This document shows, one piece after another, positions 1 through 64,000 of a stretch of DNA of 64,000 nucleotides (its first letter is position 1; each line of letters begins with the position of its first letter). The stretch spans positions 558,001-622,000 of the forward strand of contig JBBPFI010000009.1 of NCBI GenBank assembly GCA_037974965.1, given 5' to 3'. A model generated the notes under the pieces. It was not told the origin of the DNA. It did not search any database and saw only the letters and a list, made by a program, of their open reading frames with translations. The DNA is from Dacryopinax spathularia. Its lineage: Eukaryota > Basidiomycota > Dacrymycetes > Dacrymycetales > Dacrymycetaceae. Made by a program: the position numbers and the translations under genes.

Positions 1-2750
1 GTCGGTGCGGCCCTTCCCAAAGGAAGCAGCCAATCGGAGCACAACCCCCGGGGAACTCACGTTCAGTGATGTATGGGGGCCTGCCCGCAAGCCTGCCTTG
101 GGTGGCGCCAACTACTATATCTCCTTCACGGATGACGCTACTCGACGGTGCTCAGTCCTCTTCATGAGGGAGAAAGGACAAGCAGCCCAGCGCATCCAGA
201 CATACCTCACGTGGATTGAGCGCAAGCAAGGGAAACGTCCCAAGACGCTACACTGCGACAATGGCAAAGAGTACATCAACAAGACCGTCAAAGATTGGCT
301 TGAGGGGCATGGCATTGAGCTCCAGACCACGGCACCCTACTCCCCACCCCAGAACGGCATAGCAGAACGGTTCAACCGCACGCTAATTGAAGTTGCACGA
401 GCAATGCTTATTGCGAAGAAACTTCCAACAGCCCTATGGGCCGATGCAGTCCAGTATGCAGCATACATACGGAACAGGAGTCCAACGCGGGCCCTGCAAG
501 GCATGACCCCACATGAGGCATGGACCGGCAATAAGGCAGACGTGGGCCACCTACGAGAGTTTGGGAGTGATGTATGGATCCTCCAACAGGGAGAGTCCCG
601 CTCCAAACTTGCGCCCAAAACACGTCTTCACGTGTTTGTTGGCTTCGAGGATGGACCCAAAGCCGTCAAGTACTATGATCGGCAGACCAAGCAGATCAAG
701 ACATCACGCAACTACATCTTCGCGGACAGCCCAACCCCAGCACCTCTGGCTGAACCAGCTGCTGAGGGTACAACAACGCAGACCTTGCCGCTCGAGGGGG
801 AGACAGGGGGAGCTATGCAACCAAAGCGGCCTGAAGGCCTAGTCCTGCCAAGCAGAGACATTCCAACAGAGCCCGAGCTGCAATCTCCGCTCACTCCGGT
901 ACCCTCCAGCGAGAACACCCCCGCACCTTCACCAGAGCCTACCGGTCGACCAGCTAGATCCACTCGACGTGAAGTGGACTACCGTGCCCTTGCTGGCTAC
1001 CGTCCCCACCAGGATCAGAGCAACAGCGCAGTAGACGAATCTGTCACTGCTGACTACTGCTTCTTGATGACGGAGGATGATGTGCCAAGCACCATAGAAG
1101 AGGCAAAGGCGACGGCAGAGTGGCCTGAGTGGAAGAAGGCTATTGACAAGGAGATGAGCCAACTGGAGACAAAAGGCACGTGGACCATGGCTGAGCTACT
1201 GCCAGACCGGAAGGCCATTGGATGCCGATGGGTGTTTGCCCGCAAGTATGACGAGAACGGCAAAGTGGTCAAGCACAAGGGACGCCTTGTAGCCCAAGGC
1301 TTCTCGCAGAAACCTGGCGTTGACTACACCCACACCTACTTGCCAGTTGTCAGACTTGACTCCCTCCGCACACTCATCGCGCTAGCCACGCAACAGAAGA
1401 TGCACCTGGGGCAGATGGATGTCACCGGTGCATACCTGAATGGTGAGCTGGATGAGGAGATCTACAAGCGCCAAGCACCTGGCTTTGACGACGGTACCAG
1501 CCGTGTCTACCTCCTCAAGAAGGGCCTCTACGGCCTCAAGCAAGCCGGACGCCTCTGGAACAAGAAGCTTCATGAGGCTGTCACTCAACTCGGCTTCCAA
1601 CGTTCCGACGTGGAGCCTTGTGTCTATATCAGGAGGATTGGCGACAGACTCGCCATCTTCACTGTCTGGGTGGACGACTTCCTCATTGCCACCAACGATA
1701 TCCGCAAGATGACAAGAGTCAAAGAAGCGTTGAAACAACAGTTTCACATGAAGGACCTTGGCTCGCCCCGATACCTGGTTGGGATCAAGATCTCCCGCCA
1801 ACCTGATGGCAGCACGGCGCTCTCCCAGAGTAGCTATATTGAGACCATCCTCAAGCGCACTCGGATGGAGGCCGCCAATCCTGTCTCCACGCCTCTAGAC
1901 CCCAATGTCAAACTTGAGAAGAATACCGGCAACCCCGTTGACCCAGCACAATATGCAACAGCTATTGGTTCTCTCATGTATGCCGCCATTGGCACTCGAC
2001 CCGACATTGCATACACGGTTCAGCTGTTGAGTCAGTTCACAGCCAGCCCGTCAACTATGCACTGGAAGGCGGTCAAGCATGTCATGCGGTACCTCTCCGG
2101 CACCCGTGATTATGCTCTTGTATATGGTGGACCCGGCGACTTCAGCACCACGTTCACTGCCTTCACAGATGCTGATTGGGGCTCTGACTGAGATGATCGC
2201 AAGTCCATTTCCGGCAATGTCTTCCTTCTTGCTGGCGGCGCCATCTCCTGGGCCTCCAAGAAACAAACTTTAACCGCTCTTTCAACCTGTGAAGCGGAGT
2301 TCACTGCTGCTAATCTCGCTATGCGACAGGTGGTGTGGCTTCGCCAACTTCTTTCCGACCTTGGCTTCCCGCAAGCCAAGCCTTCCATTCTTTACTGCGA
2401 CAATCAGGCCGCTATCACTCTCTCTCTGGATCAACAGTTCCATGCCCGGACCAAACATTTCGACATCCAGAACCACTTCCTCCGAGACAAGGTCGATGAC
2501 AAGACTGTTACTGTGGAATACTGTCCAACCTCCGAGATGGTTGCAGACATTCTAACCAAGGCACTCGGTAGGCAGAAGTTCAAAGGATTTGTTTTGGACT
2601 TGGGTTTATTGGCAGGCTGAGGGGGAGTGTTGGCATACAAAGTGGTAGAGAGGCGCACAACGTGCGCCTCCGGGGTACTGTACAGTACCTCGCTTACATA
2701 AGCGTAGGGACGCGTCAGTCGCGCAAATTCTGCAGCCTGTCCAATGCATC
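1..2750 (+). mobile_element. Ty1/copia LTR retrotransposon, 3' part
   Basis: This is the right-hand part of a copia-type retroelement running off the left edge of the window. In order it shows an integrase core (about 60-700), a Ser/Pro-rich linker, a reverse transcriptase with the family's V-D-D active-site box (about 1080-1850), and RNase H (about 2070-2610). Integrase before reverse transcriptase marks Ty1/copia rather than Ty3/gypsy. A purine-rich tract at 2621-2627 is followed by TGTTGG, the usual start of a copia 3' LTR. The visible part looks broken, with about one break. Most of the coding region is still open, so the insertion is probably fairly young. It lies directly upstream of a FunK1 fragment on the same strand and probably landed in or beside that gene. 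The gag end and 5' LTR are outside the window. Confidence 0.92.
2628..2750 (+). repeat. Start of copia 3' LTR
   Basis: The sequence after the purine tract begins TGTTGG, as copia LTRs do. It holds a short inverted repeat (GAGGCGCAC / GTGCGCCTC, about 2650-2669). FunK1 homology starts within about 150 bp, so the LTR is either very short or cut off. Its right border is not visible because the other LTR lies outside the window; 2750 is an estimate. Confidence 0.5.
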
Positions 2751-2769
2751 TTTGTCCGTGCCATTACCT

Positions 2770-3247
2770 CTACACTGAATCCATATACTGGATCGCCATC
2801 TACCTCTCGTATAGCAGGCTCGTATACGCAAAAGGCGATTCTACCCTCAGCGACCAGAACCTTGTGAAACAGTTCGCAACAGCTCGCCTCCAACGTCGTT
2901 ACGCACTCTTCGAATGGCGCACACGGAAGTACAAATTTCTCAACGCAAATGGTATCTTGGGCAGTATACATCAAGAGTTGGACAAGGCTATAGCCTCAGA
3001 AGCGGGCGATTATATTCAAGACATGCAGGTCGAGCTGAAGAAGGCATATTTCGCATACGAAGCGAAATTCGCCGGTCCCGATAGGATTCCCTCGAATGAG
3101 TCCTTTTACGGGGTCTATGACGTCTTCGAGGAGCAGCTCCTAAATCTGAGCAACCTGTTCAAGGGCAAAATATGCGAACCGATCGATGCGTACAACGATC
3201 GAATACTGCAGGCGACAGCAGCTATATGGTCTTCCCAAGGTGTCTGA
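2770..3247 (+). pseudogene. FunK1 fungal kinase fragment, last exon only
   Basis: The frame resembles the C-terminal exon of the FunK1 kinases further right, starting at a match to their LESVYWIAVYLLYSKLV segment and running to a stop at 3245-3247. Its tail (SNESFYGVYDVFEEQL and LFKGKICEPID) is closest to the copy at 15163-16157, which has SNEAFFGLHEVFENEL and LFKGKICESID. The exon carrying HRD and the DLE motif is absent upstream, where the copia element now lies. It therefore cannot make an active kinase. I read it as a remnant whose 5' part was displaced or lost at the insertion. It occupies the outermost left position of the mirror-image FunK1/SNO1 arrangement around RPN9. Confidence 0.7.
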
Positions 3248-3989
3248 CCGCCGAAAGGGCCACGCCACGCCAGGTTCGAGTGACACTTTCTGGAGCCCTC
3301 GTTCCCATCCGTTTACAATGTGCTATACTTGACCTGCTGCGTGTTAATGGATTATGTAACATTGTAACATGACCGCTGCAAGGACTCTGCATCGTCCAAA
3401 GCCAGCTCGAGTACGAATGGTACAGAGCTGGATAACTCACTTCCAGCTGGCTGAATGAGCTCAGCGCGTCACAAACAGACAGCCGAAGCTTAGAAGGGGA
3501 TTGATGCATACCTGCCAAATTCGATTAGCCATACATCGGGCGTCAATCAGCCAGATCCAAAGGACATAGCTCGGCCGAGATGACAGACAACGGCTAAAGC
3601 GGGGGTGAGGAAACGTGACTCCCTTGTACCCGCGTTTTGGTTGAATGACGCGTCGTCATCCGATATTGACTCTTTTGACTCTTTGGGTTGCCCTGCACTT
3701 CCTGCTGTCTGGTGCGCTCTGGCTTCGTTTCTATGCTCAATTGAAGTGCACCGGAGGGTCTGTGAGGTCAGTGATTGACCCAGTGTCCCGTGGCTCATTC
3801 TGCTCATTCCCCACTTACAGAACGGCTTCAGCCGGCACCCCGGTGGATCTCTTGGGAATCACCGTGCTGCGCTCAGTGCGCCAGCAAAGTTTCATCAAAA
3901 CTGTGGCTGCTGCTACGTGACCGCTACCTGAACTACATAGCCTCGAACAAAAGGCGAAGTCAATGCGATAGCCTTGCCGTGCTGAACCT
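3248..3989. other. Intergenic, nothing recognised
   Basis: Between the FunK1 fragment and the next FunK1 gene. Only short overlapping frames without family resemblance are present. No kinase N-lobe remnant could be recognised. Confidence 0.6.
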
Positions 3990-4976
3990 ATGACATCTAG
4001 CACATTCGAATGGTCCACGATCCCCCCTTCGTTTGCAACCGTGCTCTCCACATCGAGCGATCGTGCCCGCATCCACTATCGAACTTTGATGGAAGATGTC
4101 GGGCTACCATTGGACGAAGTAGCAAGCCTGGAGATAGCTTTCTCAGCGCTAGCTGACGTCGCGCACGGTTAGTAGTCTTTGGCCAGCCATACGAAGAAAT
4201 GCCGAGACATATCTTGTAGCTTGCAAGCTGCTGTGTCAAGCTGGATATAACCATCGCGATCTCTCCTGCAGGAACATAGTGGTCGAGGAGGACAATGGAG
4301 AAGGTCGACTGGGCGACCTCGAATTTGTGCGTTCGCATGAAGATGGCTCAATCGAGCACGACATACCCAAGGCAAGCGCTGTTCACCTCTCCCACGTACT
4401 TTGTCTATCTTACACAATTGGTAGAGAACGCGAGAGTTTATGGCACTCGAAGCGTTGGATCAGAGATACTGTTTCGGACAGGAAGGCGCCGATGTACCAA
4501 TGGGCGATCTTCCAGTCCGACACAACGCGGGTCACGACCTAGAGTCGATTCTCTGGATTGCCGTTTTCATGCTGTATAATTCGCTCGTCTTCGACATAGG
4601 AGATGGGCTGGCCTCCGAAGAGTTCCTCAAACGGCTGACTGATACACATGTTCATGAACGAGCGCGAATCCTCGATTATAGGCAACGAAGCATGATATTC
4701 GGTTCTCCGGGGCTTGCAAGTCTCCTGAAGAGGCATACCAAGAGCCGAGCCGCGGCGATGACATACAAGCAACTCGACATAATGGAACTTGCCCTCAAAC
4801 TGAAGTATAAGCAGTTTGACGCCAACCTCAGTGATGCCGACCACGGTGAAAGCCGTAATCATGAATTCCTTCCAGTGCACCACATCTTCGAGCGAACACT
4901 CCGGACCATGAGCGGCCTGTTCAAGGGCAAGATATTCATCTATATCGGTACAGGCAAATGGACGCCATCAGATTAG
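3990..4976 (+). CDS. Short FunK1-type protein kinase (catalytic half only)
   Basis: Three exons, 3990-4167, 4220-4371 and 4425-4976, give 293 residues. Exon 1 carries the helix RIHYRTLMEDVG. Exon 2 carries the catalytic loop HRDLSCRNI and the GDLEF motif, where DFG is replaced by D-L-E. Exon 3 carries the VRHNAGHDLESILWIAVF block and a C-tail ending LFKGKIFIYIG. The middle exon is exactly 152 nt, as in three other FunK1 genes here. The second intron opens with GC rather than GT (AAG|GCAAGC). The kinase N-lobe, with the lysine strand, is missing and the frame is closed just upstream of the ATG, so the gene begins mid-kinase. FunK1 is a fungal-specific kinase family of mostly unknown substrates. 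The protein may be a regulator, an inactive relic or the product of a missed longer gene. It is convergent with SNO1. Confidence 0.75.
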
Positions 4977-5291
4977 GAGAACAACGAGGGGTCGCAAGCG
5001 TCACAGAAGCTCTCGATGGGTGGGGAGAAACCACTGTACTGTCGTGATACCGAAGAGCTCCCCATAGAGGACTTGTATATCTAACCTGATACGTGGGCGA
5101 GACAATTCGCCAGAAATCTGTGGAGTTTCTTGGGGCTCGGAAACAGTGACCTGTGCGCGGAGCAGGCGTTGTCGTGTTGGTGTATACCGTTGAGGTGTGC
5201 AGACAGCGGCAGGAATGAAACGAATCCAATCTATGACATATAATATACAACAATATCCCCCTCCCATCAGTCTAAGGGTATCTCCATCCAT
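4977..5291. other. Convergent intergenic spacer
   Basis: Holds the 3' ends of the short FunK1 gene (+) and SNO1 (-). Nothing else recognised. Confidence 0.6.
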
Positions 5292-6179
5292 CTATTTGCT
5301 CTCCGGCAATCCCAACACACATCTCCTGACAAAGTACTCGTGCAGCCTCTCGTCCTTGGTCAGCTCCGGATGGAACGTAGTCACGAACTTCCGGCCTTGG
5401 CGGAGTGCGACGACAGTGTAGTCTTTCTCTCCCTTTGCGGCTTCTTCTTGTAGCTCGGAGGGGAGGCAGGATGTAGGGACGCGGGCGACGATCTCCGTCG
5501 GGATGGAGGAGGAGGATGGGGCGGTCGGCTCGACATGCTCGATTATCTGTGCCGATGTTAGCACCCCCACACGGCGAATGATACATAATGGGGAAATACA
5601 TACCGGTGCACGTATAAAGACACCAGCAAACGGCCTCTCCGGTTCCCTCAGCGCCGGGATATCCAGCATGACCTCAAACGACTCCAACTGTCCCTCTTAC
5701 ATCAGCTCACGTCCCGCCTCCAGCCCAGCAATCTGCGCACCTGCGTCCCATACCCATTCCTCCGCACCGTCACGCCCATCCCGCCAAACAGCTCCTGCCC
5801 ACCCTTCTTCAGCCCCGTCGCTTCCCTCGCCAGGAGGATACAGCCCGCACATGTCCCCCAGACGGGCTTTTCGGGGTCTTGGCAGTATGATTTCAGGAGG
5901 TCGAGCATCCCCGTCCTAGCTGCGACGGAGGCGATGGTTGTGCTCTCCCCACCCGGAATTATGAGGGCGGCGCATTGGGCTAGGTCTTGTGGTGTTCGAA
6001 CGAGAAGAGGGTGGACGGTGTGCCCTCGCAGCTTTAGGCGGGAGAGAATGGATTGATGTTCTACGAAGGCGCCTTGGAGCGCTACGTTGCACGTCTGAAT
6101 TAGTGCAGGTTCGTTCTGGGTGAGACGAGGGCATACCGAGCACGCCGATGACGAGAGGTTCCGGGGTATCACCGGACAT
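5292..6179 (-). CDS. SNO1: Pyridoxal 5'-phosphate synthase glutaminase subunit (SNO1/PdxT)
   Basis: Four exons, 6137-6179, 5741-6081, 5604-5687 and 5292-5546, encode 240 residues, close to the family length. The protein releases ammonia from glutamine for the PLP synthase SNZ1/PdxS in DXP-independent vitamin B6 synthesis in the cytosol. The start VIGVLALQGAF is diagnostic and is created across the first intron. The PGGESTT oxyanion loop is at 57-63, the nucleophile in WGTCAG is Cys92, and the FHPEL box supplies His215 and Glu217, completing the glutamine amidotransferase triad. A stretch after IIEHV (about 163-175) is Ser/Pro-rich and expanded compared with bacterial PdxT. The partner SNZ1 is not in the window. 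A decayed second copy lies at 8750-9250 in the opposite orientation. Confidence 0.95.
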
Positions 6180-6962
6180 CGCTACGTCTATGGCTGGAAT
6201 ATGGCCACTGGCCAACCAAGCCGATGAGGAGGCTGTCAGAAGAAGAGATGGGAGCAGCCGCCGACGTTGATAGTCTGTTCCGCGGGTCAACCGACCGTCG
6301 GCAACTTTTCGTCGGTCGTGCGCGCCGCAAAATACCGGTCCCTGGCGATGTCTCACATGAATGGCATGGCATGTCTATGACGAGTACATTGGGACAAAAA
6401 TGGTTTGCAAATACCTGTTTACCCACTTTACACCGAAAGCCTCCCAGTTGCATGCAACTGTGGTACTATGCAGCAAGCAACTCTGGTATCCCTCATAGTG
6501 CCCGGCTCTCCCTGCACTTCCCCTAATCTCCCCTAATCTCCCCTAATCTACCTGACACCTATTTGGGACGCAGCACTGATGGATAACTCATTTGTCACCC
6601 CAATTTTGACGTGCCCTATGACAAACCCAAGGGCTGAGCACAAAACTAAATTTTTGACGGTGAAACATAGGGCAAGAGAGGGCAGAAAACAATAATGGAA
6701 CTTGAGGGAAAATAGTGCACGACATAAGGAGAATTGATGCATATGCGAGCATATCCGCGCAGCTCAGGGTAAGTGCGGGCTGATGCGGGTTGATGCGGGC
6801 AAGTCAGTGGAAATCAATTTCGATTTTGCGGAAACTGAATTATGTCCCATCCTACTCGTCATACATGTCAAATACTAAGTACTGTTGGCATGAACAGCAA
6901 GCGTACAATCAATGAGGCTAGAAATGCACATTGTTGTCTACCAACTACCGGTACAGCGTGTA
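6180..6962. other. Intergenic, SNO1 promoter side and RPN9 3' side
   Basis: No gene recognised. It is locally AT-rich around 6590-6720, and contains the 10-bp tandem repeat listed separately and a few copies of TGATGCGGG near 6780-6800. Confidence 0.6.
6519..6550. repeat. Three tandem 10-bp units, telomere-like
   Basis: Three direct copies of CCCTAATCTC in a row. The complementary strand reads TTAGGGG once per unit, so the array resembles a degenerate interstitial telomeric repeat or a cluster of TTAGGG-factor sites. It lies about 340 bp upstream of the SNO1 start. Confidence 0.8.
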
Positions 6963-8350
6963 CTAGACAGTAACACCCGCAAACAATTCTTGACTGGCAA
7001 CAAAGTGCTCCACCTTGCCGAGCCGGTCGGTCCAGTCCCGCAACCGACCAGCTAGCTGGTCGATCTGCTCCCTGCCCAGGACGCGCGGCTGCACCCAGGA
7101 GATATGTGCTTGCTCGGAGACTTGGTCCAGTGTACCACGGATGAGCTTCAGGCTGCGAGGTAAGGTCAATAAGCTGTCCTAAGCCAGAGTGAGGAAGCCG
7201 AACGCACCTGAGCGCCTTCATTACAAGATGCTCGACCTCATCCTGCGGCAACCGTGTCTCCTCCGCAATCGTCTGAAAGCTAATCGGCCGCTCCTTGTCC
7301 TTCCTCCCCTTCCTCTGGAACACAGTCTCGATCAACGCCATCAGGCAGATCTTTTGTCTTAGGAACTGGTGGTTCATCGCTAGTATAGGTTCCCGGCCGA
7401 ACTGGGTCGCGAGGACTTCGAACTTGCCGATGTTGCCGCTGTTGAACACGAAGAGCAGGTCTCGTAGCCATTCGTGTTGCGACCCAGTTAGAGAGTCAAG
7501 GATAGGGTGCATGAGGAGCTCGCCGAAGTTGTAGATCGTATCGCCAAGCAGGGCGGCGATGGCGAGGTCGTGTGCTCGGGCAAGGCGTTCTTCGGGGGAA
7601 AGGTCGATATCGGGGTTGATGCAGGCAAGGTAGAGGAGGGAGTTTTTGTAGTAGGGTCCGTACTCGGCTTTTGCCTGAGCGCAATGGGATCAGGTCAGGA
7701 CATCAGGAGGAGCATGAAGATGGCTGACTTTGTAGTAATCGGCAGCGACACGATAGAATGCAGCATTCACACCACCTTCCACACTGTCCAACGAGTCCAG
7801 CACCTCCTCGCATTTGTCCACATCGGCCTTCGTACCCTCCAGATCCCCGAACAGCAGCTTCACCTGCGCAAGCGTAGACAACAGAAGTATATGCGCTTCA
7901 GGTGAAGTCTCGATGTTGATCCGGGCAAGGAGGGAGGTAAGCAGGCCAAGCGTCCGTTGCGGGTCTAATGGCTATTATCAGCAAGTCGGTCATGGTATGA
8001 TTCGTTCATCTCGCTCACCCTCTATTTGACGGCATACTTTCACACCCATCTCAGCCAGCCGGAGCTGGTTGATCTTCCCCTCGAAGTCTCGCACGAACCG
8101 GTTGAACAGATCCACCTGGTATGGCCTGGAGTCTGGATGTGACAGGAACTCGTTCACCGCGAGCGTTAGCTGATGCCATCGCCTACACAACACGATTAGC
8201 AAGCAAAGAAAGTACAAGCTATGAGGAGACATACTTTTGGTCGTATAGTGTCCGGAAGCGCTGGAAGTACGGGTGAAGGGATGGCGGGGAGTTATTCAGC
8301 GCATCCTCTAAGTACACATCCACTCGGTGTTCGACGTCCATAGCTGACAT
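6963..8350 (-). CDS. RPN9: 26S proteasome lid subunit Rpn9 (PSMD13)
   Basis: Five exons, 8235-8350, 8019-8182, 7729-7964, 7208-7674 and 6963-7152, give 390 residues, matching the usual 390 or so of Rpn9. Rpn9 is a PCI-domain scaffold of the regulatory-particle lid. The N-terminal two thirds are helical repeats (RWHQLTLAVNEFL, LLFGDLEGTKADVDKCEEVL). The C-terminal PCI domain includes ARAHDLAIAALLGDTIYNFG, FQTIAEETRLPQDEVEHL and a winged-helix end leading to SWVQPRVL. Two in-frame ATGs three codons apart are possible; the upstream one, giving MSAMDVEH, was chosen. The intron after exon 3 uses a weak GTCAGC donor. This single conserved gene sits at the centre of the mirror-image FunK1/SNO1 arrangement. 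Confidence 0.95.
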
Positions 8351-8749
8351 CGCGAATGATATGCGTAGAAGAGGTTGTAGAAGAGGTTGGCAGAGGGTAT
8401 TGAGAGGATGTATGCGCTGATGGAATGCACGAACGCGGTTGGGCAGTGGGACGCGTAACTACACCAAAGAAGCAGGGTGGCGCCTCAGATGCTTGGTGGC
8501 TGTGTTTCTGTTTCTGGGCGCTTCGCAGGAGGGAGGGTTCGTTGTTCTCCTTCCGCGGCACCATGCAGCGCCGTCGGAGTTGGTGTCTTGCTCTTTGACT
8601 CGTTGCACGCTATTGGTATCGTATGCGCGTCCTAGTACAGTAACATGTGTCTGAGCTTGACTCAAAGCTGCTTCTGCGCCTTATCATGACCCCGGCTTCT
8701 CCGTCATCCCCACTGCTGGCGTCTACCTGGAAACTCCTGATTATTCATC
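8351..8749. other. Intergenic, RPN9 upstream region
   Basis: Probable RPN9 promoter side. A GGTGGC core occurs near 8476, but the full proteasome-associated control element is not matched. No gene recognised. Confidence 0.5.
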
Positions 8750-9250
8750 TGACCTTTGGAAGACCACAGGGCTAGGCTTATGTCCTCTTTCCGAGGCCGC
8801 GTACACCTCGAAATTCGCCTTGGTTCAGTTGCCTCATAGCAACTCATGTCTGGGATATGAGTTGGTTTACGAGGGAATGTTAGAGTGGTTTGGGTTCATG
8901 GTGGATATCCCGGCGCTGAGCCAACTGGAGAGACGGTTTGCTGGCGTCCTTACACGACTCGAGCTCCTGCGCGACGGCCCGTGTCGTATGTCATCCTTCT
9001 GGACCTCCGCAATACCCAGCGACGTCGGCGCAGATGATCGAGCACGTCGAGCTCACCGCTCCATCCTCCTCGTCCTTCCCAACTGAGGGCGCTGCTCGCG
9101 TGCCACTATACGCCTCCTTCCGAGCTACAGGAAGATCGATCCACGGGAGAGACAGGACAGGAAGTTCGTCGTTGCTGAAGGACGAGAGGCCTATATGGGT
9201 GCTTTGTGCGGAGACGTGTACTGGGATTGTCGGAGGCCAAATGCAAGGGA
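8750..9250 (+). pseudogene. Decayed second copy of SNO1, C-terminal half
   Basis: From 8881 the sequence parallels SNO1 exon 3, its third intron and exon 4. Shared segments include VDIPALSQLERRFAGVL (SNO1: LDIPALREPERPFAGVF), MIEHVELTAPSSSS (SNO1: IIEHVEPTAPSSSS) and KDERP near the end. Weaker similarity reaches back to about 8750, where a TGG...GGGCT stretch corresponds to the WGTCAG region but has no cysteine. The segment that should carry the FHPEL box is largely deleted, and the aligned parts fall in different frames. No functional amidotransferase could be made. The copy is inverted relative to SNO1 and, like SNO1, faces a FunK1 gene tail to tail, which supports one shared duplication event. 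Confidence 0.85.
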
Positions 9251-9605
9251 CAGGTACTCGCTTTGGCCTATTGGGATGGGAGACTGATGTAGTAGATCAG
9301 GTGTCTCTATCTGAGCACACGTTACCGTACATCGCACCTCGTGCTCGACTTGTTAATCATTCCGCTTTTGAAAGTCTTTCCGCCTAAATACAGTATCATG
9401 GTCTTCAGGTCGTTCCTTCACAGCAGGAATCTGTGACGAGCAAGACAGCCATTTGAACGCGCACGGTTCCCTGTCCAAGACGAGGTTAGGGGAGCGATCT
9501 CTGGGTCCCTCCCCCGCCCTGCACTTGCGTTCCGGGAATATACGATCGTTAGGGTATCAAGATGTTACGTATACATGCAAGATTGGTATGTATAGCCACG
9601 TCACG
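9251..9605. other. Convergent spacer between SNO1 relic and FunK1
   Basis: Nothing recognised. It does not visibly match the equivalent spacer at 4977-5291. Confidence 0.5.
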
Positions 9606-12140
9606 TCAAGCACCGCGCATGGCAAGCTTTTGACGTGCAGCCGAGAGCTTCTGTCGTTTAGGGGGCTGTGACGTGTCGCCACCCTCTTGACCGTCGTGCT
9701 TTCTGCCGATGTATACGAACGTTTTGTCCTTGAAGAGGCCGCTTATTTCCCTGAGGGTGTCTTCGAAGACGCCGTGAAGAGGGAGGAATTCAAGGTTACG
9801 GGTTTCACCTTGGTCTGCATCACTGAGCTTGGCTTCGAACTCCCTGTATTTGCTCTTGAGGGCGAGTTCGATCTTGTCGATGAACTTGTAAGCCATAATG
9901 GCAGCGCGGTTTGTGGTATGCTTCTTAATGAGATTTGCGAGTCCGGGAGGACCGAACACTGTGCTGCGCTTCTGATAATCGAAGATTTGAGCTCGTTCCA
10001 TGGCCCGCGCATCCCCCAGTTGCTTGAGGTCCTCTTCAGAGGGCGATTTCTCGCCCGCGTCGAAGACAAGAGAGTTGTAGAGCATGAAGGCGGCAATCCA
10101 GAGGATGGATTCCAGGTCATGACCGGCGTTATGTCGAACTGGAAGATCGGCCGCCGGGGCATCGGCACCTTCTTGCGCGAAAGAATACCTTTGGACCAAT
10201 ATCTCGAGGGCCATGAAATCGGGAGTGCCCTATCGAATCAATGAGGACGAAGAATACAGAAGACACGAAACGGTGCATACGGTCCGCATGTTGTGCCCAC
10301 CGGAGTTGCTGCCGTGCAACTTCGCAAATTCAAGGTCACCCAATCGACCCTGTACATTATCCTCGTCGACAATTATGTTTCCGCACGAAAGGTCGCGATG
10401 GTTATAGCCGGCTTGGCACATTAGTTTGCACGCTATAACGTAGCCATCAGCATTGTCTCGAATGGTTGACAAATTCTCGCTGACCATGCGTGACGTCAGC
10501 CAGCGCTGAGAATGCTATGTCTAGCCTTTCCACTTCATGGAGTGGCACACCAACGTCAACCATCACAGTCCGATGATGTATCCGCGCATGAATGGCGGGT
10601 TCGTTCGAAGTGGGATTGGCTTCCGTTTGGCCGGCAGTCAACCTCACGAGCCCGCCGGCGCTGGGCATGTGTGCCCCATATCTGTCGTCCACCACTTCAG
10701 GCTGGTTCAGCTTGGCATCGAGATACTCCCAGCCTTCTTCAAGGGTGCCTTGATAGCCAAGAATCGCCCTCGTATCGTCGAGATGGCCGCCTTCAAGCGT
10801 CACGTCTTCGCTCGCGCTCATCTTTACGAAATATTCCCTTGCAGGACGGGCCGCTGCGCCTGGACTGGGAAGAGAGGTTTGGCCTGATCCCTTCGCTTCC
10901 TGCGTCTCGATCGCTTTCATGACTCGATCATATATGGCGAATTCAGATTCTCGGTGCTCGTCCCGCCATATATCCTTGATGACCACTCGCTTCATTGTCT
11001 TCCCCTTCTTGTTATCATCGTCCGTGCTTTCAGGCTGACGCGCGTCCTCGTTCACCAGGAGTGCATCGTACACGCGACACCCACTGCCGATGAGAGCCCG
11101 CGCTCGATAGTCTGCGAGGATGTCCACCAGCAAGTATCTCTTGTTGGCAATTACGACCTTGTACGGCTCATCGCCGAGCCTAATTATCGTGGGATCTCGA
11201 CCCAAGGCAACGTCCTCGCCATAAGCGAAAAAGGCCAACGCCCGAAAGAGGCTCCTTCGGTCCTGTTGCCTCGGTCAGCAATCGAACCGTGCAACATGGT
11301 ACCACCACGTACCTTGTTCACTTCGAACGGCTTGCTGACGAACACGGCTGACCGACACGCAATCCATAGTCGTGCTTCAATCCCTTCTACCGTCATGCCG
11401 ACGGAAAAGCGGCGGTCGAGGTTGTCCCACAGCATATGCTGCATGTTCCACATCTCCTGCTGCGCGTTCTGCGAATGGGGTTAAGACGGCTGCAGAGATC
11501 CTGGAGAGTCGGGGCGACATACCTCGAGGCCCATCTCGTAGAATAAGGTCCTGAAGTTCTTGATCTTGAACTCAAAGACGGCGATGATGTAGCGCCATCT
11601 GTAAAAATCGCTGACATCCTTGTCCTCCCCTTCGTATCTCACCAAGGTGGTGGCGTCCGGCTTGCTTGTGTTGATCTTGTTCTCGGATGGTGGAGTATAC
11701 CTCTCGCGAGATACATAGGTCCGGGCTGGTACGTGAACCGTGCCAATACCCCATCGTTCGCACGTGCTCTTGACGTGATCGTGCAGCTCCTCCAGGTGGT
11801 CGTAGATGCTTTTCTCGGTGAGGTCCTTCAGCGCTTCCCCATTTGGGTCAAAGCAGGCGTCCAGGGCGTCCCACACGCTACCTTTCAGAAACTCACTATT
11901 GGTCCGCAGCCTGGTCATATGCCGATCGAGCCATCCGGGAAGGACGAACAACTTCTCCATGTGCTCAAGGGGGACGACCCAAACCCCAACTTCCTCCATC
12001 ATGATCTCTCGCTTGCTTTTCAGATGCGGATTGTTGCTGAATTGTGGCTGCGACGTTGACTTCGCGCGATTATGCGGTGTGGTGAGACTGTCCTGAGAAA
12101 TCGGCTGGCGACCAGGGGGGGTCTGCGGCGGGTGCGACAT
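9606..12140 (-). CDS. Full-length FunK1-type fungal protein kinase
   Basis: Five exons, 11523-12140, 11313-11468, 10485-11262, 10281-10432 and 9606-10229, encode 775 residues. The N-terminal third is a FunK1-type helical region (MEEVGVWVVPLEHM near the start; RWRYIIAVFEFK near its end). A candidate catalytic lysine is in RVVIKDIW near residue 354. Exon 4 has HRDLSCGNI, with the catalytic Asp and metal-binding Asn, and GDLEFAK where DFG would stand. Exon 5 has VRHNAGHDLESILWIAAF and ends with a basic PPKRQKL stretch that could be a nuclear signal. FunK1 kinases are expanded in mushroom-forming fungi; targets and pathways are mostly unknown. This is the only copy in the window with an N-lobe and the likely reference for the shorter ones. 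Downstream, tail to tail, lies the SNO1 relic. Confidence 0.88.
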
Positions 12141-13352
12141 TGTTCAGTCTGGAGGGAGGGAATAGTAGACTGGACGGCATAACGCACCGATATCGCCCAA
12201 GATTTATACCCTGGGTTATGCTTGCACTTGGTCTTTGTTCGACTGGAGTAGCCCGTCTGCAAGCGGCAGTTGAACACGGCGCTGAATGCGCGGCGCAAAG
12301 GATCCTTGGCCTTCCGAAGCGAGTGCTACGGTGTCGCTTACTGACCAACAAAAGCCATCCTGATGAGCATATGTGCCACCCAAACAAAACCGGTAGAACC
12401 CTGTCAAGCAGTTCCTCGGACCAACGGACCGCTCTCGATAGCAAGAAGCCTGCGACCTGGAAGAAAGGAAACCAGGAGGCGAAATTACGGACGCGTCCAC
12501 AAAGACTTTGACTCGGAGACGCGTCGAGTTGCACCGCCACGGCATGTGATCGGCACATGATGTTGCCATGACGGCCGTTTAGGAGGCCTCCATGTCCCAG
12601 AGCACGACTGTATTCTTTCAATGCTCAATCAGTCACGATAACTATGATGGTCGTGGTCACTTTTCACGAAGAGCGGCCCCGACATACCCATGGTGGTTCT
12701 TCTGTCGTCAAGAAGGTGACAGCATGAAACCGCAGCCCACAACCGAGATGACTCCTTAGCGGGCCGCACTTCGCTTATCGCTTTGTGCAAGCCGTCACCT
12801 TTTGTCTGCTCTGTACCACCCAAGGCTTCCGCCCCTAACTGATGTCTATGGTCGCAAACCTTGCCGCCCTGAGCCGAATGAACACCATCAGGAAGCTCTA
12901 TTGTTCAGGACCTTTCGTTGTCATCTGGCGTGGAAGTCATGGCGGGAGAGTTTCAGCTTCAGCCCCGTATCTTGCCGACGTGATCTCCTGTTTCAAGTCC
13001 TCGGCAGTAATGTATACCAAGCGTACGCTGAAAGTCTTTTGTCAAAGACACGGACTCGCCTAGCCGAGTTGCCGCGCCATGGTCCACCAATACAGCGGCT
13101 GGAGAGCGAAGGGAGTGAAATGTTGAGATGTACATTGCCTCGTGACACTATGCGAAGCTGGTCGGGCGGCAGCCTGGGTCATTTTCCATTCTTATTATTC
13201 CTATATTTCGGGCTGACATTGTTTGGATATTGAACTGTTGGATATACGCGTCCTCTCCATGGGGGTTTCAGAATCTCACGCCTGCCGCTCTGCACCTCCA
13301 GTTGAGAGCTTAGACTGTGTACACTTTCTGGTTCATCTTGTGCCTCCTATCC
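12141..13352. other. Intergenic, nothing recognised
   Basis: About 1.2 kb upstream of the full-length FunK1 gene and downstream of the next one. No conserved frame, repeat or RNA gene was recognised. Confidence 0.55.
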
Positions 13353-14316
13353 TCATGATCTCGCTCTGCTTGGACCAATATATATGAACGTCTTGCCCTT
13401 GAATAGACTGCTCATAGCCCTGAGGGTATCCTCGAAGACGTGGTGCGCCGGAAGGAATTCGTGGTTACGGGTCTCGCCTCGGTCCGTCTCACTGAGTTTG
13501 GCTTCGAATTTCTTGTATTCGTTCTTGAGAGCCACTTCCATTTGGTCTATGTAATCCTCGGCAAGAACCACGGCTCGATTCGCTTTGTCTTTACAGAGGA
13601 TCCCGGCAAGCCCGCCAGGTCCGGAGAATATCTCACTTCGCCGCCCATAGTTGAAGAGCTTGTTCCTCTGCACGGCCCAGGCAATTGCTGATTGTTTGAC
13701 TGCCTCAACCGAGATGTTCCCGGCATTCGCATCGAAGACCAGGGAATTGTACAGCGTAAATACGGCGATCCAGAGAATCGACTCGAGATCGTGGCCGGCG
13801 TTGTGGCGCACGGAGAATTTGAGTTGAGGAGCTTTGCGATGCCAGTCGCCAAAGTAATATCTGTCGAGCAGCACTTCAAGCGCCATGAAGTCGGGCGTTC
13901 CCTGCCAAGATGGTTTAGCCGGGTACAAGCAAACATCACCATAGGATACGTACCGACCGTATGTTGTGCCCGCTTGCTTGCATACCGTGCAACTTTGCGA
14001 ATTCGAGGTCGCCTAATCGGCCCTCGCCCTTGATCTCGTCCACTATGATGTTCCCGCAGGAAAGATCACGGTGATTATATCCAGATTGACAAAGCAGTTT
14101 GCAAGCTACAGTATATCTGTCAGCATTTCTTCATATGGCTGGCAAAGACTACTGACCATGGGCGATGTCCGCTAGTGCTGAGAAGGCGCTTTCCAGGCTC
14201 GACACTTCGTCCAAGGAGAGTCCCACGTTCTCCATAACAGCTCGATAGTGGATGAGATTCCGGTGCATCAGGATGGAGGACACAGCTTTATACGAAGCAG
14301 TGGCATGTGCAGGCAT
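13353..14316 (-). CDS. Short FunK1-type protein kinase (catalytic half only)
   Basis: Three exons, 14157-14316, 13954-14105 and 13353-13901, give 286 residues. Exon 1 starts MPAHATASYKAV, preceded in frame by a stop, and enters the family at LIHYRAVMENVGLSLDEV. Exon 2 has HRDLSCGNI and GDLEFAK, both intact. Exon 3 has VRHNAGHDLESILWIAVF and ends LFKGKTFIYIG. Exon phases and the 152-nt middle exon match the full-length gene at 9606-12140. The N-lobe with the lysine strand is missing. Frame and splice sites are preserved, which argues against old decay, but ATP binding as in a normal kinase is not expected. It could be a short paralogue acting in trans, or a recent truncated duplicate. Confidence 0.75.
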
Positions 14317-15162
14317 TCAAGTTCGGACGTGCTCGAAATTCAGGTTCGGTTCAATCCTCGCAGCTGAGCACGGCTAATGCATATCTTGCCGCTCTGTCCG
14401 ACGGTCATTCAGCCCCAAGGCACCCAGCAGCAAGGAGAGAAGAGCACCCAGTTATCTCCTAGAAGATGTGTGGCTACGGAGGGTGTCGATTCCCAAGTGC
14501 TTCAATGACTGCTGACTCCGAGTCGGAACTCGTTTTGGGCCTGCGTAATGTGCGCAACAACCAAGAGGGCAATCGGTCTGGGCAGATAACTTGCTGGCTT
14601 GTGGCGGCTTCACAAGCAAAAGAGGCTCCTTCACACTTCAGGTGAATAGTGGTGAAGAGAGACCGGGGAAAACTGCAGCAGTCGCAGAGACCCAAGAGTG
14701 TACAGTCCCAAAAAGGCAGAAACGCGACGCGTCATCCCACCATATTCGGGGGACGCGTCTACACGGTCCAGTCACTTTCACCACCCCACCTTGAGTACTT
14801 CGAGCCGTTGTCTGTCATACTGTGCAACTTAGCTATGCCTTTCGAATGACTGGTGGATTCGCCCGCTCCGTGGCATCAGCTAACCGAATATGGTGTATTT
14901 TCGAACCAAAATCCCTCAAGACAATATGGGCTTAGCGACGCACTCGGAGTTGCTCAACGGGCTCTGCGCGACGCAGACTCTTATCCTAAACGGTCACTTT
15001 CCAATTTATGTAACTAAATCCATCAACACATCGCAAGGTCAACATAGAAAGTTGTCAAGGGATGTCAAGGAGTGTTCAGCAAATATCGCTCAAACCTGGC
15101 GTAGGCGTTTCGGCAGTGAGACGTGTCGGGAGACTTGTTGACCGTCGTCCTCTTTGCAAGAA
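14317..15162. other. Intergenic, nothing recognised
   Basis: Lies between two FunK1 genes on the same strand. No kinase N-lobe remnant or other conserved frame was recognised. Confidence 0.55.
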
Positions 15163-16157
15163 TCAAGCGTCGTACTCATCGATTGATTCGCATATCTTGC
15201 CCTTGAACAGCTCGCTAAGAGTTACGAGCTCGTTCTCAAAGACTTCATGGAGTCCGAAAAAGGCCTCATTTGATGGCATGTAGTCGGGACCATTGAATTG
15301 TGCTTCATATTTGGCGTACGCCTTCTTGAGCTGGAGCTCTATCCGTTGAATACATCCGGAGGCTCGCTTGGCTATAGAGCCATCCAATTGTCCCCTCATC
15401 TTGCGTGGGATGACGTTCGTACCCGGGAAGTCAGAGTTTCGTGTAGCCCAATCGAACAGGTTGTGGCGAGCTCGTTTGCGACTTGTCGCTAGCTCCTTCA
15501 CAGCCTCCATATCGACCTCTGAAGGATCGTTTGGCTCAAATACCAGCTTGCTGTACAAGAGATAGACGGCGATCCAGTATACCGATTCAAGATCATGGCC
15601 GGCATTATGTCGCACGGGAGGCAGGTTGTCGTCGTCGTCAAGAGCGCAGTCCTCCGGCGTGAAAAGATACACCTGCTTGGCTATCTCAACAGCGACGAAA
15701 TCAGGCGTTCCCTGGCGAAAGTAAGAAATCTGTCCCAACGATGCCAGAAAACCCGTACCGTGCGGCCATGGTGCCCGCCTTGACTGCTCGCGTGCTTCTT
15801 CGCGGACTCCATGTCGCCGAAATAGCCCCGTTTGGTGCGCTCGTCCATTAACATGCTGCCGGGAGATACATCTCGATGATCCCAGCCAGCTGAGCACATC
15901 AGCCTGCAAGCTGGAGCATCTTGTTAGGCCTTGCAGAGATAGGCTGATAGCTGCTCACCGTGCACGACGTCAGCCAACGCTAGGAATGCGACCCCCGGAT
16001 GACCAACTTCGTTTAATGGAACCCCTACATCCTCCATCAGAGTTCGATAGTGGACGCGATTATGGTCGATCGCTGTGATGAACACATTCTCCGTAGAAGA
16101 AGGTAGGCACGCAGCCATCCGGACGTTCGGCTTGCCTCGAGGTGGGTGCATATGCAT
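15163..16157 (-). CDS. Short, divergent FunK1-type pseudokinase candidate
   Basis: Three exons, 15959-16157, 15759-15910 and 15163-15711, encode 299 residues with the same phases and 152-nt middle exon as its neighbours. Exon 1 includes KPNVRMAACLPSS before VHYRTLMEDVGVPLNEV. The catalytic loop is HRDVSPGSM: the Asp is kept, but the metal-binding Asn of HRDLSCGN is replaced by Ser. The GDLEFAK motif has become GDMESAK. Exon 3 keeps VRHNAGHDLESVYWIAVY and ends LFKGKICESIDEYDA, closest to the fragment at 2770-3247. The N-lobe is missing. With both metal-site motifs altered this is best called a pseudokinase candidate, although the frame is intact. It is the outermost right member of the mirror-image arrangement. 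Confidence 0.72.
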
Positions 16158-16889
16158 GCTATGCGGCCTAGACGGTGGTCATCGCCGAGGCCGGCTAGTA
16201 CGGCGGGCCCAAAAAGGACTGAACTGCCGGGCGGAGACAACGAATGTCGACGAGCACGACACACGACGCGGGAAACCTTTGCAGCCGGCTCTCATCCAGA
16301 CCTTATTGCGACAACGAGCTAGAATCATGCTTCTATGGGCGACGGAAGACCTCCAGAGGCTCGTCGCTGTTGTTTGATGTCTTACGCCAGGAGGATGACT
16401 GGGCGAACAAAAGGCCACCAGTGGGCGTACAGCCACTGAGGTTGCTTCTTCTGTCCGAAGACCAGGAAGCGCCCACGAGAGGTTCTGGCGCTCTTGGCCA
16501 TTGCCCTTATTGTCTGCTCGCTGCGCAAGCTAACATTAGCACAAGCATGCGCTCGATTGGCTTACTGGCCACTGTTGTCTTTGAGCATCCATGCCATCGT
16601 CAATGGTCGTACGATCGACTCACTCGACCGGCTCGTTGTCGACGCTGGCCATTCTTAAGCCAGCCAACTTGAAGGCCATGCCCCTAACCTCCATCGCCTC
16701 TAACTCCATCTCACTGGCGGTTGAGCGCCCCTCTCCCCCCCTCTTATACTATCAGGCCCCATCCCCCCTCGAAGTGCTTGACGCACACACTCTTTTGCTG
16801 GTGCCGGCACCTTCCCCCTCGCTCAACCTGCCCTCTCGCTCCGCCTACTATCGACACTTACCCATCCATACCTAACCGTACACCTTTCG
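16158..16889. other. Intergenic, promoter side of the membrane-protein gene
   Basis: The last 200 bases are pyrimidine-rich, with a TATA-like CTTATACTAT at about 16743, as expected for a basidiomycete promoter and leader. Nothing else recognised. Confidence 0.55.
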
Positions 16890-18030
16890 ATGTCTCCCTT
16901 CAAGATGCTCGCAAGCGTGAAGGAGACCGCATACAAGTACTTCCTGTTCAATGGTATGCCACCGCCGTTACTGCCGTTGTACTAGTCGGCTAACTGTACC
17001 CAGCTGTGCGCTTCCTCAGCATCGTCACCCTGCTTCTCGTCTTCAGCTCGAACATCCTCGTCATGTATCAGTACGTTCTCCATTTCCTTCCACCGACATC
17101 ATCTCATAGAACCACAGGGACATTCAAGCTATTCGAGATGCTGGCTCGTCGTCTTCCGATCCCACCTCGAACTCGAACTCGACTGCGTCGATGGGCACGG
17201 ACGAATACGTCGAATGTGACTACCTGGAGTACTCAACCGTCCCAAATCAGCCAGCTGGTGCCTTCTGGGCGATCCTCAACCGCCTCTTCATCCTGTTCCA
17301 GTGCATCATTCTCCTCTGGTCGGAGCTCGGCTTTTACGACTGGGTACTCAAGGAGTACATGCCGATTCTCGGACCAGACTTCGGTGTTTGGACACTCGGG
17401 GCGATGCAGTGCATGATCAGTGCTGTCGTCCTCTCTCATCAGTGAGTGCCTCCACCAATCTCCGTTCATACGAGCTCCTGACATCAAATTCGTAGCGTCG
17501 ACGAGTTCCCGCTCGTATCCGCCTTCTTCCTCTTCGCCATAGGCTGTTTGAACATCATCATCGGTCTGGTCTTCCGTGCAAAGATGAAGCAAGAACGTAT
17601 ACTGTTCAACTTCGTCGGCAAGACAAAGTCGACCCTCAAGTCTGGGGCCAGCTCGCTCCTGCCCAAGTTCGAGAGCGACGATGGCAACTACCCGGCGGAG
17701 AAACCAGCTTTCCTCTCCGGTCTGAAGGGCAAGATCTCCAATCCTATTCGGAACAGTCAAAGCATCGCCGAAACGGGCAGCTATGGCTATTCAGGCATGC
17801 CAGGGCCGGATTGGGGTTTCGGGCGACAAGGCCAGAAGAAGGCGGAGTATCAGGGTGAGCGATAATCATGAGGCGTGCGCGCAACGTCGGCTGACAGCGA
17901 GGTGACAGGCGCCGTGCTCGCTGAGCCGCCGGCCAGTCTACCGAAGTACGCCGGCTCGCCTCCTGGGTCTCCCACAGGTCAGAAGGCTGCCATCGACGCT
18001 GTCTGGCAGTACAAGACCGATAGGATATGA
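16890..18030 (+). CDS. Four-pass membrane protein, DUF7598-like
   Basis: Five exons, 16890-16953, 17004-17070, 17118-17441, 17496-17854 and 17909-18030, give 311 residues. Four hydrophobic segments are visible: LSIVTLLLVFSSNILVMY (about 25-42), a second around ILFQCIILLWSELGFY, a third around LGAMQCMISAVVLSH, and VSAFFLFAIGCLNIIIGLVF. A polar, Gly/Ser-rich cytosolic-type tail of about 110 residues follows. No catalytic motif is seen. The layout fits a basidiomycete family annotated DUF7598; that family name is from memory of the pattern. Function is unknown. Splice phases and length are consistent throughout, so the model is sound even if the role is not known. Confidence 0.75.
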
Positions 18031-18512
18031 TGATGGGGGCTGGGTTGATCTTGTGAACACTGGACTACACTCGATAATGTATACCTCACACTTACACGTC
18101 ATGTCACTGAGCACACTCGTACATTACCACTAAATCCAATACCAAGTCCGCTTACCTCGGGCACCTGTTTTATCCTGCCTGTGCCGCAGTCACCTTCCGT
18201 ACTTCTGCGTGGTGGAGGGTAAAGAAACAGCGCAATCGTGATCTAGCCTGCCGTGTGGCAGTGACTACACGCGACTCAGGCTCCGGCTTGGCTTCTTTTG
18301 GTTCATGAGGCCAGGCGTGAGCGAAGGCCAGGGACCCGTGTCCTCACCAACCGAATTCGCTGTACGGAACGACCTACTCGTGGCCGGGACAACGCCTATA
18401 TACCTTCATTACGACCTTCTCTCGATCTCGGATACTTCTGCGCTGGGCGATAACCTGTAACTACTAACGACACAAAGGAGCCCGGAGGACTGCTGGAGAG
18501 AACTACACGGAT
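18031..18512. other. Intergenic, upstream of Munc13-like gene
   Basis: Holds the 3' end of the membrane-protein gene and the promoter of the Munc13-like gene. Nothing else recognised. Confidence 0.55.
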
Positions 18513-21500
18513 ATGACGACGCGAAGTAGCGATAGTCGCATGTCGCGACGGTTTGGACGAGAACGTGTAACGGACGAGGATGTCTACAAGTGCGTCCCAT
18601 CGTAATACGTTGCTGTAGGTGTAGCTGATGGTTATGTCTAGCTATGCACTTCGGGTCGCGTACGTCGGTCAGAATGCGAGGCGGTGAAGTGCACTGACCA
18701 TGATCTCAGCTATCTCTCCTATCTCATGCTACCGAAGCAAGATACCCAAACAAACGGGAAAGAAGCCGTCTCTACGCCAACAAAGGAGCATTCGCGCCTG
18801 TCGGGGGTCACCACATCGTTGTTCTCGCTTCCTGATCTCTTCAAAGACACCGGTAGAGATGGTTCCAAGACGGTCAAGTTCCCTGAGAAGCTGCTCAAAG
18901 CGCTCGACCAGAAGATGCAGAATATCGCCATGCTCAAGGATCCAGGATATACCGATCAGCTGCTACGTCGAACAATAGCCGTTTTCTGGGGATCACTACG
19001 GGATGAGAGTTTCTATCGGCAGATGAAGGAGAATCGCAAGATCGAGGAGCTCATCCTGCACTTTGTTACGACTGCGACAGGGGTACTGCGGAAAGACCAA
19101 TCTCTGGCCCAGGATGCATGGAAGAACGAGCTGAACAAGCAAATCGCGCAGTTCATCCAGATCATTCGGGAGTGTCTCCGGACTATCAGCAACGTCCAGC
19201 CGGAGCTCACGCAACGACTCGACATGTATGCATCGAAGCTAGCCGCTCCTACACCTCAGGCTGGCTCGGACGGGAAGGAGAGCGGGCACTCCCATAGTCA
19301 GAGCCAGAGCGGTGCGTGGAGCTCGATGTACTCGCATTCCGTTGCGGATATGCCGCTGGTGAAGACAGTGGCTCGACTGTTTGGGAAGAGCGACCAGGAG
19401 GTCCAGAAAGATGTCAACGCTCTGAGGAGGATATGTACGGAGAAGGCCGCGTTGACGGATCTCAAGGTGTGCAAAGTTAGTCAAATCCACTCTCTACACC
19501 TCTGATCGTGAACATAGACATGTCTGAAGAACATCAATATGAACATGCCTTTCCCGGGGAGAAGGGAGGACTTCGACAGCGAAGAAGCCTTTCATCACTG
19601 GAAGACCACTGAACTCGCCACGCTGTCCCAGTTGATGGTCGCCATGGTGCAGTTCAACCCCGAGCTAGCCAAATCGACACCATCTGAGATCCTGCCGGCC
19701 GTTCCGGAAGGAAGTCGACCGAGTTCTCTATATGCATCCACGTCCGCTTATTCAGCGGAACCCTTCCCCTCTCCCAGCTCGCGACATGGCAGTATCAGCA
19801 GTCGTTATTCTCTCAGTGGACACCTCAGCGCCAACCCAGAGGCCGCTGCCGACGCTGTCGAAGCCGACGAGGAAACGCCTTCCGGTCACAATTTTACGTA
19901 TATCCCACCAAGTCCGAAGCGATACTACAAGCGGTTACTTGAGCTCTGCCTGCAGTACGACCTTGAAGCAATGAGTGAGCTGCCGGAAGATCAGGAGGTA
20001 TCTTTAGGCATTCTAAGCCCGAGACATTTAGAGGTCATCAACGAATGTGCGGTACGCTGGCGAATCCACCAAAGTTACCGATACACCGCCTTCCTCGATA
20101 TCATCCGCTACAAGTATGAACGAGAAGAAGTCCCGTTAGACTGCGTGCCAGAGGCCCTCACCATGGTGCACCGAGTCTGTCAGGAGACGCCACCGACTCA
20201 CTGGATGACTCAAGATGCCGAATATCTCGCAGGCGTATACGGCAACCTCTTCAACCTTTTCCTTGGTTCTTTATATCATGCGCTGGACGACATACCAGCC
20301 CTGAAGATGGACAACATTGCCCCCTACATCACGGTGCTGGAAGCTATTCAGGATAGTCACCTGATCGAGCGTTACAACCTGGATATCCGCGCAAGAGTCA
20401 GTGACTTAATAGAGCGTGTCAAGGTCATTGCAGCCCATCGCTACACCGAGAAAAGCAGCGAGCTGGCCTCTCAAGCTGGTGTCAATCGGGCTCTGCCACT
20501 CTTGATGATACTCGATTGGATGGACAAGAATACGAAGCTCTTGAACAAGAGATTCCCGGAACCTCTGCTAGGGTGTGTACAAACCTATTTTCCCTTGTTG
20601 CTGTCGACGCTTATCATTGGCTATCAGGCAAATCGATATCGTTGCTCTGATGCTAGAGGCACAAACACCCATGTTCCTTGCAGACCTAGACAATGTCCGG
20701 CGAAGACTATTTGAGGGTACACAAAATCAGCCCACCCCTGATGTGCCAATTGAGGATGTGTTCGAACTGTATCGGCGAACGCGAACATGCCTGGAAAGAT
20801 ATGAAGTCTTCTGCGAAGAGTGAGCTGCATTCGATGTCTATTGCGATCCAGGTCTGACGCAAAAGCAGTGTTCCGCTTGAATTCGACCTAACCGGTTACT
20901 TTGAACCATACGTACGGCTATGGCTGGCCGCGACGGACGCAAAGACCATGCAGTGGGTTCATACGGTAGGTCGAGTTGGTTCCTGTCGTTCCCGATACTT
21001 ATGCCGTGCCAGGCGATCTCAATGGACAACTTCGAACCCGTCGGAGCTGAAGGTCACAGCTCTTCTATAGTGGATCTCTTCGATTCCCTTAGAAGCGCAC
21101 TGGACTTCTTATTAGGTCTGGAATGGCCGGATGAGTACCAACAAGCTAGATTCCTGACGGCTTTGTCCAAAGTATGTTATGCGCCTCCCTGTTTGAAGCA
21201 TGCTTAACATAAGGGCCAGAGCATCGGCAAATGCATAGAGCAATACTGCAGCACGGTGGAACAGATATTCATGGAAGAGATGTTCCCGCGGCCTGCTCCC
21301 GAGTTGACGCCGGTAGCACGCCAGAATGCTTGGTTAGAGAAAGCCAAGGCTACTGTTGCCACGATCCAGGGCGAAAAGAAGGTGGAGCCGTTCAACTTTC
21401 AACCTGCTGTAAGCATTTCCGTAGCCTCATGGATGTCCTTCGCTTATACCCCTTGTAGTCGTGTGTTCGTCTGAATAATGTGGAGGCGGCCCGAGGGCTG

Positions 21501-23065
21501 CTCGACCAGCTCTATGCAAAGATCGATGCAGACAAGGTCGCTGAAACGGTGAAGAAACTGGCACCTCCGGTCCCAGAGAAGTCCAATCGCCTGGGCTTCC
21601 TGTTTACGGTCAAGGTAGTTGAGGCTGATGGCCTCGTTCCGGGTGATGCCAGCCCTACGGCGAAGCTGGATACATTTGTGACCTTGAGCGACGAGCGGGG
21701 CATGCGCATCGCTAAAACTCGGACAATCTACGAGTCCTTGGAACCCAAGTGGGACGAAACATTCGATATCACCGTCCGCGATCAACCGCTTTGGCTGATG
21801 GCAAGTGTGAGGGATCGCTCCCTTATCGGCAAGCACGATACCGTAGGCCGATCCTACATTTGTCTCGATCCACGACGATATGGAGATTTCTTGACTCATG
21901 AAATCTACCTCGATCTGGACACCGGCGGTCGTCTGCACTTACGGATCAGCATGGAGGGCGAGAAGGATGACATCGAGTTCTACTTCGGCAGAGCCTTCCG
22001 AGCTTTGAAGCGAACTACAGGTGATATGGCCAGGGTCTTTGTGGATAAGATGTCACCCTTCATTAGGCAATCGCTCTCCCGAAGCCTGTTACGATCGCTC
22101 GTCCGACCGGGAGGTATCGGTGCCTTAGCGCTAGAGCGCATCAACTACAAGCAAGCCCTGGGCGGAGTACAGGCTTTGTATCGCTCAGCCATGGGCGGCG
22201 GATCCGATGAACCTGCTATTCCGCTACCGCCAAGTGAAAAGCCTCGGTTCAAGGCTGAGACTCTTTCGGATGCCGACATCGAGCAGGTAATAGCGCCACT
22301 GTTCGAGTATTTCGAGGCCAATTTGCAAGTTCTCAATACATACCTCACGGACGTTACGAAGGAAATGGTTATGAAGCGGATCTGGAAGGAAATCCTGACA
22401 GTGATAGAGGGTCTGCTCATTCCTCCGCTGTCCGACGCTCCTTCGGACATGAAGCCACTGTCGGATAAGGAGGTGGATATTGTTTTCAAGTGGTTAAAGG
22501 TGCGTGTCCTAGGCTATCGTGAGCAATGACCCGCCTTGCTGATGAGTAATGCTCCAGTTCCTCAACAATTACTTCTATGCGGATGGGGATGGCCTCCCCC
22601 TTGAACTGTTGCAGAATCAAAGATATCGTGACATCATGTCCATTCGACTTTACTATGATTGGGACAGGTTAGTGCGTCAGGGTGAAAGAGGGAGCTTGCC
22701 TTCTAACATCCATTACCAGTGATACTCTCATGGAGGAATGCGTTCGCATGATGAATCAACGCCTCCGCATTGCTCCATCCCTTCGTAAGCGGGGTAAGAG
22801 CGTCTACCAGCAGAAGAATCTTGGTACCATTCGCAAGCGCAAGAAGGAGAAACGTGAGGAGAAGAAACAAGATCCGTCAAACGGCGAGATCATCCTCAGA
22901 ATTCTCCGCATGCGACCTAACACACGAGACTTTATCGCACAACAAATGCAGTTCATTAGCCAAGTACAAGGCGATGTGGATGCGGACGACACTCGCGGAG
23001 GCCGCCGTCGTGATTCTTCAATGGGCCTCGCGCTGCCTCCTATGCAGGAGCTACGAGAACCATGA
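18513..23065 (+). CDS. Munc13/UNC13-family protein with C2 domain
   Basis: Eleven exons (18513-18589, 18642-18659, 18710-19466, 19518-20572, 20628-20819, 20869-20965, 21013-21171, 21220-21408, 21459-22499, 22558-22667, 22720-23065) give 1346 residues. The N-terminal part opens YALRVAYLSYLM and is helical; the middle carries the first Munc homology region. A C2 domain lies at about 893-1000 (LGFLFTVKVVEADGL, EPKWDETFDI), followed by the second Munc homology region and a basic tail (GTIRKRKKEKREEKKQ). Animal Munc13 primes vesicles by opening syntaxin. The fission-yeast relative Ync13 acts in exocytosis, endocytosis and septation, so a role at growing tips and septa is inferred. Exon 2 is only 18 nt and is needed to join the conserved LRVAYLSYL. 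Confidence 0.9.
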
Positions 23066-23368
23066 CCACTGTATAACGGACGATTCCTTCTTTTCTTTTT
23101 ATCTTTTTGATAACTCCTTCCCACGGACTATTGGCATACCCACAATCCATATCACCCTGATGTAGATACTCCTTCTCTCTTTGTAGCCGCATCCATCCAT
23201 AATGGGAGATGAAGATCCTTTCACTGTTTCATTTGGCCTTGGCGGACCGTCCATTCCTACTTGCTAGACCCAATCTCAACCAAGGGGTATCAACATCTCC
23301 TGATTGCTTGTATGATATGTCGTGTGCGATACAAACCTGCCGCGTGTATGGTATAGGCACATATCTGT
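23066..23368. other. Convergent spacer
   Basis: Contains 3' ends of the Munc13-like gene (+) and the double-Myb gene (-). Nothing else recognised. Confidence 0.6.
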
Positions 23369-26300
23369 TCACTGTCCCAACCCAGTCTGAGTAACGGGCA
23401 TATACTGCCCGCCCCAGCTCACCCTTTTCCTCTTCTTTGCTGCTCCCGCGCCCGGCATGGACGACGGTTGCAGTCCCAACCCACTCCTTGACGGTCCCAG
23501 GACTTCTGCCAGATCTAGAGCGTCCGTATCGATCGTCGTCGACATCTCGCCAAACAAAGCAGGAAAATCCGCAGCGAACGCAGAAGAGTTGCGCATATCT
23601 CGCGCAGCAGTGGCCAAATCCAGGGAAGGGAAGGAAGACGACGGTACAGATGGGCCTTGGAGAGATAGCAGCTGGTCGAACAGGGAGCTTGATCTCCTCA
23701 TTCCCGGCCTACTGGTTATAGTGTGCTGCGATATTGGCGAGGAGAACAGAAGGCCATTCTCCGGCACGTCGGGTAAGACTGTCGAGCTGGCAGCGGCGTA
23801 TTCGTCGATATGCAACTCCCGCATCTGGGCAGTAGGGGTGGTTACTTGACGTTGCGGCAACAGCGGCTGAGACAATGATAAGGGAGACGGTGGACGAGCT
23901 GAAGATGCCACGGTGGTGGCGGCCATCGTCGGAGTCGTCGCATCGTCCGATCTGGCCATATCAGGCGCAGGCATGAAACTCTGCAGCACGGCCGTTGCCG
24001 CCTGTATATCCTCCGCACTAGGCATTTGGAGGTCATCCAGGTTCGACCCTGCAGGCAGCCCGAGCTCCTGGGCGAGATCAGCAACCTTGGCGGCATTATC
24101 GGCATCTTTCATCGCTTGCGCCGCTCGCTCCAGTTCTTCCAGCCCGATCCCGAATGCCGGTTCGTGTATGTCGACTTCATCCATCCCACGTTGTCCAGTA
24201 CTCGCTTGCGCCTCCGCTTCCTCCGCTTCTTCCTCCCATATATCCTCATTCTCTCCACCAGACCTCCGTTTGCCCCAGTCGGGCAGGAGAGGCTGCCAGC
24301 CGTCGGGTAGCTCCATGCCCGCTACGCCGCCCGCTCTGACCCCGCTTCCCCGAATAAGGTCACCAGCAGTCGAATGATGTGTGAACCCTCGATAAAGCCG
24401 CGCTAAGCTGTCTCTGTCCCTCTCTCTCTGCAGGTCTTGCGCCATGCTCCAGCTCGCGGCCATCGCCCCTGCTTCTGAGGCGAAGTCGTGTGGCCCGTAT
24501 TGGGCAGCAGTGGAATAGAGGTCGTACCGGTCTACCACGTCGTGCGACGGCGACATCTGGCCCGGAGGGGCATCCCCACTAAGTCGGGCATTCGGTGCGA
24601 GCCAGTTTGTCGGACCCCAGGCCGGAGGGGGTTTCTTCCCGTCTGAGCCGAGGAGCATCGGGAATGGAAAGCCGTGCGGAGAAGCGCTGGTGGACTGAGG
24701 GGCAGAGCCGAACAGGAGATCAGAGGGCGATGAGGCGGAGTTTGTGGCCCAGGTCGAGACGTCGCCTGATGCCGATGCTGACCATTGCGAGAGGTCGTCC
24801 GCGGTGTTGATGCTCGCATTTTCGGAATATATGCTCTCTGGTCTGGAAGGGTACGAAAGTAGGTCGAACGGAAGGCTGAAGTTGAACGTGTCCGAGGACG
24901 GGAACGTAGTTGACGGCGATCGTGTATGCGCCGCCGAGACAGAAGTAGATGATCGAACTCGATTGAACGGCTGGCTCGGGATTCCGCCTGCGGTGCTCGG
25001 TCGAGGAAGGGGTGGTGGATGACCCCAGCTCGAACTGGAGGGCAGTGTAGGCGGAGGCGGGAATGCGTCCAGCTGCATGGCTTCGACATCCTGGTCTGCC
25101 GTCCCGTCTAGCTCCATTTCCGTACATCCGCCTTCCAGCTCGCTCATCTCATCATCTTGTCCCATGCCCGGACCTTCCTCGCCCTCGCTCATCCCGCCTC
25201 TCCTAGCGCGGATCGATGCCGCCCGTCGAAGTTTGGGCACTACCATGCTCTTCCTTCGCCCGCGGCTCTTGCCCACTTCAAGGGCGCCAAGCGGCGGTGA
25301 CGGCGGCTCAGACCGGGATTTCTTCCCGGCGGCACTGCTGCTCTCCGTTCGCCGCTTGGGCTTATTCCCGCTTGTCCGGTATAGCTCAGGCTCGATATGG
25401 CGGAACCGATCTCGCAGTTCTGTCAGCTTGCGGTCTTTGAACAGAGTGTCGTTCTCCTTCAGGATGGTAGACCAATGCGAGCCGTGCTGCATCCACATTT
25501 CAGTGAGCGATGAAAAAGAATCGCGCATATACGCACCCGCATGAACCCGTCCCGTAGAGCCGTGTCCTCCTCTACGCTAAACGGTCGTTTCCTTACAGGC
25601 TCCCGTCTCTCGAAAGAATGCGTGATGCCGGTGCCCGACGCGCTGGGTCTATTACGGCTGATATGGGTCTTCGCATTTGGGTAGTGCTTGCGGTACTCCT
25701 CCGGGAAGTAGGTGCGGAACCTAGGCAGATAGTTGTCAGCTGGTTTCTACAAGAGGGTTGACATTACATACCGATCCTTAAGGTCAGTTGCCGACCGAGA
25801 TTGGAAGCTGTAGTTTGGGTCGTTCAGGATCGTAGTCCAGTTGCCCACGCCATGCTATACCAGCAGTCAGCATCGTCGCCGCAATGAACAGAATCAGCGG
25901 GTTACGCACTGCTTCGCATCCGTCGATAAGCATCTGTGTCTCCTCCTTGGTCCACAACTTCCGTGCCTTCTTGGTACTTGGCTTGTTATCTTCACTAGCG
26001 CTGCCATCGCCGCCAATCTCCGCATCTACCGCATCCTTCGAGGTACTTCCTGACGGTAGTGGTCTTGTGAAGGATTTCTTCGCCGGACTGCCTTGCCCGC
26101 TCGCTTGTGCGCTGGCAGTTGCGCGGCCTTTGCCCTTCTCCCGCTCTAGGAGGCGCATCTCATCCCGAAAGCCATCGAACACTTGTCGGTGTTGTGAGGC
26201 GGGTAGCGAAACTCGGCGTTGCTTCGCCGCCGGTGGTCGGACGTGTTCGTGCGCAGGGGATTGAGATAAGAGCGAGGCGAAGGTAGGTGCATATGCTGAG

Positions 26301-26509
26301 GAGGATGCAGATCGTGGTAGGAACGGCATCTTCGAGGACGTCGGGGTCGTCGCCACAGAAACCGATGCCGAACGGGAATGCTGGGACGAGCCGGGTTGAC
26401 ATTGCTGTAGGATCGCCGCTTGCTTCTGCTCGTTCAGTGGTCCAGAGTTGAACAGCGCCTGGATGTCGGCGCGCGACATTGTCATCGCGCCCAATGTCGT
26501 ATCCTTCAT
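23369..26509 (-). CDS. Double-Myb telomere/TTAGGG-type DNA-binding protein (Tay1/Teb1-like)
   Basis: Four exons, 25910-26509, 25772-25854, 25537-25720 and 23369-25486, give 994 residues from the ATG of MKDTTLGAM. The frame is open upstream to 26755, but that leader looks non-conserved. Two Myb/SANT repeats are adjacent. The first (about 186-245) has KKARKLWTKEETQML and a telobox-like TDLKDRFRT; the second (about 275-335) has RKRPFSVEEDTALRDG and TELRDRFRH. Two close Mybs of this kind occur in Yarrowia and Ustilago Tay1 and fission-yeast Teb1, which bind TTAGGG-type DNA at telomeres or promoters. The long C-terminus is acidic, then Ser/Pro-rich, with no further domain recognised. The protein is probably nuclear. 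Telomeric versus promoter role cannot be told from sequence. Confidence 0.75.
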
Positions 26510-27361
26510 TGTCGGTTGTCGTGGGGGAGCAGTGGGATCGCCCTGAGAGTAGCTACCCTGAGACAGGTTATGTATACGAAGCGGGGAATGAGGGAAGCTG
26601 CCAGGGGTCCCAGCGGCGAGGCCAAATGGGACGAGGGTTGGTGTGAGCAGCAGTGGGCGGCAAAGATAGCACACCGGAGAAGCGCGAGATATAAATGCGA
26701 CTAGTGTTAATGGAACGAGGCAAAGGTGCGGTGTATTTCGGGTATTGTCAGTCAAAGAAGGAAGGAACGTGAGAATTAGACTTTGGGGGTTTCCTCGCCC
26801 CTTTTGCGCCCTTACTTTGGCCCTGCAACGATGATGCCGCAGTAACCCTGATTCGGCGTTCCTCGGAGCCTCTGCTCAACAGGTGTTCAACCGAGAACAC
26901 CACTTCACATGAATTATTCGTCATGAGAATAGTATGGATGGTCTGTGCCAGTGCAACAATATAATTGGCCAGTGGCCGCGAGACGATATGCAACCGGGAT
27001 ATGCGATATGGCGTCCCGGCTGCAGCGGGAATCCAGGGTGAAGTACCGTGTCTAGGATTGCAGGATATTGTTTTCAGGGTGGCATGATCGGTTCATCTTC
27101 CTGATGATCAACAATAACAGCAAAGCGCATTCCTGGATTACGGGAAACGCCCATTGATGACTTCTTCTTCTCGAAGGTCCGTACTTTGCGCGGCACCAAA
27201 ATTCGCTTGTTCCAGCAGTACGCGTCATCTGCTTCTGAGCTGGTCGCGTCCTGCAAGGGTCGAGCAATAAGTCACCACCGGACACCGAGCGCTTCTCTCT
27301 TTCATACCCTTCACATCCCCTTTTTCTTCAAAGCTCTTGTATGAAGGACACGATGGGATCT
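26510..27361. other. Divergent promoter region
   Basis: Shared upstream region of the double-Myb gene (-) and UBP6 (+). It includes the open but unconserved leader of the former. No additional gene recognised. Confidence 0.55.
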
Positions 27362-29505
27362 ATGCCTGTGACCGTGAAGCATGGCTCGAAAAGCCATTCT
27401 CTCACGCTTGATACCTCCCAACCTCCATTGGCATTCAAGGGCGCCATTGCGGATGTGACTGGCGTTCCGGTAGACAGGATGAAGGTCATGCTGAGGGGGA
27501 AGGTCATCAAGGTGCGTTCCCACCTGCACGGTGCTTGTAACTCGCTCATATAATCGATGCAGGACGACTCTTCCTGGGATGAGTTCAAACCAAAAGCCGT
27601 ATGCGCATACATGCTTGCTTGTGTGGCGACCGTAGCTTACCAAGTTATGCAGGGCCAAACTTTCATGGTGCTCGGTTCTGCATCGGAACTTCCCAAGCCG
27701 CCGGCACAACCTGTTGTTTTCTTGGAAGGTGCGCTTGTATTCAGAGACTTGTAGAACGTATACCTGACAAAGCATAGACATGAACGATACCCAATTGGCC
27801 GATGCTGTACGTCGAGTCGAACCTGCCTGCCGTGTATATGCTGACTCTTTTGGTCCTCCAGCTGCGTGTGCCTGTTGGCCTTGTCAAGTGAGTCTCTTTA
27901 CCTTACTTCAGAGGGAATGGAGCTGACCGGCTGTCTCAGCATGGGCAACACCTGCTATATGAACGCCACCGTCCAACTTCTACGATCCGTACCTGAGCTG
28001 CAAGTCGCGCTAGGCTCGTATGACAGGAGCGGGGACCTGGCAGTGGCGCTCCGCCAACTGTATGCAGGCATGTCGAAGACCTCCGAGGCATTCCCTCCTT
28101 TCGCATTCTTGACCGTGAGTTTCACCACCTTTCGTCCCGGCCCGGTAGGTGCCTGACGTCGGACGTAGCTCTTGAGGGCAGCGAACCCTCAGTTTGCGGA
28201 ACAAAGAAATGGTCACTATGCGCAGCAGGGTGAGCACAGTCGCATTCCTGTTTGTACGAATATATGCTGACAGGATATGGGAAGATGCCGACGAATGCTG
28301 GCAGCAGATCGTTACCTCGCTTCGCGACGTTCCCGGTATCAAGCCCAGGGAGAGCGGAGACATGGAGGTGGATGGTGGCAGCAGCGCTGCGGCGACATCT
28401 CGCTTCGTGGAACAGTATTTGATGGGTGAGATGAGCAAGACGTACGTCGCATAACTCCAGCCTTCTGACCTTTCCTGACAATTGTGGCAGTTTGACCTGC
28501 GATGAGGCTCCAGATGAGCCGCCGACCCACTCCGTGGAACGGATTCTGAAGCTGGACTGTAACATCACCATCAATACGAATTTCATGATGTCGGGTATCC
28601 TCGATGTACGCCCTTCCCGCGACCGTAGGATCGGACACACTGGCTTACATGATTCTGCAGTCCCTAGATCAGAAGATCACGAAGAACAGCCCGACTCTGG
28701 GTCGAGAGGCCGTCTATACGGAAAAGAGCCGAGTTTCGCGCTTGCCACAGTACCTGACCGTTCACATGGTGCGCTTCTACTGGCGGAGAGACATCAACAA
28801 AAAGGCAAAGATCATGGTATGCCTGCCTCTCAGTATTGAACTACACTAGCTGACCAGGCTCACAGCGGAAAGTCAAGTTCCCGTTCGAACTCAATGCTGC
28901 CGAATTGGCAACACCTGAGCTCGCTAAGCGTCTTCAGCCCATCCAGGGCCGTATCCGCGAGCTTGAGAAAGAGCGCGAGGAGAGACGCAAGGTGCGGAGA
29001 AAGACAAAGGACAGCTCCGACGGAAGCTTGAAGAAGGAAGACGAGGCGAAGGAGGTGGCCACTCGGAAAGCTGAAGAGGAGGAGCTGGAAAAGCTGGTTG
29101 ACCCTGGTCTGAAGGCCGACATTGGCTCTAGCGTGACTGGTCTCTTCGAGCTTGTTGGTACGTCTGTTCCACCATAGCACCTTCTTCCCCCTCCTGACCT
29201 CAAGTCAGCTCTTGTTACCCACAAGGGCGCCTCGGCTGATAGTGGCCACTATATCGGCTGGGTCCGGAAGGACGCCGTCAACCCCACGACGAGCAACTCG
29301 ATAGACGACAAAGAAGCGGACAAGGACGTCTGGTACAAATTCGACGACGATAAGGTCTCTCCTGTCGATAAGGAGAAGATCTCCCAGCTGGACGGAGGTG
29401 GGGAGGACAGTACGGCGTATATCTTGTTGTATAGGTGCGTCAGATCTGGGATTATTGCGCGATGTGGTCACTGATTCTTTGCGCAGGAGCAAGAGGCTAG
29501 ATTAG
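27362..29505 (+). CDS. UBP6: Proteasome-associated ubiquitin hydrolase Ubp6 (USP14)
   Basis: Thirteen exons (27362-27511, 27563-27598, 27653-27728, 27778-27806, 27862-27887, 27940-28114, 28169-28229, 28285-28441, 28491-28605, 28661-28816, 28866-29157, 29209-29434, 29487-29505) give 505 residues, the normal Ubp6 length. An N-terminal ubiquitin-like domain (1 to about 75) docks on Rpn1 of the proteasome. The Cys box NMGNTCYMNATVQLL places the nucleophile at Cys111. The QQDADECW box follows, and the His box DSGHYIGWV gives His438. A charged, coiled insertion (about 345-395, rich in EKEREERRK) splits the catalytic fold, as in relatives. Ubp6 trims ubiquitin chains from substrates on the proteasome. 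MPVTVKHG was taken as the start; two upstream ATGs would add up to seven residues. Confidence 0.95.
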
Positions 29506-29712
29506 AGGGCTTTGTACGTTGTATTACCTCTGATGTGTAATGAAGGGGAGTTGCTTGTCGATCCGTTGCCTGCTTAGTGCACTGTTAAGACTTGTCGAAG
29601 AAGGGGTCGGCGGTTGTTCCAGACATTATATTCAGCCACAATAACCAGCAAATATTACGTTCAGAAAAAAAGGTATCACGAAGACGTCCGACGACCGAAC
29701 TCTCTCCCTCGT

Positions 29713-30246
29713 TCACGCCAGATCCAGAATGAGTTTCCCTCCCAACGCAGTAGCCGCCACACTCAGGAACACCCTCACCCAGTTCCTCGCCGTCCACTTC
29801 GAGAACAGCTTCTCCGCCTCATTAACCTCCAAGCTCTGCAGCTCCCCCTTCCGTCTCTCCAGCGCCAACAGCCGCTCATTAATCCCCGCCACGCTCAACA
29901 CAGTATATATCCCGACCGAGAAGGCCGTCACACCAGCCGCAGCCGCGAGCTGCCCAGCACCGTAGTACCACGCAGCCCCGAATGCGACGCTTGAGGCGAG
30001 GGTCATGGGCGGGAGGACGGGCAGGGCGCGGTTGTAGATGCCCGCCCAGATGGAGAGCTTGGCGCTGGTGTTGGCTTGTGTGGCGGGGAGGGCGTTCATC
30101 GATGGCATGAGGCAGACGGAGACGAGGATCTCGCCGCCTTTCGAGTGCATCAGCCCATCCTAGCGAGCAGAAAACGGGAGAGAGGACTCACCAGCTAACG
30201 CACCCGCAAGCGCGGTGCCGATAACGCTACTTAGCAGAGCGGCCAT
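29713..30246 (-). CDS. DUF1772 membrane protein (anthrone-oxygenase-like)
   Basis: Two exons, 30192-30246 and 29713-30137, encode 159 residues. Hydrophobic segments lie at the start (LLSSVIGTALAGALAGG), around PPMTLASSVAFGAAWYYGAG, around LAAAAGVTAFSVGIYTVLSV, and at the end (VFLSVAATALGGKLILDLA). Between the last two comes a polar helix containing INERLLALE and then NWVRVF. This is the DUF1772 layout, the superfamily that includes fungal anthrone oxygenases of polyketide pathways. No polyketide synthase or tailoring gene is nearby, so a pathway role is not supported and general membrane function is equally possible. It is convergent with UBP6, with about 200 bp between the stops. Confidence 0.78.
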
Positions 30247-30801
30247 TTCGTTTGTTTGCTGGGTGCAGGACAGGAGGGAGATGTGGATACTAAGTTGGGC
30301 ATTTCTACCTAGCCTTACTTGGCCAGCCTCATTTTATACGCGCTCTCCGGCGAAAGTGAAACCGCGCTGCACAGCCCGCCGCCATCCGGTGTTCCTGGGC
30401 AACGCATTCATTTGTGTCTTATTCATTTCCAGTTTCGAAAGTCCACGAAGGTCGTAATGGGCAAAGCTGGTCGGGCACCCATCATCACCCATCAGCCATC
30501 ACTAGGTTTGTTGGATAGGGTGCAGTGCGGCTTGTGATGACGATGAGGAGGGAAGAACGTGGAGATTGACAGAAACGTCTAGAGCTCAAACCGAGCAGAG
30601 GGAATATTAATGATCGGGTGCTGTAACGCGATTTGGTGGGCACTGCCACTGCTTCCAGGGCTCGACGTGTAACGGACGTGTCGTCCGCATCACACACTGC
30701 AATAAATAAAACCGCGCCTCCAAAAGTCCAGCACAGTGCATATATTCCACTCTACTGCGTATCTCCAATAGAGACGCGTCCACACTCATTCTCACTTAAT
30801 T
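30247..30801. other. Divergent promoter region, DUF1772 gene and LHS1
   Basis: About 555 bases shared by the DUF1772 gene (-) and LHS1 (+). It includes the GACGTGT pair listed separately. No further gene recognised. Confidence 0.6.
30664..30682 (+). promoter_or_regulatory. Paired GACGTGT, possible unfolded-protein-response element
   Basis: GACGTGT occurs twice as a direct repeat separated by four bases, about 125 bases upstream of the LHS1 ATG. The second copy is embedded in the inverted repeat GGACG/CGTCC. ACGTG is the core bound by Hac1/XBP1-type bZIP factors, and yeast LHS1 is known to be induced by ER stress. Assignment is by position and core motif only. Confidence 0.4.
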
Positions 30802-33627
30802 ATGCGGATCTCGGGCTTCATTTCGCTTTTGGCTTTCGTTTGGGGATGCGCGGCGAGTCTGCTCGCGATTGACTATGGCGCGGAATGGACCAAGGCGTCA
30901 CTTATGAAGCCTGGCGTGCCGTTTGATGTGCTGCTGACGAGGGACTCGAAGCGGAAATTACAGAGCGTGGTGGGGTGGAAGGGACAGGAGAGGCTGTTTG
31001 GCTCTGAGGCGGCCGCGGTGGTGCGTCTCTTCTTCTGCTGCAGGTAATCTGAGCTCATGATCGTGCTAGTCAACCCGCTTTCCGCTCGACTACTTCCACT
31101 CATTGAAGTTCCTCCTCGGTGAAGAGTATTCCGAAGAGGCGGCCAATAACCAAAGTGCCATCGCGCTTGCCAAGACTCTCCCAAGTTCAAGAGGGACGTT
31201 CGCGCTAGAGCAGACGGACGGAACAACATGGGACGTCGAGGAGCTCGTTGGGATGCAGTTCGGATACGTGAAGGAGCTTGCCGAGGGCCTGGGCGGGGAG
31301 CCCGTGAAAGATGCCGTCGTCACTGTGCGTCTTGCTTACACCTCTCGGAGCCGAACTGCGATCTGACAGATGAGTGCAGGTCCCGTCGTACTTCTCCCAA
31401 TTCCAACGACAAGCCGTCCTCGACTCCCTCGAAGTCGCCGGCTTACGGCCGTTGGCATTGATCAACGATGGCACGGCCGTCGCGATCAACTTCGCCATGA
31501 CCCGGTCTTTCCCCACTCCCGAAACGCACATCATCTTCGACGCTGGAGCATCCTCGATCCGCGCCACGCTCGTAACGTTCTCCTCCTCCGCGGCGCCTTC
31601 CACGTCCTCCGCCACGTCCAAGTCGATCACTAAGAAAGAGAAGGAGTCGACTCTGATCGAGGTAAAGGGAGTGGGGTATGACCTGACTGCGGGCGGGACG
31701 GAGCTCGATAGGAGGTTGAGGCTTCTGCTCCAGGAGGACTTTGCGAAGAAGGCCGGTACTCGGGTGAAGGGCCCAAAGCCGCTCGCAAAGCTCGCCAAGG
31801 AGGCCTCTCGAGTGAAGGCGGTCCTGAGCGCCAACGTAGACGCTTCCGTTAACGTGAGTGAGCACGCACTAGGTTGTGAGGGCGCACGTACTGATGGAGT
31901 GGCAGATTGAGAGCCTGTATGAGGATATCGACTACCGGTCGAAGATCACCCGGGAGGCTTTTGAGGCTGCATGTGCGGATTTGACACCTCGGTTTACGCA
32001 GCCTATCCTGGATGCATTGGCTATGGCGGGTGTGACGATGGAGAACGTCACTAGCGTAATTCTCACTGGTGGCGCATCAAGGACGCCTATGATTCAGTCA
32101 GAAGTGAATGCCTTGGTCGGAAAGTAAGTTCTACACGAGCCTACAGTCCCTGCGATAAAGATCTGACCAAATTGTAGGGAGAAGATTGCGCAGAATGTTA
32201 ATGCCGACGAGTCGGCCGTTCTCGGTGCCGCGCTCTATGGCGCCTCCCTGTCCCCGCTCTTCCGAACGAAGGACATCAGAGTGCAAGACCTCGTCCCGTA
32301 CCCCGTTCAGCTCTCGTACGCCGCCGGAACCCGAACCATCAACACTCCTCTATTCGCTCGTGGCTCCAAGGCCGGGCTGAAGAAGACCGTCTCCCTCAAG
32401 CGCAAAGAAGACTTTGAAGTCAAGTTCGCCTATAAGGAGCCGCCCGTCAACGCCCCAGCGGACATATTTGAGGTGTCGTTCACTGGTGTGGAGGAAGCAG
32501 CGAAGAACCTCACTGAGGGCGGGGCGAAGGAAGTAGTTGCCAAGCTCACGGTGCAGTACTCCGATAGCGGAATCGTCAGTGTGAGGGATGCGACACTCGT
32601 AGGGGAGGGATACGATCAGACGTTCGCTGGAGCCTTGAAAGGCTTCTTTGGCGGTGGGAAGACGGAGGAGACGGAGCAGGAAGCGGACAAAGTGCCGAGC
32701 AGCGACGATCCGAAGGCTCAACAACCCGAGACCGCCCCTGGAAAGGCAGACGCTAAGGAAGATCCCAAGGAGATCGCTTTGACGTTCACGACGACCCCGC
32801 TGTCCATCACCCCGCTCACGAAGGACCAGAAACGCGCGAGTCGGCAACGACTGATCGCGATCGATACTGCCGAACTAGCAAAACGGCGCCGGGAAGAAGA
32901 GCGCAACCAGCTGGAGAGCTATGTCTACAAGCTGCGGGATGTGCTGCAGAGCGATCCCGATACGGTGTTTATGACTTATTCGAGTGCGGAGGAAAGGGAG
33001 AAGCTGAGCAAGGTCCTGGCTGAGGTTTCGGCTTGGATGCATGAGGAGGCCGAGACGGCTGACCTTGCTGCTCTCAAAGAGAAGAGGGCTGCTTTAGAGT
33101 AAGCGACACGTGAAATTGCCTTGCATTGGTGCTAACGCTTTGGTAGGGCTGCTGAGCACCCGATCCAGACTCGGGTCAAGGAAGCGCAAGAATGGCCCCA
33201 ACACCTTTCGGACCTCCAGCGAGCTCTGACCGCAGGACGAATCTTCCTGACCAACGCGCTCGAAAACAGGACGACAGACGATCCTGAAAACCCTCCGCTC
33301 TACACTGATGAAGAGCTGGAGAACGTGAAAAGCATACTCCAAACCACGGAGAAATGGCTCCAGGAAGCCCTAGATGCGAACAAAGATAGACCGAAGCACC
33401 TGGATTTGCCAGTGAAGACATGGGAGATGCGGTCGCGCGGGATCCTCTTGCAGGACACGGTGACGAAGCTCACGCGGCGAAAAGCACCTAAGAAGCCCAA
33501 GAAGGCGACAACGACGACAACAACCTCGTCAACGTCAAGCACTGCTTCCCCCGAGCCGGAGCAGACTGAGCCTGCTGCCGGCGAATCCCAGGACTCGCAG
33601 ATACCACCCCATAGAGATGAGCTGTAG
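30802..33627 (+). CDS. LHS1: ER-lumen Hsp70-family chaperone Lhs1 (Grp170/HYOU1)
   Basis: Six exons, 30802-31020, 31070-31324, 31380-31853, 31906-32123, 32178-33098 and 33147-33627, give 855 residues. A signal peptide (about 1-20, SGFISLLAFVWGCAASLLA) is followed by the actin-like ATPase. AIDYGAEWTKASLMKPG is the phosphate-1 loop, VPSYFSQFQRQAVLDS and INDGTAVAINFA follow, and VILTGGASRTPMIQ is near the end of the domain. A substrate-binding beta domain with an acidic Glu/Lys-rich insertion and a helical C-terminal lid follow. The last residues are HRDEL, an HDEL/KDEL-type retrieval signal. Lhs1 is the nucleotide-exchange factor for BiP/Kar2 in translocation and folding. A long Thr/Ser/Pro tail precedes the retrieval signal. 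The 3' end is convergent with PAC10, only about 90 bases apart. Confidence 0.95.
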
Positions 33628-33696
33628 ACAAAACCATACGCAGTTGGATGCGTGTCGTAGATTAATGGCAGGTCACTGTACAATACCAATCATCCT

Positions 33697-33721
33697 GGCT
33701 CGCTCGCTCGCTCGCTCGCTC
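33697..33721. repeat. (GCTC)n microsatellite
   Basis: Six GCTC units in tandem, abutting and overlapping by two bases the stop codon of PAC10 on the other strand. It lies in the short spacer between LHS1 and PAC10. Confidence 0.9.
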
Positions 33722-34602
33722 AACGTCGTTTCTTCTCGTCACCATCGCCTTCCGGTTCGATACCTCGCTCTTTGGCTTCCCGCCGTCTTCGCACGTCCCA
33801 GTTGTACACCCGCGCTAGGTTAACTTCCATCACTGTTATTTGCTCTCGCAGCCATTCGAGGTCTTCGATCGCGTTCGATCGGTTTTGCTGGGCGGCGGCG
33901 AGCTTGCTGGATAGGAGGGATTGGGCCTCGTCAAGCGGGTATCCGAGCATGACGTTTGCCTACCAGCCCAGGTTAGCAACCATTATGACCACCAATAGGA
34001 GCTGGGAACGCACTCCCAGCCAAAGATAGACCATGTCCGACTCCTCGATCGTCGCTTCAGCATACAGGGTATCGTTCAACTCGAAAGTGGTCTTTAGCGG
34101 CTCCTCCTCGGCGCCTGCTTCTTCATCTTCATCTAGGTCGTCCTCCAGATCATCATCATCATCGTCCTTCTTCGTTTGCTTTCCCAATTTCCGGTCCTGA
34201 AGACTACGTTAGCTGGTGCACATGTAGGAAGCACGATACTGACTCGTCTTTCCTTCAGGAACTCTACCATAGCGAGGGTCTTCTCGATGTCGGGTATCTT
34301 TTGGTCCAGCCCTTTTCTCCTGTTCTGAACGTTGAGCTCCATGTATCGATATTTTCTGTATCCCATTTCAGAGCGTGCAATACGGTCTATTCCGATCTAC
34401 TCACGCGATCATCTCCTGGAACTTGGTGAGCGTCGGCTCTACCGCCGTGTCGGCCCCGCCTAAGTATTCCTCGACATTGGACTGAAAAAAGTCAGATCCG
34501 CATCGATGGACCGCAGTGGACAGCACTGACCACAAATGGAGCTCGTGGTATTCCTCTAGGGTTCGTCTCGACTTGTCGTTGTGATGAAGTTGCTACTGAC
34601 AT
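33720..34602 (-). CDS. PAC10: Prefoldin subunit 3 (Pac10/VBP1)
   Basis: Five exons, 34531-34602, 34405-34481, 34244-34355, 34014-34196 and 33720-33959, give 227 residues. Prefoldin is a hexameric chaperone that hands nascent actin and tubulin to the TRiC/CCT chaperonin; this is an alpha-type subunit. Diagnostic motifs are RGIPRAPFVSNVEEYLG at the N-terminus, KYRYMELNVQNRRKGLDQKI in the first coiled-coil arm, and ESDMVYLWLGANVMLGYP between the beta hairpins. EDLEWLREQITVMEVNLARVYNWDV forms the second arm. An acidic insert (DDDDDDLEDDLDEDEE) precedes the first beta strands. The start was placed where MSVATSSQ leads into the conserved RGIPRAPF. It is divergent from PAN3, with about 256 bases between the starts. 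Confidence 0.94.
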
Positions 34603-34858
34603 TGTTTGAAATTTCGGTAACTAGTCTGCAACAGCTCGTCCGATGTCAGGGCTGGAATGGGCGTTGCACGCTGCCCGACGCGTGCTCTCCCCGGACCCTG
34701 GACTATTTGGTTCCGAAAGGAAGCAGTCCCAGACTCGGAGGGTCGTCGATGGTCAGTCGGTCGTAACGTGGTCCATGTAGCGGACTATCTTGGTAGCACA
34801 CCTTACTGCTGTACTCTTCTCTGACGACTATCCTCTCGAGGACGAACGGCCTGGTTGG

Positions 34859-37631
34859 ATGTCGGCGGCCATACCGATAGTCGCTCCAGCCGGTGGTGCA
34901 GAGCAGACGCCGGAGAAGCCGACGCGACCACCACCCAAGAAAGGTCAGTGGGGGACCAGCGCAGTCAGAGGGGCGCGTCAATGATTGATAATCCGCGTGT
35001 AGACCAGGGCCAGCGGAGGACGCACTGCCGTAACGAGCTGATCTACGGGTACGATCTGGCGGACGAGACGTGTTGAAGAAGAAAGCTGATTGCGCGCGCC
35101 AGCTCTTGCAAGTACGCTGACAGCGGTTGTCCGTTCTACCATCCGTCGGTGAGCAGGCATAGCCAGAGCGCGTGCCTGGCATGTGTTGACCACGCCCATG
35201 ATAGAAGGAAGCCTCTGCCTCTGCTTCTGCTCCGTGGGCCTGGTTTCTGATGTGCATAGTGCTGTCTCTGATGAAAGTGAGTATAGTTCAGGAGGCGCAG
35301 GTGCTTCCGACTCGAAACCTGCAACACCCGCTCCGAGAGAAATGCCGGCGACATCTTCTACCACGAATACTCCATCAAAGGGCGGGAGTGGCCTGGGTGG
35401 CCTGTCTGCCAATGTGAACGCCCCGATCTTTGTACCCAAGGGCTTCACTCCGATGCTAGCAGGGCAGTCGTCGACGCCGTATGTTGCACTTAACAGGTCA
35501 GCAGGAGAATAGACTAACCCAGCGCTCAACCAGATCAACAAGTACGGCGCCTAGTACTGTACCGGAAGGCACACCGACCACTCAGGCAACAGAGTACGAC
35601 TATGGGGATGACTTCCACTTTGACTACTTGGTGAGGCCCTCGCCCAGTGCATGCATTTAGCCACTGATTGAGAGGCAGGATGATACCCCGTATACCAAGC
35701 CCACGGAAATCACGGCTTTGGCACCTCCCTTCGTGCCCACCTCGCAACAGGCTGCAGACGCCTATGCCCCTGCCATGGATCCCTATGCTCAGGGGCTGAA
35801 CCCCTACTATGCCGAACAGCCAGTATATCCAAGGCAGCCAGTGCGTATCCACATAGTGAACTGCAGCACCGTACTCATGAGGTCTTCAGCTACAATACCA
35901 CCTGTACAATCCGCCACTGCCATACATGACGAACATCCCGCCATCTGCCAATCCCTTCCTGGCTGATGATATTCGAGAAATGCTGCAACGGCGGTCCGAG
36001 GCGATCATGGAAACGTCGTCCGTTGATTACAAGTTGCCGGACGAACTGCATGTGTATCATTCTTTGGTACCGATCGAGCCTCCGGGAGAGGCGAGGCATC
36101 CCAGAGTCTTCCAGTGGCCAAGCATATCGTACAAAGCCATCAGTGCGAAAGATGGCCGACCTTACATTTTACGAAGATTCGAGGGTAAGCCATTACAAGA
36201 AGCTTAGGCGATGGCTGAGTCTGGCGTAGGATTCCGATTGATGCATGAGGCTGCTTTCGCTGCGATCTCCGTCTGGAATCAAATCAAGCACCCAGGCCTC
36301 GTGTCCCTGCACGAAGCGTTCACAACCCGAGCCTTCGGCGATAGCTGTCAGTATTGGCCTGGTCCACGGAAGTATGACCGTACCGCATCTGACAGGCCTC
36401 ACTAGCGCTTGTCTTCGTATTCGACTACCATCCTAACTCCGAATCGCTGTACATGGCTCACATCAAGCCAAAACAGCCACCGCCACAGAAAGCGGGAAGG
36501 TCACAGCCTCATGCGCCATCTCTCCCTGAAGCAACGATGTGGTCCTATGTTGTCCAGCTTGCTGATATCATGCGGGTCGCCCATTCGCACAATCTGGCTT
36601 TGAGGACACTGGAACTTACCAAGGTGCTCCTAACGGGGAAGAACCGGTGAGACGAATACCCTCCGGTGGAAGATGCTCGACTGATTCACGACCTAGTATC
36701 CGAGTGAATTGCTGTGGCGTCTTTGATGTCCTCAACTTCAACCCGGCGCATAACGTGATAGGCTTCCAGGTCAGCATCGCTTTGATCCTTGTCGGCAGCA
36801 TTATTGACATCGGTTGGAAGCAAAATGATTACATGACGTTCGGCAAGCTCCTCCTCGAGCTGGCGTGCAACTCCACAGCCGCCGCGACAAATCTGCCGAA
36901 ATCTATGGATATGGTTTCCAAGCGTTACTCTCCGGATTTGACAAAGCTGATCCTCTACTTGGTCACTCCGGCTGGTCCTCCCAAGAGCCTCGACAAACTA
37001 TTCGAATACATCGGAACTCGACGTGTCCTTGATGAACTCGATGCGGTGTCAAAGTACGTTTATCGCTCCTAATGATTCGACTATGCCTCCGTGTTGATGG
37101 TCCGATAGCTACGCAGACTCGCTTGAAGGTCAACTGATGAGCGAACTGGAGAACGCTAGGCTTTTCAGGCTTATGACAAAGCTTGGCTTCATCAATGAGC
37201 GACCGGAGTACGCGGCAGTGCTTGTCTAGCTTATCCACCAAGCTAACCGCACCACAGGTTCGATCATGATCCCCGATGGTCGGAGACCGGAGATCGCTAC
37301 ATCATCAAGCTTTTCCGTGATTATGTCTTTCATCAAAGAGACGCAGCCGGTAATCCTGTGGTCAATCTTTCTTACGTCCTGTCCTGTCTGAACAAGGTAC
37401 GATGGGGTACAGATATCGCTTGCTCCTGCTGACAGGAAACATAGCTGGACGCTGGCGTTGATGAACGCGTTATGCTCATCTCTCGCGATGAACAAAGCTG
37501 TCTGGTCGTGAGCTACAAGGACATCAAAGCCGCCATAGAAACGGCATTCAGGTCCGTGTATCTGTGATCCGCGCCTATCGCACTGTTCTGATATCATTGA
37601 CAGCGACCTTTCTCGAGGAACAGTCCGATAA
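34859..37631 (+). CDS. PAN3: PAN2-PAN3 deadenylase regulatory subunit Pan3
   Basis: Fifteen exons give 666 residues; boundaries are 34859-34943, 35003-35048, 35103-35144, 35260-35496, 35534-35630, 35679-35840, 35890-36184, 36230-36346, 36406-36646, 36697-36769, 36821-37053, 37109-37207, 37258-37396, 37445-37551 and 37604-37631. A CCCH zinc finger uses Cys37, Cys46, Cys53 and His57 and is assembled from exons 2 and 3. A PAM2-like PABP-binding motif follows ([12 protein letters not shown], about 109-120). The pseudokinase runs from about [10 protein letters not shown], with [14 protein letters not shown] replacing the HRD loop. A coiled coil and the C-terminal knob ([19 protein letters not shown]) end the protein. 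Pan3 recruits Pan2 to poly(A). The third intron is uncertain: the stronger GTGAGC donor at 35149 is out of phase, so GTCGGT at 35145 was used. An in-frame ATG at 34790 is an alternative start. Confidence 0.93.
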
Positions 37632-38089
37632 CACCCATGATGTGGAAATTTAGGCATTTTTCTCGGTTCTCAGCTTGCAATTGTAGCAACAATGGCAATT
37701 AGGACATGTACGGAATAGCCTGCGCTGTAACGTTGGTGCGATGATAATGGGACGTAATGTATCAAGCGATATGAGTCGCACCTGCATAAGCCGATCCCTT
37801 AAGGACGGCTCGGCAAGCACGGGACTAATTGAGTGCCGATTATTGAGGTCTCTCCGCATGTGCCCTGACCGCCCTGGAACAGCGGTTCCCCTCGCTCGCC
37901 TCGCCGTTTCGACCTGTCCCACCGACATCAGCCCACCCATCCTCCTCCACAGCACGGTGCCCTCTCCAACCTATTAAGCCCCAGGCAGTCGAGTCGCTCA
38001 CAGAAGCCACTTGACCACTATTTCCCAATATCGTTATATCTGGCAGTCGTCGCATCATCGACTGCACCACCAGCCTGGCTCACCAACGC
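37632..38089. other. Intergenic, upstream of Cid1-type gene
   Basis: Holds the PAN3 3' end and the promoter and leader of the next gene. Nothing else recognised. Confidence 0.55.
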
Positions 38090-40847
38090 ATGTCCAACCA
38101 CGCTTACGCCCCGTCGAACGGTGTCGTGCTGCCTCCCAATTCCCATCTTCCTCCATCTGGACCATCCCTGCGCAGAGGACAGAGACATCACTTTGTTGCT
38201 GAACTGTCACAATGTCTCTTTGACTTCGTGGTGCAACTGCTGCCAACACCCGAGGAGCTGGCCATCAAGGAGGATGTGCGCAAGCTCCTCGAGCGCTTGA
38301 TCCGCAATGTGGAGCCGGAGAGCCGGTTGTTGTCATTTGGGAGCACGGCGAACGGATTTGCCCTCAGAAACTCTGGTGCGCACGCTCTCCTGCGGTACCA
38401 CTGCCATCCGGGACTTGGAGCTTACGACTGGGGCGGTCGCCGCTCTTTCAACAGACATGGATCTATGCTGTCTTATTGACTCAGAACGCCCTCCCCCTTC
38501 GGCCTCGGAGCTGGTGGTTATGGTGGCGGACCTTCTGGAGCGAGGTATGGGATATCCAACGCTACCGGTAAGTATATGCTGATCAGCGCTCTCAGAAACG
38601 AAGTTCCAAGTCAAACCTCTACCCAAAGCTCGTATACCCATTATTAAGCTCACTCTTGCTCCTACACAAGGCTTGCCGTACGGCATCGCGTGCGACATCG
38701 GATTTGAGAACAGATTGGCGCTTGAGAACACGAGGTTGTTGCTCAGCTATGCCACGCTTGATCCTACTCGCGTACGAACCATGGTCCTCTTCCGTACGTC
38801 CTCCCTGTTACCTACGCCTGATCTTGCCTGAAGAGACGCCGTATAGTTAAACTGTGGAGCAAACGGAGGTACGCATGTATGCGTACATCAGGCTCCAATA
38901 CTGAGGTCTTGCCAGAAAAATAAACTCGCCGTATCTTGGAACTTTGAGCTCGTACGGCTACGCCCTCATGGTCATCTTCTTCCTTGTGCACGTCAAGCAA
39001 CCCCCTGTACTACCAAACTTACAAATCATACCACCATTGCGTCCTATCTCCAAGGCAAGTTGCAATTCCTGTCGTGGTGCGGCGTATATTAACATGTATA
39101 TGCAGGAGGATATGCATATCGGAGAGCACAATATCTGGTTTTTCGATGATACCGAACTTCTCAAGCAAACGTGGCAATCCGCGAATACCGACAGTGTCGG
39201 CGAATTGTACGCGACTCATCTACCTGTGTGACCACGCATTGATACGTTGGTTCTAGGCTGCTGGATTTCTTCAAGTACTTCTCCCACGAATTCCCCTACA
39301 ACACGCATGTAATATCTATCCGAAGTGGCCTTCTGGAAAAGGCCAGCAAAGGGTGGTACGAGGCGAGTGAACCCGAAATGGGAGCCCAACAGTATTTCTG
39401 ACCGCAACAACAGCCTGATCACAGAGGACATGATCTCTCTCGCGATCGCAACAGGCTCTGCATAGAGGTGCGCACTTTAGGTTTCTATATGTTTATGGGA
39501 ACCTTACCGAGATCCTCCACAGGACCCATTCGAAATAACATATAATGTTGGCAGGACTGTAACCAAGGACGGTCTTTACACGGTAAGGCACTAATACCAA
39601 CTGGGACGCCACGTCCTGACGGTCCCTCATAGATACGAGGCGAATTCATGCGGGCGTCTCGCATTTTCTCTTCCAGATCGGAGCGCGCATTCTTGGCGCT
39701 GACGCAACTTTGTGAGGAACGCGACGAAGAACTTGTGCGAGCCCCCAGCCCGCAACCTTACCATGGTCCTCCGCGATCATTCCCTGCACAGTCACCGTAT
39801 ACGGTTGGCACTCACTTTTGGAGACCGGCAGGGCAGGATCGGCTATCGCCTCCACGACCTACAAACAAGCCCTTGGAGGTTGAACAGGAGCAGGTCCAGA
39901 ACGAAACCAGCGTTCCAGATCACATGGCTCCCAGAAGACAACGATGGACTTCTCCGCCGCCTCCTGACGCGCCGCCATTCGAGCAGGACATGTACAGGAA
40001 ACACCTGGGCATTGGCATATCCATGGGCATCACCTCCTTAGCACCGGTACCTGCTGGAAGTGCTGACGTGCCAGCGAACTCCGATACCAGCGGAGAAGAG
40101 TTGATACCGTCCGATCTGGCTGTATCTCCCACGCCTGGAGACGGTTTCCAGGAGCCAAATAATCGATGGAAACGGCAATCGGCTTCTTTCGGCTCTACAA
40201 CGATGCTCGACAGTGGCATAGATCCCAATATTCGAACAACTCGGTCAACGCGAACCAGCCCCCTTGTTGGTCCATCGGCCGGGCCGTCCAGCTATAGTCC
40301 CGCTTCAAGGCAAAGTGGCTACAGGAACAGACCCGCTACGCGTGGCAACAGCGATCTGATGTCCTCAAATCCACCCTCGTCGTATGCGCGGAAGGTGAGC
40401 GACAGCCCGGCTACCCCGAGCGATGCGGACAGTATGCGCCGCTCTTTCTCCGGGCCTCCATCGGTACGAACGCCAACGATCCCGCCAGCCAGCACCGGAC
40501 CGGGGCTTGTTACGCCTGATACCGGACAGTCACCGATGGTTATTTCTACCCAACGAAGTAACGGAGCCGATGAAGAAATATCGCCCACGAGTCTGTCGAG
40601 TGGCACCGCTTCGCCGGTCAGTAGGCGGCTCTCCGGTCAACCACTGGCTCAGCTGCGGCCACAAGCGTTCCCTCTATATCAAAACCAAACACCAACTTCT
40701 TCCCCGCCACATGGTGCGGCTGAAGCAAACGGAAGTGTCGAAGGCGAGCTCGCGAAGGAGATGGAGAAGCTCGAACTGGGTAAGGAGAAGGAAGGGAAGG
40801 AGAATAAAGGGACTCAGCCCACGGTCCCGAACGGCAAGGGGATGTGA
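38090..40847 (+). CDS. Cid1-type non-canonical poly(A)/poly(U) nucleotidyltransferase
   Basis: Ten exons (38090-38375, 38455-38544, 38596-38793, 38847-38868, 38916-39054, 39106-39206, 39257-39362, 39414-39467, 39523-39582, 39633-40847) give 756 residues. Catalytic motifs are FGSTANGFAL followed by the Asp96/Asp98 pair in DMDLCCL, with a third Asp159 in YGIACDIGFEN. The nucleotide-recognition motif RLCIEDPFEITYNVGR marks the PAP-associated domain, and GEFMRASRIF ends it. The last 390 or so residues are Ser/Pro-rich and look disordered. Enzymes of this group add U or A tails to RNA; which one cannot be decided here. Two introns begin with GC: AAG|GCAAGT at 39055 is convincing, and GAG|GCGAGT at 39363 is inferred because it alone keeps the frame into RLCIEDPFE. 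Confidence 0.88.
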
Positions 40848-41276
40848 GTGTCGTTGAGGAGAGCAACTGCTGAAGTTGCTATTGTTTGTCTTGTGCTTCT
40901 GCGCTCAACCGCCCTGCGAAACCCCTTCACCCGGGATTCATTTTCATTAACCGAACTGCTCGGTTGGTTTCGTTTTACGGTTGTTCTTGACCGGCTCTAT
41001 GCCGCTGGTGCACAGCACACATCACCAGTGTAGATGTTAGCGTCACCGTACGTTCGTCATTATCTGCGGCTTCGAGCGGCGTTGCTATCCATTTCATGGC
41101 GATCAGCCGCAGGTTGTTAGACATCTTGTCGTATGTAGCGTAGAGAATGACGGATGTTTAACGTGGCCTCGGATCGATAAGCCTCATCCTCGAACTGTTC
41201 CTACACCTAGATCGCGCCAGCGACGATTGCAAACTGGCTTCCGCGATCTACAACGCAGCACGGTGACCGCCCCGGC
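40848..41276. other. Convergent spacer
   Basis: Contains 3' ends of the Cid1-type gene (+) and LSM7 (-). Nothing else recognised. Confidence 0.55.
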
Positions 41277-41790
41277 CTATGACTGTACCTGTTGGAAAGG
41301 ATTCTCGATCTCCTCCCAGCCGTCCACCGGGCTTAACAGGGTTATCGTCGGTCCGCGCAGCACAACCAAGCCCAGCTTGCGCGTTTTTGGCGGTTCTGCG
41401 GCGATAGTTAGCGATCACGCAGGCCAGAACCCGTGATACACTGACCTGAAGCGATGTTCTCTTCAACGTCGTCGAGCACCAGGTTCATCAGCTGGTCGAA
41501 GCCTTTCAACGTGCCAGTGACTGCAAGACACGCCTCAGCCAAGACCTCTCCTAACGCTCCGACACTCTCACCTTCCCGACCACCCTGGAACTTCACTCGG
41601 ATTTTCGTGTCAACATATTTCGTCAAGTCCAGGATTGCCTCGCGCTTTGCGGGCTTCTCGTTCGCATTCCCTTGTCGGGAGTTGGCATTCTGGTTGGCGC
41701 CGCCGCGCCCGCCCCCTCGACCACGTCCCTGCTGCGGGATTAGGCCATACTCCGCAGATTAAGTTCAGCCTGGCGTACTCTTTCTGCCAT
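41277..41790 (-). CDS. LSM7: U6 snRNA / mRNA-decay Sm-like protein LSm7
   Basis: Four exons, 41779-41790, 41572-41731, 41446-41520 and 41277-41395, give 121 residues. LSm7 is a member of both the nuclear Lsm2-8 ring on U6 snRNA and the cytoplasmic Lsm1-7 ring on deadenylated mRNA. KREAILDLTKYVDTKIRVKF opens the Sm1 fold, TGTLKGFDQLMNLVLDDVEE closes it, and LGLVVLRGPTITLLSP is the Sm2 strand pair. An Arg/Gly-rich N-terminal tail precedes them. The first exon is only four codons (MAER) and is the least certain part. It was chosen because a GTACGC donor and a CGCAG acceptor join it in frame and the downstream exon has no ATG before the conserved region. The gene is divergent from KAP95. Confidence 0.92.
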
Positions 41791-42321
41791 ATGTTCTATG
41801 AGCACGGATACCGTGCAGACTTGGGCGGCTTGGTGGTGAGCGCCTGGAACGCGACTCGGATTTCAATACAGCCTGCCAGTGCGCCTTCAGGTGGCGAGCG
41901 GAACCCTTATTAACATAACGAGCATAACAGAGCTTAATTGTGACGCCGCTCGGAACCAATTTATTCTTTTCGCCTGCGCACTCATAGCGGCAACAGTCGC
42001 CGACGCGTCGACCTCACACGCCTCTTTGGAACTGTCCGGCCACTCGTCTTTACCGGACTACTACTCATTTCTCTCTTTCTCGTCCTATATCGCACTACGT
42101 TCCTTGTAAGATCCTTTTCTACGCCTTACCATGTTCCGTCACTTACTATTGCCATGATTCTTCGTCGCTGCCGTCTCGTGTCTGCCGCATTGCACGAACC
42201 TGTATCGTCGTATAGATTCCCCGCTCCACGCCACACGCTTTCCGTCTAAGAGTATCGCTGCGGATTGAAGTCATCGAAGAAGGCCTTGTCAAGTTAAACA
42301 ATATAGACACGTTTCGAAACC
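41791..42321. other. Divergent promoter region, LSM7 and KAP95
   Basis: A pyrimidine-rich run at about 42060-42095 lies about 230 bases before the KAP95 start. No further gene recognised. Confidence 0.55.
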
Positions 42322-45300
42322 ATGGATCCCTCCCAGATCCTAGCGAACACGTATTCGCAGGGTCCGTAATGGCCTCAATATGAAAACGAAATTGTACTGA
42401 CACTCTATCTTCTTGTGATTCAGACGCTGCGACACGTGAGGATGCCACACAACGGCTTGAGCAGGCGGCAAATGAGAACTTCGTGAGCTTGATATAACCT
42501 CGAGGATGCACGCTTGTATTAACTGAGTTTCAGCCCGCATATATGGCCATGCTTTCGGCCGAGGTTGCAAATGAGGGCCGTGACCAGTACATTCGTAGTG
42601 CCGCCGGTCTGGCTATCAAGAACGCTTTGACTGCTCGAGTGCGTCTGACTCGCCTAGTACCATATGTCCCTTCCTGACCGGCATCTAGGACCCGAAGCGT
42701 CAGAATGAAATGTCACAACGATGGCTGGCGGTTGACGCCAATACTCGGCAACAGGTCAAGAACAACTGCTTTATGGGCTTACACTCGAGCAGCACACGTG
42801 TAGGAGGTGTCGCAGCGCAGGATATCGCTGCTATTGCTGCGATCGAACTTCCTGCTGGGACGTGGCCGGAGTTAATCGAGCAGCTATTGGGATTCGTGAA
42901 CAATGCCCAGAATGCCGGGTTGAGGATGGCGACACTGCAAGCTATCGGGTACATCTGCGAGCAAGTAGTGCGTAAAGTGACGACATTAATAGTCGTCAAT
43001 ACTGATCGTCGTCCACAGAAACCCGAGATCCTGCAGACACGAGCCAACGAAATTCTTACGGCCGTTGTCCAAGGAGCACGCAAGGACGAGCCCGAGCCGG
43101 ATGTCCAGCTGGCCGCTGTCCATGCTCTTTACAACTCTCTGGAGTTCGTTCGCGACAACTTTGAACGAGAGGTGAGCGAGATTGCCTCACGTGAAGACCT
43201 TGGGCTGACTATATGCAGGGCGAGCGGAACTACATCATGCAAGTTGTATGCGAAGCTACTCAGAGCCCGTCCGTTCCCGTGCAGGTGGCCGCATTCGAGT
43301 GTCTCGTGCGCATTATGAGTCTGTACTACGACAAGATGGCGTTCTACATGGAGCGAGCGTTGTTCGGCCTGACAGTGCTGGGTATGCGAAGCAGCGAGCC
43401 CAATGTTGCGCTCCAAGCTATCGAATTCTGGTCAACCGTTTGCGACGAGGAGATCGATATCATAGTTGAGAATACTGAGGTGCGCGTATATGCCGCATCT
43501 CGATCGTCCCCGATTGACTCCTGCGACAGGCTGAGGAATATGGCGAAATCCCAACCAGGACCTGCAAGAACTTTGCGAAGATCGCGCTCAACGAGATTTT
43601 GCCTGTGCTTCTCACTTTGCTGAGTACGCAGGATGAGGACGCCGATGAGGAAGAGTGGAATGTTTCTATGGCTGCTGCCCATTGTTTAAGTCTCCTTGCG
43701 CAAGTCGTCATGGATGACATCGTCCCGCTGGTTGTACCTTACATCGAGGCGCACATCAAGTCTGCAGACTGGCACCAACGTGAAGCCGCAGTGATGGCCT
43801 TCGGCTCCATCATTGAGGGACCCTCGCCCAAGGTCCTCCAACCGATCGTCACACAGGGCCTGGCGGTGCTAATTCCCATGATGAACGATCCCCACCCTGC
43901 GGTCAAGGATACTGTCGCCTGGACTCTCGGCAAAATCAGCGATCTCATGCTGAGCCACATCCCGATCGAGAACTACATGGTCCCTCTGATCAATGCATTT
44001 GTTCAAGGTCTCGACGAGAAGGGTCGGATTGCACCGAATTGCGCCTGGGGTCTGATGAACATCGCAATCCAGCTCGACCCGACTGATGGCGATCCCGAGT
44101 CTACTCCCGAAACCGGCCCCTTGTCACCGTACTTTGACGGCATCGTGAACTCGCTTTGGAGAATTACTGACCGCCGCGACAACGATCACAACATTCGAAC
44201 CACGGCGTACGAAGCCATTTCCACCTATATTGAGCACTGCAGCAAGGACAACCTCAACACCGTCGGCCAACTCGCCCAGCAGCTCCTTATCCGTATGGAA
44301 GGTCTGCTTAATCAAGCCGTGAGTGATACTTACTGTTGTCTGTTATGCTGTTTAACGCATCTGATCAGAACGAGATCCTCGGTACGGATGATCGTAACAA
44401 CTGGCATGAGCTGATGAGCAACATCTGCGGAGTGCTGATTTCTGTCACTCGCAAGACCGGCAGCAACATCAGCCATATTTCGGACCGGATGATGACTGAC
44501 GTGCTGCAACTCGCTACTGTCGCAAGCCGCACTTCCACTGTCCTCGAGGACGTCTTCCTTGTTCTCGGCGCCGCAGCTACCTCGCTTGAGCAGGCCTTCC
44601 TTCCCTACCTCAATGCTTTCCTTCCGTTCTTGCTGGCTTCCCTCAAGGCGTGGGAGGAGACTCAGCTGGTGACTGTTGCCGTTGGACTGATCGGTGATAT
44701 CTGTCGTGCTCTCGGCGAGCAATGTCTCCCGTACTGCAACGCCTTCATGACCGCTCTCATCGAGGACCTTTCGGCCGACGCCCTGTCCCGATCTGTGAAG
44801 ATCCCTATTCTGCAAGCCATCGGAGACATCGCTATTGCTATCGGCGGTAACTTCGAGCACTACCTCCCGACTATTATGGAGATGCTCAAGCAGGCTGGTT
44901 CCATGGAAGCCGATCCGGTAGGTTTCTCATATCGACTAGGAGTGATCTGTGCTGAGCTCTCTACGTAGTTGGACCCCGCTTTGCAGGAATACGTGTCTCG
45001 ACTGCGTGCAGGCATCATCGACGCATACGTCGGTATTGTACAAGCCATGCGGTCAAGCAACAAGGAGAATGAGCTCCTTCCTTACGTTCCTTCGATCTTC
45101 TCTATCATTCTCAAGTGCCTCAATGAAGAGGAATACGATCAGAGCGACTCCTCCATGCGGACGCTTCTGGGGTTGATTGGCGAGTTGGCTACTATGTATC
45201 CGAACGGCCAAATCAAGGAGTACCTGCTCAACGACGCGATCGTCCAAACGCTCAAGTATACCCGCGGTCGGTCTAAGATGACCAAGGCTACCGCTAAGTG

Positions 45301-45393
45301 GGCGAAAGACGTACGTTTCCTCCTCAGCCTATGCTATGTTACTTTACTCACCATTGGTTATAGGCTGTCAAGAAGGCCACGGCCTCGGCGTAA
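42322..45393 (+). CDS. KAP95: Importin subunit beta-1 (karyopherin Kap95)
   Basis: Ten exons (42322-42361, 42424-42482, 42534-42638, 42689-42967, 43019-43171, 43219-43479, 43530-44318, 44369-44917, 44969-45310, 45364-45393) give 868 residues, close to the 861 of yeast Kap95. The protein is a superhelix of HEAT repeats that carries importin-alpha cargo through nuclear pores and is released by Ran-GTP. Recognisable parts include RDQYIRSAAGLAIKNAL in the N-terminal Ran-binding repeats, AVMAFGSIIEGPSP, HPAVKDTVAWTLGKI and TYIEHCSKDNL. The acidic loop between HEAT repeats is visible as QDEDADEEEWN. The last exon encodes just nine residues. No oddities were seen; this is a typical housekeeping gene. 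Confidence 0.96.
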
Positions 45394-46412
45394 TCTCTTC
45401 TATTCCTCAAGCATCCGCAACTTTCTCTTCTCCGGCTTCGAGTCTCAGTCCTCCGCTTTCTCAACGCAATCGCCCTCGTCATCTAAGGATGTCCAATGTT
45501 TCTGCAGTCCATCATGTCCGGCCTCTGGTACTTTTATTACGACCATACGACACACGCCCGCAATTCCGCTACATCGCGCACGTCGTTATAACTCGCAGCC
45601 CGCCAAAGACGCTTGATTAAGCGCTGAAGCCGAAATCGCTTCGCAAAACCTGGTACTTATAACCGGTTTTATATTCCTTTCCTCTCTTTCTTTTCACTGG
45701 TAAGTTGACACCGATCGACATTACGATACACTTTGGCGGCCTTTTGCAGCGGAGGCGCCGCCTGTCTGCGGGTTTAGAGCATCTTTAGCTACTGCTTTCG
45801 ACTGAGCTCTCGGTTTTCTTCAGCTGGTCCTTTTGCTAATCCTTTTCCTCCACGATTTCTGTATCATGCCTCTTCTGCTCGTTCCGCACCACTACCACTA
45901 CCATTACCCCTGCAATCCAATCCAGTCCAACCGTGTCGTCCCATATCAATCATCCATTCAGACATTCTCACAGGCATATCCCATCCCAGCGCTCTACCGT
46001 CCCCTCACGTCTCTTCTTAGAGAGCGAGTAATATCCTTATCTAGGTCGCATCCTTGCCTTCCTTTTTTCTTAGGTAGCTTATGCCCTCTGGAGCATAATG
46101 AAGCTGTGGCTCTCTAAGGAGAGAAAGTGAAAAATGAAAAATGAAATTTGGAAGGAATAAGGTGGCTAACTATCACATTGTTGTTGATCGGACGTCTCCA
46201 ATGGGCGTTACGTGCCTCTGACGAAGGGGATTGATTGGTTCCGCTGAGGCGTATGACGTCGGGGCGTTCGTAGTGTGTGCGCTCGGTCCTTCGCAGCACA
46301 CATCCACGTCTCTACTGATCCTCAACCGCGCTTGAACACCTATAACTACTACTTTTGCTTATCCTCTACCTTTCCCCTCTGTACCTGCTATCCTCCGACC
46401 ACAACCACCAAA
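45394..46412. other. Intergenic, upstream of BAP31-like gene
   Basis: About 1 kb. It is pyrimidine-rich near 45660-45700, with CA/CC-rich stretches about 45880-45960, as in fungal promoters. No conserved frame or RNA gene recognised. Confidence 0.55.
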
Positions 46413-47212
46413 ATGACGCTGTACTACTCACTGTGCTTTGTCCTCCTCACGGCCGAAATGGCCTTCTTCCTCCTCCTCGTCACCCCACTGCCATTCGCAG
46501 CCCGACGCAAATTCTTCACCTTCCTGTCCGAATCGCCCATCGTTGGCAAGATTGCATACGCGCTCAAGATCATGTTCATCTTCGTTGCCGTCTTGTTTGT
46601 GGATGCGGTCCAGCGCATGTTCCGGACGACTGCCGAGGCCGATATGGCCAAGCAGGCTCAGGGCGCTACTGATGTGCGCACCGAGTCGAACTTTGCCGCG
46701 AAGAAATTCTAGTACGTGGTGCTCCTTCAAGCCTAAGATGGCGTGTTCTAACGCATATATGCTAGCGCGCAACGAAATATGTACCTGACGGGATTCACTC
46801 TTTTCTTGTCCCTTATCCTCACGCGGACATATTACATCATCCTTGATTTGATCCATACTCAGGAGGAGTACGCGAAGCTGAAGAAGGCGGTACGTATATG
46901 CGCATCATTTCCTATTTTGGTAGCTCAACTTCAAATCAGACGCAATCCAACTCGAAGGCAGCACTGCAATCAGGCGACCAGACCGCTCAGATCGAGGAGC
47001 TCAAGAAGAAGCTTGCAGCTGCTGAGGCCAAGTCGCGTGACTATGGTGCGTAGAATCACTGTAGCTGCCGCGTGGACCGCTTCTGACTTGAGTTCTGCGC
47101 TGGTTCAGACGTGCTCAAGTCACAAGCGGCCGGTCAGGCGAAGGAGTACGACAGGCTCGCTGATGAGTACAACGCAGCTACGAACGGCAAGAGCAACAAG
47201 AAGGCAGACTGA
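46413..47212 (+). CDS. BAP31-like ER transmembrane protein (Yet1/Yet3 family)
   Basis: Four exons, 46413-46711, 46766-46889, 46940-47045 and 47109-47212, give 210 residues. Three membrane segments are visible: YSLCFVLLTAEMAFFLLLV, ALKIMFIFVAVLFVDAV, and LTGFTLFLSLILTRTYYII. A cytosolic coiled coil (QTAQIEELKKKLAAAEAK) follows, and the C-terminal KKAD fits the KKXX retrieval signal also seen in BAP31. Family members sort membrane proteins for ER export and associate with the translocon. The start was set at MTLYYSLC, which aligns with the short lumenal N-terminus of the family. The length is usual for fungi. Confidence 0.93.
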
Positions 47213-47388
47213 TAAGGCATTCTCTCAGGAGTTGAGGCCGTAGAGAGACGGGCTGGTCGCTCTGCGGGGCGTCTATCGCTGACATGTGAATGGCGAATGA
47301 ATTACTTCGCGATGACCTCGAGATATTGTATATCCATCGGCATATCATACATATCGTTTGTATTGAGGGTATGCGCTTCTGGATCGCC

Positions 47389-49057
47389 CTACGCCTCTGC
47401 AACAACCCTCTTCCAGTCTTCAAAATCTTGTCGGTATCCCTCGGCGCGCATATATCTTTCGATGTAGCCCTTCCAATCCGCCGTTTCATATCCCAGCAAA
47501 AGCGGCTTCCTCTTCCCCGAATACTGCGTAAGCTTGATAATGGTATCTTTGTCGAATTCTGGCCGCCAGTCCGGGAGACCGTCCTTGTCAACCCCTGGCG
47601 CCCTTCGCCAACGCACAAGAGGCGCGAGCTGAACAGTGTCCACGAGGGGACAAGCATGCGAGATGTGCAGTACCCGCTCGCGTTGATGCTGCAAGTTTCC
47701 GATCTGTTCAGCTTCGGACCAGTTGATCTCCAAGATGAGCGATCGAAGGTGCTGGAGAGAGCTGGCGTCCTTCACGACTTTTGAGGCGGCATCGGTCTAT
47801 TCAGCATATGTAAGCATGATGCTGCCGAACAAAGGTCAAACGTACTTCAAATGGTGGTCGTGTGCTCGCGCTCGACCCGCCGTGTACGCCGCCACCAGGT
47901 GCAGCAACGATATGCAGCGTCTCCACCGCCGGTGGGAGGATATTCCGCACGTGTGGCGCGGACATAAGTCGGATAGCGTTCCGCAGCGTAAGCGTCTTGA
48001 CAAGCCTCGTACTCCTCATGAGCGTCTCGCACACTTGCTCCGCCAGCCCCCGAGCATCAAACGCTTGGAAGGCGTCGAGTATCGTTACTTCCTCCACTGG
48101 GCAACCAGGGATGAAGAGCTGAGCTAGACCGCAGGGACCTGTGAAATGCGATAGCTGAGGCGGGCGGGCGGTCTCGAGTTGTTTCCAGGGCTGAGAGGAG
48201 GGGTTTAGGGAGGGAATGAACGCGCTGTCGCCTTTGTCCATGTAGAAGGTGATGGACTTGATATGGGGGTTGTTACGGAATAGAGCGCATATATGAGGTA
48301 CGTCCACTGGCGTGAGACCGTTCAAGGTGAAGGATTCGAGTGCCGGGAGATAGAGTTTGCTGAACCCCGGCAGGAGGATCGCGCCTGCGCTCCCAAACGT
48401 CTTCACCAGTTCTAGACTTCGTAGTCGGGGAGAATCAGCAAGCTCGATACATAGGGTGATATAGCTTTGGTCTTCGCTGCCTCCATTGATGGATAATGTT
48501 GTCAGCTTCGACTTTATGTGTCCAGCGGAGTTCGTATGGAAGGAGCAGCCAGAAAAGGACAGCTCCGTTAAGTGACTATGGTCCGCCAGAATCCTCTCGA
48601 AAGGTGAGATGAACGCGCATCTTTCGGCATGCAGGACCTCCAGTTTGACCATAGCGGCAACTGCGTCGTACACAACTGCTCGACTGGATTCCCGGCTGAC
48701 ATCGGCGGCGGCTTCTTGTTGCAGGTAAGCAGCGGGCATGAGCTGACCAGCGCGTGCGAGGTATATCGCATCCGGTCCAAGATCCCAGGATATAAGGGTT
48801 AGAGAACGGACGGCAGATGCCAGGTGTGGATCGTCTTTGAGCCGCCGGCATATTGCCAACGCCTGCTGGCGAAGCGTCTTCATTCCATAAAGGGTGATAG
48901 TTCGCCAAGCGAAGGGACGGATCAGGTTGTAGAATCTCCGAGAAGAAAGGGCAATGTTGCGGTAGAGCGATTCATATCCGCCCTTGAACGGCATATTATA
49001 AGGGGGGAGAAGCTCGAAGATCTGCAGGAGCAGCTCATCCGGAATTTGGGAAGCCAT
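47389..49057 (-). CDS. F-box protein with leucine-rich region
   Basis: Two exons, 47846-49057 and 47389-47796, give 539 residues. The N-terminal F-box (IPDELLLQIFELLPPYN, then SLYRNIALSSRRFYNLIRPFAWRTITL) would bind Skp1 in an SCF ubiquitin ligase. Leucine-rich-type repeats follow (SHLTELSFSGCSF, SPRLRSLELVKTF, LPALESFTLNGL, CETLMRSTRLVKTLTL). The C-terminal exon has a region rich in Trp and charged residues (YETADWKGYIERYMRAEGY). F-box genes are many and variable in basidiomycetes; the target is unknown. The sequence 41-62 bases upstream of the start may be a library artefact, listed separately. Confidence 0.85.
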
Positions 49058-49475
49058 GCGTTAGGAACCAACACCGCTCTTGAATGCAGCGAGATAGCTG
49101 TCTCCTGTATAAGAGACAGCCAAGTATATCTTGAGGTAGGGACATACCTGCTAGATAAACAACACGGTGTTAGGCTGTTCCGTTTGTTTGCTGCAACGAG
49201 GCACCAGCAAACAATGGAGCGGAGTGGCAGTGACGATAAGCCTGTTTGGTTTCGGCTTTGCTCGGGGAAACATCGGCTCCGAGCAGCCATCGCTGGCTAG
49301 GGAAGTTACTTGCTCGCTTTCCAGATGTTCGCACTTCGAATTGCCAGTAATTCCAGCAAGATTTGACCGGCAGTTTCGCACAGCCAGACATAGGGAGACA
49401 GAAAAGGACAGGAGAAACATTGGAGCTGTGATCAGTACATCAGTCCCGTCCCTACAATACACGCATGCTTCTAGT
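49058..49475. other. Intergenic, upstream of F-box gene
   Basis: Lies between the F-box gene start and the DUF7053-like gene end, both on the minus strand. It includes the adaptor-like 22-mer. Nothing else recognised. Confidence 0.55.
49098..49119. other. Tn5/Nextera mosaic-end-like sequence, probable artefact
   Basis: The right 14 bases, TGTATAAGAGACAG, are identical to the last 14 of the 19-bp Tn5 mosaic end, and the left seven, CTGTCTC, equal the first seven of its reverse complement. A mate-pair junction adaptor that lost its palindromic middle would look like this, apart from one extra C. A natural inverted repeat remains possible. Confidence 0.5.
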
Positions 49476-49970
49476 CTAAGTTGCAGATGTCGCCCCTCCT
49501 TTCTTTAGATACTCTATCAACCCTCTCATAACGTCTTCGTGACTCTTTCTATATAACGATGTGACCATACCAATCAACGGAAATGGTGCAGTAACAACGG
49601 CGGTCTCCGTCAGTTCGGTCCAAGCCTCCGCATCCGGAAGAACGGTTCCGTCCGGAGCTTTGTCTAGGCTCTTGGACGTCCAAATCGCCACTGTCGTTAC
49701 GCCCATTGCAGCATGTACTGTGTATTCAGCTCCGTCATCGGTTATCTGGGCCTTCGCTTCGTATCGAGACGGGGTCGTGATGAGACCTCCGAACCAGGAT
49801 GACTGGGTTTCTAGAATCCAGACTGACGGGTCGGTGGGAGACTGAGTGGCGGAAACGCAATTCGGGTTGAGTCTCATCATCTTGTCGGGTGACTGAACTG
49901 TCTTCAACACCGTGTCTACTGAGAAGGGGAGGTTTTCCGGCATTGCGAATCGCTCGGTTCGCGACAACAT
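49476..49970 (-). CDS. DUF7053-like (SRPBCC/START-like) small protein
   Basis: A single open frame of 164 residues. It opens FAMPENLPFSVDTVLKTV, followed by MMRLNPNCVSATQSP. A central hydrophobic strand pattern has YEAKAQITDDGAEYTVHAAMG and VTTVAIWTS, and it ends with TETAVVTAPFPLIGMVTSLY and a long helix SHEDVMRGLIEYLKK. Strand-rich centre plus C-terminal helix is the helix-grip pattern of SRPBCC folds, and the conserved points resemble fungal DUF7053. No ligand or role is known. The ATG at 49970 is the first in the frame; a small upstream exon cannot be excluded. The DUF number is my recognition of the pattern. Confidence 0.65.
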   Translation of the reverse strand: MLSRTERFAMPENLPFSVDTVLKTVQSPDKMMRLNPNCVSATQSPTDPSVWILETQSSWFGGLITTPSRYEAKAQITDDGAEYTVHAAMGVTTVAIWTSKSLDKAPDGTVLPDAEAWTELTETAVVTAPFPLIGMVTSLYRKSHEDVMRGLIEYLKKGGATSAT

Positions 49971-50602
49971 AATGACTGGACTTCAAGGGTGCTATTCTGA
50001 ACCTGCTAGACTCAATCAAACTGCAAGGCCTGAAATGCACAATTGCTTACCTCCAGCCTTCGATTACACGTTGCCGCTCTGCTCAGGCCGGTCGCGAGCG
50101 GAGAGAATGTAGTAGTAGGCTGTATTAGGCAAATGGTTGACGCGCAAGTCACAGCAGCACTGGACCAGAATCGCGGAGGCAATTCGTGGTCGTTCGATGT
50201 CGGTGCAAGGCCAGGTGCTCCATGTTTACTTTTCAGCATTCCACCTCACGATCACATGATTATCTGAACAATATCCATTGCGACTGTACTCGACCCGAAA
50301 CGAACATGGATTCGTTGACATACAGAGAAAGCCGAAGACTAGGAACACTGAGCCCGCATAAGAACAATACAACAAACCCGAACGGTATACGGAAACAGAG
50401 ATCGTGAAGAGCGCAATGAATGACTATGGTCGGTTTGCGTTTCTTTTAGTTTCGTTCGCCGGGTAAAAGCGGAATCAAGAAGAGGCCGCGGGTGATAAGG
50501 CGAGTATCTTCGGAAATGTCATAAGAGAGAATCTCTCATCGTGGAAATGGGATGGAAAGCGAAGAGCTCAAGCCATAGTGTGGAGGGGAAGAGCCTGTTG
50601 CT
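49971..50602. other. Intergenic, nothing recognised
   Basis: Upstream of the DUF7053-like gene and downstream of the RasGEF gene, both on the minus strand. No conserved frame seen. Confidence 0.55.
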
Positions 50603-53600
50603 CTACTCCGCCATGAGCCTCGCGTTCACTTCGTCCGATGGGAGCCTGCGGATGGACATGCACTCCTTCCAGAGCGAGTGATTCATCTCCGGGAAGCGCA
50701 TGTTGATGGCAAGATGCTGGCCAGCCACGAAATTGCGGACGATATCAGCAAGCATGCGTGCCTTTTCGACATTGATAAGGGGTTCCAGTTGGACGGAAGG
50801 TGGAAGAGGCTCCAGGTCCGCAAAGCGGTCCGGGTTCTTGAGCGGGTAGAACTGGTTGGTCGCAGTATTGAACCGAACCCCGTTTGGTGGATCTGTGGGA
50901 TCGATGTAGTCTGGCATGCGCGACACATGCTGCATTTGGGATACGTAGACGCCGAGGAACGGTACGCAAGTCGTGGGAGATGACCGTGTCCTGCCGTTGG
51001 CTGCGAGCGTAGCCCTCACCGAGGTGGGGGCTGTCGCGGTGCGAGGCTCCTGGATGACGCGCGAAACGGCCGCGCGGATGTACTTGAAGCTGTCTTCCGG
51101 CGTGCAGAACTCCTTCAATGCGGTGAGCAGTTTCATTTCCCAAGCGCCGACTCGGCCCCAGAGCTTGCGCATAGCGATGTTTGCCTCAGGACTGCGCAAA
51201 CCAGCAACGATGGGTACAACGGTTGCGAAGCTGTTCATCCGGTATGCTTTCTGTATCAGAGGACAGTCATCAGCGAAGTGCAAGCAGAGAGCAAAGAGGC
51301 GCTCACGTAGGCAATGCGGATGATCTTATTCACCAGTTCTACCCTCCTGCTCGGATGCGTGAGGAGGATCTCATGGGCAACCCAATGCACCATGAGGTTG
51401 AAGCGGACCTTGATGGCCGCAATATCGCTCAGCTTGCGAATGGAGCCTTCCGGGATTGAAGCCGAGGCGCAATCAGGGCCCTGAGCTGACTCTCGCATGT
51501 TCTGGAGCTGCTTCCGTCGCTGCTGCAGATCGTATCGGACGAGTGCGCGGGCCTTGATGAACGAGGCCCAGTCCAGCACATCAGGCTCTGCCTGGACACG
51601 GCCGTACCACTCGAGAAGCAGGATCTCTTCAAAGCGAATGGCAAGAGTCATCTCGCAATCGATCAAGCAGAAGGCCTCTGCAAGCTCGGTGGAACCATGC
51701 GCGAATATCAGAGAGACATGGTTCATAGGATACGACGGCGCGGGCGGTATGACCGGCAGTGGCGAGACACCGCCAATGCTCGACGCGTGAGGCCTAGCAG
51801 GAGCAGGAGCCTTAGTAGGCGACCGGTTCGCCTTCTCAGGACTGGCGCTTGCCGGGTGAACTCCGATGGTGTTCCGGTGGCTCGTGGTGCTGCTCAAGCT
51901 GTTTCGCTCGAGGAAAGCGCGATCGCTAGCCAGCTTTTCCTCCAGCATGTTCTGAGCAATGACTGCTGCCTGCTCGATGAACTCGTCCGCACGCTTCCAG
52001 TGCTGTGCCTGCCTGCTGCGGTCAATCTGACCTTCGAGTTTGGCGAGCGCCGCGGCCGCGTCGCCCGCTTCCGTGTCGTCACCGACTCGCTCCAAGTAGG
52101 AACCGATGAGCTCCAGCTGCCACGTCGTAAGTGGTCCTTCCAACAATGGGTTGCGCGGCCCAAGCTCGCGCTCCCTTTCCCGCAAGACAGGGAAGGTGGC
52201 GCTTATGATCGAATCACGGTCATTGAGCGACCGAATCCCCAAAGAAGACACCGACGCGGTCGAGATGGGTCGCTCGTCCAGTTCCCGCCTGAGAGGCAAC
52301 CGGCGCGGAAGGCGTTTCGGCGCTCTCTGCGCGGGCCTCTCATCTTCATCCGACGAGTCGAGGTCCAGGTCTGAGTCCCAGTCATCGAGGGAGATGACAT
52401 GAGGCGGCGCGTTCCCGCCCAGACCATGCGCATGACCGCCTGCTCCGCTCTCGAGGCTCGTCATGCTCTCTTGCTGCCACCCATCTGTGCCAATGCTCAG
52501 CGTAGAGAACGCCTCACTGCCCTCGGCATGCGCATCGCGTTCCTCATCTTGCTGGTCGGCCATGCGTTTCTCCCAGACACCGCTGCTCTCGACCGGCTCG
52601 CTGCTTGTAGGGCTTGCCGGCGTGAGCGAAGGAGTAAACTCCTCGCTCGTACGCCCTTCGGCCTCTCTGACTTCAGCTGCGTGGATCGTGTCATCATGCA
52701 TAGATGGGATCACCTCGCCCAGGTCACTTTCGAGCAAGCTCTCCTCGTATGCGCTTTCCGCGAGAGCAACGGGCTCTGCTACCGCTTCGTCATGTGCAGG
52801 CTCGGGCGCCGTCTCGTTATAAGTAGGCTCCGCGGCCTGTTCCTGATATACAGGCTCTGGAGCTTGTTCAAGCTGGACAGGCTCCGGCACCTGCTGGTCG
52901 AACGAAGCCTCCTGGGGAGGATCGACCACCTCCGGCTGGGGTTCAAAAGCCTGCGGAGGAGCCAGCATAGGCGGATGAGCAGGCACAAGCGACACCCTCA
53001 CGTCCTTCTTCGGCACGGGCGGCGGCGGCGGGCTATCCACCCGTCCAGCCATCATAGCCGCACTGACCAGACCAGGCGTGTCCTCCAAGAACGCCTTTGC
53101 CGCCTCTGACCCCGTGCAGGCCGCACCCACCGCGCTGACCGGGCCGGATTTCCCAGCGACGGCACGCTTGAGCTTGCCCATCGCTCGGCTGAGGGCGTTG
53201 CGCGTGCCGGTGCCTTGGTGCGAGGACGGGCTGGAGGGGACGAGCTGGTTCATCTCGTCTGCGTCTGCGGCGTCGTCCAGGTCTAATCCGAGGCCGGAGG
53301 GAGGTTCGGCGTCTAGTGAGGGTGGAGCGGCTGCGGCAGTGCTATTAGGTATGAGCACCGGCAGCTGTTCGGGCGGCGCCGCGGCGGGGACGAAGTCCGC
53401 CAGGTTGCGGATACTTTCCCGGGCTTTTGAGGAAGGGTTAGGCTTGCCATACGTGGCCAGGTGAGCGTACTCCTCAGCGGCTGATCGTCCAGCAAGGCGA
53501 TCGTAGTCTACTGACGGGCGGGGAGACAAATCGGACAAATCGATATCGTCCGTATCCTTTTCCTCGATAGGAACGGGATTGCCGCTCCCGTTCACCCGTG

Positions 53601-55068
53601 CGGGCGGGAGCGGAGCCGCCGATGGCGCAGCAGGCGAGTCCTTCATGCCGAGCTCGAACTCCATTTGGACATCCCTACTATATGCGTCCTTGCACTCCCG
53701 CACGATCCGTTTCAGCCTACGGACAAGCTTGAGCACATCGTCCCTTGCTTGGATCTCGGGCTCGCGCTCCATCCGGTTCATCCATCCGATTAGGACGTCG
53801 CGCGCGTCTTTGTTGTGCACGAAGTCGACGCGGAAGAAGACTTGCAGCCAGCAGCGCATGACGAGGATCGTCCGGAGGCGGACGATCTTGCGCACTACTT
53901 CGTGTCTTTGTACGTCTGATGGGTGGATCCAGGAAGGTGGGGACTGGAGTGTCCACATGAAGCGCGTGATGAGCAGTCGTGCAAGCGCCGCGGGTGGGAG
54001 GAAGGGGCGATACGAGATCAGAGTGTCAAGAAGGATGTCATAGTCCAAACTCGACGTAAGCTGGGCGATCCATCGCTCCAGCGTGCAGGCCAGGAGTGTC
54101 CGCCTGACTGGGCCCGTAGGAGCAGGCTGCTGCACATTTGGGAATGCGCTCTCCCTCGGAGGAGTCGATGTAGGCGGAGAAACGGCGGGAGTGGACCAGA
54201 GGATAAACCTCGGATCATCCGGCGGCAAAGGGTTGACCGCGTCGCCCTGAGCGAACGGTGCCGGTTCTTTTGCGCGTGAGCGCGGGGAGGACAGCTTGGA
54301 ACCATCGTACGTCTGGAGGACGTCGAAGACGACTGTGGGGTAAGAAGCGATGAAGCTCTTTTCTGGATGCTTCGGATCGTGCACAGCTTCTGTACCAGGA
54401 GCCGGGGTCGCGCAGGTCGGCGTGTGCTCCGATTCGGGCGACTGGGCGTCCACGGGCGTGTGCACTCGCGCGGTCAGGACGCTGTCAAAGCTATGGCTTC
54501 CACGTAGGCCATGCGCGCCCTCAACATCGATTGTGCCCTCCGCTAGCTCCTGGAGGGCACGTAAATGCGCATCATTCAGCTCCTCCGAAGTTCGTGCCTC
54601 TGCCGATTCCTCGTCCGACGCGTACTCGATCGGCTTCCAGCGGTTTTCTAATCGTGCCCTTGGGGCTCGGGAGACCACCTCGACGGTTTGTGGCGGAGCG
54701 GGATTGCTGCCCGCGCGTCCGCGACCGACCCCCACACTGCCTGCTCGCGCTCGTACGCTCGGCGGCGGTGTAGGCAGACCGATCAGATCGAGAAAGCAGT
54801 CCTCCCCGAGCCCGGGTACATGCGCCGACTCGGGCGGAGCCGTCACAGGGGTCGTTGCACCCACTGATGAGGGCGACACGGTGGATGAGGATGTCGTCCG
54901 CTGCGATAGTGATGCTGAGACCGAAGGCTGCATCTTGCTCCGTACCGGCGAAGTTTGGGGAGGGGTCAACGTGCTCCTTTGGGACTGGGATGCGGAGGTG
55001 GAGATGCTCAGCTGGCGCGCGGGAAGCCCCAGCCCCAGTGCGGGGGGCTGCTGTTGCTGGCTCGTCAT
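50603..55068 (-). CDS. Ras-type guanine nucleotide exchange factor (CDC25 domain)
   Basis: Two exons, 51307-55068 and 50603-51250, give 1469 residues. A Ser/Thr/Pro-rich N-terminus leads to a RasGEF N-terminal domain at about 322-455 (LLACTLERWIAQLTS, LISYRPFLPPAALARLL). A long disordered acidic region with QEQAPEP-like repeats follows. The CDC25 catalytic domain runs from about 1116 (IFAHGSTELAEAFCLID, IRFEEILLLEW) to about 1450, with KVRFNLMVHWVAHEILLTHPSRR and RMNSFATVVPIVAGL. The N-terminal module and catalytic domain lie far apart, as in budding-yeast Lte1, and the fold serves Ras/Rap-like GTPases. Polarity or mitotic-exit roles are inferences. The single intron falls inside the catalytic domain. 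Confidence 0.9.
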
Positions 55069-57893
55069 GTGCTCAGGGAGAGCGGCGCGACGTGGAGGAA
55101 TTGACCTCTGAGGGTGTCCTCCTCGTCGTTATTGCTGTCGACCAGAGAGGTGGTCGTTATCTTGACAGTCGTGACAATGGTGGTGGGGAACAAACGAACA
55201 GATGGAAGTGCCGCTGAACGCGGGGAGTGCTTTGGAATTGAGGCGATGGGGGGAAGGGGGGGCAGAGGGTGGGATGGCGGATGGCGCCGATATTGTGAGT
55301 GGGAATCTGACCACAGCGGCCCTCGGGTCTCGGCTCAACCCGCTTTGGGCCTTCTCGCTCAGTGGCAGTGCTCACAGCTTCTCTCTGATTTCGATTGCTT
55401 CCGGACAGCTTGCATCTCACAGCGCACACGATGCCATCATCTTCCAAAGCTTCGGCCCGCTTCTTCTGGAGCTTATTTGGGTGAAATTCCCTCCACCAAT
55501 AATTTCAGGCTCGGCAGTCCCCAGAAGATGATGCGCCAACCACAACTGTACAGAATAACATCCATTCATGGTCCCCTGTGCCATCGGCGTAAGTATGCGA
55601 GCAGTCGTCATACGACAGCACCCGCACAACCCAGTGCACGCTCGATAGGGGTTCTTGGGGACAACAGTCGTTCGGTGATTCAGTTCCCCCTCCACTGCCT
55701 TATTGGGCGGTACAACACTTTTACCGCCCAACCAACCAACCAACCAACAACAAAGGGTCGATTGACCCCACGTTTACTCCGAGCGCATCTTTAGAACACG
55801 TACGACCACGGACACCGTTCGGAGAACATCGACGGTAGCACGCTTCGATCCACGCCAAGCTCCTTGCGCTGTTAGTTTTGCCTCTGGCTCAGCGACCGAC
55901 AGCGTAGAACCTTACGATGCCGCTAAGTACTGACGCGGTCTGAAGCCCGCACGGGCTCGGCTCCGAGCTTCTCTCCCGATCCCTCGGCGCGTTTGTCCTG
56001 AGCTTGGCCACCATGCAGCCTCACGCACGCAATCCACATCCCAACCATCGACGTAGAATTCCACTAACTGCATCGCTTTGCCTTGTCCACTCCTCCTTTT
56101 CCTCCCAACGAAAACGCAAACCCCTTTCTTTCTACGAAAACGCCGAACCACGTCTCTCCGCCCCCGAGACCGCCCCCGATACACGCCGAAGTGCCGCGGC
56201 AGCTTATCCTGCCGCGGGGTCGATAACATCCGAGCGTGTGCGTGCCTGACAGTTTCAACAGACAGCTGGGAAGGGAACAAACCGTGTGCCAGAGCCTAAC
56301 AGCCTGACATTACAAACCATCCCCGTCTTGCCCGTGCATGTGCGACCCTTTGGGGTTGGGGTTGCGTGGGGGAGGACGCGGAACGTGCCCCGTTTCTGAG
56401 TGTGTGAACGGGGACGGGGACGGGGGTTGCCGAACCCCTGCCGGCCAAAGGCGAACCGATAACCCTCCTCAGCTCTCCCACTATTCACATCACCACCACA
56501 CTTGCTCAGGGTACTTCGCGGGGATTCTTTCGGTGTTAACGGGCGTGGTTGTTGCTATGGGCGGATGACTCGACTAACCTCGTCCAATAATGTGCGTTCG
56601 CCTTGCGGAAAGCAAGGTGGAGACCAGCGGACTATTCCGGGGCGTGGTCCCGACCGCCGGGGAGAGGAAGGTGGAGTGAGGGTTCCTAGTTGTCCGATCC
56701 TGTTGAGATTCCGAGCAATAATGGATTTCCGTCCCCCGAATCTTCTTTAGGAGCTCTAAGTGAGTAATCTTTGGACAGAGATCTTCACTACCGCAGAAAA
56801 TTAGGCCTTCTGTCATATAACTTGCTGCTTCAGGAAGCAGAGAACGCGCAAAGAAGGGCATGCAATAACGTTGCAGACGCATTGTCTGCGGGCGTATCCA
56901 TGACGCCCCGAACACCGCACACCGGTCCCATAACTCTGGACCTCCGGTCTCTGCGAAGCGAACATAAGATGGATGATCATACCTTCTTGAGTGTGTTCTG
57001 TGTTCATCTTTATTGACCGAGTCTTTCCAATGGTCGAGATAGGTTCTTGACATCCTCGCCCGTGGGTCTGGCACTGCGAGCAGCTGTGAATGAAGGCTAG
57101 ATGTTGCGGTCCGAGGCTTCTTGCGCAGTTCTATGAGAACGACGCGTATCAGCGTACCGCAGTACATTACTCTCGAAAGCATTGCCATCGCTACCTGGAA
57201 ACACAGCGCGAGTTCTTCGCTTCCCAAACATATGAATCTTCACCGACCCAAATACTTCTAGTCTCGACCACCCTTGAAGTCAGAGCCCATCCCCGCTCCA
57301 GCTCTATAGAAACAGAAGCAGGCTTAACTACATACAACTCCCAACAATTCAACAAATTAAGCTTTCTTCCCCGTTTCTGACCCATCTTCCTTGTTCGCCC
57401 ACGACGGGCCGGCAGGCCCGCGGGCCGCCCCGCCCGCCAGCGTGGTCATGTGCAGAATAAGCGCCTGAGCTGCGTTTCTTTTTCGCGGTTTCTTTCGGGG
57501 TCAGGTGCACAAAACATCGTTTCTGGTCATGAGTGCATTGATTGAAGACGAGAAAAAGACACTGGTATGCGAAGTGATGCATGGTAAAGACATCCGTTTC
57601 CCCGCTTGCTGGGCTCTCCGACAGCGGAGGGCCGGGACGAGGAAAGTGGGACGGGACATGACACGACTCGACTCGACTGTCGACAGCAAGGACGAAAAAG
57701 ACTACAGAGCAACCCGCTGAAAGCCCGGTGATATGAGGGACGACAGGACAGAAGGGGGGAACGAACCAAATAGGATACTGAGCTCCAAGAAGAGGCCCAA
57801 GCGCGGAAAGACAGATGAGGAAAGAGGACATATAATAAGTGCCAAGCAGGCAAGCGAGGCAAGAGAGGCGGGGAGAAGAGAGAGGACAGGAGA
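55069..57893. other. Long gene-poor stretch between RasGEF and VHS-GAT genes
   Basis: About 2.8 kb, the longest gap between two genes here. It must hold the VHS-GAT 3' end and the RasGEF promoter and leader. G- and C-rich runs occur near 55240-55280, 56340-56420 and 57410-57440. A frame of 217 codons at 56574-57227 on the minus strand shows no family resemblance. No tRNA-like or repeat-element signature was recognised. Confidence 0.5.
55730..55750. repeat. (ACCA)n microsatellite
   Basis: Five near-perfect ACCA/CAAC units in tandem, about 660 bases upstream of the RasGEF start. Confidence 0.85.
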
Positions 57894-60800
57894 TCAATAA
57901 GTAGTGACTTCGCGCACTTGCATACGCCGTCGTTCTGCTTCCCGCTCGGCGGCGGCGTCGTAGGCGTACTTGACGGGTTTCCATAGGCCGAGCTGCGCCT
58001 TGATGGGATCGTAGTTCGTCGTGTCGTCGTCCTCTTCTTCAGCGGGCATAGCGCGGGGCGTGCCTTGCTCTTTGAACAGGTCGTCAGGATCGAAGGGATC
58101 TGCATGAAATATCAACTCCTGTTCTGAAACTGAGATGCGGAGAACGTACTGTCATCATCATCAACAACAGGCTTGACAGGCCTCTTCCCCAAAGCCTTCG
58201 CACTAGGCTTAATAGGCGTACTCGGCACACTAGACGAATCGTCGTCCGCAGTCGTATCAACCCCATTGACAGGCTGATAACTCGGCTCGATATGCAGCCC
58301 ATTGAGCTTGGCCATGGGAGGGGAAGCGAATGAGTCCGTGCTTCCTGCCGGTGCTCGCGGGGTGCCTTCCGGCGAAGGGGTGCGCCGCCTAGGTCCGACT
58401 GGCGGGTGGGGCGGGGGTGCGAGATGCGGCATGGGCGGAGTAGGCAAGGGATGAGAAATGTGCCCAGGAGTAGGAGGGATATATGGTGTAGGCAGAGGAG
58501 GCGCAGGCGAAGCTGATCTGCTCCCAGGCTGGGAAGCAGACGGCGTGGGAACCTGACTACCAGATCCGCCGCCGCTCCCATACCGGTTATCCATGAACCC
58601 ATCTGCGTTGAGGTACTGCAGGTCCTACACATACCCGTTAGCATAACGAACCGCCGGAAAAGAAGTAAAGGAAGAAGGTAGCGAGCAAGAAGCAAGGGAA
58701 ACAGAACGCACCCTCCGATCCATCCTCACCTCCCGCCTACTACGCTCCTCGATCTCCCTCTCCTCATTCTCCTCCACCGCAGCCCTCGAATGCTCTTCGT
58801 ACGTCTTAAACACCTCCAGCAGTTCCTGATGCGCACCCAGGAGCGCCCCGAGCAGCTGCTCTTCTTTCGTCTCTCTATCCGGCCTCAGCCCTAGCCCAGC
58901 TGCAGGGGGCATAGGCAAAGGCCTTTGAGAAGGAGGGGAAGGGGTGCGTTTGCCAGAAGAGGAAACTGTAAAGCCCGGTGGAGTGGGTAAGGAGCCGGGC
59001 GAACCGGGCGAAGCGGGTGAGATGATTATGTTGCTTGGCGGAGGGGAGGACGTGACTCCACCGCCGGTGCCGCCGTTCGCCTGCTGGTTGATTAGCTCCC
59101 TCGAGCGGGCGGCTTGAGCGGTCGCCCAGTCCAGCTGGCTGGCGATGATCTCCTGGCTCTTGAAGCATTTCTGGTAGAATTCCTGTGCGAGGGGAAGGGT
59201 AAGCATCTGTTTGCTTGCAGAGGACACACATTAAGAGGAGTAAAGGCTGCCTTGCTTCCACCTCATGAACGCAAAGAGAGGACGTGGGACAAGGACGAGA
59301 ATGAGAGCGAGGAGAAGGAAGAGTACGAGTACAAGTAGAAGAGAGGAGAAAGAAGCAAGCACGCACCTGAATAAGCGGATTCCCCTCCAACTCATCAGGC
59401 TTCGCAAACACCAAAGCCTCCCTAAGCAGCATAGCGTTGCTCTTCGCAATATCGCATTCCTCCAACAACCGTCTCCTATCCTCTTCCGGCGAAATGACTC
59501 GGCCTGAAGTCTTGCTCCTCTGTTGCAGGGGTCGTTGGGCCTGCTGGTCCTGGCGCGCTGGTAGAGGAGGAGGAGGAGGGTAGGAGGCGGGAGCGAGAGC
59601 GAGAGCGGCGAGATTCTGCGAACTGGGCGGGTTGGGCACCGCTAGTAGTGGCCTGGGCTGCTGTTCGGGCTGCGTAGCGGGCAAGAGGTGAGAGGGAGTC
59701 GTAGGAGGGTTGAACATCGGGTCGGAATCGTCGAACGGATAGCCCTCTTCCGGCGCGTCTTTCGGCCTGACCTTCCTCCACGTCCCTATGAACCCTCCCT
59801 TCCTCCCGTCGGGCTCGACGCCGGCTGAAGGCCAGGTATAGGCGGCCGAGGCGAGGACGTGTTTTAAGCGTTCGGAGACGACGGGGTGGGCGTTTTCTTT
59901 TGTGAGGACGAGCTCGACGGCGTCCATGAATTTCTTGCTGGCGCAGAGGGCTGCCGGGGAGGGGTTAGCAATTCCGAGCGGCAGCGAGGAGAGGGGGAGG
60001 GGCGGCGGCGGCGAAGGAAGAGGGGGGGGAGGGGAACGAGGGGAAGAGATGTGAAGGAAGGAAAGGTGCACTCACAGACAAACGGCTCCCCACAGTTCCT
60101 CAACAAGATCGCCCACAGCCTCGCCGCGCTCACCTGCGCGGCCGGCTCGCCATACTTGATATCCTTCCTCAGTGCCTTTGCGGCTTCTTTCGCCGTCGCG
60201 TCTGTTTCTTTGGCGCGTTCGCAGAGGTCGAGCACGCGGACCCAGTCTTCGGACGCGTGTGCTGTTAGCCAGCCTGCGGTGGGGGGTTAGCGTCGTGTTA
60301 TGCGTATAGAGACCGAGAAAGAGGGGCGTCGAGCAGACGAAACGAGAGAAGAGGAAGAAAAGAGCAGAGCAGAGCAGAAGAGAGAAAGAACAGGAGGAAA
60401 AGAAAAAAACCCACCAATCTCCCTTGTAATATCCCACCCATCATCCCCCCCCCCTGCCCCCCCTCCACCTCCCCGGTCCTTCGCACCCCCCCCACCACCA
60501 CCACCTCCTCCTCCAGTCCTCACACTCCTCCCACTCCTATTACTCCTCCTACTCTCCCAGCTATTCATCCCCACCATGTCCTTTCCCTTCCCCCCGCCCG
60601 CCTCTAGCCCCAGGCCGCCGCGGGAGCGGGAGGACTTGGAGTTGGAGTTGCTGCTTTTGCTTTCTCGGTCTCGGTCTCGGTCTCGGTCGGAGTAGTTCGA
60701 TTTCCTGCTTTCCCAGCTGTTTAGCCCCGCTGCGTCCTCGGCTCCTCGGCCGGAGCCCCCGCCCCCGCCGACGCCAACGAGGGAAGCAGCAATGATGTTC

Positions 60801-61894
60801 GCCCGCCAGCCTCGGATCTTCTCTTCTTTCTCTCTATCTCTATCTCGTTCCCTTTCCCTATCTCGAGGTAGATCCGTGCCGACCCCTGGAGGACCCGAAG
60901 GCCGGCGCGCACGAACGGTGCGGTCTGTCCCGTTAGGACTAGGGAGGTAAGGCTCTATATCCCCCCTCACCCCGCGGGTCTCCAGCGCAGGCAGCAGTGC
61001 GGCATCCCGGTCGAGGGACATCGTCCCCGCCACCCTCTCCCGTTCGCGTTCCTTCTCCCTCTCCCTATCTCGCCCACCACCTCCAATACCCAAAAACCTC
61101 TTGCCTAACAAAGGAGCCGGCGCGAGCGCAGAATTGATAGGCCCATAACCTGTATATCCCGTCTGCGGCGGAGGGGGGAAAGGCTGCTCGTCCCCTCCTC
61201 TAAAGACGAGCTGTTCTTCCGGCTCGCGGACGCGGCGGGAGGGGAGATGCATCTGCATCTGCGGATGCTGGTGCTGGTGCGGATGTGGGTGCGGGGGATG
61301 GTGGGAGTGGTCGTCAGAACCAGGCTTCATCCATGAGAAAAGGCCGTGTTTGTGTTTCTGCGGCGGGGGAGCGAGCGCTGGAGGAGGCGGCAGAGCGTTG
61401 TATGCGCCTGTATGGACGGAGGAGAGGTGCTCGCTAGGCGTGCTGGGGCTTGGGGTGGTTGGGTACCCTGCTGCTGCTGCTTGGGCTGCTGCGCCGGGAG
61501 GAGGAGGAGGGGGGAGGTAGCTGTACTCTGTCCCGGTTGGTGTGGGGCCTGTGGTGACCCATGTGAACTCTTCGGACAGTGGCTGGGGTAGATGATGTTG
61601 TTGGCGAGGAGAGGTGTTCACGTCCGGGCTGGAGGATCGGGGTGGCGTAAGAAGAGTCGGTGACCGGACAGGTCCAAACGTATCTTTTGTCGGTGATCGG
61701 CGAGGGACAGCAGGTGCAGGTAACGGTGGTGGGAGTTGCTGCAGTTGCTGCTGCTGGGAAGGGAGAGGTGGGGGGAGAGCACCGACCGACGGTGGAGCGA
61801 CGAACGCGGACGGTTCTGTGGGAGGGTCGATCGGTTCGGGCGAAGTGTACGGCTGCGGCTTGAGCGGCTTGCTCGTCTTGAATATCTTGCGCAT
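57894..61894 (-). CDS. VHS-GAT domain endosomal/endocytic adaptor (LSB5/TOM1-like)
   Basis: Six exons, 60415-61894, 60076-60273, 59367-59950, 58712-59182, 58150-58624 and 57894-58099, give 1137 residues. An unusually long, low-complexity N-terminus (about 485 residues of Pro, Gly and Arg-Asp-Arg-Glu runs) precedes the VHS domain (about 487-615: WVRVLDLCERAKETDATAKE, ARLWAILLRNCGEPFV, SKKFMDAVELVL). GAT-type helices follow from about 705 (RRLLEECDIAKSNAMLLREA, EFYQKCFKSQEIIASQLDWA), interrupted by a Ser/Pro loop before EEQLLGALLGAHQELLEVFK. The C-terminus has the EH-binding-type NPFDPDDLF at about 1070. VHS-GAT proteins bind ubiquitin and clathrin partners in sorting; yeast Lsb5 links to actin. 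The start codon of exon 4 could shift to an upstream acceptor, adding eight residues. Confidence 0.85.
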
Positions 61895-64000
61895 CCTGGC
61901 TCGTTTCTCTTCTCTCTTTCTCTTCGCTCGCTGTCGCTCTCCTCGAGCGATCAGGCGTCAGGCGTCAAAAGAGGCAACTAAGAGGACGAGCACAGTGTGC
62001 GGTGGTATATGACTGCGATGGTGTAGTGTAGTGTTGCAGAGTCGTTGAGCAGAGCAGAGCAGTGACCGGCGTCTCCCTCTGCGCAAGCTGAATGAGTCGA
62101 TGATGCACTGCGGTCCACTTACGTGCGTGTGCGTACCGTATGGGCTTGCCGTGCGGGTAACGGCCGCCGGGTTTGGTTGGATTTGCCGGTGTGGTGTGTG
62201 AGGCGGGTTGATGTGCTAGCGCCGCCACGGTACTCAGCCGCCTTGGAGCAGGATGGGTGGGGAGGAGGGGGACCGGTTGAGCGGGTCGAGGCGGATAGAG
62301 AGGGAGCGTGTGGTGCACAGGATGCTTGTTCACCCTCAGCCCTCGGAAGGTGTTGGGCGGGAAGTAAGGAAGGGGGAGGGGAAGGGGATGCTGATGCAAG
62401 CAAGCGAATGGGTGAGAAGCCGAGGAGGAGAGCAGAAGGGCGGTGGGACGACCGTCCGTCCGGTTGAAGGAAGGAGGAAGGGGAAGGAGGGGGGAGTGCT
62501 GTGAGATGGCAGATCGCTGTGCGGTGCTGTGTGGGCGGCTGAGGGGAGAAGCAATAGTCGGGCGAGGGGACGTGAATGTGAGAGTGAGTGACTGAGAGGG
62601 AGCAGCAGTAGCAACAGCAGAGAGAGGGTGGAGTGCGGGTGAGTGGGTGTGCGACTGCTCGCCCTGACCCTCGTCCGTCTTCGTTTGGCAACCGTTCTCC
62701 TGCCACGCTCACACGGCTCGTTTCGTCCAAGGTCAAGCACGTATGCTGTAGTCAAAGGGGAGGGCAAAAGGAGAGCGAGCGTTCGTTCGGAGCAGACGGC
62801 GACGATGGCAGTCAGTCAGTCAGTCAGTGGGCAGAAAGCGGTGCACCCGCCCAACTCACTCACACAGAGGACGATGGACCCCCTCCCGATGAACGAGGCG
62901 GTGCACAGCAAACACACTCACACACCATCCCGACCCTTCCTGCATCTTACATCGCTTCTTGCCCGCACGCATATGGGTCGTTGCTCGCAGGAATCTTACA
63001 GTCACTAGTAGTAGGACGGTTATCAATGATTGTGATTGATTGTTTATTGCGCATTATCCGTTTTCCTGCTCTAACCTCGCCCTTGTGCCTCACATACATA
63101 AATAGTGTCAACAGTACAATTCCGCCGCCGAGTCCTCACCTCACAGCCCCAGCTGAGCCCTGGTTCCTAGCCCATTACCACCACCACCTGCACTGCCAAA
63201 AAGAAAGCGCCAGCAGTCCAACCACCAAATCATTCATCTCCAAAAAGGACGGCTTCGGGCGTACATCCGCCGACGTCCAGCGCACCTGTCGACTCCAGCA
63301 GCAAAGCAGCGATCATGAAGACCGACGGGCGATCCCAGCGCTCCCGCAACGAACGCCGACCGCGCAATCCCTTGCACCGCCTCGTTTGCTTCCGCCTCTG
63401 TGGACGTACAGCCCCGCACGCACGCACGAATACGCCGGGCCCTGGGTCTTCTTACTTCTTCTAAGTAAGGTTGAGTGCATGGTCCAATCGTCGCAGGGCC
63501 AGGGAGCGCCGGGTTCCTTGCTCTCTCCACAGCGATGATTCCGGTTATTGAACCGCTCGAGGGCACTCGGGACTGACAATAGCCCCACTGTGCTGCTGAT
63601 ACTCTACGTAGTGGCCGAAAGAGCGCCGACCCCACCCCGTCCAACGCCGGCTAGATAAGATCCCTTCCCTCCCTTCCTTCCATCCTATCCTTCCGGAGGA
63701 GCGTCCAGACCCGGTCTACGCCCCAAAAGCTGCGCAGCGCAACTCATAAGCGCCCGCGCCTCCTCAGCAACTTGATGCCCCGGGACGATTTATGTTGCCT
63801 GACCACTCAGCAGTGCCGCCCCAACGACTCGAGTCTTCCACGAGAAAAAAATTACGCATCTAGCGCGTGTGGGTGTGGATGGTGGTTCATGCGAAGGTGG
63901 GTTGACAGCTCATAACCGGCGTTGCTCTCCTCCTTGTCTCTAGAAGCACCTTCTTTACGCGTGTGCGAGTGCCGGGGTTGGCAAGGATGGAGAGGACCCG
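61895..64000. other. Gene-poor right end, promoter side of VHS-GAT gene
   Basis: About 2.1 kb with purine- and GT-rich stretches (62240-62620) and the CAGT repeat. Several open frames exist on both strands but have the biased composition of non-coding GC-rich DNA. No gene recognised. Confidence 0.5.
62809..62828. repeat. (CAGT)n microsatellite
   Basis: Nearly five tandem CAGT units in the gene-poor right end, about 900 bases upstream of the VHS-GAT start. Confidence 0.85.

Follow-up and report, generated by a model that had tools for sequence, protein, structure and literature searches.

The window, that is the whole 64-kb stretch of DNA analysed here, carries FunK1 type B, FunK1 type A and SNO1 sequences in mirror orientation on either side of an RPN9 gene, as seen from gene models, Pfam matches and alignments. 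The gene order, the strands and the FunK1 types, read from the C-terminal tails, were all found as described in the initial annotation. The features are listed below, with F1 to F5 denoting the FunK1 copies from left to right.

1-2774, + strand: 3′ part of a Ty1/copia element, interrupting F1, with one in-frame TGA near 2190 and the 3′ LTR at about 2628-2774.
2777-3247, + strand: F1, 3′ fragment of a type B FunK1 (tail FKGKICEPID), within the inverted block and mirroring F5.
3248-3989: B-A spacer and F2 promoter, mirroring 14317-15162, with a copy of the palindrome GACGCGTC at 3647.
3990-4976, + strand: F2, 5′-truncated type A FunK1 (tail FKGKIFIYIG), 293 aa, 3 exons, intron 2 GC-AG; only 263-386 of the 387 positions of PF17667 matched.
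5235-5740, − strand: part of SNO1 with its 3′ flank, duplicated on the right (inverted HSP, and global score against controls).
5292-6179, − strand: SNO1, PdxT-type glutaminase subunit, apparently intact (Pfam SNO, PF01174, 2.3e-29 on one exon).
About 6963-8350, − strand: RPN9, 26S proteasome lid subunit, between the arms, with limits taken from ORFs (Pfam PSD13_N 8.5e-32 and PCI 4.5e-06 on 6871-7689).
8827-9305, + strand: SNO1 relic (about 8852-9242), a 3′ half that includes one complete intron and a portion of a second, followed by 3′ flank.
9306-13236, − strand: asymmetric segment (F3 and upstream DNA), the gap between two inverted HSPs, opposite a left-hand stretch of about 149 bp (5086-5234).
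9606-12140, − strand: F3, full-length type A FunK1 (tail FKDKTFVYIG), 775 aa, 5 exons, PF17667 7-386 of 387 at 3e-45; without left counterpart.
13353-14316, − strand: F4, 5′-truncated type A FunK1 (tail FKGKTFIYIG), 286 aa, PF17667 262-385.
14317-15162: F4 promoter and A-B spacer, mirroring 3248-3989, with GACGCGTC copies at 14726 and 14752.
15163-16157, − strand: F5, 5′-truncated type B FunK1 (tail FKGKICESID), 299 aa, PF17667 263-386, catalytic-loop Asn replaced (HRDVSPGS); mirrors F1.

F1 matches no Pfam family at E 0.01, because it begins at the end of PF17667 (Pkinase_fungal), and it was called a type B FunK1 from its likeness to F5, 70/141 amino acids being identical. In the retroelement, the part preceding the stop matches rve (9.2e-14; 15-115) ahead of RVT_2 (1.8e-68; 393-632), and this order of integrase before reverse transcriptase, together with an LTR, is that of Ty1/copia elements. 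The 3′ LTR was read by eye as TGTTG...CTACA and the homology of F1 begins at 2776-2777; judged by the sequence, this LTR interrupts the left B gene. The 5′ part of F1 is hidden behind the element, whose own 5′ LTR lies beyond the window. Since the insertion sets the left edge and the window begins within the element, the outer end of the left arm is out of view.

On the left of RPN9, SNO1 gave 14 PDB matches with an E of at most 0.001, a PdxT being the best (1.8e-30). The profile match, the nucleophile Cys (GTCAG) and the FHPE motif, these two motifs being presumably catalytic in SNO/PdxT, occur together in the left SNO1 only. The relic has neither the nucleophile half nor the FHPE segment and is expected to be inactive as a glutaminase. 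Since it retains intron sequence, it was copied as DNA and not via RNA. Decay of one SNO1 copy, which had been proposed from the start, holds insofar as the right copy is a relic; however, only a 3′ half and flank were seen and the alignment detected no 5′ half beside RPN9 on the right, so that a breakpoint within SNO1 is a simpler explanation than a complete copy that decayed, with a later deletion as the alternative.

Seven inverted HSPs connect the two arms, two of them long and collinear, and at E 1 there was no same-strand HSP between them. The longest alignment, 2776-5085 against 15589-13237 (2441 columns, 61.7%, E 5e-175), runs through the B gene, the B-A spacer and the A gene, noncoding DNA included, while the second, 5235-5715 against 9305-8852 (64.4%, E 3.7e-42), covers the 3′ half of SNO1 and its flank. 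Aligned globally with the reverse-complemented 13230-15591, the stretch 2776-5090 scored 555.5, while 32 control stretches from elsewhere in the window averaged -155 (sd 31, maximum -98.5); the SNO1 block scored 137.5 against a maximum of -20.5 over 132 controls. These scores, far above those of control stretches, rule out chance for the mirror homology. The noncoding parts contribute on their own: the B-A spacer scored 1040 against its mirror (shuffle mean 515, sd 31, z 16.9) and the 3′ flank of F1 gave z 12.9. Collinear homology in opposite orientation, extending into noncoding DNA, is the mark of an inverted duplication, and an inverted segmental duplication whose spacer holds RPN9, the core of the initial annotation, is thus well supported by the sequence comparisons.

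F2 and F4 align as a single run comprising promoter, exons, introns and 3′ flank. The promoters gave z 12.0 under a loose and 20.5 under a strict scoring scheme, whereas the F2 promoter against the region upstream of F3 gave 2.8 (1/200 shuffles) and -0.4, respectively; the 3′ flanks of F2 and F4 gave z 2.9 to 5.1 over five comparisons and their first introns agree at 43/51 positions. Between the F2-SNO1 spacer and the F3-relic spacer there was no alignment (z 0.5; 1.1 and -1.9) except for about 60 bp adjoining SNO1, and inclusion of the F3 coding extension gave z 2.0 and 2.2; this missing spacer homology counts against the duplication. The position of F2, its promoter and truncation point, and its intron 1 and 3′ flank support F4 as its probable positional partner, although one coding segment contests this. 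If F4 is the mirror of F2, the asymmetric gene is F3: an extra right-hand A gene does break the symmetry, as had been noted, but it would be the full-length gene and not the second, truncated one. Being common to F2 and F4, the A truncation most simply predates the duplication, against the earlier view that truncations followed it; the truncation of the left B gene is a retrotransposon insertion, and the truncations do not reflect one late process.

All trees were distance quartets with 300 bootstraps on copies from one genome. In the exon 3 tail the B/B versus A/A split was recovered in 300/300 bootstraps in each of the three quartets tested, so left and right copies pair A/A and B/B as the initial annotation had anticipated. 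Four-fold sites differ at 14/28 positions between F1 and F5, 37/71 between F2 and F4, 46/80 between F2 and F3 and 53/77 between F3 and F4; with about half of these sites changed, the duplication is old. The agreement of F1-F5 and F2-F4 at four-fold sites suggests equal age along the block and would count for a single duplication, while the NG86 dS values, 0.71 (0.50-1.08) for F1-F5 and 1.29 (0.94-2.03) for F2-F4, agree less well, their intervals overlapping only barely, and would count against it.

Overall, the locus is very probably best explained by an old inverted segmental duplication in which F2/F4 and F1/F5 are mirror pairs. Beyond the homology itself, we infer a one-event history, a copying direction and a molecular mechanism as follows. 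A block from mid-SNO1, taking in the 3′ end of that gene, a 5′-truncated type A FunK1 and then a type B FunK1, would have been copied across RPN9 in opposite orientation, possibly through template switching or fold-back replication; the SNO1 5′ half and RPN9 would then form the spacer. The left SNO1 would have remained whole while its partial copy decayed; F3 may once have stood in both arms and disappeared from the left one, or it may be a later insertion on the right. The Ty1/copia element would have landed in F1 afterwards.

We tentatively leave sizeable room for F2 or F4 being a recombinant, either because a left arm with both A genes collapsed by unequal exchange or because a conversion tract lies inside one gene. 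The affinity of F2 changes along its length, from F4 in exon 1-intron 1-exon 2 (261/300) to F3 from intron 2 to exon 3b (F2F3|F4F5, 279/300), and a maximum chi-square test with introns included placed a break near 4278 (1/2000 permutations). With coding sites only, however, the best break shifts to 4871, in the opposite sense (45/2000 permutations), exon 3c favours F3F4|F2F5 (224/300), and the outgroup-polarised sites are nearly even (34/29/24). The coding-only break speaks against a simple left-arm fusion, through unequal exchange, of an F4 5′ part and an F3 3′ part, and so does the F4-like 3′ flank of F2, which such a fusion does not predict. For these reasons only an internal conversion tract, in F2 or F4, is kept as possible.

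It is unlikely that a direct tandem duplication came first and one copy was then inverted together with RPN9: this yields an identical end state, which in a single genome looks the same as a one-step inverted duplication, but it needs two events. Still less probable is a pairing of F2 with the full-length F3, as the initial annotation had it, with F4 as a later tandem extra. F2 is slightly closer to F3 over the whole coding sequence: the proteins share 178/287 aa, compared with 160/281 for F2-F4, and F2F3|F4F5 wins in the whole coding sequence (188/300), at third positions (194), at first and second positions (161) and in the genomic alignment (223), as it does from intron 2 to exon 3b. By position, however, the partner is F4, and F3 is also disfavoured by the promoter, intron 1, 3′ flank and truncation point of F2, by the grouping over exon 1-intron 1-exon 2 and by the four-fold differences. 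Hardly credible is a coincidental symmetry of separately arrived FunK1 genes and a SNO1 fragment, for although FunK1 families expand by lineage-specific duplication, as described for Paracoccidioides and Coccidioides in PMC3203195, the homology, which stays collinear over the flanks and some 740 bp of noncoding spacer, opposes it, and for the B-spacer-A block, which leaves F3 aside, the global score against the 32 control stretches rules it out.

With the mirror pairs F2/F4 and F1/F5 retained, we turn to the proteins. F3 alone has the full PF17667 domain with the N-lobe, scoring 155 bits against a curated cut-off of 24.1, whereas F2 (65.7 bits), F4 (73.7) and F5 (71.3) begin at profile position 262-263; comparison of their upstream DNA revealed no N-coding remnant (z 0.2, 1.0 and -0.7, respectively). 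The catalytic HRD...N segment reads HRDLSCRN in F2 and HRDLSCGN in F3 and F4, and the region is absent from F1. For F2-F4, dN/dS was 0.26 (0.16-0.39). An AlphaFold2 model from a C-lobe alignment of 4 rows had a mean pLDDT of 55.3 and a pTM of 0.60; used in Foldseek, it gave 211 matches up to E 10 (best 0.22), mostly kinases among the 50 matches listed, which add nothing firm since none reaches 0.001.

The palindrome GACGCGTC lies upstream of all three type A genes, which account for 5/8 copies in the window. The exact 8-mer is enriched there (8 observed, 1.45 expected), with no enrichment when one mismatch is allowed (37 against 36.3), and ACGCGT is slightly enriched (19 against 13.6; 3/100 shuffles equally high). 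It is conceivable, if somewhat doubtful, that the type A mirror genes are maintained half-kinases consisting of the C-lobe only, which lost the N-lobe before the duplication, stayed open under purifying selection in both arms, have this promoter element in common with F3 and are possibly co-expressed with it as its regulators or decoys. The motif may tie little-understood fungal kinases to cell-cycle control.

An alignment-based pattern search for relatives confirmed 0/45 pattern matches in viral contigs and 0/17 in prokaryote genome contigs. Titles and abstract openings of the papers listed revealed no description of the locus, and the portions of the FunK1 literature available to us contain no mirror-pair arrangement. 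As a genome rearrangement, the locus is ordinary genome turnover; a mirrored FunK1 pair in one locus is useful for asking whether FunK1 copies without N-lobe are debris or working proteins.

Compared with known systems, the left SNO1 resembles the pyridoxal phosphate synthase glutaminase subunit, matching PF01174 and PdxT chains, whereas the right copy has just a 3′ half, in which neither the nucleophile half nor the FHPE segment is present. Within the FunK1 family, F3 matches the PF17667 profile nearly end to end and F2, F4 and F5 its C-terminal third; the locus differs in that these three of the five copies are without N-lobe and that copies sit as mirror pairs. An ancient inverted segmental duplication is resembled in the two collinear blocks of opposite orientation round a unique spacer. 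Recent segmental duplications are usually delimited by an identity cut-off of 90%, and at about 62%, far under this value, the locus is a decayed duplication.

All eight genes of the initial annotation, RPN9, the proteasome lid subunit gene, among them, were present on the strands claimed, in fungal-looking DNA (55% G+C over the window, introns of about 50 bp). The FunK1 kinase gene copies among them, called as type A or B from their C-tail sequences, are listed below.

FunK1 copies on the two sides (arms) of RPN9
F1: 2777-3247, + strand, left type B FunK1
F2: 3990-4976, + strand, left type A FunK1
F3: 12140-9606, - strand, right full-length type A FunK1
F4: 14316-13353, - strand, right second type A FunK1
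F5: 16157-15163, - strand, right type B FunK1

In a Pfam search of eight proteins, F2, F3, F4 and F5 matched Pkinase_fungal (PF17667), SNO1, the left-arm gene for a PdxT-type glutaminase subunit, matched SNO, RPN9 matched PSD13_N and PCI, and the left flank of the locus matched a copia polyprotein; F1 had no Pfam match. No further FunK1 or SNO1 pieces were found by tblastn in the window beyond the locus (E up to 10), the best outside match (E 0.013, 25% over 143 columns, about 44.3-44.7 kb) falling within an open frame unrelated to these genes. Comparing 2001-17000 by blastn with the remainder of the window also produced no match at E 0.001.

An inverted segmental duplication across RPN9, as initially proposed, is our main conclusion and is well supported. 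Permissive blastn (cut-off E 1) of the left arm (2700-6400) against the right arm (8381-17000) returned seven HSPs, every one of them inverted, and no same-strand match, with noncoding DNA included. The longest (2776-5085 versus 15589-13237, E 5e-175) is continuous over 2441 columns at 61.7% identity and spans the F1/F5 coding sequence and 3′ flank, the entire spacer, and the promoter, three exons, two introns and 3′ flank of F2/F4. The second block (5235-5715 versus 9305-8852, 64.4%) takes in the SNO1 3′ half together with the sequence immediately beyond the stop codon. When the left arm was reversed, not complemented, a single 30-bp match was left (E 0.097). The global scores of the two blocks lay far outside those of 32 and 132 control stretches, the per-segment identities of 0.66-0.86 in this comparison being flattered by free gaps, and three noncoding segments were significant alone: the spacer (z 16.9), the F1 3′ flank (z 12.9) and the F2 promoter (z 20.5). 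The rearrangement itself is ordinary and old; its timing and the direction of copying we infer.

The symmetry is broken between the two blocks, where the gap is 3931 bp on the right (9306-13236), containing F3 and its upstream region, versus 149 bp on the left (5086-5234). Since F4 is closer to F2 than to F3 at four-fold sites, F3 may either have stood in the ancestral block and been lost on the left, or have arrived later. The right arm also carries a SNO1 relic, initially ascribed to decay, which begins at or within the intron preceding the last two exons. It retains one complete and one partial intron, and the FHPE segment is missing. No trace of its 5′ half was detected between the relic and RPN9 (z 0.6; local score 13, with controls averaging 11.6 and reaching 18 at most). 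The simplest account is a breakpoint within SNO1, although this half may instead have been deleted later.

In the exon 3 tail, F1 and F5 paired against any two A copies in 300/300 bootstraps and all three quartets, and the proposed B/B versus A/A pairing holds. The pairing of F2 with F3, also proposed initially, fared less well. Position, promoter, 5′ truncation and 3′ flank place F2 with F4, as do four-fold differences, lowest for F2-F4 (37/71, versus 46/80 for F2-F3 and 53/77 for F3-F4). Upstream regions gave z 12.0 (loose scheme) and 20.5 (strict scheme) for F2 versus F4, and 2.8 (1/200 shuffles) and -0.4, respectively, for F2 versus F3. The F2 3′ flank gave z 2.9 to 5.1 against F4 in five comparisons, and 1.1 and -1.9 against F3 (2.0 and 2.2 with the F3 coding extension); the controls, those for the upstream regions included, are not all clean.

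On the side of F2 with F3 stand a slight lead in protein identity (178/287, versus 166/279 for F3-F4 and 160/281 for F2-F4) and quartets of the A copies with F5 as outgroup (300 bootstraps), in which the F2F3/F4F5 split won for coding sequence (188/300), third positions (194/300), first and second positions (161/300) and the genomic alignment (223/300). By segment, F2 grouped with F4 from exon 1 to exon 2 (261/300) and with F3 from intron 2 to exon 3b (279/300), and F3 grouped with F4 in exon 3c (224/300). A permutation test for a switch, introns included, gave 1/2000 with a break near 4278 and F3-like sequence beyond that point; restricted to coding sites, the test placed the best break at 4871 in the opposite sense (45/2000). 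Sites polarised by F5 were nearly even (34/29/24). Together, these mixed signals make a conversion tract possible within F2 or F4. Intron 1 of F2 (4168-4219) and F4 (14106-14156) is identical at 43/51 positions, above the flanking exons (78/106 and 107/152), for which conversion and constraint are candidate readings.

The truncations have origins unlike those initially described, the A truncation being common to F2 and F4 and F1 being interrupted where a copia 3′ LTR ends (about 2628-2774, roughly 147 bp, read by eye). The part of the copia polyprotein seen (1-2774) is open except for one in-frame TGA near 2190, ahead of its normal end, and F1 is open over 156 codons, so that the insertion looks recent. 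The 5′ end of the element lies beyond the window.

The motif GACGCGTC occurs in eight exact copies in the window.

Positions of GACGCGTC
3647, 12490, 12518, 14726, 14752: upstream of type A FunK1
2709, 30773, 42002: remaining copies

The motif was picked after inspection of the sequence, so the odds overstate the case: 1.45 copies were expected and 0/100 shuffles reached eight, and 1/100000 random interval triples equalled the placement of 5/8 copies less than 600 bp upstream of F2 (-343), F3 (-385, -357) and F4 (-443, -417). Among the 256 palindromic 8-mers it alone occurs more than once in these three regions; among all 8-mers, two others occur in all three, ACGCGTCG, which overlaps it, and CATTCAGC. 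The F2 and F4 copies may be common by descent, but sequence upstream of F3 shows poor alignment to that of F2 and F4. No copy was found upstream of F5, and one of the three remaining copies lies inside the copia LTR. The ACGCGT core of the motif is the MluI cell-cycle box of yeasts, which would make MluI-box regulation of the type A genes a candidate.

Synonymous divergence among the copies is high, with dS of 0.71 (0.50-1.08) for F1-F5, 1.29 (0.94-2.03) for F2-F4 and 1.37 (1.06-2.42) for F2-F3, F3-F4 being saturated; dN/dS was 0.26 (0.16-0.39) for F2-F4 and 0.58 (0.34-0.92) for F1-F5. F2 and F4 match the last third of PF17667 only, and no N-coding remnant was detectable upstream of either, yet both keep an open reading frame, introns being predicted in each. 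Most simply, the N-lobe would thus have been lost before the duplication, after which the C-lobe parts of the predicted proteins appear to have been retained. Intron 2 of F2 (4372-4424) would be GC-AG, where F3 and F4 have GT-AG. F5 carries Ser in place of the catalytic-loop Asn (HRDVSPGS, 15759-15910) and would therefore probably be a pseudokinase, even leaving its missing N-lobe aside.

The half-kinases and the common motif are the parts of the locus that deserve a further look. Desjardins et al. (PMC3203195) describe the FunK1 domain as homologous mainly to the C-lobe of ordinary kinases and the family as growing by lineage-specific duplication, and another report describes a conserved FunK1 gene of Fusarium graminearum as upregulated during sexual development (PMC6001611).
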